NCBI RefSeq assembly: GCF_001592755.1
Contig: NZ_LUKF01000019.1
Coordinates: 1-64,000, forward strand
From: Bdellovibrio bacteriovorus
GTDB taxonomy: Bacteria; Bdellovibrionota; Bdellovibrionia; Bdellovibrionales; Bdellovibrionaceae
DNA: 64,000 bases
Direction of reading: 5' to 3'
A program made the translations under genes and the position numbers. The notes under the pieces were generated by a model that saw only the letters and a list, made by a program, of their open reading frames with translations, was not told the DNA's origin and ran no database searches. Of this stretch, positions 1-64,000 are shown in pieces. Position 1 is the first letter of the stretch. The number at the start of each line of letters is the position of its first letter.

Positions 1-153
1 AAGAAGAGTAAGAAAGTTCTCTCTAAGAAAAGAGCATGGAGGCCAGGCCTCTAAAAAAACAGCGCACTTATCTCGGCGCAAAATTCGGTTTTCAATCGAC
101 GAGTCTTCCACTCATCTCCCCACCCAATTCAATCTCCACTCAACCATTAAATT

Positions 154-178
154 GAGGTCCGCCCGTAAGGGCGGCCTC
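154..178 (-). terminator. Possible distal terminator of the flagellin transcript
   Basis: A GC-rich stem (154-164 pairing with 169-178, one bulged base, GTAA loop) lies about 170 bases downstream of the flagellin stop. On the minus strand it is followed by AATTTAATGG, only a weak T-rich tail, so intrinsic termination is plausible but not certain. Confidence 0.35.
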
Positions 179-321
179 GGTCGCAGGAAACAGATCAAAT
201 TGTCAGCTCTAAACAGAGCTTGGGGGCTGTACACTCGGAACCGTCATTCACAGACGGTTCTCTTGAGGGTGATCTTGATCATTGAAGATAAGATCGGGAA
301 CCAAAGTCATTTCGTCACCAG

Positions 322-341
322 AGCTCTAGCAAGCTAGAGCT
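322..341 (-). terminator. Hairpin just after the flagellin stop
   Basis: A perfect 9-base inverted repeat AGCTCTAGC / GCTAGAGCT with a 2-base spacer begins 9 bases past the flagellin stop codon. It lacks a U-tract, so it may protect the 3' end of the mRNA rather than terminate transcription. Confidence 0.4.
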
Positions 342-349
342 TATCTGGA

Positions 350-1195
350 TTAAGAGAACGACTTGTTCAAGAGTCCAAGTGCTACGTTAGCTTGTTGGTT
401 CGCTTGTGCTAGTACGCTAGTACCTGCTTGCAACAAGATATTATTTCTAGTCATTTCAGATGTCTCTTCAGCTACATCCACATCTCTGATACGAGAGTTA
501 GCGGCTGACATGTTCTCAACTGAAACTTGGATATTCGAAACAGTTGATTGCAGACGATTTTGGATCGCACCGAAGTCTGCGCGCATCGCAGAGACACTCA
601 CGATCGCTGTATCAATCGCTGACAAAGCATTCTGTGCGGAAGCTTTATCGGCTACTGATGTCAGGTTCACTCCCAAAGCGGCAGAGTTTGCATCGGCTTT
701 AGAAGCATCGAAAGAGATACGGTCGATTTCAGGATTATTTCTAGTACCAACTTGGAAGTCCAAGATGGAGCCCACACCTGCTAACAACTGAGTTCCGTTG
801 AACTCTGTACCTTCAGAGATACGGTCGATCTCAGAGACCAACTGATCGTATTCCACATTCAGGAATTGTCTTTCTACAGGTCCGATAGTATCAGAAGCGG
901 CTTGTACAGCCAACTCTCTCAAACGAATCAAGATCGAAGAGATCTCATTCATTGAACCCTCTGCCACCTGGACTAGAGAGATACCATCTTGAGCATTTCG
1001 TGATGCTTGTTTTAAACCGCGAACCTGAGCTCTTAAGTTCTCAGAGATCGCTAGACCAGCGGCATCGTCACCGGCGCGGTTAATTCTGAATCCTGATGCA
1101 AGCTTTTCCATGCTCTTATCAAGACCAATCTTCGTTCCCCACAGAACTCTCTGTGCATTTAACGAAGCAGTGTTCGTGTTAATACGTAACCCCAT
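350..1195 (-). CDS. fliC: Flagellin
   Basis: Structural subunit of the flagellar filament, exported by the flagellar type III apparatus. The 281 residues contain the conserved N-terminal D0/D1 region (MGLRINTN start, LASGFRINRAGDDAAGLAI near residues 33-52, then RNAQDGISLVQVAEGSMNE) and the C-terminal D1/D0 region (IRDVDVAEETSEMTRNNILLQ ending in LGLLNKSFS). There is almost no variable D2/D3 insert, so this is a short flagellin. The ATG follows a very strong ribosome binding site (AAGGAGGAGG), which suits an abundant protein. Bdellovibrio genomes carry several flagellin paralogues, and this one has no flagellar neighbour in the window. The leader contains two consecutive hairpins (separate entry). 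Confidence 0.97.
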   Translation of the reverse strand: MGLRINTNTASLNAQRVLWGTKIGLDKSMEKLASGFRINRAGDDAAGLAISENLRAQVRGLKQASRNAQDGISLVQVAEGSMNEISSILIRLRELAVQAASDTIGPVERQFLNVEYDQLVSEIDRISEGTEFNGTQLLAGVGSILDFQVGTRNNPEIDRISFDASKADANSAALGVNLTSVADKASAQNALSAIDTAIVSVSAMRADFGAIQNRLQSTVSNIQVSVENMSAANSRIRDVDVAEETSEMTRNNILLQAGTSVLAQANQQANVALGLLNKSFS

Positions 1196-1466
1196 AATTC
1201 CTCCTCCTTGAAGATTTGCTGAGTTTCGATCCTTGAAACTCAGGGCACCATTCTTGGTACCATGGGTAGTTCATTCGCTTACCTTACTGATCGGTGTGTC
1301 TGAAAATTCCTAAAGTGATACGTCTCATTTTTTTACAAAACTAGCCCCCCGTCGAGGTTCACCTAAAGAAACAACCCTGCTCTCACGTACGCACTAAGCT
1401 ATTGAACTCGAAGCGAATTTTTTAATTTCTCATGACGACATAAACAATCTTCTGTATCGTAAATTC
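1196..1466. other. Divergent intergenic region, flagellin / binding-protein gene
   Basis: This holds the flagellin leader hairpins and presumably two divergent promoters. On the minus strand ACCGATCA (plus coordinates 1288-1295) matches 6 of 8 bases of the sigma-28 -10 element GCCGATAA, but no good -35 partner lies at the usual distance. No small gene was seen. Confidence 0.5.
1219..1261 (-). promoter_or_regulatory. Two tandem hairpins in the flagellin leader
   Basis: On the minus strand, just upstream of the ribosome binding site, lie two adjacent stem-loops. The first pairs 1219-1227 with 1235-1243 (CTGAGTTTC/GAAACTCAG, 9 perfect pairs, 7-base loop). The second pairs 1244-1250 with 1255-1261 (GGCACCA/TGGTACC, one mismatch that is a wobble in RNA). 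They sit between the likely promoter and the AGGAGG and could stabilise the mRNA or control its translation. Confidence 0.5.
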
Positions 1467-2225
1467 ATGCGAACATTTTTTTTGCTGATCTGTATTCTTG
1501 AGATTGTTTCAGTCGCAAACGCTACTTCTAAGAAGGAAGAGATTCATTTAGTAACGTTTGAAGCTCCCCCGTATCTCGGCGAAAAACTTCCTGAACACGG
1601 TGCCGGCGTCTACGCTCTAAGGGAAATTATTAAAAAAACGAACTTCACCCTGAAGGTCACCTTTGTTCCGCCATTAAGAGCCAAACAAATAGTTAATAAG
1701 GACGGTTACGCAGGTTTCTTTCCCGTGTCCTTAGCAAATCTGCCCAGCGGATTTAAGATGTCGCGTGTGTTTTATCGAACGCCATGGATGATAGCTGAAC
1801 GAAAGTCCAGTCCGATCCTATGGGAGAAAACTGTCGACCTTATTCCTTATAAAATCGGAAACGTTGCTGGGTATGATTTATATAAAGACCAACAGGAACT
1901 CGTTAATAAAAAGAAACTCCATGTAGAGTCGGCCTCAAATGATGAAGCCAACCTTCTTAAGCTCGCCAACAAACGCGTCGATCTTATCTTTATTGAAGCC
2001 GCGATGTTCGAGTTCCTGATGAAAACCAGTCCTCGCCTGAAACCCTTTCAGAAGGATCTGCAACTCAATCCCCGCATCGTCAACTTGGACGAATACGGAA
2101 TTGCGTTTAAGGACAACAAGCAAGCTCAAGAGCAGATGGCGGCCTTTAATAAGGCGATCACGGAAGAGCACTTCACCCGACTTATCAGTGAATATTTTAA
2201 GAAGCATCCCGCCTTAAACCCTTAG
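1467..2225 (+). CDS. Periplasmic solute-binding protein (SBP_bac_3-like)
   Basis: Secreted 252-residue protein resembling the extracellular solute-binding family 3 (amino acid or opine ABC receptors). Residues 1-19 form a signal peptide (MRTFFLLICILEIVSVANA). The mature part starts with a strand and ligand-loop pattern typical of the family (IHLVTFEAPPYLGEKLPEHGAG), and the C-terminal lobe has ANKRVDLIFIEAAMFEF followed by an IAFKDN segment. No transporter permease or ATPase is adjacent, so it may be an orphan receptor or sensor-like protein. Ligand is unknown. Confidence 0.75.
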   Translation: MRTFFLLICILEIVSVANATSKKEEIHLVTFEAPPYLGEKLPEHGAGVYALREIIKKTNFTLKVTFVPPLRAKQIVNKDGYAGFFPVSLANLPSGFKMSRVFYRTPWMIAERKSSPILWEKTVDLIPYKIGNVAGYDLYKDQQELVNKKKLHVESASNDEANLLKLANKRVDLIFIEAAMFEFLMKTSPRLKPFQKDLQLNPRIVNLDEYGIAFKDNKQAQEQMAAFNKAITEEHFTRLISEYFKKHPALNP

Positions 2226-2323
2226 AATCACGAATTTTTTGCAGGGCCCGCGTCGAACCTCTCTATATATAGGCGGGCTGTCGGGTGACCTCACCTAGAC
2301 CTAGGAACCGCCTTCTTGGACAA

Positions 2324-2351
2324 TTGACTTCTTCTTTGTAAACGTTAAATA
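2324..2351 (+). promoter_or_regulatory. Candidate sigma-70-type promoter of the HD-domain gene
   Basis: TTGACT at 2324-2329, a 16-base spacer and TAAATA at 2346-2351, about 30 bases before the start codon of the HD phosphohydrolase gene. The -35 is strong (5 of 6) and the -10 is moderate. Confidence 0.5.
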
Positions 2352-2380
2352 CATACTCGAAATGGCCCCAGGAGGAATAC

Positions 2381-3700
2381 ATGGAGATTCGCGATCCCGT
2401 CCACGGTTCGATTTACTACTCTGATCAAGAGGTCGCAGTTCTCGACACCGCGGAATACCAACGTCTTCGCGCGATCAAACAACTGGGTTATGCCGAGTTC
2501 AGTTTTCCTGGAGCAACTCACAATCGCTACATCCACTCTGTCGGAGTCGGCCACTTAGCCGGAGAAACTTTCGATGCGATTTTCCGCGTTTATCCATTTA
2601 CAAAGCCTTCAGTAAAAACTCGTTTTCGCCAGGTTTTAAGATTGGCAGCCCTTCTTCACGATGTGGGTCATGGCCCGTTGTCGCACACAACGGAACAAGT
2701 CATGCCTCATCTTTCAGAGCTGGATATCAAACTCTACAAAGAACAAGAACAGTACGGTGAAGAAGCTCACACGGTGATGAATCACAATCGTCGCGCGAAT
2801 CACGAAGACTACACCATCAAGTATGTCACGGATTCAAAGATCGCCGACACCATTCGCCAGCAGTTTCCTGAAATTGCGCCGATTCATGTTGCTTGCTTGA
2901 TCGATAAGGCCCTTCATTGCCCTGATGATTTCTTCGTGGACGGCGGTGTGGATTTCCGCCCCATCTTAAGTCAGTTGGTGTCGAGCGAGCTGGATGTGGA
3001 TCGCATGGACTACTTAGAGCGCGATTCTTATTTCTGCGGAACTAACTACGGAAAGATCGATTTATCCTGGATCATGCAAAACATGACGTTCTATCGTCGT
3101 GAAAATAAAATGTATTTAGCTTTAAATCGCCGGGCCCTTTATTCGTTCGATGATTTTTTGATTTCTCGTCATCACATGCATTTGATGGTGTACTGCCATC
3201 ACAAGAGCATTATCTATGAAGAGATGTTGAATCGTTATTTGACGTCACCAGATTGTACGTTCGTTCTTCCGGGCGATATCAATGAATACACTCGTTACAA
3301 CGATTACCGCTTGCATGAGCATTTGATCAGCGTAAGCAATCCTTGGGCTCAAAGAATCGCGCAAAGAAAGCCGTTTAAGGTTTTAATTGAGCAGCACAAT
3401 ACTTCGGAATCTGAAAAGCCAGAGATGATTAAAAAAGCGCTGGAGGCTGAAGGCCTGGAAGTGATTCGCACAAGCTCTAAAGCTCGTTTGTCTAAATATC
3501 ACACGGCTTCGCCCGAAGAGCGCGCCCTCCAGATTTACGTGGTTGATCAATACGATCGCTGGGCAAAAACAGCGCCTATCAATCAGACGACAGAAATCTT
3601 CCAACGCTATGAAGGTGCGCGTATTATCGACCGCATCTATGTCGCGCCAGAACAGATTCAAAAAGCAGATTCTATTTTAAAAGGACTGAAGCTCTCTTAA
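2381..3700 (+). CDS. HD-superfamily phosphohydrolase (SAMHD1/dGTPase-like)
   Basis: A 439-residue cytoplasmic metal-dependent phosphohydrolase. The HD metal motif is complete: His52 (RYIHS), His93-Asp94 (LLHDVGHGPLSH) and an Asp in the downstream LDVDRMDYLERDS segment (205-210). The opening IRDPVHGSI plus the FPGATHNRYIHSVGV stretch is typical of the SAMHD1/YdhJ branch, whose characterised members act on dNTPs or other nucleotides. The exact substrate cannot be read from sequence. A strong AGGAGG precedes the ATG. The gene stands alone and converges on the SDR-like gene, with a perfect palindrome over its stop codon. Confidence 0.88.
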   Translation: MEIRDPVHGSIYYSDQEVAVLDTAEYQRLRAIKQLGYAEFSFPGATHNRYIHSVGVGHLAGETFDAIFRVYPFTKPSVKTRFRQVLRLAALLHDVGHGPLSHTTEQVMPHLSELDIKLYKEQEQYGEEAHTVMNHNRRANHEDYTIKYVTDSKIADTIRQQFPEIAPIHVACLIDKALHCPDDFFVDGGVDFRPILSQLVSSELDVDRMDYLERDSYFCGTNYGKIDLSWIMQNMTFYRRENKMYLALNRRALYSFDDFLISRHHMHLMVYCHHKSIIYEEMLNRYLTSPDCTFVLPGDINEYTRYNDYRLHEHLISVSNPWAQRIAQRKPFKVLIEQHNTSESEKPEMIKKALEAEGLEVIRTSSKARLSKYHTASPEERALQIYVVDQYDRWAKTAPINQTTEIFQRYEGARIIDRIYVAPEQIQKADSILKGLKLS

Positions 3701-3709
3701 GAGAGCTTC
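3688..3709. terminator. Perfect palindrome over the HD-gene stop codon
   Basis: A perfect 22-base palindrome (arms GAAGCTCTC / GAGAGCTTC around TTAA) includes the TAA stop of the HD gene and lies 6 bases from the stop of the convergent SDR-like gene. A terminator shared by both genes is the likely role. There is no U-tract on the plus side and a short T-rich tract (CCTTTTA) on the minus side. Confidence 0.45.
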
Positions 3710-3715
3710 TAAAGA

Positions 3716-4474
3716 TTAAGTCAAAGAGATCACTTGACCGTTCACCGCGGCCCCGTACTGACTGACCAAGTATGTGATCGTGTTGGTGATCTTATCAGGC
3801 TCTGTGATTTTAAGATGCGGCTCTTTTTCTTTCAGCTTTTCAACTGCTTCTTTGATGGATTTAGCTTCAGGATGTTGAGCCAAAATAAATTCTTCCGTCA
3901 AACCCAGCTTCAAGCAGTTCACAGTGATATTGAATTCGGAAACCTGTTTTGCCAAAGTCTGAGCAAAAGGAACCAAAGCTCCACGAGCCCCTGCCATGAC
4001 TGGATCAGGATAGGATTCATTGAGAAGATATAAAATACGACCGCGTTTGCGATTCTTTAAAAAATTCAAAACTGCATGGGTCAACATCACCGAACTTTTA
4101 AAACCATGCAGCACTTCATCATCTAAGTGAGTCAGCGGATCGCCGATCTTAAAGCGGTTGGGTTTATTATAAACTTGAGCGTCAATGAAAAGATCTACGG
4201 AACCAAAAGATTGAGCGGCCGTACCGACTGCATCTTTGATATCTTCAGGCGTTTTCATCGGGGATTTAATACTTAAAGCGCGACCAAACTTTGGGTTGAT
4301 TTCGCGAGCGTCATTGATTTGATTGCAAAAGCGTTGGCTTCCGGCATTGTCAAAATCAAGCAGCACACAGTCCGAACCCATTTGCGTCAGACCCATCATC
4401 AAACTTTGCACCGTGGTGGTGAAAGGCCCGACGATCAGGGCCGTTCTTTCGCGCAGATTAAATCCGTTTTCCAT
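3716..4474 (-). CDS. SDR-fold protein with degenerate active site (probable pseudoenzyme)
   Basis: 252 residues from the chosen ATG at 4474, which lies 14 bases after the thiolase stop and behind AGAAAG; an upstream start at 4537 would overlap the thiolase. The fold resembles short-chain dehydrogenase/reductases: an N-terminal beta strand TALIVGP, the DVDLFID-type strand at 93-98, and the conserved C-terminal run GALVPFAQTLAKQV...ITVNCLKLG. Key residues have been replaced. The glycine-rich TGxxxGIG is GPFTTTVQ, NNAG is IDAQ, and the catalytic YxxxK is MAGAR (160-164). A FabI-type Tyr-x6-Lys is also absent. Translational linkage to a thiolase suggests a structural or regulatory role in acyl-CoA metabolism. 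Function is inferred. Confidence 0.7.
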   Translation of the reverse strand: MENGFNLRERTALIVGPFTTTVQSLMMGLTQMGSDCVLLDFDNAGSQRFCNQINDAREINPKFGRALSIKSPMKTPEDIKDAVGTAAQSFGSVDLFIDAQVYNKPNRFKIGDPLTHLDDEVLHGFKSSVMLTHAVLNFLKNRKRGRILYLLNESYPDPVMAGARGALVPFAQTLAKQVSEFNITVNCLKLGLTEEFILAQHPEAKSIKEAVEKLKEKEPHLKITEPDKITNTITYLVSQYGAAVNGQVISLT

Positions 4475-4488
4475 AGACTTCTTTCTGT

Positions 4489-5670
4489 CTAAATACGTTC
4501 GATGATGATGGCAATACCTTGACCGCCACCGATACAAGCTGAACCCAATGCGTACTTGGCATTACGACGGTGAAGTTCATAAACCAAGTGATTCATGATA
4601 CGAGTTCCCGAAGCTCCCAAGGGATGTCCTACGGCAATCGCGCCACCATTGACGTTGGTTTTTGCCGGATCCAGTTTTAACTCTTTTTCTACGGCTAAAT
4701 ACTGAGCTGCAAAAGCTTCATTCACTTCGACAAGATCCATTTGATCTAAAGTCATTCCCGCCTTTTGCAAAGCCAGTCTTGCGGCCGCAGCCGGTCCGAT
4801 CCCCATGATCGTAGGATCACATCCCACCGATGCATAGCTCACGATGCGAGCCATGGGTTTCATTCCCAATTCTTTGGCTTTTGATTCACTCATCAATAAA
4901 GAGCAAGCCGCACCATCAACGATTCCTGAAGCAGAAGCCGCCGTGACCAATCCGTCTTTTTTGAAAAGAGATTTCAAGGTAGAGACTTTTTCTAAAGTGG
5001 ATTCAGGTTTTGGATGTTCATCTTTATCGACGACCACTGTGCCTTTACGACTTTCCACCGAAACTGGACAAATTTCTTGCGCAAAATAACCTTTATCTAA
5101 GGCTGCTTTATAGCGCTGTTGAGATTGGATCGAGTACTTGTCAGACTGCTCGCGCGTGATGCCGTACTTCTCTCCCAAATTTTCCGCCGTGATCGCCATC
5201 GGCATTTTCGCGTAAGCGTCAGTTAATGCTGACGTCATAAGATCTTCAAGTTCGAAGTTCCCCATGCGCATTCCATCAAAGCGAACTTTGCGAGCAACAT
5301 AAGGAATTAAAGACATTTGCTCTACACCACCAGCCAGGACCGCAGTTGCTTCCCCACACTGGATCATTTGCATGGCGTTCACCCACGACTGAAATCCACT
5401 GCCACAAAGTCGATTGACTGCAAAAGCACCCACATGCACAGGGACACCGGTTTTAAGACCAATGTGACGAGGAAGATAGGCCGCGTCTGCACCAGACTGA
5501 ACCACGTTACCAAAAACAACGTGATCAATTTTTTCAGGTGATAATCCCGCTTGCTCAAGTGTCGCTTTGGCAGCAGCCACACCCAAATCAGTTGCCGATA
5601 CATCCTTCAGAGAGCCACCAAACCCACCAAAAGGAGTTCTTTTTCCAGAGATAAATACGATTTTTTCCAT
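4489..5670 (-). CDS. Acetyl-CoA C-acyltransferase (thiolase)
   Basis: 393-residue thiolase that condenses or cleaves acyl-CoA with CoA. Catalytic residues are all present: nucleophile Cys89 (NRLCGSGFQS), His349 (GGAIAVGHPLGASGTR) and Cys379 (GSACIGGGQG). Length and motifs fit the AtoB/PhaA/FadA group. The sequence alone does not separate a biosynthetic acetoacetyl-CoA thiolase from a beta-oxidation 3-ketoacyl thiolase. It is the first gene of a two-gene unit with the degenerate SDR protein. No hydratase or acyl-CoA dehydrogenase gene is nearby. Confidence 0.95.
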   Translation of the reverse strand: MEKIVFISGKRTPFGGFGGSLKDVSATDLGVAAAKATLEQAGLSPEKIDHVVFGNVVQSGADAAYLPRHIGLKTGVPVHVGAFAVNRLCGSGFQSWVNAMQMIQCGEATAVLAGGVEQMSLIPYVARKVRFDGMRMGNFELEDLMTSALTDAYAKMPMAITAENLGEKYGITREQSDKYSIQSQQRYKAALDKGYFAQEICPVSVESRKGTVVVDKDEHPKPESTLEKVSTLKSLFKKDGLVTAASASGIVDGAACSLLMSESKAKELGMKPMARIVSYASVGCDPTIMGIGPAAAARLALQKAGMTLDQMDLVEVNEAFAAQYLAVEKELKLDPAKTNVNGGAIAVGHPLGASGTRIMNHLVYELHRRNAKYALGSACIGGGQGIAIIIERI

Positions 5671-5749
5671 GCACTAAGGGTAGGCGCCAATCCTCGTTCG
5701 GTCAAATAACGAGGACGAAAGTCTAGGAAGAAATCCTAGAGCCCATGAT

Positions 5750-5905
5750 CTAAAGATCGAAAATTCTTTTATCACTATTATTATTTTGGCGGGCCTTATC
5801 GATGTCTTCCTGGTGCTTTTCAGGATTGGTTTCAGTCCCCGCTGGGGATTTTTCTTTTTTAGAAGGTTGTTGTTTTTCTTTATTTGAGTTCTTATCTGGC
5901 GCCAT
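5750..5905 (-). CDS. Small highly charged hypothetical protein (51 aa)
   Basis: A short gene encoding 51 residues, rich in Lys, Asp, Glu, Asn, Gln and Pro, with no hydrophobic segment: it starts MAPDKNSNKEKQQPSKKEKS and ends SDKRIFDL. The ATG at 5905 has GGAGG five bases upstream. An overlapping frame with an ATG at 5910 sits directly against the same GGAGG and encodes an implausible Arg/Ile-rich peptide, so the 51-residue frame is preferred. Predicted intrinsically disordered; function unknown. It lies between the thiolase gene and a secreted protein gene on the same strand. Confidence 0.6.
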   Translation of the reverse strand: MAPDKNSNKEKQQPSKKEKSPAGTETNPEKHQEDIDKARQNNNSDKRIFDL

Positions 5906-5962
5906 TTCATCCTCCGCTCTTGAAAGTCGAAAGCGAAACGTACGAAATAGTTATTTAGCTGA

Positions 5963-6505
5963 CTACCACGACCAAGCTACGCCGACCATCGAAAGGTCTT
6001 CGTCTTTATTGGCCTTATGGGTAACGAATAAATCTTTGTTGCGGTATTTTTCTTTTAAAACGATATCCGTCGCCGCGGCTTTCGCATCGTAATTAAATGC
6101 GGCCTTTAACCAGCCCGAATACTCAACCTTTGCCAGAGCCTGGAAAGCCTCCACACGGAATGAGAATTTATGACTTACGCCTTCTTTGCTAGAAGCCGGA
6201 ACGACAACATCGGTTTTTAACTTTTCTTGAGTTTGCTCAGCAAAGCGACCTAAAGCCGTTTCTTTCATCATACGAGAGTTAAACCACAATGAAAATCCAC
6301 GGTCGGCAATACGTCCAAGAACAGTTCCCTGGCTATCACCTTCTTTAAGATCGAGAGGAATCACTTTTGCCACATCGGACTTAGTGATCTTCGGAGTCAC
6401 ATTATCTTTAGGAATAATAAGTCTTTTAGTGGACTTCAAATCCACCTTGCCCAGGCAGGGACAAGTAAAACCTAATATTAAGAGACATGACATGATCAGC
6501 TTCAT
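5963..6505 (-). CDS. Secreted hypothetical protein (180 aa)
   Basis: I do not recognise a family. Residues 1-19 look like a signal peptide (MKLIMSCLLILGFTCPCLG), and the remainder is mixed alpha/beta with alternating hydrophobic segments near the C-terminus (HKFSFRVEAFQALAKVEYSGWLKAAFNYDAK, broken here for length: about 113-143; then LSMVGVAWSW at the end). The aromatic C-terminus could fit an outer-membrane or periplasmic location. It is preceded by a region shared with the divergent large secreted-protein gene. Confidence 0.6.
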   Translation of the reverse strand: MKLIMSCLLILGFTCPCLGKVDLKSTKRLIIPKDNVTPKITKSDVAKVIPLDLKEGDSQGTVLGRIADRGFSLWFNSRMMKETALGRFAEQTQEKLKTDVVVPASSKEGVSHKFSFRVEAFQALAKVEYSGWLKAAFNYDAKAAATDIVLKEKYRNKDLFVTHKANKDEDLSMVGVAWSW

Positions 6506-6844
6506 ACCTCACCTCTACTTCAAAGATTGTTCCATCCTCCTGCGTCCAAGTCCCATTACTTTGAAGATAATAAGCAAATGACAGCGGTTCTATTACGGTA
6601 GGGTCAAAAAGCGTCTAGAAAGCTCACGGGTGACAATCTTTCGCGAACAGGCCTTGGACTTGTTTCAAAACGAAGCGCTAGGGCATTGGGCTTGCACTAC
6701 GATTCCGCGAACGCGTCCGTCTTTTTTGAATGTGCAGGTGAAGTGTTGTGTTTCCAAGAACTTAGGACCACGACATGGATCGGAGTGCCTCAAAATGACA
6801 CGCAAAAAAAGTTACTTGGCGAAAAGTTTAACAATGGAGACTTT
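6506..6844. other. 339-base divergent intergenic region
   Basis: Lies between the minus-strand secreted protein and the plus-strand 738-residue secreted protein. Open frames enter it from 6630 and 6686, but neither has a ribosome binding site or resembles a protein, and the true downstream start is at 6845. I could not assign a -35/-10 pair or a stable RNA structure. It is long enough to hold regulatory sites or an unannotated short RNA. Confidence 0.5.
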
Positions 6845-9061
6845 ATGAAACTGAAGTACGTAAAGCGAAGTGCGATGGCCTTTGCGATTTCCGCAAGTTT
6901 CATTATCCCCCATGCACCGCAAACAGTGCTGGCGGCTAGTGCAAACACATCCTCATCCTCAGGATTTCCTTTGGATTTATTTCCTGAAGATGATGCGGGT
7001 GATACAGGCCTCTTCCCGACAACTCCTTCAGTTCCTAAAGGGAATCAGAACTCCAATAATAACAACAATAATGGCAACAGTAATGGTGGTTCTGGGTCCT
7101 CAACTCGTCCTCCAAGTTCGTCCTCTTCAAACACTCGTCCCACTTCAACGGGCACGAAAATGGGTGCGGCAAGAGTGGCAGAAGCTTATAGCTGTCCTCT
7201 TTTTGACAACCGCCCTCACGCTGAATTGATCGCGGCGATTGATTCTCTTAATAAAGAAGTGAAAGCTTCCCCTGAATGTACGGGTTCTCCTTCAGCTCAA
7301 GCGATTGAAAAGAATGGCGATCAAATTAAGAACAGCATCGCTTCTTTGCAACAAATCATGGCGGCTCAAGATGCAGCGATGGTAAACACTGCGCAAATCG
7401 ATCAATCCATGACGGCGGCGTTAGCAGCGGTGGGTAGCCTTGGCGATATTATCAATAACAACAACTTCCTGAACTCAAAGTGCGGTCGTCAAACAATGTC
7501 GACAGGTAAAGTTTTGTTGGCGATGAACGATGTGATCAACGGTCTTGCGCCTTATGCTCTCTTTGCGGTTTCTATGAATGCGGCTTTGGCTCCGGCACTT
7601 CCGTTTGTTATCGGTGGTGTGGTTGCAACTAGCGGTATTTCTGCCATCGCGAAAATGATTGACGCAAATACTTTGGACATGACTAACCCTGATCACCGTA
7701 AAGCGGTTCTTCAAAATACATGTCAGTACACGAAAGTGGCTAAAAAAGTTCGCTTCATGCAACTGGCTCAAAGTGGAAAGATCAGCAAAATCACTCAAGA
7801 GCTTGAAAAAGAAGTGGATCTTTACAAAAAGAAATTCACAACGCCAACTCGTGAGCTTTCTCAACTTTTGACTTACAGAGAAGCCGTTATGAAGAACACG
7901 TCAGCTATCGAAGCTCAGATCGCTAACGATCGCGCTGATATCATGACTGTGGATAACCAAATCACTCAAAATCCAGACAACTTGATGGTTTGTACTTTGG
8001 GTAATGAGCTTGTGAACTGGGCTCGCGACGGTAAGACCTTCCCGGCTTCTGCTTTCTTGAATTTGGAAGCAGCCACAGCTCAAGGCGATCGCGGTCAAAA
8101 ACTTCAAGCATCAACTATGAGAAACTTGCACAACTCTTCTATGAAGAGAATCGCAGACTCCGCTTCTAAAGTTTATGACGATGAAGGCGCTTTGAAAGCC
8201 TGTGCTAGTGCCAGCCGTTCTTGGATGAATGGTGTTCGCCAAGCTGTGAGCTTGACGACTTCGATCATTGCAAACTCTAAGGTTTCTTTAGAGTCTGAAC
8301 TTTCTAGAAATTCAGAGTACACTCAATGGAAAGCTCAATACACTCGTATTGAAGTAGAAAAAGTGACTATCAAACGTGTTGAAAAAGCGATGCAAGAGCT
8401 TTCAAAAGACACTTCAATCATCGACCGTTCTGAGCTTGCTCAACGTATGGTGAATTTGAAATCAGGTCTTTTCGGTTCACGCAGTGCTTGGGGCTTCGGA
8501 GCTCCTCCAGTACAAGCTTGGATTGATCATACGAAGTCTATGCATGACCAAGCGATCTCTGCTTTCGTAACTAGCATGAGTGCGGTTCGTAACGGTTCTT
8601 ACAGCTTGACGAAGTCAGGTCGTAATCAGGATATCAAGTCGACTCCAGCGGGTGGTATGTACCGTGATCCGAAAATCCAAGTTGAGTCTGCTAAAATTGC
8701 TAAAGAGCTTAGCAACTTGAATTTGACAGAGCTTCCACTGGGTTCTCGTGAACAAGAACTTATGTGTCAATACTTAGAATCTGCATGGTTGGATTGGTCA
8801 GCGGCTATCGATCACTTAGGCGCAGTACAATTCTTCTGTGATATGATCGATCCAGTATTAGACGTTAAAATGGATTCAGCCGTATTGACTTCTTGCCGTG
8901 GAAACCAACAGTTGAACGGAACAACATTCCGTAAATCGACGGTTCTTATGGCTCAAGATGTTCTTGTAAGAAAAGGCTATAAAGCGGACGCGGCTTTGAT
9001 CAAGCAAAAGCTTGATGCTCTTCAATGTCCAATGCCAGCTGTTTCAGTTATGAATCAGTAG
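6845..9061 (+). CDS. Large secreted hypothetical protein (738 aa)
   Basis: The start is set at the ATG at 6845 because it follows GGAG and begins a clear signal peptide (MKLKYVKRSAMAFAISASF..., cleavage near VLAA at about 31-34). A longer open frame from 6686 would bury the signal peptide. After an acidic stretch comes a low-complexity linker rich in Asn, Gly, Ser and Pro (about residues 60-105), then a long mainly helical domain with coiled-coil-like segments (ITQELEKEVDLYKKKF; QNRADI-type heptads) and a few Cys residues suited to periplasmic disulfides. A short hydrophobic stretch (ALFAVSMNAALAPALPFVIGG) could insert in or touch a membrane. No known family recognised; likely cell-envelope or secreted. 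Confidence 0.75.
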   Translation: MKLKYVKRSAMAFAISASFIIPHAPQTVLAASANTSSSSGFPLDLFPEDDAGDTGLFPTTPSVPKGNQNSNNNNNNGNSNGGSGSSTRPPSSSSSNTRPTSTGTKMGAARVAEAYSCPLFDNRPHAELIAAIDSLNKEVKASPECTGSPSAQAIEKNGDQIKNSIASLQQIMAAQDAAMVNTAQIDQSMTAALAAVGSLGDIINNNNFLNSKCGRQTMSTGKVLLAMNDVINGLAPYALFAVSMNAALAPALPFVIGGVVATSGISAIAKMIDANTLDMTNPDHRKAVLQNTCQYTKVAKKVRFMQLAQSGKISKITQELEKEVDLYKKKFTTPTRELSQLLTYREAVMKNTSAIEAQIANDRADIMTVDNQITQNPDNLMVCTLGNELVNWARDGKTFPASAFLNLEAATAQGDRGQKLQASTMRNLHNSSMKRIADSASKVYDDEGALKACASASRSWMNGVRQAVSLTTSIIANSKVSLESELSRNSEYTQWKAQYTRIEVEKVTIKRVEKAMQELSKDTSIIDRSELAQRMVNLKSGLFGSRSAWGFGAPPVQAWIDHTKSMHDQAISAFVTSMSAVRNGSYSLTKSGRNQDIKSTPAGGMYRDPKIQVESAKIAKELSNLNLTELPLGSREQELMCQYLESAWLDWSAAIDHLGAVQFFCDMIDPVLDVKMDSAVLTSCRGNQQLNGTTFRKSTVLMAQDVLVRKGYKADAALIKQKLDALQCPMPAVSVMNQ

Positions 9062-9090
9062 TTGTTAAACGGAAATTTCGCTTCAAGGAA

Positions 9091-9120
9091 AGGCCTCGCA
9101 GTTGCGGGGCCTTTTTTATT
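9091..9120 (+). terminator. Intrinsic terminator of the 738-aa protein gene
   Basis: Stem AGGCCTCGC / GCGGGGCCT with an AGTT loop followed by TTTTTTATTT. It lies between convergent genes and may also stop transcription from the minus strand, where the tail is weaker. Confidence 0.85.
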
Positions 9121-9725
9121 TAAGGCATCACAGTGACCAGCGCTGAGTTCGCTGCCGCCACAGTCATAATATCCGCACGGCTCAATGCGGACTGTGAAGA
9201 ACGAATCACCACTTGAATTCCCGCTGCCACATAGTCACGTAAGTCGGCGGCCGTCGTCGCTGAATTCACATTAAGCACGAAAGGTTTTGCCGCCGCTAAA
9301 GCTAAAAGATCCGTTTTAGAGATACCCGATGACGCCGTCATCACGACAATCTGAGCGCCCGCCTGTGCAATGGAAATAATGTTAGGAACCGTGAGCCGCG
9401 CCCCGTCCACATACAAAACAAAACTTCCTGCGCGAGCGAGGTCCACAAAATCCGATGCACTGTAAGTCGTTTTTGCGACTGAGATACCAACGTTGATATT
9501 CGGACTTTGCAAAAGCTGAATCGTATCAGCTTTGCCAACCAAGCCCACCGCATTCTGACAATAGGTCACTGTAGAGACTCGCGCAATTTCACGAAGATCG
9601 GCGACAGACATATTCGTCGCGCTGTTTTCGCGCAAGCATTCCGAAAATTGCGGTGGCAAAGCCGCCCACGAAGACAAAGCCAGAAAAGAAATCAAAAATG
9701 AGAAGATTAAAGCTTTCATTTTCAC
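9120..9725 (-). CDS. Secreted protein of ~24-residue beta-alpha repeats
   Basis: 201 residues with a signal peptide (cleavage near SSWA at about 18-21). The mature chain is made of about five or six imperfect repeats of roughly 24 residues with the pattern (S/T)-x-x-D-(L/I/F)-x-x-(I/L/V)-A-x-A-x-x-(F/V)-V-(L/V)-x-V, for example SASDFVDLARAGSFVLYVDG, SKTDLLALAAAKPFVLNVNS and SRADIMTVAAANSALVTV. Each unit reads as a short helix followed by a beta strand, which would build a solenoid or barrel-like fold. The first portion has two Cys that may pair. No enzyme motif is visible. Binding or surface role is inference. Confidence 0.75.
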   Translation of the reverse strand: MKMKALIFSFLISFLALSSWAALPPQFSECLRENSATNMSVADLREIARVSTVTYCQNAVGLVGKADTIQLLQSPNINVGISVAKTTYSASDFVDLARAGSFVLYVDGARLTVPNIISIAQAGAQIVVMTASSGISKTDLLALAAAKPFVLNVNSATTAADLRDYVAAGIQVVIRSSQSALSRADIMTVAAANSALVTVMP

Positions 9726-9779
9726 CTCGCCTTTATATTTTCGCTGAATTTAAAATACCCGTCTAGGTCTTTATATGTG

Positions 9780-10784
9780 CTACTCGTCAAGGATGTAGTT
9801 GATAGGATCTACGGCGGTTCCATTGATGCGCACTTCATAGTGAAGATGCGGTCCCGTCGAACGGCCTGTATTACCTACAGCACCCACGACGTCCCACTTA
9901 CTGACACGCTGACCGACTTGAACGTAAATCTGCGACAAGTGACCAAAGCGAGTTGTCACGCCGTAACCATAGTCAATCGTGATAAGCTTCCCGTAAGATT
10001 CATCATAACTTGCAAACACCACAACCCCGTCAGCCGGAGCATACACCGGTGATCCCGGAGCCGCCGCGATATCAAGACCCGCATGCAGAGCCGTTTTCCC
10101 GGTGAACGGAGAAACACGATAGCCGAAGCGCGATGTGATCCAGCCTTTAGCAGGCTTCATGTTCGGTGTGGAGTTCAACAAGCTTTGTCTTTCCGACAGG
10201 CTTTCCCACAAATCGATCACACTTTGTTCTTTCAACTGAGTTTCTTTGACGGCTTTATCAATGCGCACAACCAAAGACGCGTAATCTTTATCCGCATTTT
10301 CGTTTGCCAGTTCACCGATTTGATCATTCAACGGTTTTTTGTTCGCAAAAACCTGATCCTGCTCAACCAGCTCTTCCGGCTCTTGACGCTGTTCCATTGG
10401 CTCATACTCTTCAACTTGTTGCCCCGCTGAAGGTTTCGGACCCATGGTCAGTTTTGTGATACGGTCTTCCGCATCGACGTTGGTGATCAAGCTTAGTTTT
10501 GTTGTGAAAGTTTTTACGCGTTCTAAAGAATTTTCCAAAGCGCTGACTTTACTTTCAACTACTTGGAACTGCTTAATGAGCTGTGCATTTTCGGCTTTAA
10601 GACGCTTGTTTTCCATCGCCTGCAAAAGCAAACCGAAGTAATCCACAAGTCCTGCCGCGAAAATGATAATGATGATGCCGGAAATAAAAGATAAGGCCTT
10701 CAGCCATGCAGCTGAGAGCACGATCTTACGGGTTTTCCCCGTTTGATTGCTCACTATAAACAGCGTGACTTTCTTCTTATCCAA
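9780..10784 (-). CDS. M23/LytM-family peptidoglycan endopeptidase, membrane-anchored
   Basis: 334-residue inner-membrane protein facing the periplasm. A short cytoplasmic N-terminus is followed by a transmembrane segment (about 26-50), a coiled coil (about 53-98), an acidic Gln/Glu linker and a C-terminal M23 domain. Zinc and catalytic residues are complete: His234-x3-Asp238 (HAGLD), His282 (GHLS) and His313-Leu-His315 (GPHLHYE). It should cut peptide crosslinks in peptidoglycan or activate amidases, as EnvC/NlpD-like proteins do. The start is TTG, set by GAGGTCAGG immediately upstream; there is no nearby ATG. It follows the PP2C gene with a 13-base gap, so the two are probably cotranscribed. 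Confidence 0.93.
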   Translation of the reverse strand: MDKKKVTLFIVSNQTGKTRKIVLSAAWLKALSFISGIIIIIFAAGLVDYFGLLLQAMENKRLKAENAQLIKQFQVVESKVSALENSLERVKTFTTKLSLITNVDAEDRITKLTMGPKPSAGQQVEEYEPMEQRQEPEELVEQDQVFANKKPLNDQIGELANENADKDYASLVVRIDKAVKETQLKEQSVIDLWESLSERQSLLNSTPNMKPAKGWITSRFGYRVSPFTGKTALHAGLDIAAAPGSPVYAPADGVVVFASYDESYGKLITIDYGYGVTTRFGHLSQIYVQVGQRVSKWDVVGAVGNTGRSTGPHLHYEVRINGTAVDPINYILDE

Positions 10785-10797
10785 CCTGACCTCAACT

Positions 10798-11523
10798 CTA
10801 TTCGTGGAAATGCAACAGCATCACTGTCACGTTATCATCGCCACCATTTGCAAGTGCTTGTTCTACACAAGCTTTGACTGCTTTGTCAGGTGTATTTTGA
10901 TTCAAAATTTCAGATATTCTGCCGTCTTCAACAAGACCCGAAAGACCATCCGAACACATTAAGAAAATTTCTCCAGGGAAAATCTCTCTCTCGATGATGT
11001 CGGGGTAAGCATCGCGCTCGTAGCCTACGCTGCGAGTAATGACATTTCGTCCCACAAATTGGCGCACTTGCTCTTCACTCATCACGCCAGCGCGCAATTG
11101 TTCATTCAAAAGTGAATGATCTTCCGTGATTTGCCACAAATAAGGACGTTTAAAAAGATAACAGCGCGAATCACCGACGTTACCAACATAAAGATGCTTA
11201 CCGCGAATATAAGCCATCACCATTGTCGTTCCCATGCCTGCAAGCTCGGGACGTTCGTTGGCGGCTTTATCGAAAATTCTTTTGGAAGCTTCTTCGTAGC
11301 AATTCAAAATCAATTCACGCGGAGATTTTTTATGCGCATCCGGTTGAAGCATGATTTCTTCCACCGTCTCCACAGCCATACTGGAAGCCACTTCTCCGCC
11401 GGAATGTCCGCCCATACCATCTGCCACGATAAAGAGACCAAGCTCCCTATTGATGAGACAGGAGTCTTGATTCGAATCACGACGAAGCCCTTTATCTGTC
11501 AGATACCACGAGTCAAATTTCAT
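10798..11523 (-). CDS. PP2C-type Ser/Thr protein phosphatase
   Basis: Metal-dependent phosphatase of the bacterial Stp/PrpC type, 241 residues from the ATG at 11523 (a TTG 13 codons upstream is possible, but the family normally begins at this point). All PP2C motifs are present: RRDSNQDS, VADGMGGHSGGE, GMGTTMV, GNVGDSRCYLF, ITEDHSL, CSDGLSG and GGDDNVTV. It reverses Ser/Thr kinase signalling in the cytoplasm. Its partner kinase is not in the window. Its position just upstream of the M23 peptidase gene suggests a link with cell-wall remodelling, which is inference from context. Confidence 0.93.
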   Translation of the reverse strand: MKFDSWYLTDKGLRRDSNQDSCLINRELGLFIVADGMGGHSGGEVASSMAVETVEEIMLQPDAHKKSPRELILNCYEEASKRIFDKAANERPELAGMGTTMVMAYIRGKHLYVGNVGDSRCYLFKRPYLWQITEDHSLLNEQLRAGVMSEEQVRQFVGRNVITRSVGYERDAYPDIIEREIFPGEIFLMCSDGLSGLVEDGRISEILNQNTPDKAVKACVEQALANGGDDNVTVMLLHFHE

Positions 11524-11657
11524 AGATGTTTCATTTTCACCCAACAGTGACAAAGGAGTCAAAGTCTGGCCCTGGACCAGAGTCGCATTTCACGGGTCCG
11601 GTTCACCATCTTCTCAGGTTCGGGTGTCATACTACCGATAGAAAGGGGTGAGGTCGT

Positions 11658-12605
11658 ATGATGAAATCACCGTCTTTCAGAATGTATGTTTTGCTATCAC
11701 TGGTATTCCACGTTTTGGTTCTTGGGACCTTCCTTGTTGTGGAAAGCCTGACGCCTGAAACGAAGAAAACAGAGACCGTAGACATTAACTTTCTGAGCCC
11801 GGAAGATCTTCAAAAAATGCAGCAAGTAGAAGCCGCTTTGAAAAAGCAGGCCCTGTCACGCAATCAGATTGTCGAGCAATCTGAGACCTCCGCGAACGAA
11901 GAAGTCCCCGAAAATGCCCGTTTCCTGAGCGCTAAAAACCAAAAAGTAGAAAAGCAAACTCAAGCCGCGAACCGTGGTGAGTTCCAAAATTTGAAGAAGG
12001 CGGCTCCGCAAAAAACTGGACCTAAAGGCGACGGCAAACAAAAGAATTTAGCGAAATCAGAAGAATCAAAAAAGCAGATCGCGAAAGATTTATTTAAAAC
12101 TTTTGATGCGAATGAAGCCTTGGAAAGACAAAAACTCGCGGATAAAGAATCAGGTCTGGGCGAAGGTCGTGGCACTGGCGAACAGAACACGGGAACAGGC
12201 GCTGAAACAAGTCAGACGAACGATTATCTGAAAGACGTCAACGTCGGTTTAGAAACTGTTTTGAATACACGTGAGTTTAAATATTACTCGTACTACAACC
12301 GCATTCGTAAGCAGCTTGCCCAACATTGGGAAGGCCGTGTTCGCGACAAACTTTCAAAAATGTTTAAAGAGGGCCGCGCTCCCGCAGCCACAAATCAAGA
12401 TCGCATCACCAAGCTGATGATCGTATTGAATGACAAAGGCACCTTGGTGCGTGTTCAAGTTCTTAGTGATTCCGGCGTTCGCGATCTGGATGACGCCGCG
12501 ATTGAAGCGTTTCGTGCGGCGGCTCCCTTTCCAAATCCGCCAAAGGGTATTGTTGAAGGTGATGGCACCGTTAAAATCCGTTGGGATTTCGTTCTAGAGA
12601 CATAA
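11658..12605 (+). CDS. TonB-family energy-transducer-like protein
   Basis: 315 residues: N-terminal transmembrane anchor (about 9-29), a long Lys/Glu/Gln-rich disordered segment (about 35-195) with a Gly-rich patch (GEGRGTGEQNTGTG), and a C-terminal TonB-like domain (about 205-315) with the typical ITKLMIVLNDKGTLVRVQVLSDSGVRDLDDAAIEAFRAA pattern (positions about 243-282) and a final strand VKIRWDFVLET. TonB proteins link the inner-membrane proton-motive force to outer-membrane transporters. No ExbB/ExbD or TonB-dependent receptor lies beside it, so the partner is unknown. A clear intrinsic terminator follows. Confidence 0.85.
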   Translation: MMKSPSFRMYVLLSLVFHVLVLGTFLVVESLTPETKKTETVDINFLSPEDLQKMQQVEAALKKQALSRNQIVEQSETSANEEVPENARFLSAKNQKVEKQTQAANRGEFQNLKKAAPQKTGPKGDGKQKNLAKSEESKKQIAKDLFKTFDANEALERQKLADKESGLGEGRGTGEQNTGTGAETSQTNDYLKDVNVGLETVLNTREFKYYSYYNRIRKQLAQHWEGRVRDKLSKMFKEGRAPAATNQDRITKLMIVLNDKGTLVRVQVLSDSGVRDLDDAAIEAFRAAAPFPNPPKGIVEGDGTVKIRWDFVLET

Positions 12606-12641
12606 AGTTAAAACGAAACGTCTCATATTGAGGCAACAGCA

Positions 12642-12676
12642 CCCGCAGTTACACGTAAACTGCGGGATTTTTTTTT
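12642..12676 (+). terminator. Intrinsic terminator after the TonB-like gene
   Basis: Stem CCCGCAGTT / AACTGCGGG with a short ACACGTA loop, followed by a run of nine or more T residues. Confidence 0.92.
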
Positions 12677-12723
12677 AATAAATCCTCATTAAATTGCAAG
12701 CTTCCATTCTCCGATAAGGAGAT

Positions 12724-15495
12724 ATGAACTTTTCTGTACGTTTTTTCCTTCTTGTTTTGATACTCATATCCCAAATCGGATGTACTATTGAGGCGAGGTT
12801 TGAGGAGTTAGCAAAGACCATCCTCACTCCTTCTGTCGTCCGCAAGCTGCCAGACAATACAAGTGTCGCACTCAAAACGCTGGCTTTGCCTTTTGAAGCG
12901 GAACCGCGCCCCAGTTTAGTCATCAAGGCTCCGCCGGCGGGAAACGCCATCGTCGTATATTCCGATGAGTCCTGCGCCACGCCGGTTGCCAGTTCCCTGT
13001 CAAACACCGTCGCAAGTGGTACTGATTGGGTTGAAATAGAAATGCCTGTTCAATCCGTCAACGTGCCACACGAGTACTTCATTCCTCACAACAGCGGTTG
13101 CGAAAAAGTGGCAGAACATACCTATAAAAAAGTTGTCGATATCCACGTCGGAAATGGCGCTCAAGGACTGATATTTTCAGATCGCAGTATGATCATGTAT
13201 GGTCAAACTGGCTGGGGAGCGCAGGCCAATCACCTGACAACTCCTCTGACGGGCGTGACCACCACAGCGCGCACCAATCAAAGCACTGCATCCGTTCAAA
13301 GTGACGGGACTGTTTACATCTGGGGCAAAGACGACGGCGGAGATTATTTTAGTGAAACAGCGATGCCTTTTAAAGTCTCAGACGTGCATGGCAGCAGCGG
13401 CATGTATTTCTTTTTGACCGAAGATAAACGCATTTTTCAGGTCGAGTATATCGACGATATCGCTACGCCGAACGAACCTTTAGATACCAGTCTGACCTAT
13501 GAAAAGATGTTCGCGTCGGAAGGCGAAGTGTGTGGACTTACCGCGGCAGGCTCGGTCAGTTGTAGTATCGGCGAACCTTCTTCAGGGAATAGCAATATTG
13601 AAAAAGTCATCTTCAACAAATCCACTTGGGCGATTGCCGCGGCCGCCGTCAAATCAGATGGAAGTGTCGAAGCATGGGGGGACCCTAGTTATGGCGGAGA
13701 CGCGTCGGCTGTTTCACCCGCGCCCGCCGGTGTAACAGAAATCTATGCGACGGAAGGCGCTTTTGCCGCATGGGATTCAGTAAATCAAAAAGTCTATACT
13801 TGGGGACATTCCGCTTATGGAGGAGATCCGGGAGTGCAGGCCGCAAATATCACAAGTGGCGTGCGAAAAGTGGCCGCCTCAGAAGGAGCCTTTGCCGCAT
13901 TAAAAACAGATGGCTCTTTGGTTCTTTGGGGAGCCGCTTCAGACGGAAAAGACCCAGGTGCCCTTAGCTCTGAGCTTTACGATCTCGTCGATGTCAAAGC
14001 CCTCACGACATATATCATTGCACTCAGAGATGATGGCGATGCCTTTGTCTGGGGAGACAACGACACTCCACAAACCTTCCATGACGTTATCGATATTCAT
14101 CTTGCTCAAGAATCTGCGGTATTCAGACACTCTGACGGATCTTTGTCGCATTTTTCTAACGGCTATGTCACGCCGGTCAGAAATATTTTAGGCACACCTT
14201 GGACGAGTGTCCTTTCTAATTCGAATTATCATACTTTCTTTGCCTTGACTGCGCAGGGCGAGTTTTCAACAGCGGGAAATTCAGAATGGGGCGATGACTA
14301 TTCCGAAGACATCTGGATTGGCCGTGAAGATGCCAAAATCATTCACCCCAATTGGCAAACTAAAGTCACTCTTCTTAAAGATGGAACCGTCCAATGCTCA
14401 GGGGATGCGGTCGCGGGCGGAGATTGCAGTGCCATTCAATCCCAACTCACTTCAGTGACTGACATTGCCTTTTTAGGTGACGGCGTTAACGCGGTGGCCG
14501 TCGCATTGAAGTCTGACGGCACAGCTCTTTTATGGGGCGATCCCGGCTTAGACACTTCTTCTTTTCAAGCCCAACTTGTAAATATAAAGAAAATTGAAAC
14601 CACTCCGAGCTTCTTTGTAATTATTAAAAATGATAATTCGGTCCTTCTCGTCGGTGGTACGGATCACACGGTGGCTCCGATTTCTAACTACGACTCTAAC
14701 TCTCAAGCGATTGCGTTTCTTTTAGCAGACAAAACAGTTCAGACCTACGGAAGCGCCTCGCATGGAGGAGATTCCAGCTTGGTGACGGCGCAGTTGGTGA
14801 ACGTAAAAAAAGTTGTCGCTTCGTCCAGCGCCTTTGCGGCCTTGAAGGAAGATGGCACTGTCGTATGTTGGGGTGATTCCACAAACGATGGTGGCGATTG
14901 CTCTTCTTTGGGTCTTAGTAACATCCGCGATATTTTTGCAACAAAAGGTCAGTGGGCCGGTGCTTTCGCCGCGCTATCGGATTCAGGTCAAGTCACCTCG
15001 TGGGGCCATTCAGCCTTTGGTGGCGATCAAGGTACGGCGGCGACAAATCTCACCTCGGGCGTCACGCAAATCTATCCTAACGGGTCTGCATTTCTGGCAG
15101 TCAAAGGATCAACCGTTGTTGTTTGGGGCGATGTCAACGCCGGTGCATATTGGCAAGATAGCGAAGGCTGGATTACGTCCATCAAAGAAGTTCATACAAT
15201 CAATCGCGGTTTCTTTATTGTCACCAACGACGGGGACGGAATTGTTTTCGGTTCAAATCGGATTCAGCCTCGCAGAATTCCGAAAGTGAAAAACGTATTT
15301 TCTACGACATCGATCTTTTATGTATTGACCACGGACACCGTGGCGGGACAGGCACAAGACCGTCTAACCAGTTACGGTGAATTCGCCCGTCTTTTGCCGC
15401 AGCAAATTCAGTATATGCTTCCCGGAAGCACGTTGAAGGTGATCGACGACAGACTGGCTCTGCTTTATGCCGATGGGAGTGGTCGCAAATTTTAG
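12724..15495 (+). CDS. RCC1-like repeat lipoprotein (923 aa)
   Basis: Large lipoprotein: signal peptide and lipobox ending at Cys20 (ISQIGC). AAGGAGAT precedes the ATG. Most of the chain consists of RCC1/alpha-tubulin-suppressor-like blades, each carrying AFAAL(K)xDGxVxxWG followed by xxxGGD, for example AFAALKEDGTVVCWGDSTNDGGD, AFAALKTDGSLVLWGAASDGK and VALKSDGTALLWGD. More than ten such blades can be recognised, some degenerate, which would build one or two beta-propellers outside the membrane. Such propellers generally mediate protein or ligand binding. No catalytic motif is visible. Role in prey contact or envelope structure is speculation. Confidence 0.85.
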   Translation: MNFSVRFFLLVLILISQIGCTIEARFEELAKTILTPSVVRKLPDNTSVALKTLALPFEAEPRPSLVIKAPPAGNAIVVYSDESCATPVASSLSNTVASGTDWVEIEMPVQSVNVPHEYFIPHNSGCEKVAEHTYKKVVDIHVGNGAQGLIFSDRSMIMYGQTGWGAQANHLTTPLTGVTTTARTNQSTASVQSDGTVYIWGKDDGGDYFSETAMPFKVSDVHGSSGMYFFLTEDKRIFQVEYIDDIATPNEPLDTSLTYEKMFASEGEVCGLTAAGSVSCSIGEPSSGNSNIEKVIFNKSTWAIAAAAVKSDGSVEAWGDPSYGGDASAVSPAPAGVTEIYATEGAFAAWDSVNQKVYTWGHSAYGGDPGVQAANITSGVRKVAASEGAFAALKTDGSLVLWGAASDGKDPGALSSELYDLVDVKALTTYIIALRDDGDAFVWGDNDTPQTFHDVIDIHLAQESAVFRHSDGSLSHFSNGYVTPVRNILGTPWTSVLSNSNYHTFFALTAQGEFSTAGNSEWGDDYSEDIWIGREDAKIIHPNWQTKVTLLKDGTVQCSGDAVAGGDCSAIQSQLTSVTDIAFLGDGVNAVAVALKSDGTALLWGDPGLDTSSFQAQLVNIKKIETTPSFFVIIKNDNSVLLVGGTDHTVAPISNYDSNSQAIAFLLADKTVQTYGSASHGGDSSLVTAQLVNVKKVVASSSAFAALKEDGTVVCWGDSTNDGGDCSSLGLSNIRDIFATKGQWAGAFAALSDSGQVTSWGHSAFGGDQGTAATNLTSGVTQIYPNGSAFLAVKGSTVVVWGDVNAGAYWQDSEGWITSIKEVHTINRGFFIVTNDGDGIVFGSNRIQPRRIPKVKNVFSTTSIFYVLTTDTVAGQAQDRLTSYGEFARLLPQQIQYMLPGSTLKVIDDRLALLYADGSGRKF

Positions 15496-15722
15496 CCGAT
15501 CTTTAGCTCAGGGGCTTCGGGGCTGTTTCTGGCCGCACCTTGTAATGGGCCCCTAATTTCATTCAAACATCAGAGAGATGCCTTTCGTCACCATTCGGAG
15601 GGCGCCCTACGTCTAAATTAGAGCCAGAACTCTTGCTGCGGGGCTTAAATGCATGGACTCCTCCTCTGTACAGTGCTAGGTTGCCAGACGCTAGAAAAGT
15701 ACAAAATCTGAAGGAGATCCAC

Positions 15723-18536
15723 TTGGATAACTCAACTCTAAAAAATGCCAAACCTGAGGTTCTGGACTCAATCGCTAGACGTGCGCATTACCTTGCGACA
15801 CAAATGATCTGGCAAGCCAATCACCGCACTGACAAAGAAAAAGGCGACCCGAAAATCGGTGGTCACCCTGCTGCCAGCGCAAGTTCGTTGCACATCATGG
15901 GTGCTTTGCACCTTCTTGTGAAATCTGGATTCGATCACATCGCGAATAAACCGCATGCGTCGCCAACAGATCACTCGTACAACTATCTTTTGGATTTGTT
16001 GTTGAAGAATGACCTTTCAAAATTGACTCAAGAGCAAGCCGATCAAGCGATGAACGGTCTTCGCAAATTCACTGATGGCAGTGAGTTCGTTTTCCAATCT
16101 TACCACTCTGCTTATGATCCTGATAACCACAACTTCTTCCCATCAGGCACAGTGGGCATTCCACCTGTTGAAGCCGGTTACCTTGCATTGGCTTACCGCT
16201 ATGCTCGTGAACACGGTTACGAAGTTCCAGATGCTCACTTCTGGGCAGTTTGCGGTGACTCTGAATTCCGCGAAGGTTCTATGTATGAAGCTGTTCCTGA
16301 CTTTGCAGAGCGCGAGTTGGGTTCATTGACTTGGATCCTTGATTACAACCGTCAATCTTTGGACGGTCACCGTATCACGAATAAAGAAATCATGAACGGA
16401 ACAGATGCCGACCGTGTTGAGCGCACTATGGCTGCCAACGGTTGGGAAGTGATTCAAGTACGTCACGGTTCTAAACGCCAAGCTTTGTTCAAAAAGAAAG
16501 ATGGCGACACTTTCAAAAACTTCCTAGAAAAAGAACTTGAGGACTACGAACTTCAAGCTCTTCTTCTTGTTCAAGACATGAAAGCTTTGAAAAAAGGAAT
16601 CGCTAAAGAACATCCAAACATGAAGAAGTTCTTGGATAGCATTTCTGATGAAGAGCTTTTCGATGCGATCCGCGATTTCGGTGGTCACGACATGATCGCT
16701 TTGGCTGAAGCGATGGAAAAATCTAAAAAATCCACTCGCAAACCAACAATCATCATCGCCCACACTTTGAAAGGTTGGGGCTTGAAAGCGGCCGCTCAAC
16801 CGGGCAACCACTCTTCTTTGCCACAAGAAGAAGAAGTGATGGAACTAAAAGCAAAACAAGGTATCAAAGGCGACAAGCTTTATGAACGTTTTGCTGCAAA
16901 CTCTGTGGAAGGCAAATTCTTGGCCGCTCGCGGAGAAAAACTTCTTACTGAAATCAAAGCGCAACACGCTTTGAAAGCGAAGAACCAAGATTTCTTCTTA
17001 AGAAAACTCACTGAGTTCGGCGATATTCCTCAAACTTTGGACATCAACACGAAAATGACCAGCTATCCTCATACTCAATGGATGTTGGGTCAGTTGACAG
17101 CGAAGTTGACTCGTATTGCGAACACTCCGCTGGATGAATCTAAATTGGGCGAAAAACAAAAACCTCTGACAGATTCAGAAAAGCCATTCAAACTTCCAGG
17201 TGAGTTGTTCATTTCGATGGCTCCGGACGTAGGTACTTCGACGAACTTGAATCCAGCGATGGATGGTAAGATCTTCGGTGCGCCGGTTGTTCAAGACTTG
17301 GAAACTGAATTGGGCGTGAAAGACCACAAACTTCCTGACCTCGTTCCTGGCGAAGATGTTTCAGACCGCTTCTTACGTTTTGAAATCGCTGAAGGAAACG
17401 TAATGTCTTGCGTGGGCGCTTTCGGAAAAATGCGCGACTTCTTGGGTATTCCAATCATTCCATTGATGACGGTTTATGACTTCTTCATCAAACGTGCATT
17501 GGATCAATACTTCTACAACCTTTACTGGAAATCCTCGTTCATTTGCGTGGGAACTCCGTCAGGTGTGACACTTTCTCCAGAAGGTGCGCAACATGGTTGG
17601 AAGTCTGACATCCAAATCCCAAATCAAATCACTTGGGAACCGTTCTTCTGCCAAGAGCTTGATTGGATCTTATGTGACACCATCAAACGTCACGTTTTGA
17701 ACGACAATGCTGGCAGAACCGGAACTCTTCTTCGCCTAGTGACTCGTGGAGCAGAACAAAAAGACATGCTTCACTACTTGAAAAAACAAGCTCGCTTCAA
17801 AGCGGGTCTTGAGGGTGCTTTGGCGCGTTCTGAATTCCCTATTGCAGGTGCATTCAACGAGGAAGAACTAGGAACTGTGGACGAAGCGCAAATGATGGCG
17901 ACAATCCGTGAAGAAGTTCTTAAAGGCGCTTACTACTTGATCGACTACCGCGGTTACGCAGGTTACGAGCCAGGTGATAACGTTGTGAACATCTTCGCGA
18001 TGGGCTCTATGGTGACGGAAGCAATCAAAGCTTCTGAAGCCTTGTTGTCTCGCGGAATTTACGGAAACGTGATCGTTGTGACTTCTTCAGATCTTCTTGT
18101 CGGCATCCAAGGCCATGAAGACGATTATGATTACTTGAAAAATGGTTTGGGTGTGAACTCGAACTTGTACTTAAGAAAAGCTGACGAAGTGACTACGGGT
18201 GACCTAGTGACTGTCGCTGGTAAACGCATCCCTGCGGTTTCTGTAGCGGATGGCGAAGCCGGTTTGCTAGACAACATCGGTTCTATCATCGGTGTTCGTC
18301 AGGAGTCTTTGGCAGTTCGTAAGCACTCGAAGTGCGGTCGCCCTTCAGAGATCTACGCTTATCACAACATCGACGCGGAAGCCGTGGTTGAAGCTTGCGG
18401 AAAAGTGCTAGCTGAAACAGCTCTTGAAAAAGTCATTGTTTCTGAAAGCGCTCTCGGTGAAGCTCATCAAGCAGAAGGACGCGCTGGACACTGGACTGAT
18501 TTGTGGCCAGCTAAAAACCCTGTGCACAAGCACTAG
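15723..18536 (+). CDS. AceE-type pyruvate dehydrogenase E1-like enzyme
   Basis: 937-residue thiamin-diphosphate enzyme of the homodimeric E1 (AceE)/transketolase fold. The start is TTG at 15723, set by AAGGAG six bases upstream; a longer frame from 15633 has no such site. The ThDP/Mg motif reads GDSEFREGS...DYNRQSLDG: the usual GDG is GDS, but the Asp, Asn and Gln metal ligands seen in AceE remain. N-terminal HYLATQMIWQANHR and IGGHPAASAS and C-terminal SEIYAYHNIDAEAVV also match the family. AceE oxidatively decarboxylates pyruvate with E2 and E3 partners, but no E2 or E3 gene is adjacent, so it either works with distant subunits or on another 2-oxo substrate. Confidence 0.85.
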   Translation: MDNSTLKNAKPEVLDSIARRAHYLATQMIWQANHRTDKEKGDPKIGGHPAASASSLHIMGALHLLVKSGFDHIANKPHASPTDHSYNYLLDLLLKNDLSKLTQEQADQAMNGLRKFTDGSEFVFQSYHSAYDPDNHNFFPSGTVGIPPVEAGYLALAYRYAREHGYEVPDAHFWAVCGDSEFREGSMYEAVPDFAERELGSLTWILDYNRQSLDGHRITNKEIMNGTDADRVERTMAANGWEVIQVRHGSKRQALFKKKDGDTFKNFLEKELEDYELQALLLVQDMKALKKGIAKEHPNMKKFLDSISDEELFDAIRDFGGHDMIALAEAMEKSKKSTRKPTIIIAHTLKGWGLKAAAQPGNHSSLPQEEEVMELKAKQGIKGDKLYERFAANSVEGKFLAARGEKLLTEIKAQHALKAKNQDFFLRKLTEFGDIPQTLDINTKMTSYPHTQWMLGQLTAKLTRIANTPLDESKLGEKQKPLTDSEKPFKLPGELFISMAPDVGTSTNLNPAMDGKIFGAPVVQDLETELGVKDHKLPDLVPGEDVSDRFLRFEIAEGNVMSCVGAFGKMRDFLGIPIIPLMTVYDFFIKRALDQYFYNLYWKSSFICVGTPSGVTLSPEGAQHGWKSDIQIPNQITWEPFFCQELDWILCDTIKRHVLNDNAGRTGTLLRLVTRGAEQKDMLHYLKKQARFKAGLEGALARSEFPIAGAFNEEELGTVDEAQMMATIREEVLKGAYYLIDYRGYAGYEPGDNVVNIFAMGSMVTEAIKASEALLSRGIYGNVIVVTSSDLLVGIQGHEDDYDYLKNGLGVNSNLYLRKADEVTTGDLVTVAGKRIPAVSVADGEAGLLDNIGSIIGVRQESLAVRKHSKCGRPSEIYAYHNIDAEAVVEACGKVLAETALEKVIVSESALGEAHQAEGRAGHWTDLWPAKNPVHKH

Positions 18537-18577
18537 TCACAGGGTCGTCGCTTCAACGGCGACAGAAACTGGATTGA

Positions 18578-19342
18578 ATGTATACAGATTTAGCTAAGCA
18601 AGAACTCCCCTTTGATGGGGAGTTCTTTTTATCTCGAAACAAAAAGTACGAAGAGCTGATTTTCTTCGTTCACTTTTATGAAGGCAGCAAGAAGCAACTT
18701 CTTCGTCATATTAAACTTGTAAACTCTTTGGGTTTTGATGCTTTTGCCTTTCAACTTCAAGGCACTTTAAAAGATCTGATCTCACTTCGTCCTCCCGTTA
18801 GTAAAGCCGGCGTCTTTGGCACGAAGCACGTCTATGCCGATCAGATCGAAACTCTTTTAAATTTGATTCCGGGTAAAAAGATTATTTTCTCTTTTTCAAA
18901 TCCGTCGGGCGCGGCGATCGAGGCCATGGCTCGTCGTCATTGTTCAGACACCGTGGCTCTGATTTGTGATAGCGGCCCCACGGCGCGCTTTATTCCTTCT
19001 GCCTATAACTTATATACCCATGAGTATAAATTAAAGCCGATGCCTTTACGCGTGGCTTTAGCACCGCTTCTAAGCATGGCTTGGAGTCCTTTCTTACATA
19101 AGGATTTGCACGACGATCTAAAGACCTTTCCTGAAGGTTTTAAAGTTCTTTCGATTCGTGGATGGAAGGATTTGTTAATTCCTCCAGATCATATTGATGA
19201 AGTCTTTGAACCTCATAGTAACTTGGATTGGACGAAGCTGGCTTTACCCGAAGCGGGACACCTTACCGGTCTTCGCGATTTTAAATCGGACTATGCACCT
19301 GTTTTAGAAAAGTTCCTTCATAGCGTGGCAACACCGCTATGA
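18578..19342 (+). CDS. Alpha/beta-hydrolase-fold protein
   Basis: 254 residues, cytoplasmic. The layout fits an alpha/beta hydrolase: strand and nucleophile-elbow-like segment IIFSFSNPSGAAI (about 100-112, Ser in a Ser-Phe-Ser-Asn-Pro context rather than the usual GxSxG), acid region IRGWKDLLIPP (about 208-218) and His in EAGHLTGL (about 230-237). Substrate unknown. The first 18 codons overlap a strong terminator-like hairpin (separate entry), yet no other ATG, GTG or TTG start lies just downstream in frame, so 18578 is kept as the start. Only a weak GGA precedes it. The next gene overlaps its stop by four bases (ATGA). Confidence 0.75.
   Translation: MYTDLAKQELPFDGEFFLSRNKKYEELIFFVHFYEGSKKQLLRHIKLVNSLGFDAFAFQLQGTLKDLISLRPPVSKAGVFGTKHVYADQIETLLNLIPGKKIIFSFSNPSGAAIEAMARRHCSDTVALICDSGPTARFIPSAYNLYTHEYKLKPMPLRVALAPLLSMAWSPFLHKDLHDDLKTFPEGFKVLSIRGWKDLLIPPDHIDEVFEPHSNLDWTKLALPEAGHLTGLRDFKSDYAPVLEKFLHSVATPL
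18600..18632 (+). terminator. Terminator-like hairpin inside the hydrolase coding region
   Basis: Perfect 11-base stem AAGAACTCCCC / GGGGAGTTCTT with a TTTGAT loop and a run of T residues (TTTTTAT), 64 bases after the stop of the AceE-like gene. The hairpin lies over codons 8-18 of the next gene. By form it is a classical intrinsic terminator, which would separate AceE-like expression from the hydrolase/methyltransferase pair or act as an attenuator. Confidence 0.8.
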
Positions 19343-20001
19343 TCGTATTTGATGCCAACAATCCCTTCCCGCTCTTAGATTTAAACTCTTACACATATCA
19401 AGAAGCGCAAGAGCATTCCTTAAAGGTGGACGAGCATCTTGGCTTTCTATGCGAAAGCATCGAAGCAGAAATTCGCTCCCATGCTAAAGAGTCTTCAGTA
19501 GTGCAACAAAACTGGGAGCATCTTTCTGTTCAGGCTTTTCAAACTCCCTACGTCGAGATTCACAATATCCTAGATCTCTTGTCACTTCACCCAGGCGATA
19601 CGATTGTCGACTTGGGTTGTGCTTATGCGCGAATGGCTTTGGTGATTCAGCGGCACTTTCCCGAACTTCAATTTATTGGCTATGAACTTGAGAATCAGCG
19701 CGTGGAAGAAGCTCAAAGAATTCTTGGGATTTCTAGTACGTCAATTCGCGTTCAATCTACTGATCTGTCTGCGGAAAGCTTTCATCTGCCAAGTGCTGAC
19801 GTTTATTTCATCTTCGACTACGGCACCGAAGCCAACGTAAAGAAAACGCTGCAGGATCTTCAAGAAGTAGCAAAAAGCCGACCCATTCAAGTTGTCGGGC
19901 GTGGTCGCTTAACTCGTTTTCTAATTCATAAAGAACACCCCTGGCTTTCGGAAGTTCAGGAGCCTTCTCACTACCCGCATTTCTCTATTTATCGATCTTA
20001 A
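19339..20001 (+). CDS. Class I SAM-dependent methyltransferase-like protein
   Basis: 220 residues. The Rossmann SAM motif I is clear (DTIVDLGCAYARMALVIQ, about 91-108), followed by the acidic motif II strand (LQFIGYELENQRVEEA). The post-I region and ADVYFIFDYGTE (about 152-163) resemble motif IV. The N-terminal 85 residues are mainly helical. Substrate is unknown. The ATG overlaps the stop of the hydrolase gene, so translation is coupled and the two products probably work in the same pathway. Confidence 0.8.
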   Translation: MIVFDANNPFPLLDLNSYTYQEAQEHSLKVDEHLGFLCESIEAEIRSHAKESSVVQQNWEHLSVQAFQTPYVEIHNILDLLSLHPGDTIVDLGCAYARMALVIQRHFPELQFIGYELENQRVEEAQRILGISSTSIRVQSTDLSAESFHLPSADVYFIFDYGTEANVKKTLQDLQEVAKSRPIQVVGRGRLTRFLIHKEHPWLSEVQEPSHYPHFSIYRS

Positions 20002-20169
20002 GTCCAAAATGGGATCCAGAAATGGGCCGCAAACCGCTTTTCCGCTGCTGTAGCGGGTTTCAGAGGTTCGCCAAGTGACCGTGGACCACCGCAAAATGAA
20101 GTAATTTCGTTTACCTGCGGCAGGGTCCCAAATATAAGTGTCAAAAAAAGCTGAGCTTCGGGGGCGTTT

Positions 20170-20607
20170 ATGAAATGGTTCGCTTTGTGTCTTTTAGTTT
20201 TGTCATCCTTCTCTTCGCAGGCAGAGGTGAAACCTTACAGCCTGCAGACGGATATTTTGTGCCAGCAGCAGTATGCAAATCCTTGGATCGAAGTTGGTAT
20301 AGCTCCTCTTCAAGAGGGCGGGCACTTTGCGGTGATTCTTCAGCATGATGAAAACACGAAGAAGACCGTTGCAATTACCGAGATGTACGTCATGGCTTCG
20401 TTCCGTACAAATTCCGAATGGCTTTACGAAAGCATAAAAGAGGATTTTATTCTGACTCTTTACACAGGAATGGGCCTGGGAGATCTGGAAATTAAGAACA
20501 GCAAATTGCGAGAAAGCCTGTTTCCGTTCATGATTTGTTCCCTCGGCGGAAGCATCACTTACGATAGATCGACGAAACCTCTTCCAAGAATTTCCGTAGG
20601 AAATTAG
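20170..20607 (+). CDS. Small secreted hypothetical protein (145 aa)
   Basis: Signal peptide MKWFALCLLVLSSFSSQAEV with likely cleavage after SQA (about 17). The mature 125 residues look like a small beta-rich domain (GGHFAVILQHDENTKKTVAITEM) with two Cys that could pair. No named family recognised. It ends one base before the ATG of the TIGR02147 regulator, so the pair is almost certainly an operon, and a secreted partner beside such regulators suggests a functional link. That link is inference. Confidence 0.75.
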   Translation: MKWFALCLLVLSSFSSQAEVKPYSLQTDILCQQQYANPWIEVGIAPLQEGGHFAVILQHDENTKKTVAITEMYVMASFRTNSEWLYESIKEDFILTLYTGMGLGDLEIKNSKLRESLFPFMICSLGGSITYDRSTKPLPRISVGN

Positions 20608-20608
20608 T

Positions 20609-21451
20609 ATGACCAACCAGTTTGATTCCGTTTATCAAGAGTTACTAGATATTGAAAATGCCAGACAGTTTTTAAAACGTGCTTTAGAAGTTCGTTATCG
20701 CAAAAAGGGCAAAGTGAATTTGGCGGATTTCTCTCGCCGCGCGGGATTTTCATCACGCAGTTTTCTTTCGGAATACTTGGCGGGAAAAAAAGGTCTTTCC
20801 AGAGACAGCGTGAATCAACTGAAGATCACACTCAAACTTCCAAAGCCTTACTCTGACATATTTTCTTTGTTGGTCCGAAAAGACCAGCCCGAGCTTTTTT
20901 CCAACAAAATGTCCCCGGAAGAGATTCGCCAACAAGTCAGTTATATTAAGCTCGCTTTGCAAAGACAGATGGACGCTCGTTCTCAAGTTAAAGATCCACA
21001 TCGTCTTTTATCTAAACCCACTCTGTTTCGAGTTTTTGCCGCTTTGGGCACCGAGGAAGAGGGCGCGAGTCTTGCGGAGATTTCTCAACGTTCCCGCATG
21101 GCGCCAGAGTCCTTATCTGATCCGTTGAATTTTCTGATGGAAGAAGGTGCTGTTGTTTCGCAAAATGGCCGGTTCTATGTGCGCTCTAGCCAAATGGATT
21201 TCTTAAGTCTTTCAGACGCAGGGAAACTTGCTGATTTGACGAAAACTCTTTGCACGCAAATCCGCACGGAAGCAAACGAGATCGCTTCGGAAAATAAAAA
21301 CAATATTTTCTACACAGCTTTTTCAACGCAATCGCATCTTTTACCAGAGATAAAAGAAAAACTGCGCGAGGCCATCTTTAACGTTTTAGATCAGTACCAA
21401 GATGACCGCGGCGACTGCGTTCATGAAGTGTTTCTGTGTGGGAAATCATAA
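20609..21451 (+). CDS. TIGR02147 (DUF4423) family putative regulator
   Basis: 280 residues. The N-terminal 70 hold a helix-turn-helix-like domain (VNLADFSRRAGFSSRSFLSEYLAGKKGLSRDSVNQLK), and the C-terminal half is the TIGR02147/DUF4423 domain with a winged-helix-like segment (SLAEISQRSRMAPESLSDPLNFLMEEGAVV, about 153-182). This paralogous family is expanded in Bdellovibrio and Fibrobacter; to my knowledge no member has a well-defined function. DNA binding is inferred from the helix-turn-helix. AGGAAATTAG precedes the ATG, and the small secreted protein gene is directly upstream. Confidence 0.85.
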   Translation: MTNQFDSVYQELLDIENARQFLKRALEVRYRKKGKVNLADFSRRAGFSSRSFLSEYLAGKKGLSRDSVNQLKITLKLPKPYSDIFSLLVRKDQPELFSNKMSPEEIRQQVSYIKLALQRQMDARSQVKDPHRLLSKPTLFRVFAALGTEEEGASLAEISQRSRMAPESLSDPLNFLMEEGAVVSQNGRFYVRSSQMDFLSLSDAGKLADLTKTLCTQIRTEANEIASENKNNIFYTAFSTQSHLLPEIKEKLREAIFNVLDQYQDDRGDCVHEVFLCGKS

Positions 21452-21518
21452 TCCCATTAGAGGCCTGTAACTAGACTGCGATATTCTACAGACTATCTTA
21501 AATCCCAAGGAGGACTTC

Positions 21519-22505
21519 ATGAAGTCAGTCATCTTTGGGATTTTTTCTTTTCTGCTATTCACCTCTGTGGCGTCCGCGCGAGGAACTTATCTTTACGAAT
21601 CGCGCTTTGATGTGATGGGAAGAAACTATGTGGGTCGTCTGGACGGCAAAGCCACTGACAATTTGAATGCCTTAGCGCCAGCCAAACGCGGTATCTGTGT
21701 TCAACGCTACCAGGATATTCTTGACGACGGCTTGATCGATATTCGCATTGCCCTGGGATATTTTGATTGGACGACTGGAAGCAATGTTTATGCAGAAGGA
21801 AGAAGCTTTGGTTTAAGCCCTTCTTTGGATCTTGGTGCTTTTGCTGCTTTAAGAAAGCTTTTGACGACACCTTGTTATGGTCGCGCTCGTTTCTGTGGAT
21901 TTAAGCAAGATCCTAACAATATGTATCGTTTCAATCGTGAAGTGACCGTACATGGAAATAAGTATCCTGCGCGTGTGGAAGTTCACTTCTCTTCGGCGAC
22001 CGAGTTTCTGGACACCAATTTAGGGCGCATGAGTCGCGAACAACAGGAACGCACAAATTTCATGGATGCTTATTTTGCCAGAGCCTTGCAAAATGCCGAT
22101 GCAGTGTTTTACTTCGGTCATGCTAGAAATGGTGGCGGTCCTGATTTTTCTCCACCGGTTTTTGTTCGTGGGCGCAACAAAATCAATTACGACGGCTACT
22201 ATGAGGTGCAACGTCCCGGCTTGAAGAAGTTATTAAACGCTTTATCGGGATCTAAGAAGACACCTATTTTAGGTTTGATGGCCTGCAACTCTCGCGATCA
22301 TTTCTTGAAAAAGGTGCGCGCAACCGCTCCGAATACAGGTGTGATCACTTCACTAGATGTTCTGAATGTCGATGAGGTTTACACGGCTACTATCGGCGGC
22401 ATTGATGCGATTTTGCGAGGTCAATGTCAGCAGACGTTCTATCAATCTTTAAGACTGACACCTAACAATCAACGTTACATCACAATGGATGGAATGTTCG
22501 AATAA
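21519..22505 (+). CDS. Secreted protein with clan CD (caspase-like) His/Cys pattern
   Basis: 328 residues with a signal peptide (cleavage after VASA, residue 20) and an excellent ribosome site (AAGGAGGAC). The C-terminal half carries ADAVFYFGHARNGGGPDF with His201 at the end of a predicted strand and KTPILGLMACNSRDHF with Cys256 at the end of another. That order (strand-His, then strand-Ala-Cys) is the dyad arrangement of clan CD peptidases such as caspases, CHAT and gingipain-type enzymes. The N-terminal part (about 20-150) is less recognisable, with four Cys. Protease activity is not proven, and the fold could be a caspase-like domain used otherwise. Confidence 0.6.
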   Translation: MKSVIFGIFSFLLFTSVASARGTYLYESRFDVMGRNYVGRLDGKATDNLNALAPAKRGICVQRYQDILDDGLIDIRIALGYFDWTTGSNVYAEGRSFGLSPSLDLGAFAALRKLLTTPCYGRARFCGFKQDPNNMYRFNREVTVHGNKYPARVEVHFSSATEFLDTNLGRMSREQQERTNFMDAYFARALQNADAVFYFGHARNGGGPDFSPPVFVRGRNKINYDGYYEVQRPGLKKLLNALSGSKKTPILGLMACNSRDHFLKKVRATAPNTGVITSLDVLNVDEVYTATIGGIDAILRGQCQQTFYQSLRLTPNNQRYITMDGMFE

Positions 22506-22579
22506 GGGGCTTTGGTCCGAGCTAGTTTTACAAATGTGTTAGACGGTGTGATTTAAAAGATTCTCACCTCTGCAGCTTT

Positions 22580-22585
22580 TATAAT
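22580..22585 (+). promoter_or_regulatory. Exact TATAAT -10 element
   Basis: TATAAT lies 24 bases before the ATG of the stress-protein-like gene. The hexamer at the -35 distance is poor (AAGATT), so an activator or alternative recognition may be needed. Confidence 0.4.
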
Positions 22586-22609
22586 GACAAGATAGAACGG
22601 AGGTTTTCT

Positions 22610-23029
22610 ATGGTGAGTTTGGAACAACTGCCTCATCCAGATTATTTACCTTATCCTAATCACTACACAGCCGCTTTCTTTGAGAATGCGGAGGAAGCAA
22701 TGAAGGCCGTCGAAGAACTTGAAGATTATGGATATACCGACGAAGACTTCAACGTGTTTGAAGGCGACAGAGGTATCGATGCTGTCGATTTAGATGGAAG
22801 TCATCACACTCTTTTAGAAAATTATATGCGTAAATTTATTAAATTTTCGGATTCTGCCGAGTGGCGCTTTTTAAACGAAGCGGATCAGGAAATAAGAAAC
22901 GGTCACGTTCTTATCTGTGTCCCCACGCCTTCTGACAGTGAAAAAGAGGAAGTGATAGACGCCTTTAAACGCTATGGGGGCTATGATATCCGCTATTTCA
23001 CGCCTCTTTATATCGAAGAAGTTGTGTGA
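22610..23029 (+). CDS. YflT/GSP-17M-like general stress-type protein
   Basis: 139 residues, soluble and acidic. The N-terminal portion YTAAFFENAEEAMKAVEELEDYGYTDEDFNVFEG (about 19-51) matches the pattern of the heat-induced YflT/GSP-17M domain, in which a beta strand, a helix with AxxAIxELxxxGY and a strand end in (D/E)DI. The rest ends in YDIRYFTPLYIEEVV. CGGAGG precedes the ATG. Related domains occur in general stress proteins, but their biochemical function is unknown. Confidence 0.6.
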   Translation: MVSLEQLPHPDYLPYPNHYTAAFFENAEEAMKAVEELEDYGYTDEDFNVFEGDRGIDAVDLDGSHHTLLENYMRKFIKFSDSAEWRFLNEADQEIRNGHVLICVPTPSDSEKEEVIDAFKRYGGYDIRYFTPLYIEEVV

Positions 23030-23073
23030 TGACATAATCTAAGGTACAGGTCTCTCATACATCGAGGTGATTT

Positions 23074-23565
23074 ATGGGAGATCTAGAATTCCGCGTTTAC
23101 AAAGTAGCTTCTGAATTTGGCGAATGGCTTGCCGCTTTTGATGGCTCTGAGCTGATCTTTTTGGGGAGCTATGCTTTAGGTAAAAAGAAGGTCGAAGGCG
23201 ACCTTGCTGATTTCTTCCATGAACACTATCACTTCCATGTGGGCTCTTTCACACCGGTGAAGTGGAGCAAAGGCAATTTCTGGAACGGTAAACACAAGAT
23301 CAAACTTCAAGGCACCGAATTCCAAGTGCGTGTGTGGTTAGAACTTCTAAAAATTCCTTATGGCAAAACTTGGACTTATTCGGAGCTTGCAAAAAAATTG
23401 CGTAAGCCTTCTGCGGTTCGTGCTATTGCTTCAGCTGTTGCGAAAAATCCGGTTTGTTATTGGATTCCTTGCCACCGTGTTGTGGGCAAAAATGCGAATA
23501 AACTCAAATATCACTGGGGCCCAGAACTAAAGGCAGAGTTGTTGAGTTCTGAAGGTGCTTTGTAA
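23074..23565 (+). CDS. ogt: Methylated-DNA--protein-cysteine methyltransferase
   Basis: 163-residue Ogt/AGT suicide enzyme that removes methyl groups from O6-methylguanine and O4-methylthymine. The acceptor motif is PCHRV with Cys133, and the helix-turn-helix DNA-binding segment (TWTYSELAKKLRKPSAVRAIASAVAKNPV) precedes it as in the family. The N-terminal domain is short and divergent. GAGGTGATT lies before the ATG. It is immediately upstream of the SOS mutasome cassette but has its own transcript, because the LexA-type site lies between them. Confidence 0.92.
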   Translation: MGDLEFRVYKVASEFGEWLAAFDGSELIFLGSYALGKKKVEGDLADFFHEHYHFHVGSFTPVKWSKGNFWNGKHKIKLQGTEFQVRVWLELLKIPYGKTWTYSELAKKLRKPSAVRAIASAVAKNPVCYWIPCHRVVGKNANKLKYHWGPELKAELLSSEGAL

Positions 23566-23643
23566 GTTATTGATTTTTCGTAAGTTTTTACAAACTAAAA
23601 CCTTAGTCTATATTCACATTTAGCTCTTTGACTTACATATAAA

Positions 23644-23654
23644 TTACTATGTAA
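23644..23654 (+). promoter_or_regulatory. LexA-type operator upstream of the mutasome cassette
   Basis: Exact match to TTAC-N3-GTAA (TTAC TAT GTAA), 26 bases before the imuA-like start. From memory, this is the LexA-binding motif reported for B. bacteriovorus, where a damage-inducible cassette with dinP- and dnaE-type genes is one of few LexA targets. A second GTAA-containing repeat (ATATGTAAATAA) follows. Confidence 0.85.
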
Positions 23655-23680
23655 ATTATATGTAAATAACGGAGAGCTTT

Positions 23681-24337
23681 ATGCGTGCCCTCGCCCTTCC
23701 CGAATTACAGAACGTTCCTTTTGTCTCTGCAGAGCACTTACAACCACCTGCAGGTTTGTCCACCGGTCTTGCCGTCTTGGACAACTTCCTTTTGTGGAAG
23801 GGAGTGCCTCAAGGAGACTTAAGCCTTCTTCAAGGACTTCCCGGTACCGGAGCTACTTCTTTATGGATTCGCATCGTTCAACAAGTTCATGCTCAAAATA
23901 AATGGGCGGCTTGGATCAATGGAGATGCGCAGTTATTTCCAACTCATCTTTCTCATCAAAAAATAAATTTAAAGCGTCTGCTTGTAGTGAAAGAGCCGCA
24001 AGAAAAGGATCAGCTTTTCTGGTTGTTGCAAGAGTTGATCACTAGCTCTTTATTTGAAGTGATTGGCTGCAACTTAAAAGAGATCTTTTTAAAGAATCAT
24101 CAGCTGCAAAAATTAAAGCGTCTTTGTCGCCTGCACAAAGTGGCTTTGGTTTTTGTAAATCAAAAGCCGGTGAAGTTCATCAATCCGCTTTTTAGTCTGA
24201 TTATGCACTTTCAACGCGACTTCATCACTATTCAAAGAGCCTTGCACCGTCCGACACCTTTTAATATTGCCGGGAGTATGATCCATGCGAACTTTATGCA
24301 TCAATTTAAAAACACCGCAAGAAAGCTCCTCAGCTGA
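23681..24337 (+). CDS. imuA: ImuA-like RecA-superfamily protein
   Basis: 218 residues, first gene of the ImuA-ImuB-DnaE2 mutasome, which mediates damage-induced mutagenesis. The Walker A region reads GLPGTGATS (52-60): the lysine of GxxxxGKT/S is replaced by Ala, which suggests weak or absent ATP hydrolysis; ImuA proteins are known to be divergent RecA relatives. The remainder has the family beta-strand pattern (WAAWINGDAQLFP, LKRLLVVKEPQEKDQLFWLLQELITSSLFEVIGCNL). LexA-type operator upstream; its 3' end overlaps the imuB start by 53 bases. Confidence 0.85.
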   Translation: MRALALPELQNVPFVSAEHLQPPAGLSTGLAVLDNFLLWKGVPQGDLSLLQGLPGTGATSLWIRIVQQVHAQNKWAAWINGDAQLFPTHLSHQKINLKRLLVVKEPQEKDQLFWLLQELITSSLFEVIGCNLKEIFLKNHQLQKLKRLCRLHKVALVFVNQKPVKFINPLFSLIMHFQRDFITIQRALHRPTPFNIAGSMIHANFMHQFKNTARKLLS

Positions 24338-25607
24338 GGCTTTTCTGCTTTTAAGTCCGCGTGTGCAGTTTCGCTTTCCACAATTTATTTTTGTCGAGAT
24401 CGAATCCACACAGCACTTATTCGGCGGCGAACACCGTACGATGGAAAAAGCTTTAGAGATCGCTCGTAAATTTTCGGGTGATCCGGCGGTGGCTATTGCT
24501 GATACGGCTCCGGCAGCGCAGATGTTTTCGCGTTGGCGCCCGTCGTATGTGGCTCCTCGTGGGAAAGAACAAGACGGTTTTCGTGGTTTGGGCTTAGATG
24601 CCTTGAAAGACTTAGAAGGTCTGCATCCTTGGCCTCAAAAAAGACCGATTGAACATATGATTTCTTTCTTCCACACACTGGGTGTCCATGGCTTGGAAGA
24701 TGTTTTAAATTTTCGCATGAATTCACTGCGCGAAAGATGGGGAGAGTTCGGTGTTTTACTTTGGAATCGTCTGCATTCTCAAGACTCTCAGGTCATATCA
24801 CCTCTTGTGCCTCGCGACCCTCTTGTGGGCTATGGTTACTTTGACGATCCCTTAGGGGCGGTGCCTTTATTGATGGCGCGGATCAAACCGCACATGGATA
24901 TTTTATTTGCGCGTCTAGCGGGACTTTCTAGATACGCGCAACGCATGGATTTGATTCTTCACTGCGAATACTCGGATAAAAAACATCCTGTCAGTATCGA
25001 GCCGGTCAGCCCAACTCGCGATCAAGAGCTTTTTGAAGATTTACTAGAAAAGAAACTGACGTCATTGGTTTTGCAAAATCCTATTCGGGAGTTTGAAATT
25101 TCCGTTTTTGATGTGCCAGAAAAAGTGCAGCAACTGGATTTTTTTGAACCGCGCGACAACACCGAAGATCGCTGGCGCCGTCTGATCAGTTTTGCCAAGC
25201 AAGCTCAGTGCGATATGGGCTTTTTGCAAATGGAAGCCAGTCATTTTCCCGAACAAAGCTTTCGCTTGGTCACCGATTGGCCTGAAGATTTCAAGCCTCA
25301 GGATTTGGTCGAACGCCAGGAAGAGGCTTTACAGGTGAAATCGGTTTATGCAAAGTCTTTGGCGACCAGTCCCCGCCCTGCTTTGCTTTTAGATAAGCCG
25401 CAGCTTTTGTCGACGGCCGAAGCGCAGAAGTTGCGTTTTGTTTCGTCTTTACCCAGTGAACGAATCGAATCGTCCTGGTGGCAGATATCCGTTCAAGATT
25501 TAAAAAATAGAGATTATTACTTTGCGCTCTCTCATCAAGGTCAGCTTCTGTGGGTTTTCAAGGATCGCATAAATTCACAGGTGTACTTGCATGGCTATTT
25601 TGATTAG
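24285..25607 (+). CDS. imuB: ImuB-like inactive Y-family polymerase, compact form
   Basis: 440 residues, clamp-binding adapter of the mutasome. The little-finger/thumb region is recognisable, and the motif QLDFF (283-287) matches the beta-clamp binding consensus. The N-terminus is unusual: the segment LDITGxxHLFGG appears as VEIESTQHLFGG already at about residues 37-48, whereas in typical ImuB and in DinB it lies beyond residue 100. About 70-80 residues of palm are therefore missing, together with the motif I Asp and the SLDE acids. Polymerase activity is excluded by these losses. Translation is coupled to imuA (53-base overlap) and to dnaE2 (17-base overlap). Confidence 0.8.
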   Translation: MRTLCINLKTPQESSSAEAFLLLSPRVQFRFPQFIFVEIESTQHLFGGEHRTMEKALEIARKFSGDPAVAIADTAPAAQMFSRWRPSYVAPRGKEQDGFRGLGLDALKDLEGLHPWPQKRPIEHMISFFHTLGVHGLEDVLNFRMNSLRERWGEFGVLLWNRLHSQDSQVISPLVPRDPLVGYGYFDDPLGAVPLLMARIKPHMDILFARLAGLSRYAQRMDLILHCEYSDKKHPVSIEPVSPTRDQELFEDLLEKKLTSLVLQNPIREFEISVFDVPEKVQQLDFFEPRDNTEDRWRRLISFAKQAQCDMGFLQMEASHFPEQSFRLVTDWPEDFKPQDLVERQEEALQVKSVYAKSLATSPRPALLLDKPQLLSTAEAQKLRFVSSLPSERIESSWWQISVQDLKNRDYYFALSHQGQLLWVFKDRINSQVYLHGYFD

Positions 25608-28600
25608 TGGAAATCACAAGGTTAAGTTACCCGCTTTATCGTCACAGTCTCAAAAAACTGTGGCGAAGCCCAAACCTCGCGCCAAAGGCTTTGTTGAACT
25701 TTTAGGTCGCAGCAATTTTTCTTTTCTGCAAGGGGCTTCTTCACCGGAAGAAATGGTGATTGAAGCCATCAAACTTGGTTACGATGGTGTCGGCATTTGT
25801 GATCTGAACGGCCTTTACGGCGTGGTGCGCGGATTTCTTTCAGTAAAATCCCCTTCGATGTTTGAAGCCACGGTTCAAGCCAAAGAAGGCTTTAAATATC
25901 TCGTGGGTTCTGAGCTGACTTTGACGGATGAAACCGCCGTCACTCTGATTCCCATTAATAAAGAAGGTTATTCTCACCTTTGCAAACTTCTGACTTTAGG
26001 TAAAAGGCAGGCCGCCAAAGGTTTTTCTAAACTTTCTTTAGAACAAGTGGCCGAACACAGCAAAGGTCTTTTATGTGTCGCTATTCCCCCTTGGAGTTCT
26101 GAGCGCTATGAAAAGTTAGAAAAGATTTTTGGCGATCGTCTTTACCTGCCGATTTGGCGCGATTTCACTTGGGAATCGCAAGAGTTCTGTCGTCAGGCTT
26201 TTCTTTTAGAAGAAAAATATCAAGCTCAGCTTTTTGTCACACAACGCCCGTTCATGCACACGCCCGAGCGAAAACCGTTGTTTGACGTGATCACCTGCAT
26301 TTTACACCATACCACTTTATTTGAAGCTAAAGATAAGTTGATCCAAAATGCCGAGCGCTCTTACCGCAGCATCGAAGATCTTTCTTCACTATGGCAAGAT
26401 CGTTTAGACCTTGTGGAAAAAACTGTGGAGATCGCCGGACGTGTGAATTTTTCTTTGGACGAAATTCGCTATCGCTATCCGCATTCGAATTTACCCGAAA
26501 ACACCACGCCTTCAGAACACTTGCGCAATCTGGCTTTGCTGGGCGCAAAGGAACGTTATCCTGAAGGAGTCTCCCAGAAAATCCTCAGTCAGATTGAGTA
26601 TGAACTCGCTCTGATTAAAGAGCTTGAATACGAAGACTATTTTCTGACCTTAAAAGAAATCTGTGACTTCGCAAAAAGCCGGGGGATTTTATATCAAGGT
26701 CGCGGATCTGCGGCGAACTCGGTGGTTTGTTATTGCATCGGTCTTACTTCAGTGGACCCGATGAAAATCTCTTTGCTCTTTGAGCGATTTATTTCTCGTG
26801 AACGTCGCGAACCACCGGATATTGATATCGACTTTGAGCACAGTCGCCGTGAAGAAGTGATTCAGCATATCTATGAAAAGTACAATGAACGCCATGCAGC
26901 TATGGTTTGCACCGTAGTTCGTTATCGCTCGCGCATGGCGATTCGAGAAACCGCGAAAGTTTTTGGTATTCCTTTAGATAAAGTCAATGCGATGGCTAAA
27001 TTTATGGGTCGAGACGGGATCAGCCGTTTGTTAGAACCTGAATCCGCCGCTCGCTTCGGTGTGACGGATCCTAATCACTGGAAAATGTTTTTACATCTTT
27101 CACAACAACTGCGTGGCTTTCCCCGTCACTTGGGAATTCATACGGGTGGTTTTCTGATCACTCAAGATCCCATCACAGAAATGGTGCCCGTCGAAAAAGC
27201 GACGATGGATGGACGTTACGTCATCCAGTGGAATAAAGACGATGTCGCCACATTGAAGCTGATGAAGATCGACGTTCTAAGTCTGGGCATGCTGACATGT
27301 TTACGTAAATGCTTTGAGCTTTTAAAGCATCATAAAAATCTGCATTTCAATTTAGCTTCTTTTTCTCAAGAAGACGATGCCCCGACTTATGAAATGATTG
27401 GCAAAGCCGACACCGTCGGTGTTTTTCAGATTGAGTCTCGAGCCCAAATGCAGACGTTACCTCGCATGAAGCCTAAGACATTTTACGACTTGGTCATTGA
27501 AGTGGCGCTGGTTCGTCCTGGTCCTTTACAGGGGGGCATGGTTCATCCGTTTTTAAAACGCCGTCAGGGTTTAGAAAAAGTCACTTATGCTCATGATGAT
27601 CTGATTCCTATTTTGGAAAAGACTCACGGAGTTCCTATTTTTCAAGAGCAAGTCATGAAGATCGTGATCGCAACGGCTGGATTTACTCCGGGTGAGGCCG
27701 ACGAGCTTCGTCGTATTATGTCTTCGGCTTGGCGTAAGCGTTCAACCATGGAAAGCATTCGTAAAAGAATTTTAGATGGTTTTGCCGCTCATGGAATCAG
27801 TCAAGAGTACGGAGAACAGATTTATAAAACAATTGAAGGTTTTGCGAACTATGGTTTTCCTGAAAGTCATGCGGCAAGCTTTGCTCTTTTAACCTATGCC
27901 AGCTGTTACATTAAAAAACACCACCCCGATGTTTTCGTGTGTGGGCTTTTAAACAGTCAGCCCATGGGATTTTATGCTCCCCGCACTTTAGTGGCCGAAG
28001 CGCAAAGAAATGGCGTTCAGGTTGTTCCATTGTGCGTGCAGCGATCTAATTATGATTACACCTTAGAAGGAACAGGCCCAGGACTTCATCCCCTGCGTGT
28101 GGGCTTACGTTCTATCTTTGGATTTCCTGAAGCATTACTTCGTCGCGTAGAAGAGTCCCGCAAGGCTCATGGTCCCTTCAAAGATCTTCCTGACTTCATC
28201 CGCCGCACCGAGCTTCCACGCAGTGCTTTACTTAAGCTTGCCGCAGCCGGAGCTTTTGAGTGCTTTAATGAGAATGTGCGCGATCTGATTTGGCACTTAG
28301 AAAGCCTTAGCCTGGATCAAGAAAGTTTTTTGTGGGGTCTTCCCAAAGAACAATTCGAGGTTGACGAGGAAGATGACGACGACACAGAAAATATTCCTTT
28401 TGAATCGAACTGGGATCGCTTGCGACGCGAATACGATACGAAGGGGTATTCAGTGAACTCTCATCCCCTTTCGGTTCTGCGTTCTTACTTGAAAGAAAAA
28501 AACAATGAACTCGTGTCAAAACGTTTTGTTCCCTATTTTTCTTCGGATGATCTTGCCCGCATGAAAAATAAAACCAAAGTGCGACTGGCGGGATTGGTTT

Positions 28601-28812
28601 CGGTCACGCAGAAACCACCGACAGCGAAAGGTATGTGTTTTATTACTTTGGAAGATGAGTTTGGTTTTATGAATATCGTGATTCATCCGGATGTCTATCA
28701 GAAGGATCGTTTGGCCATTTATGGAAGATCGCTTTTAGAAATTCATGGCCAAATCGAAAAAGTCGGAGAATTGATAAATATTCGCGCCGCTCGGGTGTTA
28801 CCGCTTCAATAA
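25591..28812 (+). CDS. dnaE2: Error-prone DNA polymerase III alpha subunit
   Basis: 1073 residues, C-family polymerase that performs damage-induced mutagenic synthesis with ImuA and ImuB. PHP domain first (FVELLGRSNFSFLQGASSPEEMV, LGYDGVGICDLNGLYG), then the polymerase core with the catalytic PDIDIDF (409-415), QGRGSAANSVVCYCIG and PRHLGIHTGGFL, the helix-hairpin-helix region and a C-terminal OB-fold (VRLAGLVSVTQKPPTAKGMCFITLED). Length matches DnaE2 rather than the replicative DnaE1 (about 1160). The ATG lies inside the imuB frame. Regulated with the cassette by the LexA-type site. Confidence 0.97.
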   Translation: MAILISGNHKVKLPALSSQSQKTVAKPKPRAKGFVELLGRSNFSFLQGASSPEEMVIEAIKLGYDGVGICDLNGLYGVVRGFLSVKSPSMFEATVQAKEGFKYLVGSELTLTDETAVTLIPINKEGYSHLCKLLTLGKRQAAKGFSKLSLEQVAEHSKGLLCVAIPPWSSERYEKLEKIFGDRLYLPIWRDFTWESQEFCRQAFLLEEKYQAQLFVTQRPFMHTPERKPLFDVITCILHHTTLFEAKDKLIQNAERSYRSIEDLSSLWQDRLDLVEKTVEIAGRVNFSLDEIRYRYPHSNLPENTTPSEHLRNLALLGAKERYPEGVSQKILSQIEYELALIKELEYEDYFLTLKEICDFAKSRGILYQGRGSAANSVVCYCIGLTSVDPMKISLLFERFISRERREPPDIDIDFEHSRREEVIQHIYEKYNERHAAMVCTVVRYRSRMAIRETAKVFGIPLDKVNAMAKFMGRDGISRLLEPESAARFGVTDPNHWKMFLHLSQQLRGFPRHLGIHTGGFLITQDPITEMVPVEKATMDGRYVIQWNKDDVATLKLMKIDVLSLGMLTCLRKCFELLKHHKNLHFNLASFSQEDDAPTYEMIGKADTVGVFQIESRAQMQTLPRMKPKTFYDLVIEVALVRPGPLQGGMVHPFLKRRQGLEKVTYAHDDLIPILEKTHGVPIFQEQVMKIVIATAGFTPGEADELRRIMSSAWRKRSTMESIRKRILDGFAAHGISQEYGEQIYKTIEGFANYGFPESHAASFALLTYASCYIKKHHPDVFVCGLLNSQPMGFYAPRTLVAEAQRNGVQVVPLCVQRSNYDYTLEGTGPGLHPLRVGLRSIFGFPEALLRRVEESRKAHGPFKDLPDFIRRTELPRSALLKLAAAGAFECFNENVRDLIWHLESLSLDQESFLWGLPKEQFEVDEEDDDDTENIPFESNWDRLRREYDTKGYSVNSHPLSVLRSYLKEKNNELVSKRFVPYFSSDDLARMKNKTKVRLAGLVSVTQKPPTAKGMCFITLEDEFGFMNIVIHPDVYQKDRLAIYGRSLLEIHGQIEKVGELINIRAARVLPLQ

Positions 28813-28886
28813 CTTTTATTGAGACATCAATATAAGAATTCGTGCGACACTGAAGGGATTCTAAATTTTATGAAGCACTCAGAGAG

Positions 28887-29753
28887 CTAGAAATAGAACT
28901 CATGAAATTTCACATTTTTATTCTGGAAATCTTTATGCAGTCCGTTTTCATAAACGCGCAAGACGATGTAGTTCTTGCGTACGATCAACACCAGAGGATT
29001 CATCGAGCCCAATCCATGCACTTGCGCCGGAGTGATTGTGTGAGCCTGAGCCTCAGATAAAGGAAATTCTTTTAATAAACCCAGAAGCTCAGTCTCACGC
29101 ATCTGTGTTTCTAGTCTTGAATTCATCACCGCAAAATCTAAGTCGCTGGATTTAGAGTAAGCTTTTCCATTTACAAAACTTCCGTATAACACAATCGTGT
29201 TATCACGATCAGATAAGAAGCGATCTTGCAGGCGCATCGCCGTTAAAAGAACATCTTCTCCTTTAAGTACGACAGGAACTTTCGTGATTTTCTGAACGCG
29301 TTCATAGTAGGCGCTTAATGTTTCTTCCAGTGAGCGGCCCTTGTTGTAAATAGCCTCTTTGAAGAATTCCGCCGCATTGATTTCACGAGCAACGACCAGA
29401 TCAATGTGACGCTTGAAAGTTTTAAAAGGACCGTCGTTATTATATTTTAATGCCTTTACTTCGTTGTAGTATTCAGAGATCAGCTTGTGCAATTCCGCTT
29501 TCTTTTCCGGGGAAAGATGCTGAAGGTTGGTCTTTGCTTGATCTAAAGAGCCGGGCTTATGGTTAAACTCCGTTAGGCCCATGATGGATTTATATTGCTC
29601 AATAGCTTTCAGAATTCTTTGTGGGGAATCGGGATTCAGAAAGATTTCAACTTGTTCGGAAAACACCCAGTTGCACGTCAATTGGTAGGCTTGGGCCATA
29701 GACCCCACAACCATCGACATTGCTAAAATCACTGTTTGCATCCACTTCAACAC
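28887..29753 (-). CDS. Predicted exported nucleotidyltransferase-fold protein
   Basis: 288 residues from a GTG at 29753. That start has GAGGAG seven bases upstream and gives a clean signal peptide; an ATG at 29768 has no ribosome site. The signal peptide has a hydrophobic core and an AQA cleavage site at about 20-22, so the protein should reach the periplasm or beyond. The mature part is helical up to about 155, then contains GSFVNGKAYSKSSDLDFAV: the Pol-beta nucleotidyltransferase signature G-S-x(11)-D-x-D with Gly191, Ser192, Asp204 and Asp206. Such enzymes transfer NMP to proteins, sugars or RNA. An exported one is unusual. Activity needs NTPs outside the cytoplasm, so it may act in prey. 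Confidence 0.7.
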   Translation of the reverse strand: MLKWMQTVILAMSMVVGSMAQAYQLTCNWVFSEQVEIFLNPDSPQRILKAIEQYKSIMGLTEFNHKPGSLDQAKTNLQHLSPEKKAELHKLISEYYNEVKALKYNNDGPFKTFKRHIDLVVAREINAAEFFKEAIYNKGRSLEETLSAYYERVQKITKVPVVLKGEDVLLTAMRLQDRFLSDRDNTIVLYGSFVNGKAYSKSSDLDFAVMNSRLETQMRETELLGLLKEFPLSEAQAHTITPAQVHGLGSMNPLVLIVRKNYIVLRVYENGLHKDFQNKNVKFHEFYF

Positions 29754-29920
29754 GAAAAAACTCCTCATAGTCCCACGAGCGCAAAAATGGCGCCCGTCTG
29801 TCTAAAAGATAGCGGGTTAAAGTCCCTTAAATTGAGACTCATGTCGTATAATGAGATATTGAGCAATTTCAGGGCCTAAAAACCCATGACCCTGCCAAAG
29901 ATCTTTGGTATCCCCTAAGA

Positions 29921-30727
29921 ATGATTCGCGAAGCCTTTATCTTTCTTTTTACGCCCACTTCTGACGTCGCCAAGAAATATGGCTTCCTTTATCAGTCCGT
30001 CGCACTTCAAGCGCGCTATCATCGCTGCAAAAAGGCTTGGCTTCCGCATCTTAAGAATTGTCAGGATTTGTTTTTAGATACGGTCAAGACTTTGCCACAG
30101 AAAAAATCCGTCGTGATTTTAGGAAGCTCGCACTTGCACGAAATCCCGATGCATCTTTTGGAAAAGAACTTTGAATCCATCACTTTGGTGGATGTGATTC
30201 ACCCAATTCGTCATCATCTTTTGGCAAAACGGACTTCGCGGGTAAAGTTAATCACGCAAGATCTTTCTGGCAGCTTAGCAAGTTTAGAGAATCTGCAAAG
30301 CCTTGAAGATCTTTACGAGTTGAAAGACAAACTGGCTCAAGAAACACTTTTTAATTTCGACGCCGACCTCATTGTGTCAGGGAATCTTCTTTCACAACTC
30401 GCCCTTCTTCCAATTGAAGCCATTGAAAAGAAAATCAAACGCGCTCTGACTCTGGAAGAAAAAGACGTGCTGTGCACCGGCTTTGCGGAAATCCATCTTA
30501 AAAATTTAAGCGCCTGCAAAGGCACAAAACTTATCTATGCCGACCGCGAAGTCACTTATCGCGACCCCAAAGGCGATGAAATTTACAAAGGCCACTATCC
30601 CGTTAATTTTTCTGGATACGAAAAAGTGAAAGAGTGGAACTGGTTACTTGCGCCACTAAAGGAAGCGTCGAAAAACTATTCGATTGAAATGAAGATCGAA
30701 GCTTATAAATCTGTTGAGCCATCGTAA
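29921..30727 (+). CDS. Hypothetical protein with methyltransferase-like Rossmann pattern
   Basis: 268 residues. A central segment KKSVVILGSSHLHEIPMHLLEKNFESITLVDVIHP (about 61-95) looks like the SAM-binding strand-loop-helix followed by an acidic second strand, and FDADLIVSGNLLSQLALLP (about 145-163) resembles motif IV. The Gly-rich loop is replaced by GSSHLHE, so cofactor binding is uncertain. No clear ribosome site precedes the ATG; a weak promoter only six bases from the ATG could make the mRNA leaderless. It converges on the O-methyltransferase gene, and two copies of the dispersed repeat lie between them. Confidence 0.6.
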   Translation: MIREAFIFLFTPTSDVAKKYGFLYQSVALQARYHRCKKAWLPHLKNCQDLFLDTVKTLPQKKSVVILGSSHLHEIPMHLLEKNFESITLVDVIHPIRHHLLAKRTSRVKLITQDLSGSLASLENLQSLEDLYELKDKLAQETLFNFDADLIVSGNLLSQLALLPIEAIEKKIKRALTLEEKDVLCTGFAEIHLKNLSACKGTKLIYADREVTYRDPKGDEIYKGHYPVNFSGYEKVKEWNWLLAPLKEASKNYSIEMKIEAYKSVEPS

Positions 30728-30762
30728 ACTCTTATTTCTCGCACATAACACCCACAACTAGG

Positions 30763-30801
30763 CCGCGGTGTAGACCCAAAAAAGAAGCAGGTACCTATTT
30801 T
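30763..30801 (+). repeat. Dispersed repeat, copy A
   Basis: Reads GCGGTGTAGACCC, a run of A, GAAGCAGG, then TACCTATTTT, in this orientation. It matches copy B 23 bases downstream and both arms of the palindrome at 35805-35881. It lies in the gap between convergent genes. Confidence 0.75.
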
Positions 30802-30824
30802 CAACAACGCAACCATGCTCATAC

Positions 30825-30862
30825 TGCGGCGTAGTGCAAAAAAGAAGCAGGCACCTATTTTT
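30825..30862 (+). repeat. Dispersed repeat, copy B, overlapping a stop codon
   Basis: TGCGGCGTAGTGC, AAAAAAGAAGCAGG, CACCTATTTTTT. The CTA complement of the TAG stop of the O-methyltransferase gene lies inside the repeat (30855-30857), so the gene ends within it. Confidence 0.75.
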
Positions 30863-31514
30863 TGATGGCGACAAAAAGGCCTTCGTAGGATGGAACGATG
30901 GCAGATTCGTAGAGTGTCGGGTCTGCAAGACGCTTGTTGAAATCTTGCATGATCTTGATTTGTTTTTCGGAGAATTTTTGAGTGGTGGCATCGCCCCAGA
31001 CGGAACCGCTTAGGAAAATATTGTCTCCTAAGATCAAACCGCCCGAGCGCAAATTCTTTTCGGCCCACATGAGATAATCAAAGTAAGCCGCTTTGTTTCC
31101 GTCGATGAAAACTCCGTCGAAAGGGCCTGACGTCGAAATCTTTTCAAGTTCCGCACGCGCGTCCCCCATCACCAAATGAATTTTCTTTTTGCTTTGATCT
31201 AGTTTTGAAAAAACATCGGCGGATTTTTCGCAATGCTTGGGATCTTTTTCTAAGGTCCAAAGCTCGCCTCCGTCAGGCAAAGCTTCAAAGATGTATTGCG
31301 CAGATAGGCCGGTTAAGGTTCCGATTTCGACGAATTTTTTTGTGCCGTGAAGACGCACCAAAGTTTTTACGAGCTGTGCTTCAGCAGGAGAAATACTAAT
31401 ACGTGCCAGTCCCAGTTCTTCGGCATACTGACGCGACAATTTCTTTGTTTCGTTCTCTTCAAGCAGAAGAGAATTCATGTAGTTTTCTTTGCTGGTTAAC
31501 ACCGTCTCACGCAT
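30855..31514 (-). CDS. SAM-dependent O-methyltransferase (caffeoyl-CoA OMT family)
   Basis: 219 residues, class I methyltransferase of the family that includes CCoAOMT and bacterial catechol- or hydroxyl-methylating enzymes. Motif I is VEIGTLTGLSAQYIFEALPDGGELWTLEKD (about 62-91), followed by VMGDARAELE and the conserved FDGVFIDGNKAAYFDYLMWAEKNLRSGGLILGDN (about 133-166) that carries the metal ligands (D, DN). Product and substrate cannot be assigned. The stop codon is embedded in a dispersed repeat. Confidence 0.9.
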   Translation of the reverse strand: MRETVLTSKENYMNSLLLEENETKKLSRQYAEELGLARISISPAEAQLVKTLVRLHGTKKFVEIGTLTGLSAQYIFEALPDGGELWTLEKDPKHCEKSADVFSKLDQSKKKIHLVMGDARAELEKISTSGPFDGVFIDGNKAAYFDYLMWAEKNLRSGGLILGDNIFLSGSVWGDATTQKFSEKQIKIMQDFNKRLADPTLYESAIVPSYEGLFVAIKK

Positions 31515-31629
31515 GCGGGGATCTTCTCACAGATTTCCGATGAAGTTAACAGGAAGTTAATTTGCGGGCGTTTCTTTCTCTCGAAATAATAGGGTTTTGC
31601 AGACGAAAGTTCCATGCAAGGAGGAATAT

Positions 31630-32160
31630 ATGACACGTTTAAAAGTAAACTCCGTCGCGGTTTTGTCGGTATTGGCCCTCAGCGCCTGCGCCACTAAAGA
31701 AGAGCCTCCCAGAGAATACTATCGCCCGGCGACCAACTCGCAATCCGCGAATGCACCGAAGTCTTCGGCCGCCGCTTTAGGTAAAACAGGTGACGAAGAT
31801 CTTAATCGCAGTACGAAGTTCACGGCCCTATCACAAAACATTCGCTTTGAACCCAAGAGCGCCACACTTTCAGCCTCCAATCGTCGCGCCTTAGACGGCA
31901 TTGCCGATGAAATGAAAAAATCCCTCAACACATTTGAAACAGTTCGAGTGACGGGATTTTCTGATGCCGTTGGCGACAGCAGTGAAAATCAAAATATCTC
32001 TGAACAAAGAGCCTTGGCCGTTCAGGATTACTTAGTAAAAAAAGGAATCCCTGAAGAGAAAATCGAAGCTATTGGTATGGGCGCCGTACAATCCGATATG
32101 ATGGGCAGCGAGTCTCAGCAGGCGCGCGATCGTCGTGTGGATTTTGAGATTGTGGAATAA
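31630..32160 (+). CDS. OmpA-family (Pal-like) lipoprotein
   Basis: 176 residues. Start set at 31630, right after AAGGAGGAATAT; an upstream ATG at 31597 has no such site. A short signal peptide ends in the lipobox LSAC (Cys near residue 18). The C-terminal OmpA-like domain binds peptidoglycan meso-DAP; visible features include IRFEPKSATLSASNRRALDGIADEM, RVTGFSDAVGDSSENQNISEQRALAVQDYLVKKGIPEEKI and the final QQARDRRVDFEIVE. It should tether the outer membrane to peptidoglycan. No tol genes are adjacent. Confidence 0.93.
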   Translation: MTRLKVNSVAVLSVLALSACATKEEPPREYYRPATNSQSANAPKSSAAALGKTGDEDLNRSTKFTALSQNIRFEPKSATLSASNRRALDGIADEMKKSLNTFETVRVTGFSDAVGDSSENQNISEQRALAVQDYLVKKGIPEEKIEAIGMGAVQSDMMGSESQQARDRRVDFEIVE

Positions 32161-32184
32161 AATGAAAAACGGCAAGATGTGGGC

Positions 32185-32847
32185 ATGAACCCACTTCTTG
32201 CTTTTGACCTTGATGGTACATTGATTGATTCTGCTCCTGATATCGTGGTCGCCGTGAATCGCACTTTAAAAAATCACGGTAAGATCACTCTTTCTGATGA
32301 AGTCATCATCTCTCACATCGGTGAAGGCCTTAAAAAACTTATCGCAGATCTTTTTCTTGAAGATAATTTAGAGCCCTCCCAGATCGTCGAACTCGAAATG
32401 GAATTTTTACGCATCTATGAAGAAGAGATGTTTAATAGAACCACTATCTTTCCCGGCGTAGAAAATTTTCTTTCCTCTTACCAAGGCCCCATGGCCATCA
32501 TCACCAACAAGAACGAAAAACCGGCGAAGGCCATCTTGAGCCACTTGGGCTTAGACCGCTTTCCCTGGGTGAACGTTTTTGGCGCTGACACTTTGGAAGA
32601 GCGCAAGCCCAGCCCTCTTCCCCTTCAGACGATGATGAAGCTTGCGAGCCGAACTCCCCAGAATACGTTCATGATTGGCGATGGCATTCCAGACGTTCTT
32701 TCGGCTTTGCGCGCGGGCGTTCCCTCCATCGCGATTGGATTTGGGTACACCTCAATTTCTCTCTTGGAAAAATATGAGCCGAAGGGAGTTTTGGGGCATT
32801 ATCAGGACCTTCATTCCCTCCTCGAAAAGCTCTCTGTCAGAGCATGA
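32185..32847 (+). CDS. gph: Phosphoglycolate phosphatase-like HAD hydrolase
   Basis: 220 residues from the ATG at 32185 (a GTG two codons upstream at 32179 is an equal alternative, and neither has a strong ribosome site). HAD motifs: I DLDGTLIDSAPD (Asp nucleophile), II near ITNKNEKP, III Lys in the RKPSPLP segment, IV GDGIPDVLSA. The pattern matches Gph, which dephosphorylates 2-phosphoglycolate arising from DNA-end repair. Substrate specificity within the family is often broad. The preceding OmpA gene ends 24 bases upstream. Confidence 0.85.
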   Translation: MNPLLAFDLDGTLIDSAPDIVVAVNRTLKNHGKITLSDEVIISHIGEGLKKLIADLFLEDNLEPSQIVELEMEFLRIYEEEMFNRTTIFPGVENFLSSYQGPMAIITNKNEKPAKAILSHLGLDRFPWVNVFGADTLEERKPSPLPLQTMMKLASRTPQNTFMIGDGIPDVLSALRAGVPSIAIGFGYTSISLLEKYEPKGVLGHYQDLHSLLEKLSVRA

Positions 32848-32946
32848 CGCATGTTCGCTAGAAAAAAGGACCAGAGGGCCTTTGTGGGCTTGCGTCGGAG
32901 CCCCCACGCCTATATAAGATGAAACCTTAAATGGGGGTCATCTCCG

Positions 32947-33936
32947 GTGAGTGATATTCTTTTAGAGGTTCAAAATCTTAAGACGCGCTTTAAAACCGAC
33001 GATGGTTCTTTTTTCGCGGTTGACGATGTCAGCTTTCACGTGAAAAAGGGCCAAACTCTTGGAATCGTTGGAGAATCTGGCTGCGGTAAATCTGTTACAT
33101 CTCTTTCAATCATGCGCTTGATTCAAAAACCAGGTCAGATTGAATCCGGAAAGATCATGTTCAAAGGGAAGAACCTTTTGGATGTGACGGACTCTAAAAT
33201 GCGCGAAATTCGTGGTAACGAAATCGCGATGATTTTCCAAGAACCTATGACTTCTTTGAACCCGGTTTACACAATCGGTGATCAAATCGAAGAGGCCATT
33301 CTTCTTCACCAAAAAGACCTGAACAAACAGCAAGCTCGTGAACGCGCGATCGACATGCTTCGTATCGTGGGTATCCCCGCTCCTGAAAAACGTTTCCATG
33401 AATTTCCGCACCAACTTTCGGGCGGCATGAGACAACGTGTGATGATCGCAATGGCGATCAGCTGTAATCCAGAACTTTTGATTGCCGATGAACCAACGAC
33501 AGCTTTGGACGTAACTATCCAAGCTCAGATCTTGGATCTTATGCGCAAACTTCAAAAAGACTTTAACGCCGGCATGATTCTGATCACGCATGACTTGGGT
33601 GTTGTCGCAGAGATGTGCCAAGAAGTCGCGGTGATGTACGCGGGTCGCGTGGTTGAGTTCGGCACCGTGGAAGACATTTTCTATCGTCCAAAACACCCGT
33701 ACACAAAAGGTCTTTTGGATTCGATCCCGCACTTTGAAACGGGTCAAAAACTTGAACACTTGAAAACTATCAAAGGCATGGTTCCTAGCTTGTACAACCT
33801 TCCTAAGGGTTGTCGTTTTGCGGATCGTTGTCCTTATGCTCAGGCTGATTGCCGCGAGTCTTATCCGTCACTTGAAAACCTTCGCGGTATTCACAAAGTG
33901 GCTTGCTACCACCCTTTGACTGAAGAGGTAAAATAA
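32947..33936 (+). CDS. Peptide ABC transporter ATP-binding protein, DppD/OppD-like
   Basis: 329 residues, GTG start with GGGGG upstream. Walker [10 protein letters not shown]-loop [10 protein letters not shown], signature LSGGMRQR, Walker [13 protein letters not shown] and the H-loop ITHDLG are intact. The C-terminal oligopeptide/dipeptide extension ([16 protein letters not shown]) has the four-Cys pattern that binds an Fe-S cluster in related OppD/DppD. It pairs with the next gene. No permease is adjacent; the YejA/B/E genes at 53.6-57.4 kb are the obvious partners. Confidence 0.93.
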
Positions 33937-33938
33937 GA

Positions 33939-34907
33939 ATGAGCACTCCTCTTTTGAAAGTTGAAAATGTCACTAAAAGCTTTCCAATCTATGGCGGACT
34001 TTTCAGCCGTGAAGTAGCTTCGGTAAAAGCGGTTCAAGGTATTTCCTTTGAACTTAAAAAAGGCGAAACTCTAGGCCTGGTGGGTGAATCCGGTTGCGGT
34101 AAATCTACTTTGGGTCGTTGTTTGATTCGCCTTCATGACACGACTTCTGGAAAAATCTCTTACAACGGTAAAGACATCACGCACATTCAAGGCGAAGAGC
34201 TGCGTGACATGCGTAAAAAAATGCAAATCATCTTCCAAGATCCATTTGCTTCTTTGAATCCGCGCATGACGATCGGCTCCATCCTTGAAGAGCCATTGAT
34301 CATTCACAACCTTTATAGTTCTGCGAAAGATCGTCAGGATCGTATTCATGAATTGATCGACCTTGTGGGTCTTCGTCGTGAACATTTGAACCGTTACCCG
34401 CATGAATTCTCTGGCGGTCAACGTCAGCGTGTGGGCATTGCCCGTGCTTTGGCGGTGAATCCTGAGTTGATCGTGTGTGACGAGCCGGTTTCTGCCTTGG
34501 ACGTTTCCATCCAAGCGCAAGTGATCAATCTTTTGATGGAGCTTCAACAAAAGCTCGGTCTTACATACATCTTTATTGCGCATGACTTGAAGGTGGTTGA
34601 ACACGTTTCTACACGTGTGGCTGTTATGTACTTGGGTAAAATCGTTGAAATGGCAGAGGCTGAAGAGCTTTACCGCAATCCGAAGCATCCCTATACGAAA
34701 GCCCTGATGTCGGCAATCCCAGTTCCAGATCCTCGTCGTCGTGACGAGCGTATCATTTTGACTGGGGACGTGCCGTCGCCAATCAGCCCTCCTACAGGCT
34801 GTCATTTCCACCCTCGTTGCCCTATGGCTATCGAGGATTGCAAGACTATCGTCCCGCCTTTGGAGCTAAAATCTCCAGATCATATCGCGGCCTGCATTCG
34901 CGTATAA
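33939..34907 (+). CDS. Peptide ABC transporter ATP-binding protein, DppF/OppF-like
   Basis: 322 residues, begins two bases after the DppD-like gene, with which it would form the ATPase pair. Walker A GESGCGKS, signature [12 protein letters not shown], Walker [15 protein letters not shown]-loop IAHDLKV, and the C-terminal [15 protein letters not shown] extension (Cys pattern as in OppF). A short copy of sequence resembling the dispersed repeat follows its stop. Confidence 0.93.
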
Positions 34908-34932
34908 AGAAGTTACCTATTTTTTCCGATAA

Positions 34933-34960
34933 ACTCCCTAGGTTGCGTAACCTGGGGAGT
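34933..34960 (+). promoter_or_regulatory. Hairpin that covers the ribosome site of the PilZ gene
   Basis: ACTCCCTAGGTT (34933-34944) pairs with AACCTGGGGAGT (34949-34960) with one wobble and a GCGT loop. The right arm contains the GGGGAG ribosome site, which is followed by TCT and the ATG. Translation could therefore be restrained until the stem opens. It may also be a terminator for the ABC genes, although it has no U-tract. Confidence 0.5.
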
Positions 34961-34962
34961 CT

Positions 34963-35805
34963 ATGAAAACGCAAGGCAAAGTTTGGATCATTTACGACGC
35001 TGAAACTAAGAAACAGACAAAACCGATGTCTGTCGTTCAAGCGCAGGTCACTTTGTTGTCTTTAGACTCTACATCACATCATAAATACTTTCTTTGGACA
35101 CCCGGCTGGGAAGAGTGGATCAGCGTTAAAGAGTTCTTAACGTCGGATCAAAAGTATTTCGTCATGGCGCAACCACCTCGTCCGGCAGAGCCTGCATTTA
35201 CATCGCCAGGTTCTGTCCCAGATGACACTTTAACGGCGACACACAACGCTCCACCAACGCAGTCTTCGTCTGACAGCCCTTACACGCAAGTGGTTGTCGG
35301 GGAAGCGCCATTGAAGCAGCAAGAGTTTGGTGGTTATCATCATCAAGACTTCAATGGTGATGAGTTAGATCTTAAAAAGATCGCGAAAATTAAACCTGAA
35401 TCCACAAAGAAAAAAGCGGATCCCGCGCCCGCTCCCAAAGCCGAGCCGAGCGGAGCTGATCGTCGTCGCGATCCCCGTCATAATTTTAAAATCGAAGTTG
35501 TTCTGGTTTCTAAGATTCGTTCATTCCGCACGTACTCAAAGAATATTTCTTTAAGCGGTACAATGTTGGAAGACGAAATCCCGCGAGACTTTTTGAATAA
35601 ACCCTTCGATCTTATTATCGTAAATCCCTTTGAACCCGATCCATCAAAAGCTCGTCTGCTTTTCCGCGCGAAAATCGTCGGTGACATGACAGACCCACGC
35701 CGCTTGATGTTCATCGAACAAGACGTCGCCATGACCTTGCGTCTAGACGCTCTTCTTAAAGCCTACGTCATCTACCAAGACCAAGTCCGCCGAAGCGCCG
35801 GCTAA
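34963..35805 (+). CDS. GYF_2-like plus PilZ domain protein (c-di-GMP receptor)
   Basis: 280 residues. N-terminal GYF_2-like domain (about 5-65; KVWIIYDAETKKQTKPMSVVQAQ and FLWTPGWEEWISVKEFL), a Pro/Ala/Ser-rich linker (about 70-165), then a PilZ domain (about 165-275). The c-di-GMP-binding motif is present: RRRDPRHNF (RxxxR) and KNISLSGTMLED ((D/N)xSxxG). It should bind cyclic-di-GMP and relay the signal to a target protein; related proteins in Bdellovibrio influence motility. The dispersed palindromic repeat starts at its stop codon. Confidence 0.85.
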   Translation: MKTQGKVWIIYDAETKKQTKPMSVVQAQVTLLSLDSTSHHKYFLWTPGWEEWISVKEFLTSDQKYFVMAQPPRPAEPAFTSPGSVPDDTLTATHNAPPTQSSSDSPYTQVVVGEAPLKQQEFGGYHHQDFNGDELDLKKIAKIKPESTKKKADPAPAPKAEPSGADRRRDPRHNFKIEVVLVSKIRSFRTYSKNISLSGTMLEDEIPRDFLNKPFDLIIVNPFEPDPSKARLLFRAKIVGDMTDPRRLMFIEQDVAMTLRLDALLKAYVIYQDQVRRSAG

Positions 35806-35881
35806 AAGGTGCCTGCTTCTTTTTTGGGTCTACGCCGCATTAATTGCTGCGGTGTAGACCCAAAAAGTAAGCAGGCACTTT
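35805..35881. repeat. Palindromic pair of dispersed repeats at a stop codon
   Basis: Left arm 35805-35839 and right arm 35848-35881 are inverted copies of one repeat (about 31 of 35 positions pair, 8-base loop). The left arm starts inside the TAA stop of the PilZ gene. Each arm reads AAAGGTGCCTGCTT, T-run, GGGTCTAC. The two copies at 30763-30862 are the same element. A hairpin of about 31 base pairs is possible. A partial copy (AAGGTGCCTGC) lies at 35950-35960. Confidence 0.75.
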
Positions 35882-35887
35882 CAAAAA

Positions 35888-35919
35888 AAATGGGTAGAAG
35901 ATTTCTCTTCTACCCATTT
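35888..35919. terminator. Perfect 14-bp hairpin downstream of the palindromic repeat
   Basis: AAATGGGTAGAAGA / TCTTCTACCCATTT with a TTTC loop. On the minus strand it is followed by a run of eight T residues, which makes a good minus-strand terminator, but no minus-strand gene precedes it. On the plus strand the tail is only TTT. Confidence 0.45.
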
Positions 35920-36108
35920 AGGAAATTATTTGCAGATGGTCGAAACGTTCAAGGTGCCTGCAAAGTTATTTATATAATTCAAAATACTCATCGGCTTCTC
36001 TTCACAATTATGAACGAGACCTCGGAATAGTTTTTCCTTTGAATAAAAATTCGGTTACATGAACATCCCGCAATGAAACATTTTTGGTCTAGAAAGCGAG
36101 TGTTTTAG

Positions 36109-36136
36109 TCAAGACTCCTTAACATCGCGCCGATAT
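36109..36136 (+). promoter_or_regulatory. Sigma-28-like promoter candidate
   Basis: TCAAGACT (36109-36116), a 12-base spacer and GCCGATAT (36129-36136), against the flagellar sigma consensus TAAAGTTT and GCCGATAA (about 5 of 8 and 7 of 8 matches). It lies 32 bases before the lipoprotein start. Confidence 0.35.
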
Positions 36137-36167
36137 TTTTTAAGTAGGACGTAAAGGAGACGACAAT

Positions 36168-37238
36168 ATGAGTACAGCGAAGTACTTGGTTCTCTTAGTA
36201 GCGACACTGATGTTGGCAACGGCTTGCGAGCAACAGGTCGAAGATGATGGCTCGAGCGAAAACGATCAGGCCACAAACCCCACACGCTTTCTTTATATTG
36301 CTAGCGGAAGTTGTTATGCCGGGGGGCCTACTCCGACCTCCCCTTCGCGCACGATCTCGCGTGTGAATCTAGCAACCGGAAATATCCATGACATCATCGT
36401 TGATTACAATGCGGCTTCTCCGGGTGATGCGCCCATCACCGTTATCAATCACGATGACAACACCGTTCTTTCTTTGGTCGAGAACACCAGCGGGCGTCGC
36501 GTGGATCGAGTCACTAAGTCTTCCAACGGAAATCAATATCAGACATATTTTACGAACTCGACGGCACTGAACGCGGTGATGCGAAGCATGAGTGTAGCTT
36601 CAGACGGCGCTTTATTAATTAGTAAATCCAGTGCCATTGAAAAGTTCGCAGCAAAAAGTCGCGTGGGCACTGCGGCCTATGTCAACGCTCCGGGCGGCGC
36701 TTGTGCGACAACGACAACGTTAATTTCAAGTCTTACGGTGACACCTACTTACGGGCACATCCTTTACACACATGCAGCGGCGGCTCCTAACAACAAGCTG
36801 AATGCGATAAAAGGAACAGGTTATGTTTCCGCTGCCGACTGTTTAGCAAGCACGTCCATCACTCCGACAACAGCTTTACCGACAGCCATGGTTTACATTC
36901 CTTCGTCAAATGATGTTTTGATCGCAACGGGAGGCACGACGGCGGCTTCGAATATGATAATTTCCTATCCCATCACCGAAACCGCTTCGACCGTCACGAT
37001 TGGATCGCCGACTGTCGCCTACATCAACACCAGCGTGATTTATGGCCCTTCCGCGATGACCTATGACGCTGAAACGGGTTTTGTCTATGTTGCGAATGGA
37101 TCCACATCTTTAGCGAACGTGATTGAAAAATTCACTTATGATTCAACGACGAAGACTTTGACTCGCGTTGGGACCGTGCCCTTCACTGGAACAAGTCTGC
37201 AAACAAATTGTATAAGTTCGATGTTTGTGGGGAATTAA
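36168..37238 (+). CDS. Lipoprotein, beta-propeller-like (356 aa)
   Basis: Signal peptide with lipobox LATAC (Cys20). The mature chain has repeated strand-rich units with the feel of a beta-propeller (FLYIASGSCYAGG, ISRVNLATGNIHDI, MVYIPSSNDVLIATGG, MTYDAETGFVYVANGS), as in PQQ/YVTN or lactonase-like families, although no diagnostic motif is seen. Seven or so blades would fit the length. AAAGGAGACGAC precedes the ATG. Function unknown. A shared terminator lies between it and the protease gene. Confidence 0.75.
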   Translation: MSTAKYLVLLVATLMLATACEQQVEDDGSSENDQATNPTRFLYIASGSCYAGGPTPTSPSRTISRVNLATGNIHDIIVDYNAASPGDAPITVINHDDNTVLSLVENTSGRRVDRVTKSSNGNQYQTYFTNSTALNAVMRSMSVASDGALLISKSSAIEKFAAKSRVGTAAYVNAPGGACATTTTLISSLTVTPTYGHILYTHAAAAPNNKLNAIKGTGYVSAADCLASTSITPTTALPTAMVYIPSSNDVLIATGGTTAASNMIISYPITETASTVTIGSPTVAYINTSVIYGPSAMTYDAETGFVYVANGSTSLANVIEKFTYDSTTKTLTRVGTVPFTGTSLQTNCISSMFVGN

Positions 37239-37266
37239 AAAAGGCACCGGAAGGTGCCTTTTCTTT
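37239..37266. terminator. Bidirectional intrinsic terminator
   Basis: AAGGCACC / GGTGCCTT with a GGAA loop, flanked by A-rich and T-rich sequence on both sides, between the convergent lipoprotein and protease genes. Confidence 0.9.
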
Positions 37267-38969
37267 TAGTAGCTTCCGGTGAAATTAATGCTCCATTGAG
37301 TGAGCGTTCCCGAGTTGCCCGATTTCGCATCGACGACTTTCAGAGTCCAAGCTCCTTGAGTCGTTTCTTGATAGAAGGCGTTGGTCAGGAAAGTTTGTCC
37401 GGTATAATTAGCAAGACCTGTTAAAGAGTTTCGTGCATTGACGATGATACTTTTCTTTCCTGACGGCGAAATTAACTCAAGCGCCAGTTCAGAAATATTC
37501 GCGTGAGTGACCCACACCCGGATTTGCACCGATTCAATTTTAATATTCGGAGTGTTCACGATGATCACACTAGAGCCACCGGCCGCAGCATTGTCCGGGA
37601 TACCTACAGAAATTCCACCTGAAGTATCTGACCAATTTGTTTCCGTAAAAGCACCAAAAGGAGAAGTATAGTTTCGCGCTAAACTTACGGCCGCGTCTAC
37701 GTCGACTTTTCCAAACCCGTACCAGTTATGAAACTTAAATCCGGCCCCATTCTGAATCCAAGGCTGCTCCCAGGCATAACCTGCTGGCGTCGTATCCATA
37801 GGGTGAGGCACCGTTCCCGTTGTCACATAATTTACTGGGACGGCTGTTTTGGCGAGAATGTATTTCACGTCTCTCCAAGTCAGATTGGGATTGGCTTCTA
37901 AGATCAGTGCAATGGCACCCGTAAGAACCGGAGTCGCCGCCGAAGTTCCGTTAAACGTGACGGAATAGCTGCACGCTGAGTTGCCGTTGGCTCCTTTTTC
38001 AAAGGCCACGTCACTAGTAACATTCGAAGCAGAAAATCCTTTGCTACATCCCATACGATCTGTTGTCACCATGGCTGGAGAATCATCACCGAACTCTCCA
38101 CCAAACGAAGACACCCAAATGTTAGAGCCCGGCGAAGAATAGCTTGCTGCATATCCTTCCGCATTCAAAGCGCCCGCTAAAAGTGTATAAGGAGTGCTAT
38201 TATCAGAATCAAAGTTCGCATTTCCAACGCAATACTCGGTGCTAGAGCCACGGCATTTCACAAAAAAATCGTTCCCGGCCGCTTTGACAATTAAGGAGCC
38301 TTTTCCCGAGCGACCATTGATCGCTTTTGATTTTAACTGCGCCTGAAAATTAGATGAAACAGTCGACAAATTATTTTGCGAAGAACCCCAACTCATATTG
38401 AAAAGGTCAAAGTTTCCCTCGGCCTGACTGACTAATATCGCGTCAGAATATCCTGCCGCTTCAGAAAGAAAATTCGCTGAAGCAATCCCCGCCCCGAAAG
38501 CGACACCCTTAGTGCCCACACCATTGGAGGCAACAGCCGCAATCAAACCAGAAACAGCCGTACCATGGTTATCGTTAGCAACTTTCGGTGCAGCAGCACT
38601 CGCTGTCCAAGGTGATGCCAAAGTATAATCTTTAGAAACGCCGTAAAGAAAATTCTTCTTTAGATCTTCGTGAGTGTCTTCAACACCATCGTCAGAAACT
38701 AAAATTGAAAGACCTTTTCCAGAGTATCCGCTCGACCAAGTCTGCAGAAGATTTAAATCGTTTCCGACTTCACCCGCAGTCGTCGAAAAAACTTTCTGAG
38801 CGGTATTATTGATATGCCAAGCCAGTTCTAATAATGGATCGGCACCGGTTTTATCCGGCTCAACAGCAGTGAAAGTACTTTCCGCACAATTCGTAAAGAA
38901 CAGCCCCGTGAGACAGCTCACCGCTAAAACAGAAACTAAAATGCGGAAGCGAGGACTAATTCTTTTCAT
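37266..38969 (-). CDS. Subtilisin/kexin-like protease with P-domain, lipoprotein
   Basis: 567 residues, S8 serine protease. Lipobox ends at Cys28 (LFFTNC), so it is anchored in an envelope membrane. Catalytic triad: Asp93 (SDDGVEDTHEDL, the kexin-type DDG), His135 (NHGTAV) and Ser343 (NGTSAATP); oxyanion Asn233 (AAGND). A C-terminal P-domain (about 455-567) occurs in proprotein convertases. No propeptide of its own is seen: only about 50 residues separate the lipobox from the catalytic core. The upstream gene encodes a propeptide-like protein and overlaps it by 14 bases. Predicted role is degrading or processing envelope or prey proteins. Confidence 0.9.
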   Translation of the reverse strand: MKRISPRFRILVSVLAVSCLTGLFFTNCAESTFTAVEPDKTGADPLLELAWHINNTAQKVFSTTAGEVGNDLNLLQTWSSGYSGKGLSILVSDDGVEDTHEDLKKNFLYGVSKDYTLASPWTASAAAPKVANDNHGTAVSGLIAAVASNGVGTKGVAFGAGIASANFLSEAAGYSDAILVSQAEGNFDLFNMSWGSSQNNLSTVSSNFQAQLKSKAINGRSGKGSLIVKAAGNDFFVKCRGSSTEYCVGNANFDSDNSTPYTLLAGALNAEGYAASYSSPGSNIWVSSFGGEFGDDSPAMVTTDRMGCSKGFSASNVTSDVAFEKGANGNSACSYSVTFNGTSAATPVLTGAIALILEANPNLTWRDVKYILAKTAVPVNYVTTGTVPHPMDTTPAGYAWEQPWIQNGAGFKFHNWYGFGKVDVDAAVSLARNYTSPFGAFTETNWSDTSGGISVGIPDNAAAGGSSVIIVNTPNIKIESVQIRVWVTHANISELALELISPSGKKSIIVNARNSLTGLANYTGQTFLTNAFYQETTQGAWTLKVVDAKSGNSGTLTQWSINFTGSY

Positions 38970-39693
38970 AAGTTCTACTTAAAATTTCCATTTCTGAAGA
39001 TTCTAAAGAGGGATCATTTTTTAAAATATCTTGGACGACTTTTAAGTCAAAAGGCTCTTGAGGAGACGTCACGTAATAAGTACGAATATCCGGAAACGAA
39101 TTTAAAACTTTCAGTCCCAAGTTTTGCGTAAGAACCTGTGGCGAAACTCCTTCTTTAAGGACCACCGAAAAAGTTCCCGTGACGACACCCGCAATTCCCA
39201 ATCGAGCATCATAAACCACGATCGGCTGAGACGCGGAAAAAGCACTCGGATCCGCCGCTTCCTCTTTAACTAAATAAAAACCCGTCATTTCGCCGACAAC
39301 GACTGCGGAAGGTGGTCCCGCATTTTTAGGGACGGCTCTTACGCCATTCCAGATTTTCCAATCACTATCAGCAAAAAGCGGCGATTCGGAAAACTCTGCA
39401 TTTTGTGTATTCAGCTTAATAGAATCCCGCTCTGACTTGGGTAAGCGACGAGATCGCGGCACCATCTGCGCTGGTTCTTGATTGGAAGCAATTTCAGTGG
39501 TTTGAGTTTTTTCAGAAGACTCTACTGCCACGGTGGCAGTGGAGGTGGACTCATGGTCCTTTGCAGATGATAAAGTGGTAGAAGCTTCGGTGTTTGCAGT
39601 TATTACTGACGAAGAAGCCCCTTTATTCCAAAAATAAAGAGCCGCTCCCCCTAATACGATCAAGAAAATGACTATGGATAACCGACGTGCCAT
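38956..39693 (-). CDS. Membrane-anchored subtilase propeptide-like protein
   Basis: 245 residues: a transmembrane anchor (about 5-22), a Ser/Thr-rich linker, and a C-terminal segment (about 168-241) that looks like the inhibitory propeptide of large subtilases: a strand TGTFSVVLKEGVSPQVLTQ, LGLKVLNSFPDIRTYYVTSPQEPFDLKVVQDILKNDPSLESSEMEI. In those enzymes the propeptide ends with helix-turn and (D/E)xxVESxE, which matches this end. The gene overlaps the protease gene by 14 bases. It may act as a folding chaperone and inhibitor supplied in trans. This is inference from pattern and context. Confidence 0.6.
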   Translation of the reverse strand: MARRLSIVIFLIVLGGAALYFWNKGASSSVITANTEASTTLSSAKDHESTSTATVAVESSEKTQTTEIASNQEPAQMVPRSRRLPKSERDSIKLNTQNAEFSESPLFADSDWKIWNGVRAVPKNAGPPSAVVVGEMTGFYLVKEEAADPSAFSASQPIVVYDARLGIAGVVTGTFSVVLKEGVSPQVLTQNLGLKVLNSFPDIRTYYVTSPQEPFDLKVVQDILKNDPSLESSEMEILSRTYEKN

Positions 39694-39769
39694 GAGCTTC
39701 CTATTTTAGCTTGTTTACTAACAGGATGCTCATTATTTTCCGCTAGGACTATTGAGAAATTGTGGAGCT

Positions 39770-39812
39770 GGCCTTAGGGTCTCGGACTGAGACAATACCT
39801 TTGTCTAAGGCC
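39770..39812. other. Nested inverted repeat (three-way junction possible)
   Basis: Outer stem GGCCTTAG / CTAAGGCC (39770-39777 with 39805-39812) encloses GTCTC/GAGAC (39779-39783 with 39789-39793) and a short GACAA/TTGTC stem (39791-39795 with 39801-39805) that overlaps the previous stem and the outer one. It lies downstream of the receiver gene on the minus strand and may be its terminator; no U-tract. Confidence 0.45.
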
Positions 39813-39818
39813 CCTGAA

Positions 39819-40316
39819 CTACTCGTTCAATTTAAGAAGTGTCTGAACAGTTTTCTTTAGCTTTTCGACGTCGAAAGGCTTTTTGATGTAGTCATCAGCG
39901 CCGATTTCGAAAGCTTTTTTCATGTCGTCTTCGGTGGCTTTGCCAGAAACGAAAACCAACGGAATCTTTTTAAGATCGCGATGGTCCTTCAGAAGCTGGG
40001 CCAGTTCAAAACCGTTCACCCATGGAAGACCCACATCCATCAAAATCAAATCAACCGGATGATCATCCAAGGCCGTAGAAAGTTCCGTGGCATCAGCGGC
40101 AAGCTTCGTCACGTAACCTTCAGTTTCTAGAATTCTCTTCATCGCCAAACGCATGGTCTCATCATCTTCGATAACTAAGATCACTTTGGGATCAAGTTTC
40201 TTCTTCGCCTCACGAAATTGATCTAAAGAGACAACGTCCTGGCTCGCGATGCGCGCCTTCGTCATCTTCTCGATTTTGTCGACTAAATCCTTCGTGTTGA
40301 TTCTTTTATCCTTCAT
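39819..40316 (-). CDS. Single-domain response regulator (CheY-like receiver)
   Basis: 165 residues: a charged N-terminal extension (about 1-42; helix, Lys/Arg/Gln-rich) followed by a receiver domain. Acidic pocket Glu50-Asp51-Asp52, phosphoacceptor Asp94 (LILMDVGLP), switch Ser in FVSGKA and Lys in YIKKPFD. It has no output domain, so it should act through protein contacts as a phosphotransfer or motor-binding regulator. It begins seven bases after the trxB stop, suggesting coexpression with the thioredoxin reductase. No partner histidine kinase is in the window. Confidence 0.9.
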   Translation of the reverse strand: MKDKRINTKDLVDKIEKMTKARIASQDVVSLDQFREAKKKLDPKVILVIEDDETMRLAMKRILETEGYVTKLAADATELSTALDDHPVDLILMDVGLPWVNGFELAQLLKDHRDLKKIPLVFVSGKATEDDMKKAFEIGADDYIKKPFDVEKLKKTVQTLLKLNE

Positions 40317-40323
40317 ACATTCC

Positions 40324-41268
40324 TTAGTGAGAACCTTGAGCTTCTAACCATCTTTCAGCATCAATAGCTGCCATACAGCCTGTACCGGCTGCCGTGATGG
40401 CTTGGCGGTATACGTGATCTTGCACGTCTCCGGCCGCAAAGACACCTGGAATATTAGTATAGGTCGTGTTCGGCTGAGTAATCAAATACCCTGTCTCATT
40501 CATATCCAACATACCTTTGAAAAGGTCTGTATTTGGCTTATGGCCAATGGCTAGGAATAGACCCGTAATACCTAGATCCTTCACTTCACCCGTGTTGACG
40601 TCTCTGATCTTAGCGCTTGTCATGCTTTTGCCATCGCCCATAACTTCGGTGACTTCCGTGTTCCAAAGAACTTCAATCTTTGGATTTTTCATCACACGCT
40701 CAGCCATGATTTTGGAAGCACGGAAGTGATCACGTCTATGGATCACATAAACTTTAGAAGCAAAACGAGTGAGGAAAGTCGCTTCTTCCATCGCGGTGTC
40801 ACCACCGCCAACAACACCAATTTCTTGGTTACGGAAGAAAGCTCCGTCACAAGTCGCACAAGCGGACACACCACGGTTTGAATACTGTCTTTCTGAAGGA
40901 AGACCCAGGTACTTCGCACTTGCGCCGGTAGAGATGATGATTGATTTTGCCAAATGAAGTTTGTCACCAATCCAAACTTTGAACGGACGTTGCGAGAAAT
41001 CCACTTTCGTCACATTGCGAGTGATGAAACGAGTTCCAAATCTTTCGGCTTGTTTTCTCATCACCGTGATGAGATCAGGTCCCGTGATTCCATGCTCAAA
41101 GCCAGGGAAGTTTTCAACTTCTGTTGTCGTCATTAACTGACCACCGGCTTCTTCGCCTTCGATCATTAACGGTTCTAAATTCGCACGAGATGTGTAAACA
41201 GCTGCTGTCAAACCTGCAGGGCCTGAGCCGATGATAATCACATTTTCAACTTTAGTATCTTGAGTCAT
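40324..41268 (-). CDS. trxB: Thioredoxin-disulfide reductase
   Basis: 314-residue FAD/NADPH flavoenzyme that reduces thioredoxin. FAD motif IIIGSGPAGLTAAVY (11-25), redox-active CATC (Cys137-x2-Cys140 in GVSACATCDGAFF), NADPH motif VGGGDTAMEEA and the C-terminal GVFAAGDVQDHVYRQAITAAGTG. Length and motif spacing match the low-molecular-weight bacterial TrxB. First gene of a two-gene unit with the receiver protein. Confidence 0.97.
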   Translation of the reverse strand: MTQDTKVENVIIIGSGPAGLTAAVYTSRANLEPLMIEGEEAGGQLMTTTEVENFPGFEHGITGPDLITVMRKQAERFGTRFITRNVTKVDFSQRPFKVWIGDKLHLAKSIIISTGASAKYLGLPSERQYSNRGVSACATCDGAFFRNQEIGVVGGGDTAMEEATFLTRFASKVYVIHRRDHFRASKIMAERVMKNPKIEVLWNTEVTEVMGDGKSMTSAKIRDVNTGEVKDLGITGLFLAIGHKPNTDLFKGMLDMNETGYLITQPNTTYTNIPGVFAAGDVQDHVYRQAITAAGTGCMAAIDAERWLEAQGSH

Positions 41269-41339
41269 AGAAACCTCACAAAATAGGGACCAATTTACGC
41301 CCCTAGGCTACCACAAACAGGGTTGTTTTCATTACTTCT

Positions 41340-41369
41340 TTGCACGTTTTGGACTGCGTCAGCTACAAT
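41340..41369 (+). promoter_or_regulatory. Promoter candidate directly upstream of the ferredoxin ATG
   Basis: TTGCAC (41340-41345), 18-base spacer, TACAAT (41364-41369). The -10 element ends five bases before the ATG, so the mRNA would begin at or near the start codon. No ribosome site is seen, which fits a leaderless message. Confidence 0.5.
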
Positions 41370-41374
41370 GAGCC

Positions 41375-41662
41375 ATGCCTTTGATTTCGTTTAAAAAAAA
41401 TCGTCCTGCCTTTGAGGTTCCTTCGGGGGCAAACCTGATGAAATCTCTTCTTGAAGCCGGCCTCCCCGTCGCTTCAAGTTGCGATGGTGATGGTGTTTGC
41501 GCCAAGTGCAAGATCATCATTGTTGAAGGCAAAGAGAATTTGACCCCGGAAAACGAAACGGAGGCCTTCTTAAGGGAGTCTAAAGATCTGCCAAAAGATG
41601 TTCGCATTAGCTGCCAAACTCAAGTGATTGGCGACGTCACAATTGACGCAACTTATTGGTAA
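41375..41662 (+). CDS. 2Fe-2S ferredoxin
   Basis: 95-residue plant-type ferredoxin domain. Cluster ligands Cys36, Cys42, Cys45 (CxxxxxCxxC in SSCDGDGVCAKC) and Cys80 (RISCQTQ). Small acidic electron carrier in the cytoplasm; the reductase and acceptor are not evident. No ribosome binding site; promoter candidate abuts the ATG. Confidence 0.93.
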   Translation: MPLISFKKNRPAFEVPSGANLMKSLLEAGLPVASSCDGDGVCAKCKIIIVEGKENLTPENETEAFLRESKDLPKDVRISCQTQVIGDVTIDATYW

Positions 41663-41791
41663 TTCCAGTTTTCATACAACAGCCGTATCAGAGCAAGACG
41701 CAGCTTTCATAAAAACCCGCCTTCATCTACCGTTTTTCATTTAGGCCCAGAGCAAATGCTCCGATGGATTCATAAGACTTCTCGGAGGGTT

Positions 41792-44254
41792 ATGACTAAT
41801 TGGAACCTTTTAGTTTTTGTCATCTTTGGCTTCATCACGGCTGGCTGTACCTTAGACGCCCAAATGCTTCGCTTGGCGTCCCAAACTTCGCCTTCGATGA
41901 CTCCACCAGTGATTTCTCCGACTATCCCTGCGACATCTTCATTTAATGTGCGAGCCAATTATCCCGAAAGCCGCGCGAACGCCCAACAACTTCTTTTTGC
42001 TAACGACGGGCAATTTGTTTTCACCAGCACTATCGACAACTCTTATGTACAAAAAATGACTACGCAAGGTGCCTCCGCTGCCCTTGCCTCCGGCGCCTCA
42101 CAGATCGAAACAAGTTTCTTTCGATCCGTCTCTTCAACTTTGAATTCTTCACGGAACCACATTCTTCAAGTGGGCTACTATTACGATTCCGCGACCAACT
42201 CGACATCCGTTGCCCTTCAAAAACTTGATAATCAAGGTGTCCGCATCGCAAATTTTAATAACGGAGAAATATTAAAGTTGGCGCTGACTCCGTCAAGTAT
42301 GACACCACGTTGGATTGGTGTTGATTCGTCAGAACGGATTTACATCGCTGGTGAAACGAACTCCAGTCCTAGGGATTTCTTGATAGCTCGATATCTGACT
42401 GACGGCACCGTAGACACCAGTTACGGATCAGGCGGACTGGTTCAAACAGATATAAGCTCTTCATCCGGTGACGACCTTCAAGACTGTACACTGCAAAGCG
42501 ATCAAAAATTAATCTGTGTCGGCGGCGCTAACTACAGTGGAAAGAACTATTATTCGATCGTGCGCTACAACGTAAATGGCACTTTGGATATTTCTTTTGC
42601 GGGAGATGGAATCTTAACGGATTTTTTTAATACAGCAAACTTTGACAGATTTTATGCCGTTACTCTCAAAGCGGACGATAGCAGAATTTATGGTTTGGGA
42701 CGTGGCACTTTCGGAAAATACGTTATTGCCTTTAACAGCGACGGCACCAAAGACAATTCTTTTGGTACCGCCGGAGCTTTAAACTTAGGCAACGATTTTG
42801 GCTATACAGATCACATTGCCCTCACGACTGACGAAAATCTTATTGTCGTCGGAAGCGACACTGATGCCGACTATATGTATTTACGCGTCGGCAAAATTCT
42901 TTCAAATGGAACATTTGATCCCGCATTTGGAACAGGCGGAATCGTGTTTCGCGACGATATGAAATTAGAAAATACGGCCATCACAAAAGTAGCTTCCGAC
43001 CTGTTTGTCGATGGGTCAAACAACATCTATCTTTACGGCAATAGCTTTAGCGCAGACACCTCCTCCAGCATGTTTATGTTAAAACTTTTGCCCAATGGAA
43101 GTCCGGATAATGCTTTTGCCTCTTCGGGTCTATTAAGACCGAGCGTCCTCATACCTTCCAATGAAGAGATCAAACAGTCCCTAAAAAAAGACGATGATCT
43201 CTACATCTTGGGAACTATGTTTCGGGGACGGGCGGCGTTTATATCAAAACAGCGTAACGGCGTTGTAGACACTGCTTTTGGCGTGCAAGGACACTTTAGT
43301 TACTATGGCGGAAGTTTCGAATTCATAGAGGAAGCAAAACTTATCGAAGCACCTGACGGCGGATACTACGTCAGCCTTCTCGTCGGCAACGAGTCGACAG
43401 TGACTTCTGAAAACCGTATTTTGAAAATCACAACGGCCGGAGTTCTAGACACTTCCTTTAACGGGACAGGAATAGCAAGTCTTCCCAACCCGACAGCCAG
43501 CAGCTTAGGAATCCCGGCCGTCGATTCTAGCGGAAACCTTTTCATTGTAAGCCAGCTTTGGGATGGTCCCGATGTTGATAAGTTAGTCATCACGAAATTT
43601 ACGAGCGCCGGAATTTTAGATAACACTTTTGGAACCGGCGGAGAACTTATTACGGCGATGGAGGTTTGGCCTCTTGCAGCCCGCTTCGTAAATGGTCGTC
43701 TGTTGGTTGCAGGAAATACCGGGAGCGATGCTTACGTTCTTCGCTTTCTAAGTGACGGCACTTTGGACACATCGTTCAACACATTAGGTTACACCACCTA
43801 TGCCATTGATTCCGAGAATCAGTATATGTCGATACACTTAGACTCGGCTCAAAATATTTCGCTTTTTTACGCCACCTATGACGGAGAGAAAAAGTTTATT
43901 CTTAAAATGGATAAAGACGGAGTGTTAGATACAAGTTGGGGGGTCGGTGGATCCTTGGAAATCGCCGTGCCTGATACATATTTACTTACTTCCATAATGA
44001 AAGACTCTGAAAACCGTTGGGTTTTAGTGGGCTCTGAAGACTACGTGAAAGGCGTTGTTATACGACTAACAACCGCAGGAAACTTGGACACCACTTTTGC
44101 GAATGCGGGTTATCTTGTAGATGATGCTTTTTTGGAATTCAAATCTGTTGATTCACTTGAAGACGGCGGAATTTTAATAGTTGGAAAAGCGCCCACTTCA
44201 AACGGTTCTTTAGATGCTGTGGTAGTTCGTTACGATGAAACCGGCTCTCACTAA
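41792..44254 (+). CDS. Delta-60 repeat lipoprotein (820 aa)
   Basis: Start at 41792 because CGGAGGG precedes it; the upstream ATG at 41756 has none. Lipobox ITAGC (Cys20). The body is built from many copies of a repeat of about 50-60 residues with the signature DGTxDxSFGxGGxV, for example DGTVDTSYGSGGLVQTD, NGTLDISFAGDGILTDF, NGTFDPAFGTGGIVF, AGILDNTFGTGGELIT: the delta-60 (TIGR02608) repeat of myxobacterial, Bdellovibrio and related proteins. It probably folds as a beta-propeller outside the cell. Function unknown. Together with the RCC1-like protein it gives a pair of very large surface repeat lipoproteins. Confidence 0.9.
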   Translation: MTNWNLLVFVIFGFITAGCTLDAQMLRLASQTSPSMTPPVISPTIPATSSFNVRANYPESRANAQQLLFANDGQFVFTSTIDNSYVQKMTTQGASAALASGASQIETSFFRSVSSTLNSSRNHILQVGYYYDSATNSTSVALQKLDNQGVRIANFNNGEILKLALTPSSMTPRWIGVDSSERIYIAGETNSSPRDFLIARYLTDGTVDTSYGSGGLVQTDISSSSGDDLQDCTLQSDQKLICVGGANYSGKNYYSIVRYNVNGTLDISFAGDGILTDFFNTANFDRFYAVTLKADDSRIYGLGRGTFGKYVIAFNSDGTKDNSFGTAGALNLGNDFGYTDHIALTTDENLIVVGSDTDADYMYLRVGKILSNGTFDPAFGTGGIVFRDDMKLENTAITKVASDLFVDGSNNIYLYGNSFSADTSSSMFMLKLLPNGSPDNAFASSGLLRPSVLIPSNEEIKQSLKKDDDLYILGTMFRGRAAFISKQRNGVVDTAFGVQGHFSYYGGSFEFIEEAKLIEAPDGGYYVSLLVGNESTVTSENRILKITTAGVLDTSFNGTGIASLPNPTASSLGIPAVDSSGNLFIVSQLWDGPDVDKLVITKFTSAGILDNTFGTGGELITAMEVWPLAARFVNGRLLVAGNTGSDAYVLRFLSDGTLDTSFNTLGYTTYAIDSENQYMSIHLDSAQNISLFYATYDGEKKFILKMDKDGVLDTSWGVGGSLEIAVPDTYLLTSIMKDSENRWVLVGSEDYVKGVVIRLTTAGNLDTTFANAGYLVDDAFLEFKSVDSLEDGGILIVGKAPTSNGSLDAVVVRYDETGSH

Positions 44255-44266
44255 CAGTTTAAACGC

Positions 44267-44575
44267 CTAAAGACCCTTTCCCTCAAACGGAATTCCGGGG
44301 GATGTCGCTTCTTCTTCAGGTCGATCCCATCCGACAGGTGTGGCCACTTGAGCGGCACACTGTCCCCGACCCAGTTGAATATAAGAAAGACCTTTCTTAC
44401 CACCGTGAGGTCGTTCGGTATTACACAAAGACACGTTCCCTCGAAGAACTGTCATTGATTCGCTGGGTGCTATGAACTGCGCAGAATCACGTTCGGGAGG
44501 AATCGCAGCAAAAACGGTGTCGACTACGGCCGTTAACACAAGTGCCGAAAGGATCAGCCCTAGTAGGAGCTTCAT
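44267..44575 (-). CDS. Small secreted hypothetical protein (102 aa)
   Basis: Signal peptide MKLLLGLILSALVLTAVVDTVFA with cleavage near residue 23. The mature 79 residues contain two Cys (CNTERPHGGKK and GQCAAQVATP) that may pair, and no recognisable domain. ACGGAGG precedes the ATG. It converges on the delta-60 lipoprotein gene with a 12-base gap. Confidence 0.7.
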   Translation of the reverse strand: MKLLLGLILSALVLTAVVDTVFAAIPPERDSAQFIAPSESMTVLRGNVSLCNTERPHGGKKGLSYIQLGRGQCAAQVATPVGWDRPEEEATSPGIPFEGKGL

Positions 44576-44706
44576 ATCTACCTCCGTCGTTATAAAATAT
44601 TATAAACGGATTTTTACCCAACATGATCAAACTGCTGTTTGACGCAGGACCTTGAGTTACAAATTGAACAACTGACACGTTCTCTTGGCCGCGATAGCCT
44701 ATTTAT

Positions 44707-45780
44707 ATGAACGGACGTATTCATATCTATCGCGTATTTGATATCGGAAAAGACGTGAACCTTGAAGGTGTGCAACGCCACTTCGAGATGTCTTCATCTG
44801 CCCAACGTTTCCGTTTGAACCGTTCATCCAAAGCGATGATTATCAATCAACCTCCCCTTTCACTGGTGATTGAAAATTCCAAATACAGTGCTTTAGGTCA
44901 TCCGCTAGATTTAGAAGTGACCGCGAAGATCTGGCACTTTGGTGCAGTCTCTATGACAATGTCCTTCGTTCTTCCAAAGGGATTAACTTGGGATCGCTTA
45001 ATTGCGTTAGGTAACTTTCTAGAAAATGACTCGAACCTTCACGATCTAGCGAAGAAACGTGTAGAGCAGATCGTTACCGGATTAGGTCGTCCGGTCTCCA
45101 CAGTGAACTGGGAAACTTACGAAGACTATGCGTGCTACTTCTTCCAAAGCCTCGAAGGTTGCGAAAAAAACGCAATGGAAGTCTTTAATCGTTACGATGT
45201 CTTTCGTTTGATTCTTTCTGAAAACAACGAAACTTTGTCGGAACAAATTAAAAAGACGATTTTAGACAGCACTTTTCAATACAGCCAAGATGATCTGGCC
45301 GTTATCGATTGGAATTCGGCTTTAATCATTGAGCCTTCGGGTTCAACGGACATTATCGACGTTATCGAATTCTCTCTTTGCCAGTTGCTGGAAATGCGCT
45401 ATTACGACGATCTTTTGGATGAAAGACTGACTTACTTGTATTCTTCTTTAGAGAAAAAACGTTTCAGCATTTTTCAGAATCACTATTCGCGTTTATCACG
45501 AGAAGCGGCTCAGATTTATCTCGACATCTCAGACACCGTTGAAAGCGTTGAGAATACTATGAAAGTGGTCGGGGATTTCTATTTGGCGAAAATCTTCCGA
45601 GCGGCCTCGCAAAGACTGCGCTTTAAGGACTGGAAGGACAGTGTCGACCAAAAGCTTTCAAACTTGGCGCAAGTGTCGCGACTTTTTGTTGGTGAAGCCA
45701 ACGAAAAACGGAACCAACTTTTAGAGATCATCATCATTGTGCTGATCGCGATTGAAGTGGTTCCGCTATTCTTTAAGTAA
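44707..45780 (+). CDS. RMD1/YagE (DUF155) family membrane protein
   Basis: 357 residues with one transmembrane segment at the C-terminus (LLEIIIIVLIAIEVVPLFF, about 337-355). The N-terminal region has hydrophobic strands; the conserved central and C-terminal DUF155 pattern is seen in FYLAKIFRAASQRLRF and SRLFVGEANEKRNQLLEI (about 290-340). Relatives include the mitochondrial RMND1, involved in membrane and translation-related functions; bacterial function is unknown. No ribosome site; a weak TAGCCT -10 ends six bases before the ATG, which again suggests a leaderless mRNA. Confidence 0.8.
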   Translation: MNGRIHIYRVFDIGKDVNLEGVQRHFEMSSSAQRFRLNRSSKAMIINQPPLSLVIENSKYSALGHPLDLEVTAKIWHFGAVSMTMSFVLPKGLTWDRLIALGNFLENDSNLHDLAKKRVEQIVTGLGRPVSTVNWETYEDYACYFFQSLEGCEKNAMEVFNRYDVFRLILSENNETLSEQIKKTILDSTFQYSQDDLAVIDWNSALIIEPSGSTDIIDVIEFSLCQLLEMRYYDDLLDERLTYLYSSLEKKRFSIFQNHYSRLSREAAQIYLDISDTVESVENTMKVVGDFYLAKIFRAASQRLRFKDWKDSVDQKLSNLAQVSRLFVGEANEKRNQLLEIIIIVLIAIEVVPLFFK

Positions 45781-46479
45781 CTAAACTTTTTGTAGGCGCA
45801 CGAAGTTGATTTTAATGCCTTCGCGCAGGAAGATTTTTTCGAAAGCTGTTTCGAAGTTCTGATCTTTCATTTCGGAATTGTGCAAATCCTGAGTTTCAAA
45901 AATAATCTTATAAGAAGACTGACGGATTTCATCCATCGCCCACAAGAAATAGACTAAAGAGTCCGTTTTGAAGTTGATGAAGGAACCCGGCTTCTGCAAG
46001 CGGTGCAAAATATCCAAGTTCTGCTTACAAACAAAACGATTCTTAGGTTTCTTCGGTGAAGTCCAAGGATCTGGGAAGTGGATGTAAACGTTGTCGATCT
46101 CACCTTCAGTGAAAAGCTCTTCGATGTTGAAAGCGTGATAGCGAGCAATCGCCGCGTTTTTACAGCCATCAGTCACCGCACGACGGATGGTTTGAATCAA
46201 AGGTTTATACTTAAGCTCTAGTCCTACAAGCAAACGCTGTGAATGGGTTTTTGCATGATGAGCAAAGTAAGTTCCATTCCCCGTACCGACTTCAACATCC
46301 ATAGGCAAGGCCGCATCGGCTTTGAAAACATCCGAACGCCATTTGCCTTTATTGAGTGGAGCGCGAAGCTCGTCAAACGCTACGTGAGCATACTCACCAT
46401 TTAACGCCAAGGTATACGCGTTTTGGTTTGGTAAATCTTTAGTGATATTGATTCGTCTACGTGGAACCGGGATTGTCAT
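45781..46479 (-). CDS. trmB: tRNA (guanine-N7-)-methyltransferase
   Basis: 232 residues. Class I methyltransferase that makes m7G46 in tRNA. SAM-binding motif MDVEVGTGNGTYFAHHA (about 60-76), LLVGLELKYKPL, and the family signature NVYIHFPDPWTSPKKPKNRFV (about 129-149, DPW plus Lys/Arg). An AGAGGG ribosome site sits three bases before the ATG. Its first 23 bases overlap the end of the CDF gene upstream, so translation is likely coupled. Confidence 0.95.
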   Translation of the reverse strand: MTIPVPRRRINITKDLPNQNAYTLALNGEYAHVAFDELRAPLNKGKWRSDVFKADAALPMDVEVGTGNGTYFAHHAKTHSQRLLVGLELKYKPLIQTIRRAVTDGCKNAAIARYHAFNIEELFTEGEIDNVYIHFPDPWTSPKKPKNRFVCKQNLDILHRLQKPGSFINFKTDSLVYFLWAMDEIRQSSYKIIFETQDLHNSEMKDQNFETAFEKIFLREGIKINFVRLQKV

Positions 46480-47491
46480 AGGCCCTCTGATTAGTCGGAC
46501 GAGGGCCGTCGGTCAAGCTTTTCACTGTGAAGGGACGCAAACTCTCATAGGGTTGCTGTCGAATAGGGCACGTCAATACATCGCACGCTTTGCAGTAGGA
46601 TTTTTTACACGGGTCCAAGTGAAAAGCGAGCTCTCCATCAAACTTATAAGCCGCCACCACACAAGATTCATAGCGGTGAATCAGGTCGTGTGCCTTCACG
46701 ATATCCCAATATTCCGGGATGACCATGTGGGCATCAACGTGATGAAAGCGTCCCGAGCGAATGATGCGTAAGTGATGAATATCAATCACTCCGGGCTCGC
46801 GACATTTCGCAAGAACCCCCGTGAGATCTTCCAGGATTTCTTCATCTTGCTCATCCATCAAAACACCGAGGGACTCACGCACAATTTTGTAACCGGAATA
46901 AGCCAGTTGCAGTCCGACTAAGATGGCAACGACAGGATCGATCCACTGAATATCCGTCAGCAAAACCAATCCCAATCCGACCATCACACCAGCCGTCGTC
47001 AAGACGTCAGAAATGACATGCGCGCCACTTGCCTTCAGTGCATCGGAATGATGGGTTTTTCCGATGTGTTTTAAATACAACCCCAAACCTAAATTAAGAA
47101 GAGCCGCAACAGCCACTACCAACAATCCAATTTCTAATTGTTGAGTGGGCTCGCGATAGATCAGTGCCTTGATACTTTCGAAAATAATCATCAAGGCCGC
47201 GAAAAAGATCAAACCACCTTCAAAGGCCGAACTAAAAGACTCTGCTTTCCCGTGTCCATAAGGATGTTCATGATCGGCAGGTTGCGCAGCAAAACGAACG
47301 ACGTACAAGGCCACGAGCGAGGCCACGACATTTACAATGCTTTCAAGAGCATCAGACAAAACCGCCGTGGAGCCCGTGATACGATAGGCGCCCATCTTCA
47401 AAGCAAAAATCAAAAAACTCGCAATGGCAGAAATCCATGCGGCCCGGTTTCTAATTTTATTTGCTGAGTCTGAAAGAATATCTGACGCCAT
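46457..47491 (-). CDS. Cation diffusion facilitator family transporter
   Basis: 344-residue inner-membrane efflux protein for divalent metals such as Zn or Mn. Six transmembrane segments are evident. Metal-site residues appear in LSDALESIVNVV (TM2) and SDALKASGAHVISDVLTTAG (TM5), together with the His-rich loop HEHPYGHGKAE after TM2. The C-terminal cytoplasmic domain (about 205-300) contains HHLRIIRSGRFHHVDAHMVIP and a Cys-rich tail CKKSYCKACDVLTCP that could bind metal, unusual for the family. The mRNA shows no ribosome site near the start. Followed by trmB. Confidence 0.92.
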   Translation of the reverse strand: MASDILSDSANKIRNRAAWISAIASFLIFALKMGAYRITGSTAVLSDALESIVNVVASLVALYVVRFAAQPADHEHPYGHGKAESFSSAFEGGLIFFAALMIIFESIKALIYREPTQQLEIGLLVVAVAALLNLGLGLYLKHIGKTHHSDALKASGAHVISDVLTTAGVMVGLGLVLLTDIQWIDPVVAILVGLQLAYSGYKIVRESLGVLMDEQDEEILEDLTGVLAKCREPGVIDIHHLRIIRSGRFHHVDAHMVIPEYWDIVKAHDLIHRYESCVVAAYKFDGELAFHLDPCKKSYCKACDVLTCPIRQQPYESLRPFTVKSLTDGPRPTNQRAYDNPGST

Positions 47492-47530
47492 ATAGAGGGT
47501 TTTCGTTGATCCCTCTTAGTTCGTCAATGA

Positions 47531-48529
47531 CTAACCTGCTGCTTTTCGGCGTTTTTGCGCGGCAGACTTGAGTTCCACCACGGGAGCCTGTTCTGGCTTG
47601 TAATAACAAACCATATTCCGACCGCCACGTTTCGCATCATAAAGCGCATGGTCGGCACGGCGAACCAGTTCGCGGGCACTGATATTTTCACCCGGGATGG
47701 TGATGGCAAAGCCCACAGAAGCCGTTAACTTGATTGAGTCCTCTCCGTTACGGAAAGTCGTCTTCTGAATGTTCTCACGCAAACGTTCACAGAAGTACAT
47801 AGCGCCTTCGTGATTGGTTTCCGTCAAAACAACCAAGAATTCATCTCCACCGTAGCGAGCTGGAATATCAATATTGCGAGTGTTAGCGCGAATGATTTTA
47901 CCCACTTCCGAAAGAACATAACTTCCGAACAAGTGATCATGTCCGTCATTCACAGTTTTGAAATAATCCATATCCATCATGACAACACAGACGTCACGGT
48001 GGAAACGACGGCCACGCTCCATCTCGAAATCCAAACGCTGATAAAGCGAACGCATATTATACAGACCTGTTAAGTCGTCAGTATCAACAAGCTCTTTCAG
48101 CTTTTCGTTGGCGTAAAGAAGTTGTTCGTGCAAATCGCGAATACGCAATTGCGTACGGATGCGAGCCAATAATTCAAGAGGAACAAAAGGTTTTACAATG
48201 TAATCGTCCGCACCTGAATCTAGAGCTTCGATGATAGCCTCGGTGCTGGAATTTTCAGAAACGAACACACAAGAAACGTGGTTCAGTCTTTCACGGATGG
48301 TTTTTAGAACTCGCAAGCCCGCCATGGACGGAGCCATCCAGTCCAGGATGACAACCTGAGGAATCCAAGACTCGATAAGGTTGTGCGCCTCTTTTTCGGT
48401 GGTGACACCGCGAGCGTCATAGCCTTCCCATCTCAGAGGCTCTAAAAGAATCTCTAAGCTGTCTTTATCGTCGTCGATTACTAGAATGCGGCGACTTTTA
48501 GGTTGTTTGGAGCTGTTTTCAAAACTCAT
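47531..48529 (-). CDS. Response regulator with GGDEF diguanylate cyclase domain
   Basis: 332 residues, PleD/WspR-like. Receiver: acidic DDD (19-21), phosphoacceptor Asp63 (VVILDWMAPSM), Lys in YIVKPF. Cyclase: GGDEF intact at 227-231 (ARYGGDEFLVV), DMDYFKTVNDGHDH with the metal ligand, and the product-inhibition I-site RxxD at 218-221, five residues before GGDEF. It should make cyclic-di-GMP from two GTP when phosphorylated, with feedback inhibition. No cognate kinase is adjacent. The GYF-PilZ protein at 35 kb is a plausible downstream receptor. Confidence 0.95.
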   Translation of the reverse strand: MSFENSSKQPKSRRILVIDDDKDSLEILLEPLRWEGYDARGVTTEKEAHNLIESWIPQVVILDWMAPSMAGLRVLKTIRERLNHVSCVFVSENSSTEAIIEALDSGADDYIVKPFVPLELLARIRTQLRIRDLHEQLLYANEKLKELVDTDDLTGLYNMRSLYQRLDFEMERGRRFHRDVCVVMMDMDYFKTVNDGHDHLFGSYVLSEVGKIIRANTRNIDIPARYGGDEFLVVLTETNHEGAMYFCERLRENIQKTTFRNGEDSIKLTASVGFAITIPGENISARELVRRADHALYDAKRGGRNMVCYYKPEQAPVVELKSAAQKRRKAAG

Positions 48530-48754
48530 CTACATACCAGTGTAACGTCTGCCTCACTCATCGGTTAATTTCGAGATTTGATTAAGGAAAATTCTGATCC
48601 ATCGACGAGGTCTGGGCTGGACCTAAATCTTGGGCCAGACTGTGGAACGGCGTTTTGCAAAACAGACTCGTTTGCGACTGCATATACGTTGAATTTGAGG
48701 GTGTTTTTGGATAGGACTAAACGAAGTACTTAAACGTTTGTAAGGATGTCCGTT

Positions 48755-51148
48755 ATGAGTTTGAACTTCTCCGAAATTGAATCGAAATGGCAAAAAAAAT
48801 GGGCCGAGCAAAAAGCGTTTCAAGCTGAGTCAAATAGCAAGAAACCAAAATACTATGCTCTGGATATGTTCCCCTACCCATCAGGCTCGGGATTGCACAT
48901 CGGTCATATGGCTTCCTACACCCCCGGCGATATCGTTTCACGCTACAAACGTGTGAACGGCTTTAACGTTCTTCACCCTATGGGCTACGACGCTTTCGGA
49001 TTACCGGCAGAGCAATATGCCATCCAGACTGGAATCCATCCGGCCATCACAACTCAAAAAGCCATCGAAAGCTTCCGCAACACGCTTCAGTCTTACGGGT
49101 TTAGCTTTGATTGGAGCCGCGAGATTTCCACATGCGAACCAAGCTACTACAAGTGGACCCAATTTATTTTCTTAAAACTTTACGAACGCGGCCTGGCTTA
49201 CCAAAAAGAAGTTCCTGTGAATTGGTGCCCGGCTTTGAAAACAGTTTTGGCGAACGACGAAGTTATCGATGGCAAGTCCGAGCGTGGTGGACATCCTGTC
49301 ATTCGCGTTCCGATGAAACAGTGGATGCTTAAAATCACAGACTATGCTGAACGTCTTTTGAACGATTTAGACAAAGTAGACTGGCCCGAAAGAACCAAAG
49401 AAGCGCAACGCAACTGGATCGGCAAAAGCGAAGGCGCACGTATCACTTTCAAAGTGGACGGTACTTCGGAATCTTTTGAAGTCTTCACAACTCGCCCAGA
49501 TACATTGTTCGGCGTTAGCTTCATGGTCATGGCTCCAGAACATGAGCTAGTGAAAAAAATCACGACGGCTGCGGAAAAATCTTCGGTAGAAGCTTATGTT
49601 GAAGCGACTTCTCGCAAGTCTGAAGTAGAACGCAAAGCTACAACAGATAAGACGGGAGTTTTCACCGGCGCTTACGCTCTTCATCCAATTACAGGTGAAA
49701 AAATTCCGGTGTGGATCGCGGACTATGTACTTTTGGACTACGGCACGGGCGCTATCATGGCGGTTCCGGGTCATGATGCTCGCGATTTTGAATTCGCGAC
49801 AAAATTTAATTTGCCAGTGAAGCGCGTTCTGGAAGGTGGCGACACCTTGCCATTTGAAGGCGATGGCACTTTGGTGAATTCAGATTTCCTTAACGGCCTG
49901 ACTAAAGCTGAAGCGATTAAAAAAATGCTTTCTCACCTTGAAAGCAAAAAATTAGGCGTGCGCGAAGTTCAATACAAATTACGTGACTGGCTCTTCAGTC
50001 GCCAACGCTACTGGGGTGAGCCGTTCCCGATTGTTCACTTCGCGGATGGCTCTCGCGGAGTTCCTGTAAACGAACTTCCAGTGATTCTTCCAGAGGTGGC
50101 CGATTATGAACCTGCTGACACGGGTGAGGCTCCACTAGCTCGCAATGCTGAATGGGTTCGTTATTCTCGCGATGGCAAAGAAGGAAAACGCGAAACCGAC
50201 ACTATGCCAGGTGCCGCAGGTTCTTCTTGGTATTTCTTGCGTTATATCGACCCTAAAAATGATCAAGCGCCATTCAGCGCGGAGGCAGAGAAATACTGGA
50301 TGCCAGTAGATCTTTACGTCGGCGGACCTGAGCACACAGTCGGTCATCTTCTTTACTCCCGTTTCTGGATGAAGGTTCTTTTTGACTGCGGTCTTGTCAC
50401 TCATGATGAGCCTTTCCAAAAGCTTCTTCACCAAGGAATGATCTTGGGACCTGATGGCGAAAAAATGTCGAAATCTCGTGGAAACGTGATTTCTCCTGAC
50501 ACGATTGCAAAAAGCCATGGCGCCGACGCAATGAGAACATTTATCAGCTTCATGGGCCCGGTCGACAAAGATAAACCTTGGGCGCCAACGGGTATTGACG
50601 GTGTGAAGCGTTTCTTGGATCGCATCAGCCGCTTGGTGGTCAGTGATGAAGGCCAATATGTGGCTACAAAAGATGCCGCTCCTGACGACATTAAGAAATT
50701 AGTTCATAAAACGATCAAGAAAGTCACAGAAGACATCGAAAGCATGAGCTTTAACACAGCGATCAGCGCCATGATGATCTTGGTGAACGAGCTTTATAAG
50801 GCCGAGTGCCGCTCGGAAGAGGCTCTAAAACCGCTGGTGCAAATCTTGGCTCCTTTCGCTCCCCATTTGGCGGAAGAATTGTGGGAAAAAATGGGCGGAG
50901 AAGGACTTTGCTCTTTGGCTCCATGGCCAAAATATGATAGTACCCTCGTCGCTGACGACACTGTGACTATCGGCGTGCAAGTGAATGGAAAAATGCGCGG
51001 CACGATCGAAGTAAGCCCGACGGCTTCAGAAGACGAAGCTTTAGCGGCGGCGAAAGCCGTGGCCGGAGTGTCTGCAGTTTTAGCTGGAAAAAATCCTGAC
51101 AAAGTGATTTATAAAGCCGGCAGAATTTTAAATTTGATCGTGAAATAA
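48755..51148 (+). CDS. leuS: Leucyl-tRNA synthetase
   Basis: 797 residues from the ATG at 48755, chosen because AAGG is nine bases upstream; an ATG at 48746 lies directly against that site. Charges tRNA-Leu and edits mischarged products. Class I motifs HIGH (PYPSGSGLHIGHMASY) and KMSKS (GPDGEKMSKSRGNV) present, with the CP1 editing domain between them. The length fits the shorter B. subtilis-type enzymes rather than the 860-residue E. coli form. Stands alone. Confidence 0.97.
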   Translation: MSLNFSEIESKWQKKWAEQKAFQAESNSKKPKYYALDMFPYPSGSGLHIGHMASYTPGDIVSRYKRVNGFNVLHPMGYDAFGLPAEQYAIQTGIHPAITTQKAIESFRNTLQSYGFSFDWSREISTCEPSYYKWTQFIFLKLYERGLAYQKEVPVNWCPALKTVLANDEVIDGKSERGGHPVIRVPMKQWMLKITDYAERLLNDLDKVDWPERTKEAQRNWIGKSEGARITFKVDGTSESFEVFTTRPDTLFGVSFMVMAPEHELVKKITTAAEKSSVEAYVEATSRKSEVERKATTDKTGVFTGAYALHPITGEKIPVWIADYVLLDYGTGAIMAVPGHDARDFEFATKFNLPVKRVLEGGDTLPFEGDGTLVNSDFLNGLTKAEAIKKMLSHLESKKLGVREVQYKLRDWLFSRQRYWGEPFPIVHFADGSRGVPVNELPVILPEVADYEPADTGEAPLARNAEWVRYSRDGKEGKRETDTMPGAAGSSWYFLRYIDPKNDQAPFSAEAEKYWMPVDLYVGGPEHTVGHLLYSRFWMKVLFDCGLVTHDEPFQKLLHQGMILGPDGEKMSKSRGNVISPDTIAKSHGADAMRTFISFMGPVDKDKPWAPTGIDGVKRFLDRISRLVVSDEGQYVATKDAAPDDIKKLVHKTIKKVTEDIESMSFNTAISAMMILVNELYKAECRSEEALKPLVQILAPFAPHLAEELWEKMGGEGLCSLAPWPKYDSTLVADDTVTIGVQVNGKMRGTIEVSPTASEDEALAAAKAVAGVSAVLAGKNPDKVIYKAGRILNLIVK

Positions 51149-51273
51149 ACTGGCACCTTTGCGGGTGCCTCGCGGGCGCCCGAAAAGGACCAGATTTTCA
51201 AAAAAAATCTTTACGGCCCCGCTAGAAAATATAACCTCTTTCGTAAAAGAAAGAAGAGTGAGGGCCAAAAGAG

Positions 51274-53178
51274 ATGTCTAATTGGAGTCCTGAGAAGAGC
51301 GCTGAGCTTTATGGGATTAATAACTGGGGCAATGGTTATTTCAGAATCAATGGAGCAGGCAATGTCTCTGTTACTCCAATGGGAGCAAGTGGACCTTCTG
51401 TAGACTTGTTCGAACTTACTCAGGATCTTTTGGACCGCGGTATTCGCGTTCCTATCATGATTCGTTTTCCAGAAATTATTAAATCTCGCGTAGAGCTTTT
51501 GAACGGTTGCTTCCAAAAAGCTTTCGCGGACCATGGTTACAAAGGCCAATACCGTGGCGTTTACCCGATTAAGGTGAACCAACAACGTCACTTGGTGCAA
51601 GAGCTGGTGAAATACGGCCGTGGCTTTTCTATGGGTCTTGAGTGCGGTTCTAAGCCAGAACTTCTTGTCGTTCTTGCTTTGATGAACACGGAAAATGCCT
51701 TGATCATCTGCAACGGCTTTAAAGACTTCGAATACATCGAAACCGCAATTCTTTCTCAAAAATTGGGCCGCAACACGATCATCGTTGTTGACCGTAAAGA
51801 AGAATTGAAAATGATCGTGGACACAGCGAAGAAGTTCAACGCTCGTCCAAAAATCGGTTTCCGCGCGAAGCTGAACACCCAAGGTGCGGGTAAATGGGTA
51901 GACTCTTCAGGCGCTCGCTCTAAGTTCGGTTTGACGGCAGTTGAAATCGTTGAAGGCGTTGAGTACTTGAAAAACGAAGGCATGCTTGATTGCCTTGAGC
52001 TTCTTCACTACCACATCGGCTCTCAAGTTCCAGCGATCCAATCTATCAAATCTTCTTTGAAAGAGGGCGCGCGTTTCTATACTGAGCTTTACAAAATGGG
52101 TGCAGGCCTTAAATACATCGACGTCGGTGGCGGTCTTGGTATCGACTACGACGGCTCTGGCCACTCTGACAGCTCTGTGAACTATTCTGAACAAGAGTAT
52201 GCGAACGACATCGTGTCTGTTCTGCAAACTCTTTGTGATGAAAAAGGCATTCCACATCCAAACATCGTGACAGAGTCTGGCCGCTTCTTGGTGGCCCATC
52301 ACTCGGTTCTCGTTTTCAACGTTTTGGGCGTGAACGATCTTCACCGTCACGAGCCGCCTCGTCCGGCAACAAAAGCAGATCCTTCGATCATGCAAGACAT
52401 GCAGTACATCTTTGAAAAGGTGAACAAGGACAATATCAACGAATGTTTCAATGACTTAGAACAAGCTAAGCAAGAGACTTTGCAGCTATTCACTTACGGC
52501 GTCTTGTCTTTAGAACAACGCGCTTGGTGTGAAAGCATGTACTTCGCTATCGCTACGAAGATGGTGAAGCTGGCGAAAACAGTTTCTGACACAGAAGACA
52601 TTATCGCGGCTCTTTCTAAAGAACTTTGCGATACTTATTTCTCAAACTTCTCGGTTTTCCAATCGGTTCCAGATTCTTGGGCAGTAGGTCAGTTGTTCCC
52701 AGTGATCCCAATTCACCGTTTGGGCGAAGAACCTTCTCGTGAAACTACTCTTGCGGATTTGACTTGCGACTCTGACGGTGTGATTGAAAAATTCATCGAC
52801 ACAGAATCAGGAACTCCGAAGGACACTGTTCGTCTGCACCAATTCACAGACGGTCAACAGTACTACTTGGGCGTGTTCCTGACCGGAGCTTACCAAGAGA
52901 TCCTGGGCGATCTTCATAACTTGTTCGGCGACACCGATGCAGTTCATATTTCTTTGAACGGTGTAGGCTACACAATTGATCACTACGTACCAGGCGACAC
53001 GGTAACGGAAGTTCTTTCTTACGTTCAGTACGGCCGCTCTGAAATGGTGGACAATGTTCGTCAAGCTACTGAAGAAAGCATCCAAAAAGGCTCGATCACA
53101 AAACAAGAAGCCAAACTTCTGATCAAGCACTACGAAGAAGGCCTCTCCGGTTACACATATCTAGAAGAAGCCGAATAG
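51274..53178 (+). CDS. speA: Biosynthetic arginine decarboxylase
   Basis: 634-residue PLP enzyme, fold type III, converting arginine to agmatine for polyamine synthesis. PLP Lys in GVYPIKVNQQRH (about residue 100), the substrate region MGLECGSKPELL, and the LLHYHIGSQ and DVGGGLGIDY motifs all match SpeA. The ribosome site is a modest GAGGG. A strong terminator follows. Partner agmatine-converting enzyme is the ureohydrolase gene at 57.6 kb. Confidence 0.96.
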   Translation: MSNWSPEKSAELYGINNWGNGYFRINGAGNVSVTPMGASGPSVDLFELTQDLLDRGIRVPIMIRFPEIIKSRVELLNGCFQKAFADHGYKGQYRGVYPIKVNQQRHLVQELVKYGRGFSMGLECGSKPELLVVLALMNTENALIICNGFKDFEYIETAILSQKLGRNTIIVVDRKEELKMIVDTAKKFNARPKIGFRAKLNTQGAGKWVDSSGARSKFGLTAVEIVEGVEYLKNEGMLDCLELLHYHIGSQVPAIQSIKSSLKEGARFYTELYKMGAGLKYIDVGGGLGIDYDGSGHSDSSVNYSEQEYANDIVSVLQTLCDEKGIPHPNIVTESGRFLVAHHSVLVFNVLGVNDLHRHEPPRPATKADPSIMQDMQYIFEKVNKDNINECFNDLEQAKQETLQLFTYGVLSLEQRAWCESMYFAIATKMVKLAKTVSDTEDIIAALSKELCDTYFSNFSVFQSVPDSWAVGQLFPVIPIHRLGEEPSRETTLADLTCDSDGVIEKFIDTESGTPKDTVRLHQFTDGQQYYLGVFLTGAYQEILGDLHNLFGDTDAVHISLNGVGYTIDHYVPGDTVTEVLSYVQYGRSEMVDNVRQATEESIQKGSITKQEAKLLIKHYEEGLSGYTYLEEAE

Positions 53179-53187
53179 TGAAAATAA

Positions 53188-53222
53188 AAAAAGCCCGGTT
53201 ACCAAACCGGGCTTTTTGTTTT
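53188..53222 (+). terminator. Intrinsic terminator of speA
   Basis: AAAAAGCCCGGTT / AACCGGGCTTTTT with an ACCA loop, then GTTTT. Confidence 0.93.
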
Positions 53223-53328
53223 AGGCGCCTTCGCCAAGCTCTTCCATGTCAAATACTCTATCCAGTTTGACGGTCCTCCAGTCACTAGTCCTTGGACCGT
53301 GTACACGTTGGAGTGACTTCAGAAAAAA

Positions 53329-53427
53329 CTAAATCTTACTAATGATCGCTAATATCATCAGGACAATTACTAAAACAGCTTTAGTAATTTCCAAAATACG
53401 CCGACGTAAATAGGTTGGCTTACGCAT
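53329..53427 (-). CDS. Small membrane protein (32 aa)
   Basis: Encodes a 32-residue peptide: basic N-terminus (MRKPTYLRRR), then one hydrophobic segment (AVLVIVLMILAIIS, about 17-30). The ribosome site ATAGGAGGTG, ending about five bases before the ATG, is close to perfect. That arrangement (charged head, single membrane helix, very strong translation signal) is typical of a real small membrane protein. The ribosome site is part of a 7-base hairpin (CTCCTAT / ATAGGAG). Function unknown; candidates include membrane complex regulator or toxin-like peptide, with no antitoxin visible. Confidence 0.65.
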   Translation of the reverse strand: MRKPTYLRRRILEITKAVLVIVLMILAIISKI

Positions 53428-53459
53428 CGGACACCTCCTATGATTCGGATAGGAGATCC

Positions 53460-53560
53460 AACAACAGCGAACTTGGCGAAAGCAAAGTTCGCTGTTGTTA
53501 TGCGCTTCCTGCGCATAACCCTTCGGGCTACGCGAAAAAATGCCATCCTGGCATTTTTTT
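53460..53560. other. Run of four hairpins ending in a terminator-like stem
   Basis: In order: AACAACAGCGAACTT / AAGTTCGCTGTTGTT (53460-53474 with 53485-53499, loop containing GCGAAAGC, so a GNRA-type tip is possible), TTATGCGC / GCGCATAA (53498-53505 with 53511-53518), CCC/GGG (53519-53527) and AAAAAATGCCA / TGGCATTTTTT (53535-53545 with 53549-53559). No convincing coding region overlaps them. Could be a short structured RNA or a palindromic mobile element. Confidence 0.5.
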
Positions 53561-53571
53561 GCATTTCAAGG

Positions 53572-53606
53572 CCTAGAAAAACAAAAGGCCCCGTTTCCGG
53601 AGCCTT
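53572..53606 (-). terminator. Terminator after the yejB-yejE genes
   Basis: On the minus strand AAGGC...GCCTT stem (53602-53606 with 53585-53589, inner G-C pairs, loop GGAAAC), followed by TTTGTTTTT. Lies about 20 bases past the yejE stop. Confidence 0.8.
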
Positions 53607-53627
53607 CACTAATTTTAAAATTTGAAC

Positions 53628-54656
53628 TTACATTTTCGAGTCGAAGGCGTCGCGGACTGCGAGGCCGATGTTGATCAGGACCGTCAGTGTTAGAACGATC
53701 GCGACCATCGGTCCCCATACTAGCCACTCGGCGATGGTGAACCATTTTTGCGCTTGGGCCATCAACTCACCCCAGCTTGGTGTTGGAGGAACAAGTCCCA
53801 ATCCCAAGTAATCTAGGAAAGACAAAGTGTTTACGCCACCGGCGATAAAGAACGGAGCGAAGGTTACGATCGGAGTTAAACCATTCGGAAGAATATGTTT
53901 ACCGATAATACGTTTGTGATCTGCACCGATCGCTCTTGCGGCTTCAACGTACTCACGCTTTCTTAGCGAAAGGAATTGCGCACGCATGTAAGCGGAAATT
54001 CCTGTCCAGCTGAACAACGCAAAGAAGATGATCAGCAATGGCAAGCTTGGGGTGAAGATTGAAATGATCGTAATCAAAACGAAAAGGATCGGCGTACTTT
54101 CTACGATCTCTACGATACGTTGACCAACCAAGTCTGTTTTACCACCCAAGTAACCCATCAAAGAACCCAACGTGATACCGATCGCGTAAGTCGCAATCCA
54201 GCTTCCGATAGCAAAAAGCATCGTGTAACGGAACCCGTAAAGAAGACGAGTCATCACGTCACGACCACTTTCATCCGTCCCAATCCAGTTTGTAGAAGTT
54301 GGAGGAGACGGATAAGTATCTACTGTTTTGTTACTTTCGTACGGATCCCACTGAATGATCGGCCATACAGACCAGTCGCCCTCTTTCATTTCAAGCTGGC
54401 GGTAATCCATAACATAGATATCGTCACGACCGAAATCAGTTGGATGGTAGTCTACGAAAAGTGGGAAATAAAGTTTACCGTGATAGCTCACGATGTGAGG
54501 ACGGTTGTTCGCCCAAAGCTCTGCCGTGAAGCTAAAGAAGAACATCGTCAATAGGATCCAAACAGAGATCACCGCAGTGCGATCGCGCTTAAAGCGCTTG
54601 TAGCGTTTAAGCGTAAGTTCATTCTTAATAAGATATTTCTGAATTGGATCCATCAT
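53628..54656 (-). CDS. yejE: Peptide ABC transporter permease, YejE/OppC-like
   Basis: 342 residues, second permease of an oligopeptide-type importer. Binding-protein-dependent transport domain with the EAA loop EAARAIGADHKRIIGKHILPN (about 238-258) that contacts the ATPases; several membrane helices and the early GTDESGRDVMTRLLYG motif (about 124-139) typical of OppC. A large N-terminal periplasmic insert precedes it, as in E. coli YejE. ATGA overlap of four bases with the upstream permease gene. Confidence 0.92.
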   Translation of the reverse strand: MMDPIQKYLIKNELTLKRYKRFKRDRTAVISVWILLTMFFFSFTAELWANNRPHIVSYHGKLYFPLFVDYHPTDFGRDDIYVMDYRQLEMKEGDWSVWPIIQWDPYESNKTVDTYPSPPTSTNWIGTDESGRDVMTRLLYGFRYTMLFAIGSWIATYAIGITLGSLMGYLGGKTDLVGQRIVEIVESTPILFVLITIISIFTPSLPLLIIFFALFSWTGISAYMRAQFLSLRKREYVEAARAIGADHKRIIGKHILPNGLTPIVTFAPFFIAGGVNTLSFLDYLGLGLVPPTPSWGELMAQAQKWFTIAEWLVWGPMVAIVLTLTVLINIGLAVRDAFDSKM

Positions 54657-55687
54657 TTGAAGTCAATCCTTGGGTCGATAAGAACATAGATGATGTCGCT
54701 GAATACGCGGCCAAACATCAAAAGTAACGATGAAATGAACGTCAATCCCATGATCACGTTATAATCACGTGAAAGAACAGATTGATATCCAAGAAGACCG
54801 ATACCGTCCAAGTTAAACATCTGCTCGATGATCAGCGAGCCCGCAAGGAAGGCTCCGAAGAAACCACCCAAACCTGTCGCGATAGGGATCAAAGCATTAC
54901 GAAGCGCATGTTTAAAAATAACGATGTTTTCAGAAAGACCTTTCGCGCGTGCCGTACGAACGAAGTCAGATTTAATGATATCCAACATCGAGTTACGCAT
55001 AAGAACTGAAAGCTCTGTGAAACCACCGATCATGTAACAGATCAAAGGAAGAACGAAGTGGTGAACACGGTCCCACAATTTACCCATGGTCGTTAAAGAC
55101 TCATAGTCGTCGGACTGAATACCACCGATAGGGAACATATTCAGTTTACCCGCGAATACAACGATCAAGAAGATACCCAATACCAGCGGAGGAATCGAAT
55201 ACGTCAGGTTCAGCAAGATCGTCGTCACCCGGTCAAAGGAAGCTCCGGCCTTGATGGCCTTTCGCACCCCTAACGGGATACAGACTAAATAGGTTAAAAT
55301 CAGAGAGGCGATACCGAACTGCAGGGAAACCGGGAATTTACTTTTGATAACGTCGATGACGGGCTCTTGGTAAGTAAAACTTTCACCGAAATCAAGACGA
55401 GTGAGGTTTTTTAGCCAGATGAAGTAACGAACATGAAGGGGTTTATCAAAACCGTATTGCTTTTTAAGAGCCTCAATAACCTCTTCGTTAACCGAGGTGT
55501 CGCCGCGGGTATTGATGCTACCCCCGCCGCCGCCTCCACCACCGCCGGCAGCGCCGAAACGAATGGCTTGAAGCTTCTGCTCGATGGGGCTTCCAGGAGC
55601 TAAGTTAATCAACACAAAGGTGACTACGGTAATCCCGAAAAACGTCGGAATCATCAATAACAATCGGCGAATCAGGTAAACGATCAA
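54653..55687 (-). CDS. yejB: Peptide ABC transporter permease, YejB/OppB-like
   Basis: 344 residues. N-terminal MIVYLIRRLLLMIPTFFGIT, the EAA loop RTARAKGLSENIVIFKHALRNALIPI and the C-terminal LLGYQSVLSRDYNVIMG...DPRIDFK ending match E. coli YejB closely. A run of nine glycines (55520-55546 on the plus strand) lies in the first periplasmic loop and uses mixed codons, so it is not a simple DNA slippage tract. Pairs with the YejE-like permease and the downstream-located ATPases at 33-35 kb by inference. Confidence 0.92.
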   Translation of the reverse strand: MIVYLIRRLLLMIPTFFGITVVTFVLINLAPGSPIEQKLQAIRFGAAGGGGGGGGGSINTRGDTSVNEEVIEALKKQYGFDKPLHVRYFIWLKNLTRLDFGESFTYQEPVIDVIKSKFPVSLQFGIASLILTYLVCIPLGVRKAIKAGASFDRVTTILLNLTYSIPPLVLGIFLIVVFAGKLNMFPIGGIQSDDYESLTTMGKLWDRVHHFVLPLICYMIGGFTELSVLMRNSMLDIIKSDFVRTARAKGLSENIVIFKHALRNALIPIATGLGGFFGAFLAGSLIIEQMFNLDGIGLLGYQSVLSRDYNVIMGLTFISSLLLMFGRVFSDIIYVLIDPRIDFK

Positions 55688-55763
55688 AGCCCTACTCCCA
55701 CAATACTTTTACGATGAGAAAAGATAGTTACGCTGTAATACTATTTTTAGTGAGGCGCAAGAA

Positions 55764-55796
55764 AGAAGGCGTACAATGTACGCCTTCTGGAAAAAA
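55764..55796 (-). terminator. Intrinsic terminator of the yejA-like gene
   Basis: AGAAGGCGTAC / GTACGCCTTCT (55764-55774 with 55778-55788, 3-base loop). On the minus strand the tail is TTCTTG, so the U-tract is weak, but the stem is strong. Confidence 0.7.
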
Positions 55797-55824
55797 AATT
55801 AATATGTCGGCGCCTGGGTGAAGA

Positions 55825-57447
55825 CTATTGAGCCTTCAACCACCAGTAATCTCTACCGATCTCATATTTGAATGTCTCTGCAGGCATGCCCATGCGAGAT
55901 GAGTTAGCATAGAAAGCGTATTTATCGTTGAATAGGAACGCGTATGGAGCATCTTCAGCGATTTTAGCGTAAACCTTTTTCAAAGCCGCTACACGTTTAG
56001 CCTTATTCGGCTCAACACGAGCTTCGTCGATCAATTTGTCTACTTCTGGGTTTTTGTAAGCGATGAAGTTAGATCCACCCGCTACAGAGCTCGCAGAGTG
56101 CCAGATTTGTTTTGGATCTGGATCTACAGAACCGCCACCCCACGCCATTGTCACAGCGTCGAAGTTGCCTTCGTCAACAAGCTTCAAGAATGAGTTCCAC
56201 TCAAGATATTTCAACTCCATATCGATGCCGGCTTTTTTCAAGTCTTCACGATACATAGTGTAGTATTTTTCAGTGTCTTTTGATGGGTAGATCAAAGTGA
56301 ATTTGAATTCAGAACGCTTGCCGTTCACTTCTTTTTCTAGAACGCCGTTTTTGTCTTTATCAGTCCAGCCAGCTTTAGCCAAAAGTTCCTGAGCTTTCTT
56401 CGGATTGAACTCTAGAGCTTTGTTGCCTGGGTTGTATTCAGAACGCAAGTAGATCGCACCGTTAGCAAGATCAGACATGCCGTAACGGAACTTTTTATTC
56501 ATCTCTTCACGGTTCAACAAGTGAGCCAAAGCCACACGCACGTTTCTGTCTTGGAACAACTCTTTGCGGAAGTTCCAGCCGATGAAGCCGTAAGATTTAG
56601 GAGCACTGTTTTCAACTTTGTGCTTGATGATTGTTTTGCCCCAAGGAGCACCTTCTGTTTTCTTCATGAAGGCTTCAACACGTAGATCAAGGTAATCCAA
56701 CTCACCTTTTTTCGCGCGCTCAAGTTCTACGTTTTCATCTTTGTAGAAGCGCATAGTGATTGTGTCGAAGTTGTACATACCAGCGTAAGCTGCATCTTTG
56801 TTGCCATACCATTTATCAAATTTTTTCAAAGTGATAACTTGGCCACGGTCAAACTTAGAAAGCACGTAAGGACCCGCGCAGATAAGTTGGCGGTTCATTT
56901 TTTTAGATTTTTCGATATCGCTGTAGATCTTCTTAGGGATCACAGTCAATGTCGCTGCAGATTCGAAATTGTTGAAGTAAAGATCACGCGCCGTGAAACG
57001 GATTGTGTGCGCGTCGATAACTTCCGCTTTCGTCAAACCTTCGTAGTAAGGGCGCAAGTGAGCCGCTTCATACTTTGGTTCAAAGATAGCGTCGAAAGAA
57101 AACTTCACGTCGTCAGCAGTAACCGGAGTGCCGTCGTGAAAAACAGCGTCTTTGCGAAGGTGGAAAGTGAATACTTTATTGTCTTTGGAGATGTCCCACT
57201 TCTCAGCCAAACGAGGTTTCCAGTCGTATGTCTCAGAGTCACGAGTCGCCATACCATCACACACGTAGTTTTGTACGTAACGTGAGTAAGCGTCAGTAGC
57301 TGTGATCGGGTGAACCGTTGGAGGCTCGCCGCCAAGGTTAAAAACGAAATTTCCGCCTTTTGGTGCTTTAGCATTGGGTGCTGCTGCAAAAGCGGGTGCT
57401 GTCAAAGCTGAACTCAAAATAAGAGCTAGGAGACCCTTCATATTCAT
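55825..57447 (-). CDS. yejA: Peptide ABC transporter substrate-binding protein, YejA/DppA-like
   Basis: 540 residues with a signal peptide (cleavage near AFAAAP, about 20-23). SBP_bac_5 family: NFVFNLGGEPPTVHPITATDAYSRYV, DGMATRD, FHDGTPVTADDVKFSFDAI. Delivers peptides to YejB/YejE. Its gene lies upstream of yejB with a terminator between them, so differing amounts are expected. GGAGGAATCACA precedes the ATG. ATPases are the pair at 32.9-34.9 kb by inference. Confidence 0.93.
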   Translation of the reverse strand: MNMKGLLALILSSALTAPAFAAAPNAKAPKGGNFVFNLGGEPPTVHPITATDAYSRYVQNYVCDGMATRDSETYDWKPRLAEKWDISKDNKVFTFHLRKDAVFHDGTPVTADDVKFSFDAIFEPKYEAAHLRPYYEGLTKAEVIDAHTIRFTARDLYFNNFESAATLTVIPKKIYSDIEKSKKMNRQLICAGPYVLSKFDRGQVITLKKFDKWYGNKDAAYAGMYNFDTITMRFYKDENVELERAKKGELDYLDLRVEAFMKKTEGAPWGKTIIKHKVENSAPKSYGFIGWNFRKELFQDRNVRVALAHLLNREEMNKKFRYGMSDLANGAIYLRSEYNPGNKALEFNPKKAQELLAKAGWTDKDKNGVLEKEVNGKRSEFKFTLIYPSKDTEKYYTMYREDLKKAGIDMELKYLEWNSFLKLVDEGNFDAVTMAWGGGSVDPDPKQIWHSASSVAGGSNFIAYKNPEVDKLIDEARVEPNKAKRVAALKKVYAKIAEDAPYAFLFNDKYAFYANSSRMGMPAETFKYEIGRDYWWLKAQ

Positions 57448-57595
57448 TGTGATTCCTCCAAAGAATTTCGTAGGGAATTTACGTACTTCCCAAAGTGCGG
57501 TTAAAATCGGTTATGCGAGAAAAATAATCAAGTTATTGCTCGATTGACGCTATGCTTAAATGCTATAAAGCTGTCCATTCTCAAGGAGTAAATAA

Positions 57596-58651
57596 ATGTC
57601 TGATAAGACGGTGAAATTCGATCCTACCACAACCATTTCTGCAGAGTTTGGAATCTTCGGTATTCCTATGACAGAAGAAGAGTCCAAAGTCGTTCTAGTT
57701 CCGGTTCCCTGGGAGGTCACAACTTCTTACGGTGAGGGTGCTTCACGCGGTCCTCAGATCATCCGTCAAGCCAGCGAACAGATCGATCTTTTCGACATCG
57801 AAGTCGGCAAAGCTTATGAGGTCGGTTACCACATGCGCGACTTCCCCGAAGATCTTTGCGCGATGAATGACAAATTCAAAGCCGTCGCCCAAGAACTTAT
57901 CGAAATGCGCACAAACTTGAGTGAAGACGAAAAGAAAATGAACTCTTTGGCAGCGCAAGTAAACGAAGCCTGCGAAGAGATGTCGCAATGGGTTTACGAC
58001 CAATGTTCTGACGTTCTGAAAAAAGGAAAACTTTTAGGCCTGGTGGGAGGCGACCACTCCACGCCTCTTGGAGCCATCCGTGCGGTGAGCGATAAATTCA
58101 AAGGCGACTTCGGTGTTTTGCACATTGATGCGCACGCGGATCTTAGAAAAGCCTATCAAGGCTTTAAACAATCTCACGCTTCGATCATGTACAACGTGAT
58201 GACAGACGCGAAGAAACCAAAAAAGTTGGTTCAAGTTGGCATCCGTGATTTCTGCGAAGAAGAATACGACTTCAGCAATTCACGTGAAGACATCAAGACA
58301 TTCTATGACTTGGAACTAAAACGTCGCATGCTGAAAGGCGAAACCTGGGAACAAGTTTGCAAGGACATTATTAAAGAACTTCCACAAAACGTTTATATCT
58401 CTTTCGATATCGACGGCTTGGATCCAGCCTTCTGCCCTCACACGGGAACTCCAGTTCCGGGTGGCTTGAGTGTGGATCAAGTGTTCTTTTTGTTCCGCGA
58501 AGTACACGCTTCTGGCCGCAAGATCATCGCTTTTGACTTGAATGAGGTTTCCACGGGCGGCTTGGAAGAGCACGAAGTGGAATGGGATGGAAACGTCGGT
58601 GCCCGCATTCTTTATAAAATGTGCGGTTGGTTGGTGAAGAGCAATGCTTAA
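57596..58651 (+). CDS. speB: Agmatinase/arginase-family ureohydrolase
   Basis: 351 residues. Manganese-binding motifs: GGDHSTPLG, VLHIDAHADLRKAYQG and SFDIDGLDPAFCPHTGTPVPGG. Ureohydrolases split agmatine (to putrescine) or arginine (to ornithine). The presence of speA 5 kb away favours agmatinase. An unusual helical insertion lies at about residues 90-140 before the first metal motif, absent from E. coli SpeB. GGAG precedes the ATG. Overlaps the next gene by eight bases. Confidence 0.88.
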   Translation: MSDKTVKFDPTTTISAEFGIFGIPMTEEESKVVLVPVPWEVTTSYGEGASRGPQIIRQASEQIDLFDIEVGKAYEVGYHMRDFPEDLCAMNDKFKAVAQELIEMRTNLSEDEKKMNSLAAQVNEACEEMSQWVYDQCSDVLKKGKLLGLVGGDHSTPLGAIRAVSDKFKGDFGVLHIDAHADLRKAYQGFKQSHASIMYNVMTDAKKPKKLVQVGIRDFCEEEYDFSNSREDIKTFYDLELKRRMLKGETWEQVCKDIIKELPQNVYISFDIDGLDPAFCPHTGTPVPGGLSVDQVFFLFREVHASGRKIIAFDLNEVSTGGLEEHEVEWDGNVGARILYKMCGWLVKSNA

Positions 58652-59003
58652 GGTTTACGAATACGCGAAGTGCTCAACGTGCGTGAAGGCACTTAAGTTT
58701 TTAGACGCGAAAAAAGTAAAATACGAAAAGCTTCCGATAGTGGATAAAGCTCCTTCACAAAAAGAGCTTAAAGAAATGCTTTCCGCCTTGAAAGAGCGCG
58801 GTGGCAGCATCCGTAATCTTTTTAACACTTCAGGTGTTATGTACAAAGAAATGAAGTTGAGCGAAAAGCTTCCGAATATGACGGAAGCTGAAGCCATCAA
58901 ACTTCTTTCTGAAAATGGTAAACTTGTAAAAAGACCTTTTGTTATTTCTAGTGAAACTCATCTTGTGGGCTTCAAAGAAGATGAGTGGAAAAAAGAATTC
59001 TAA
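58644..59003 (+). CDS. ArsC/Spx-family thioredoxin-fold protein
   Basis: 119 residues of the arsenate reductase/Spx/YffB family: YAKCSTCVKALKFLDAKKVKYE (Cys9 and Cys12, CxxC), LFNTSGVMYKEMKL and the RPFVISSETHLVGF motif. The CxxC and the RP motif resemble YffB or Spx-like proteins; arsenate reduction cannot be concluded. Starts within the ureohydrolase frame, so translationally coupled. Confidence 0.88.
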   Translation: MLKVYEYAKCSTCVKALKFLDAKKVKYEKLPIVDKAPSQKELKEMLSALKERGGSIRNLFNTSGVMYKEMKLSEKLPNMTEAEAIKLLSENGKLVKRPFVISSETHLVGFKEDEWKKEF

Positions 59004-59011
59004 TTCCAAAT

Positions 59012-59045
59012 AAAAAAAGAGGAGCGTTTCAAGCTCCTCTTTTTT
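59012..59045 (+). terminator. Intrinsic terminator after the ArsC-like gene
   Basis: AGAGGAGC / GCTCCTCT with a loop of GTTTCAA and flanking A and T runs on both sides. Confidence 0.92.
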
Positions 59046-59113
59046 GCCGCCGAAATTTCTTTTCCTAAATACTTATTCCAAGAAATCTGCTTCGCTCATT
59101 GATTCAGGTAAAA

Positions 59114-59248
59114 TCATCTTTGAGTTTTTGGCGGTCTACGGCTGTGAGGTCGATGGTGTAATGCTTCAGTTCTATTCATTTTATAGACGAAGTATATGCC
59201 GGCGAAAACCATTGCAAAAAATAATATCACGACGGTTAAGCTGACCAT
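59114..59248 (-). CDS. Small single-pass membrane protein (44 aa)
   Basis: Encodes 44 residues: MVSLTVVILFFAMVFAGIYF gives one membrane segment (3-22) followed by a basic, His/Arg/Pro-rich tail (ALHHRPHSRRPPKTQR). A GAAGGAAGAAGG ribosome site lies about five bases before the ATG. Overlapping open frames on the plus strand have no such features. The fold is that of a small inner-membrane protein with a cytoplasmic tail. Function unknown. Confidence 0.6.
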   Translation of the reverse strand: MVSLTVVILFFAMVFAGIYFVYKMNRTEALHHRPHSRRPPKTQR

Positions 59249-59449
59249 AATTACCTTCTTCCTTCAGTCGTTACAAAGACAGTTTGCCACTATGAAAAAT
59301 GAATTTCGACCCCACACTGTCAGCAAACAATGAGGTCGGGGCGATTTTGTAGTTTTGTCCTGACTTTCCCCACATTCGGCCCGGCAGAATTGAACAAATT
59401 CCAAATCTATTTTGCAATAAACAGGTCTCGTGGCGTGAAAGGAATTTGG

Positions 59450-60610
59450 ATGTTTGAGGATTTTCAGAACTCAAAGATGATGCATGATTTGCAAGTCGTT
59501 GCAGCTGCCGGAGGTCCTTGGCCTTGGGTCTTTGCACTTATTGGTGCCATCTTAGGAACCTTGGTCATCAAAGCTATTCTAAAAGCCATAGCTCCCCGAT
59601 TGACTTATATAACTTCGCGCACATCACGTCAGCTTGATGACATCTTAGCCGCCTGTCTGACGTCGACGAAATCATGGTTTATTTTTGTTTGGATTTTCGT
59701 TCCGATTCTTCATGCCATGAATGCAGATGACCGAGTGCTTGCCTTAGGAAAAGCTTTGTTAGTTTTTGCAACGGCATTTCAGATAGCTCTTTGGGGATTA
59801 TTTGCAATCCATCGTTGGCGCGACAATTATCTTAAAAAAAAGACGGGCACAAATTCGAGCACTGTTTCGGCGATGGGTATCATCACGACGGTCTTGCAAG
59901 GCACGTTGATTGTGGCTCTGGTGCTTATCAGTTTAAGCAACCTGGGTGTGAATATTGGAGCATTGCTTGCGGGCTTAGGCGTAGGTGGTATCGCTGTAGC
60001 CCTCGCCGCCCAGAATATTTTGGGCGATATGTTCGCATCACTTTCAATTGTGCTTGATAAACCTTTTGAGGTCGGCGACTTCATCACCGTTGGACCGCAA
60101 ATGGGAACGGTTGAAAATATCGGAATTAAAACCACCCGCGTAAGAAGCTTGTCTGGAGAAGAGCTGGTTTTTTCCAATCGAGATCTTTTAGACAGTCGTA
60201 TTCAAAACTTCAAACGCATGTGGAAAAGACGCGTGCCCTTGCGCTTTAGTGTTCCCCACACAACGCCCCTTCCCGTTATTCGACAAATACCGGGATGGAT
60301 TTCTGAAATCGTGAAGCGACAAAAGGACATCGAGTTAGAAAGAAGCCATCTTGATGCTTTGGGATCTTCATCCGTTGAGTTTGAGTTCGTGTATTGGGTG
60401 CAGACCCCGGACTTCAATGCGCACATGGACATCAAACAAAATATATTATGGGGAATTCAAGAAAAACTTCAGTCACAAAATGTGCGTTTGGCCTTACCAG
60501 GGCAATCACTTTATATTGAAGCACTCCCAGAAGTCGTAGAAAAAAATTACGCGGAAAACACTCCATCAGATCCGAAGAAAACCCCGAGTGGTCCGGCTCT
60601 GGATCACTAA
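59450..60610 (+). CDS. MscS-family mechanosensitive channel
   Basis: 386 residues from the ATG at 59450, which has AAGGA upstream; a longer frame from 59330 lacks one. Three or more membrane helices in the first half, then the MscS pore helix LAGLGVGGIAVALAAQNILGDMFASLSIVLDKPFEVGDFITV (about 170-211), the beta domain and an alpha/beta C-terminal domain. Opens under membrane tension to relieve osmotic shock, relevant when a cell enters prey. The C-terminal tail is short and polar. Confidence 0.92.
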   Translation: MFEDFQNSKMMHDLQVVAAAGGPWPWVFALIGAILGTLVIKAILKAIAPRLTYITSRTSRQLDDILAACLTSTKSWFIFVWIFVPILHAMNADDRVLALGKALLVFATAFQIALWGLFAIHRWRDNYLKKKTGTNSSTVSAMGIITTVLQGTLIVALVLISLSNLGVNIGALLAGLGVGGIAVALAAQNILGDMFASLSIVLDKPFEVGDFITVGPQMGTVENIGIKTTRVRSLSGEELVFSNRDLLDSRIQNFKRMWKRRVPLRFSVPHTTPLPVIRQIPGWISEIVKRQKDIELERSHLDALGSSSVEFEFVYWVQTPDFNAHMDIKQNILWGIQEKLQSQNVRLALPGQSLYIEALPEVVEKNYAENTPSDPKKTPSGPALDH

Positions 60611-60975
60611 TGAAGTGGAGAAGTCACCTTCCCCGCAAACCCCATGACGAGCCAAGCGTCAACAATGACAATCTCGACAACGGCATCATAAAGATAAACT
60701 TTCGATATCACTTTTTTAGAGACATAATAGATGTCTGCACCAGCCAACATCAGAGGTGCGCCGGCACCCAAAATAAAAAGACTTGTAGAAACTTCGTTGA
60801 GGAAATAGGCCGCCAGTAAAACAACACCAATAATCGTGATAAACCAACCTACAATACACAGAAGCCATACGTCCGTTTTTGGACCGGTGATTTTTGCAAA
60901 ACTAGGATAGTGAAGAATGGGCCAAAGCCCCGTGATTAAATAAAAAAGAGATTGTCCCAACAGCAAAACACTCAT
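60607..60975 (-). CDS. Four-helix integral membrane protein (122 aa)
   Basis: 122 residues that are almost wholly hydrophobic, with four predicted helices (about 3-22, 38-58, 65-83 and 95-115). No family recognised. Its end overlaps the end of the MscS gene by four bases on the opposite strand. Confidence 0.65.
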   Translation of the reverse strand: MSVLLLGQSLFYLITGLWPILHYPSFAKITGPKTDVWLLCIVGWFITIIGVVLLAAYFLNEVSTSLFILGAGAPLMLAGADIYYVSKKVISKVYLYDAVVEIVIVDAWLVMGFAGKVTSPLH

Positions 60976-61066
60976 GGAACTTTTATAGAAGACTTATCTA
61001 CGAAGGTAAACTTGGCTTTCGACACTTCAGGAAGGGCGGACGTAAAGCCCTTCCTGAAATTTCTTA

Positions 61067-61690
61067 TTACATACAAAGAGTCGCGCCGGTTTCAGGGCTG
61101 CAACCATTCCAGAACGTTTTTTTGCAATACATGTTTTGTGGAGTTTTCCATTTTCCTTTAGCCATGCAAGATTGCCAGTAGGCACTTTGCACATCGGAAG
61201 CTTCGGCATCAAAGTCCGCCACAACTTCTTTCATAAGATCGCGCGCTTGTGCTTCAGACATATCCAGTTTCAAAGCCACAGCTTTGATTGTTTCTGTTTT
61301 TGGCAGGCTGCGATTTGAAATAGACTTGATCGCTTTTTCGTTCAAACCAATAGCCTCAAATGCCGCTAATCCTTGAGTTGGAACTTTGTCAAAAGCTGCT
61401 TTAATTTGTTCCGCAGTTTCGAGTTTGATTTGGTGTCGCTGAGCGAATGCCACCACATCTGGATTTGCTTCAACCAAGCCTGGAACTTCGGCGCTCCAAC
61501 AACGATGTCGTCCGCATTGACGATAACGTGGAGGACGACGATCATGATGGTGATGATGGCCATCATGGCTGGAGCCAATGCCAATGCCGATGGCAACGCC
61601 GATAGCTCCTGCTGCAATATCCGAAGAGTCACAGCCTGTATTACAAAATAGAGTGGTGATAAGAAGCCCTGATAAAATAATCTTCTTCAT
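61067..61690 (-). CDS. Lipoprotein with His cluster (207 aa)
   Basis: Lipobox CNTGC (Cys20). Then a Gly-rich hydrophobic stretch (IAAGAIGVAIGIGIG) and a His cluster HDGHHHHHD at about 43-51, which suggests metal binding. The rest is mainly helical (about 75-170), followed by a Cys-rich tail (WQSCMAKGKWKTPQNMYCKKTFWNGCSPETGATLC). No family recognised. The two regions could bind divalent metals or form disulfides in the periplasm. Confidence 0.7.
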   Translation of the reverse strand: MKKIILSGLLITTLFCNTGCDSSDIAAGAIGVAIGIGIGSSHDGHHHHHDRRPPRYRQCGRHRCWSAEVPGLVEANPDVVAFAQRHQIKLETAEQIKAAFDKVPTQGLAAFEAIGLNEKAIKSISNRSLPKTETIKAVALKLDMSEAQARDLMKEVVADFDAEASDVQSAYWQSCMAKGKWKTPQNMYCKKTFWNGCSPETGATLCM

Positions 61691-61798
61691 AGTGGTCCTT
61701 TCTTTTACCGATGTCTCAATGACACCGGCTTTAAGCCGTGGACCAATAGAGCAACGAGAGTGCCAAAAAAAGTGTCACCAGTTGGTAAGTATTATAAA

Positions 61799-62869
61799 TT
61801 AAATCGCGAACTTCAGTTGCGGCGAGTCACCATTCTCTGAAGGTTTCTTCTGTGATCCCAAACGCACGCCTAAGCCCACTAAGCGAACAGGGACACTTCG
61901 ACGAAGCCAGGCTTTTTCTAAAAGACGTTCAAAGTCTTCTTTCGTAGGAACCGACCTTGCGACTTCTTCATGTGTGGTTTGTTTAAAGTCATAGAATTTC
62001 AATTTCACCACGAAGCCACGAATGCGGTCTTCATATTGTCCTTTTTCAAGCCGACGCAAGAAATCTTCGTACAGTGTCGGAATGGCTCTGCGGCATTCTT
62101 CAAGGCTTTGTAAATCTTGATTGAAAGTTTCTTCAACGGTTAAAGACTTTCGCTCCCATTCGGTCACGACGGCGCGATTGTCTTCGCCCCGTGCAAAGTC
62201 ATAAAGTTCTTGAGCGCGCGATCCAAACCAGTTGTGAAGCTCTAATACAGTGTATTTCTGGATGTCACCGCAGGTGTGCAAGCCCAGATCGTGCATCTTC
62301 TGCGCCGTCACCTTCCCCACACCAAAAATCTTTTCTACCGGCAGGTCTTTCACGAAAGCAGAAACATCTTGAGGTCGAATGACAAATTGACCGTTCGGCT
62401 TTTTCCAATCGCTGGCGATCTTTGCTAAGAACTTATTCGGAGCCACTCCCGCAGAGGCCGTCAGATTCAACTCCGTAAAAATAAGTCGACGGATTTCTTG
62501 CGCAATCAAGGTCGCACTGCCACCAAAGAGCTGACAGTCGGTGACATCTAAATAAGCTTCATCAAGCGACAAAGGCTCAATCTTGTTCGTGAATCTTTCA
62601 AGAATTTCGCGAACTTTACGGCTTTCATTTTTATATAAGTCGAAATGAGGAGGGATCAAAATCAGATGAGGACACAAACGAACCGCTTGCGAAGACGGCA
62701 TTGCTGATCGCACGCCATACTTGCGTGCTTCATAGCTTGCCGTCGTTAAAACGCTTCGGGTGTTGGGTGGACCGCCAATGCCCAAGGCTTTCCCCTTGAG
62801 CTCCGGGCGGAACTTCACTTCCACCGCCGCGTAAAAGCAATCCATATCAATGTGAATGATCTTCCTCAT
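61799..62869 (-). CDS. dinB: DNA polymerase IV (Y-family)
   Basis: 356-residue translesion polymerase. Catalytic acids: Asp8 (HIDMDCFYAAVE) and Asp103-Glu104 (LSLDEAYLDVT). It carries the VRSAMP and FLAKIASDWKKPNGQ segments, the thumb helix-hairpin-helix GVGKVTAQKMHDLGL and a little finger domain. The C-terminus (QLKFAI) ends in a possible clamp-binding tail. Upstream sequence shares ATATGTAAATAA with the imuA promoter region and contains an imperfect LexA-like site. Confidence 0.96.
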   Translation of the reverse strand: MRKIIHIDMDCFYAAVEVKFRPELKGKALGIGGPPNTRSVLTTASYEARKYGVRSAMPSSQAVRLCPHLILIPPHFDLYKNESRKVREILERFTNKIEPLSLDEAYLDVTDCQLFGGSATLIAQEIRRLIFTELNLTASAGVAPNKFLAKIASDWKKPNGQFVIRPQDVSAFVKDLPVEKIFGVGKVTAQKMHDLGLHTCGDIQKYTVLELHNWFGSRAQELYDFARGEDNRAVVTEWERKSLTVEETFNQDLQSLEECRRAIPTLYEDFLRRLEKGQYEDRIRGFVVKLKFYDFKQTTHEEVARSVPTKEDFERLLEKAWLRRSVPVRLVGLGVRLGSQKKPSENGDSPQLKFAI

Positions 62870-62880
62870 TTACACATTAT

Positions 62881-62892
62881 TTACATATGTAT
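62881..62892 (-). promoter_or_regulatory. LexA-like half sites upstream of dinB
   Basis: Twelve bases before the dinB ATG the minus strand reads ATACATATGTAAATAA: a TAC...GTAA pair with four bases between, one longer than the TTAC-N3-GTAA consensus. The ATATGTAAATAA portion is identical to sequence before imuA. Confidence 0.35.
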
Positions 62893-62901
62893 TTTAAGAA
62901 A

Positions 62902-63747
62902 TCAAGTGGGATCTACCTGCATTTCTGCGGGAGGCTGATCTTCTACTGGAAGACCTTTTACTGGAACAAACTTAGACGCAATCAACGCATGAGCTTTTTC
63001 TGCGATCACACCGCGATCATCTTCGGGAGTCGAATGAATTTGCTCTAAGAATTCGATTTCACCAATCACAGATTTTAAAGTCGCCGCTCTCCACATCGCA
63101 GTAGCAAATGGGATATCTCCGTACCAGCAAACATGATCACGCCATTTCAAGGTGAAATCTTCTCCGTTAATTTTACGGAAGTTAATGACGACCGGCTGAA
63201 TAGGCACACCGGCGTGAGCTGCCGCCATCATCAAAGTCTTTTTAAATGGCAAAACTTTTTCGCCATTGGTGGAAGTCGCTTCTGGATAAAGCACCACACG
63301 GAATCCTTTTTTCAAAGTATTCACGATGGTTTTCATTTCTTCTAAAATGCGCGTGCGACTGCGGCGCTCAACATAAATACAGCCACCCATTTCAGTCAAA
63401 AGACCCAGAAACGGCGTTTCGCGCATTTCATTTGAAGTTACAAAAACCATCGGCGTGCAAGAGGCTAACATCATGATATCGATGAAGCCCATGTGATTAC
63501 TGATAAGAAGAAATTTTTCGTTGTCAGCAGGCTTATTCTTTACCAGAAGTTTTAAGCCCATAGCTTTAATAATCAGACCACTAAAAAACTTTGCGTTTGC
63601 AGAAAACGTCTTCAAACGTTTTTCAGGTGAACGTAGAGCGAAGTGGCAAACAAATGACCAAATCAAAAACGTCAGAATGATTACGATAAAGACTAAAATT
63701 TTAACGACGCCGCGAACGCCCGTAACAATATTTTCCACAGGCCCCAT
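62902..63747 (-). CDS. 1-acyl-sn-glycerol-3-phosphate acyltransferase (PlsC-like)
   Basis: 281 residues, membrane-bound acyltransferase of phospholipid synthesis. Catalytic NHxxxxD: SNHMGFID (His85, Asp90). A PEGTS-type motif reads YPEATSTNGE, with Ala for Gly. An N-terminal transmembrane helix (about 13-37) anchors it. The ATG at 63747 has only weak ribosome signals. A PlsC or a LPS/lipid A-related acyltransferase are both possible from sequence. Confidence 0.88.
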   Translation of the reverse strand: MGPVENIVTGVRGVVKILVFIVIILTFLIWSFVCHFALRSPEKRLKTFSANAKFFSGLIIKAMGLKLLVKNKPADNEKFLLISNHMGFIDIMMLASCTPMVFVTSNEMRETPFLGLLTEMGGCIYVERRSRTRILEEMKTIVNTLKKGFRVVLYPEATSTNGEKVLPFKKTLMMAAAHAGVPIQPVVINFRKINGEDFTLKWRDHVCWYGDIPFATAMWRAATLKSVIGEIEFLEQIHSTPEDDRGVIAEKAHALIASKFVPVKGLPVEDQPPAEMQVDPT

Positions 63748-63779
63748 TTAAAACCTGTGCGGCAAAAATGGTCAAGAAA

Positions 63780-64000
63780 TCAATTCGCGCAGTCGACTTC
63801 TTCTATCGACAGAATCAAATCGCGGGTAAAAACGCGACCTCGACCCTCGCCCATCACCGTGCCCGCCAGGTTTCCACGCAGGATGGCTGAACCACCACAA
63901 CTTGTTTCAACAACGGCTCCTTGTTGGCCCAAAGATTTTTCAAGTTTTGAGGTTTGCTCTAAAGCTTCGACTTCCAAGGTCTGCTTTACAGACTGCTCTC
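63780..64000 (-). CDS. Partial gene, cut by the right edge
   Basis: The frame is open to the end of the window (codons for EQSVKQT precede the first TTG at 63977), so the true start is outside. The visible 73 residues comprise a Glu/Gln-rich helical part and a C-terminal module with several Gly residues and a Cys (ETSCGGSAILRGNLAGTVMGEGRGRVFTRDLIL). No family recognised; it may be a periplasmic or secreted protein. Confidence 0.55.
   Translation of the reverse strand, partial: EQSVKQTLEVEALEQTSKLEKSLGQQGAVVETSCGGSAILRGNLAGTVMGEGRGRVFTRDLILSIEEVDCAN

Follow-up and report, generated by a model that had tools for sequence, protein, structure and literature searches.

A propeptide-deficient, kexin-like lipoprotein protease of Bdellovibrio bacteriovorus and its probable ORF2-like chaperone are encoded by overlapping genes

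Analysis of a 64,000-nucleotide stretch of Bdellovibrio bacteriovorus DNA (here called the window) showed a kexin-like protease gene that overlaps the gene for a separate propeptide-like partner, and this pair very probably represents a folding unit made up of two genes, like ASP/ORF2 (Table 1). This reading is built on the gene structure, the protein families, the lack of a cis propeptide, the ORF2/propeptide fold of the partner, the near-obligate adjacency of the two genes, and the fixed length of the partner's tail. The upstream gene would supply a propeptide domain in the periplasm, held at the inner membrane by its N-terminal anchor and a flexible linker, and the downstream, overlapping gene a kexin-like lipoprotein protease without a propeptide. 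The protease entering the periplasm would fold on the tethered domain, and the 10-residue tail of the partner, judging from ORF2, would occupy the active-site cleft and inhibit the protease. Dissociation or cleavage of the chaperone would then yield the active protease, probably as the lipoprotein moves from the inner membrane to the outer membrane or to the outside. The roles that we infer for the partner are therefore chaperoning, inhibition, membrane placement, and (timed) release of the protease.

Table 1. Positions of the partner and protease genes, their parts, and the adjoining hairpin in the window
Feature	Position	Strand	Basis or remark
Hairpin with T-run, likely terminator common to the protease gene and the convergent plus-strand gene	37239..37262	.	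AAAAGGCACCGGAAGGTGCCTTTT
Protease: kexin/ASP-like S8 + P-domain lipoprotein, 567 aa	37266..38969	-	PF00082, PF01483, 3hjr, fold
Protease P domain, residues 478-563	37281..37538	-	Pfam
Protease catalytic domain, residues 43-433; D93, H135, N233, S343	37671..38843	-	Fold alignment
Predicted lipoprotein signal, protease residues 1-28 (FFTNC, Cys28)	38886..38969	-	Conservation
Overlap of partner stop and protease start, 14 bases	38956..38969	-	ORF calls
Partner: ORF2-like external-chaperone gene, 245 aa, predicted signal anchor	38956..39693	-	ORF, PF18492, dN/dS
Ten-residue partner tail from conserved E236 (EILSRTYEKN)	38959..38988	-	Length exactly 10 in 80/84
Propeptide-like chaperone domain, partner residues 95-239	38977..39411	-	pLDDT 81-97
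Low-complexity Ser/Thr-rich linker, partner residues 23-94	39412..39627	-	pLDDT mostly <65 to residue 90
Predicted N-terminal membrane anchor, partner residues 2-22	39628..39690	-	AlphaFold helix 2-22

A preliminary description of this DNA had reported two genes overlapping by 14 bases, and both ORFs were recovered at the positions in Table 1. They are separate ORFs, the first with its own stop codon, so that the protease is not in the same chain as the propeptide-like domain. The overlap is 14 bases long in most Bdellovibrio relatives as well, and the partner gene gave a dN of 0.22 and a dS of 1.5 when compared with that of one relative (locus L056). The hairpin, with its T-runs, lies between two convergent genes and is likely a bidirectional terminator; the plus-strand gene (36168-37238) encodes a 356-aa lipoprotein-like product without a Pfam match. 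A promoter scan found sites no more commonly than in shuffled sequences.

The protease matched Peptidase_S8 (PF00082, residues 84 to 420, E 8.5e-38) and P_proprotein (PF01483, residues 478 to 563, E 2.6e-20), and its P domain is the only one in its genome. The catalytic triad was assigned by the subtilase pattern, and all 23 proteases compared carry D93, H135, N233, and S343. The nearest solved relative by sequence is ASP of Aeromonas sobria (3hjr, E 3.6e-75; 3wqb, E 8.9e-75), with furin (5e-39) and kexin (3e-29) well behind. The AlphaFold model (mean pLDDT of 76 and pTM of 0.80, with residues 24 to 71 and 291 to 338 poorly modeled) matched the fold of furin with a Z of 44 and that of ASP with a Z of 40 over 493 residues. 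At the N terminus, a hydrophobic segment is followed by Cys28, which is invariant in the 23 proteases. The window protease's own box, FTNC, has Asn where most lipoboxes carry Gly, Ala, or Ser; more distant relatives show canonical lipoboxes (LSSC, LTAC, and LSGC) at the same place, and nearly all of the proteases have one. The earlier designation of the protease as a lipoprotein thus holds as a sequence prediction; the lipobox calls, like the anchor calls below, are pattern readings and not SignalP results.

There is no room in this protein for a propeptide. The sequence alignment with ASP, itself propeptide deficient, begins at protease residue 40. In the AlphaFold model, residue 43 aligns with furin residue 111, the start of the mature domain, and also lies where mature Tk-subtilisin begins (80-81); residue 46 aligns with subtilisin residue 1, and residues 45 to 47 align with residues 80 to 82 of Tk-subtilisin. 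This leaves only ∼15 residues between Cys28 and the start of the mature fold, which means that a cis propeptide of 60 to 80 residues cannot fit. In addition, a search with the partner profile found no match inside the protease ORFs. The preliminary description had the protease lacking a propeptide, and this was borne out by the position of the mature fold; a propeptide within the protease itself, which would speak against a separate partner, was looked for by both sequence and fold alignment and is absent. Seven other subtilases of the same genome (L165, L166, L167, L169, L170, L175, and L176) have ∼100 to 250 residues ahead of the S8 domain, and these segments appear propeptide-like in our own reading of the sequences, made without a Pfam scan. 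Two further subtilases were observed. One, of 1,034 aa (L185, contig C2, 109-6410), has no obvious cis propeptide and is preceded by a 1,066-aa ORF with a 4-base overlap, possibly a second trans-acting arrangement. The other, of 459 aa (L184, contig C3, 2234-3613), has a membrane anchor at its N terminus and neither an evident propeptide nor a partner-like neighbor.

The partner matched the Pfam family PF18492 (ORF_2_N) with an E of 3.2e-6 and 27.8 bits, just under the cutoff of 29.2. The same family matched 26 of the 29 orthologues in the family alignment (best, 6e-11), two also being touched by the fervidolysin prodomain, and a copy above the cutoff was found in 19 of 60 relative genomes. 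In a Foldseek search with the partner model, the top match was 3wqb_B, the ORF2 chain of the ASP complex (E 5e-3, probability 1.00). Near the top were also a convertase prodomain (9fid), propeptides of Tk-subtilisin, and the PAM protease chain 8c4x_B, along with unrelated ferredoxin-like folds. When compared by VIA, the partner aligned with all 99 of 99 residues of 3wqb_B over model residues 102 to 245 (Z 8.1, rmsd 3.2) and with the propeptides of PC1/3, subtilisin, and PCSK9 at Z values of 6 to 8. A Z of 8.1 alone could reflect a common arrangement, since it is at the edge of what such arrangements give, though the coverage is complete. When PDB sequences were searched with a profile of the partner alignment, ORF2 was not among the hits, and the link between the two stands on Pfam and fold. 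Full coverage, first rank, the Pfam match, and the adjoining ASP-like gene together make homology of the partner to ORF2 secure. The propeptide-like segment with which the partner was said to end is therefore a propeptide fold in the model, and the proposal of a separately encoded, propeptide-like foldase or inhibitor for a P-domain protease gains strong support from the homology to ASP/ORF2. A match of the partner to PF21827 ("New_glue") was rejected; it spans the anchor and the Ser/Thr linker, which are of low complexity.

The predicted anchor of the partner is hydrophobic, has no AxA motif or lipobox, and is conserved in Bdellovibrionota relatives, whose partners have a basic start and 15 to 20 hydrophobic residues, mostly with no signal-peptidase or lipoprotein motif. 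The membrane anchoring claimed earlier is thus retained as a prediction. Several partners (L123, L136, L150, L158, and L160), from metagenome-assembled genomes (MAGs) labeled Anaeromyxobacter, Gallionellaceae, and Gammaproteobacteria, have AxA-type signal ends instead. One tentative possibility is that, in Bdellovibrionota, the inner membrane retains the anchored chaperone while its lipoprotein client is destined for the outer membrane, so that activation is coupled to transfer of the client or to cutting of the linker. If true, this would amount to a spatial switch, absent from the secreted ASP/ORF2 pair, and its timing could follow the predation cycle.

A partner that appears to remain anchored in the membrane might also be a standing inhibitor only, shielding the producer's envelope in an immunity-like manner while the protease folds unaided. 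Propeptide-type folds such as POIA1 do exist as pure inhibitors, and 1v5i_B is among the VIA matches. However, maturation of ASP requires ORF2 (PMC5638518), and the window protease is without the cis propeptide that the other subtilases of its genome mostly carry, which makes an inhibitor without a folding role unlikely.

The C-terminal tail of the partner, counted from the conserved Glu to the C terminus, is exactly 10 residues long in 80 of 84 partners whereas the total length varies with an SD of 29; such a fixed length is as expected if the partner ends in the active site. It also bears on the idea that the partner serves as an adaptor for targeting or secretion which brings the protease to a membrane site and whose propeptide-like fold is an evolutionary relic. 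The conserved anchor and the long linker would suit an adaptor, but a relic would not keep its tail length fixed and the protease carries a lipoprotein signal of its own, so that we regard this idea as very improbable.

Some trends were apparent in the tails. First, the partner ends in Lys or Arg in 61% of protease-first pairs, compared to a background of 10%, and Pro or Ala often precedes this residue, as in the Gln-Pro-Lys of ORF2. Second, partners in the group with the 14-base overlap end in Asn, Phe, Tyr, or Lys, and 23 of 24 (96%) have Lys in the penultimate position. VKN or IKN tails are kept where the overlap is only 0 to 4 bases (L079, L083, L097, and L098), which means that shared reading frames do not explain the tail Lys. 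Where the last residue is Asn, Phe, or Tyr and not Lys as in ORF2, seating in S1 may differ. Third, the residue after the catalytic Asp in the window group is Asp94, which we take to be equivalent to the furin S2 residue Asp154, and a Lys or Arg occupies P2 of the tail in 26 of the 31 pairs that have Asp94 compared to 3 of the 46 that lack it. W194 and D94 were the top columns when the tail was compared with S1/S2 positions for co-variation; they are suggestive, but the comparison is confounded by phylogeny and includes only four independent pairs. With so few changes, co-variation cannot be distinguished from shared descent, and that of the tail Lys with Asp94 is therefore treated as a lead: on binding, the Lys of the tail may sit in S2, or the tail may be cut after it. 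ASP itself favors Lys at P1 as well as at P2 (PMC5638518).

The pairing recurs in other genomes. All 29 loci fetched by the partner have an S8 + P-domain protease directly downstream, mostly with the 14-base overlap. Another 80 loci were fetched independently with the protease alignment as the query (the named relatives are Bdellovibrio and Bdellovibrionaceae), and an adjoining partner-like ORF was found in 69; nine of the 11 loci without a partner are ORFs cut by the end of the contig or of the fetched stretch. After removal of duplicates, there were 88 distinct pairs, always adjacent, with the partner first in 55 and the protease first in 33, and none of the 88 was a fusion. The gene order requires six changes on the protease tree, at least four of which are forced by well-supported branches, and adjacency was kept throughout. 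Such recurrence is not due to chance, and the idea that the two are chance operon neighbors without interaction, for which the only argument is how common overlapping genes are in general, can be dismissed given adjacency in this many pairs, in two orders and several lineages. Across the phylum, 26 of 192 genomes have a partner that Pfam recognizes, among them 14 of the 16 from the genus of the window, and a single-protein search found the partner in 23 of 23 same-genus relatives. A weak partner-like match in genome G057 (E 0.009, L084) has five internal stops and no adjoining protease and was set aside as chance. In some relatives (L065, L082, and L081), the lipobox and the S8 domain are separated by ∼100 additional residues, and some proteases exceed 1,000 aa; the separate partner is kept. 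A MAG labeled Anaeromyxobacter has three protease-chaperone pairs (L123, L135, and L158), each chaperone adjoining its own protease.

Relatives not known as predators also carry the pair, which means that it is not a predator-specific invention. The earlier suggestion of a design for a predator is therefore not upheld. The principle of an external propeptide chaperone is already known from ASP/ORF2; what is new is the arrangement, seen across predatory bacteria and other lineages. Because the pair is present in all of the same-genus relatives and in several other lineages, is never fused, and has switched order several times, it provides a natural comparison set. This set could address why the propeptide stays separate and by what means a protease of this type is restrained and later set free. 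The window protease is a conserved, furin-like enzyme within its genus.

Among known systems, the lipase-specific foldase Lif is an inner-membrane-anchored steric chaperone whose gene lies beside that of its secreted enzyme; the window pair has an unrelated fold and client. The partner shares its fold with the cis propeptides of subtilisins, furin, kexin, and PC1/3 (VIA Z of 6 to 8 with 1scj, 1spb, and 9fid). Unlike these, it is encoded by a separate gene, and release by autoprocessing of a single chain is therefore not available to it. The window protease is an S8 protease of the same genus as Bd2269 and other secreted predation subtilases, which act in prey exit (PMC12546842), but it alone in its genome has a P domain, whereas most other subtilases of that genome appear to have a cis propeptide. 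A 2008 survey listed an S8 + P-domain protein of B. bacteriovorus, NP_967370.1 (PMC2605481). In the literature searched, including that survey, we found no mention of a partner of this subtilase and no paper naming PF18492 or kexin-like proteases of Bdellovibrio.

The closest system is ASP/ORF2, operons of which are found in Aeromonas and four further genera, as a survey is quoted in PMC5638518. ORF2 inhibits ASP with an IC50 of 84 nM, and its C terminus binds at the catalytic site of ASP (PMC5638518; 3wqb). Both systems combine a propeptide-deficient S8 + P-domain protease with an adjoining, separate chaperone gene of the same Pfam family and fold, and in both the partner ends in a short tail, that of ORF2 being seen at the active site in 3wqb. 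The window pair differs in several respects. The chaperone gene lies upstream with a 14-base overlap, whereas it lies downstream in Aeromonas, an order shared by the 33 protease-first pairs. The window partner appears to keep its predicted membrane anchor and a long linker, the window protease is a predicted lipoprotein, and the tail ends in EKN, with Lys penultimate, compared to QPK, with Lys last, in ORF2. As for the extra occluding region of ASP, in which Arg566 contacts ORF2, the alignment with the window protease stops at ASP residue 558, and the protease ends 15 residues later.
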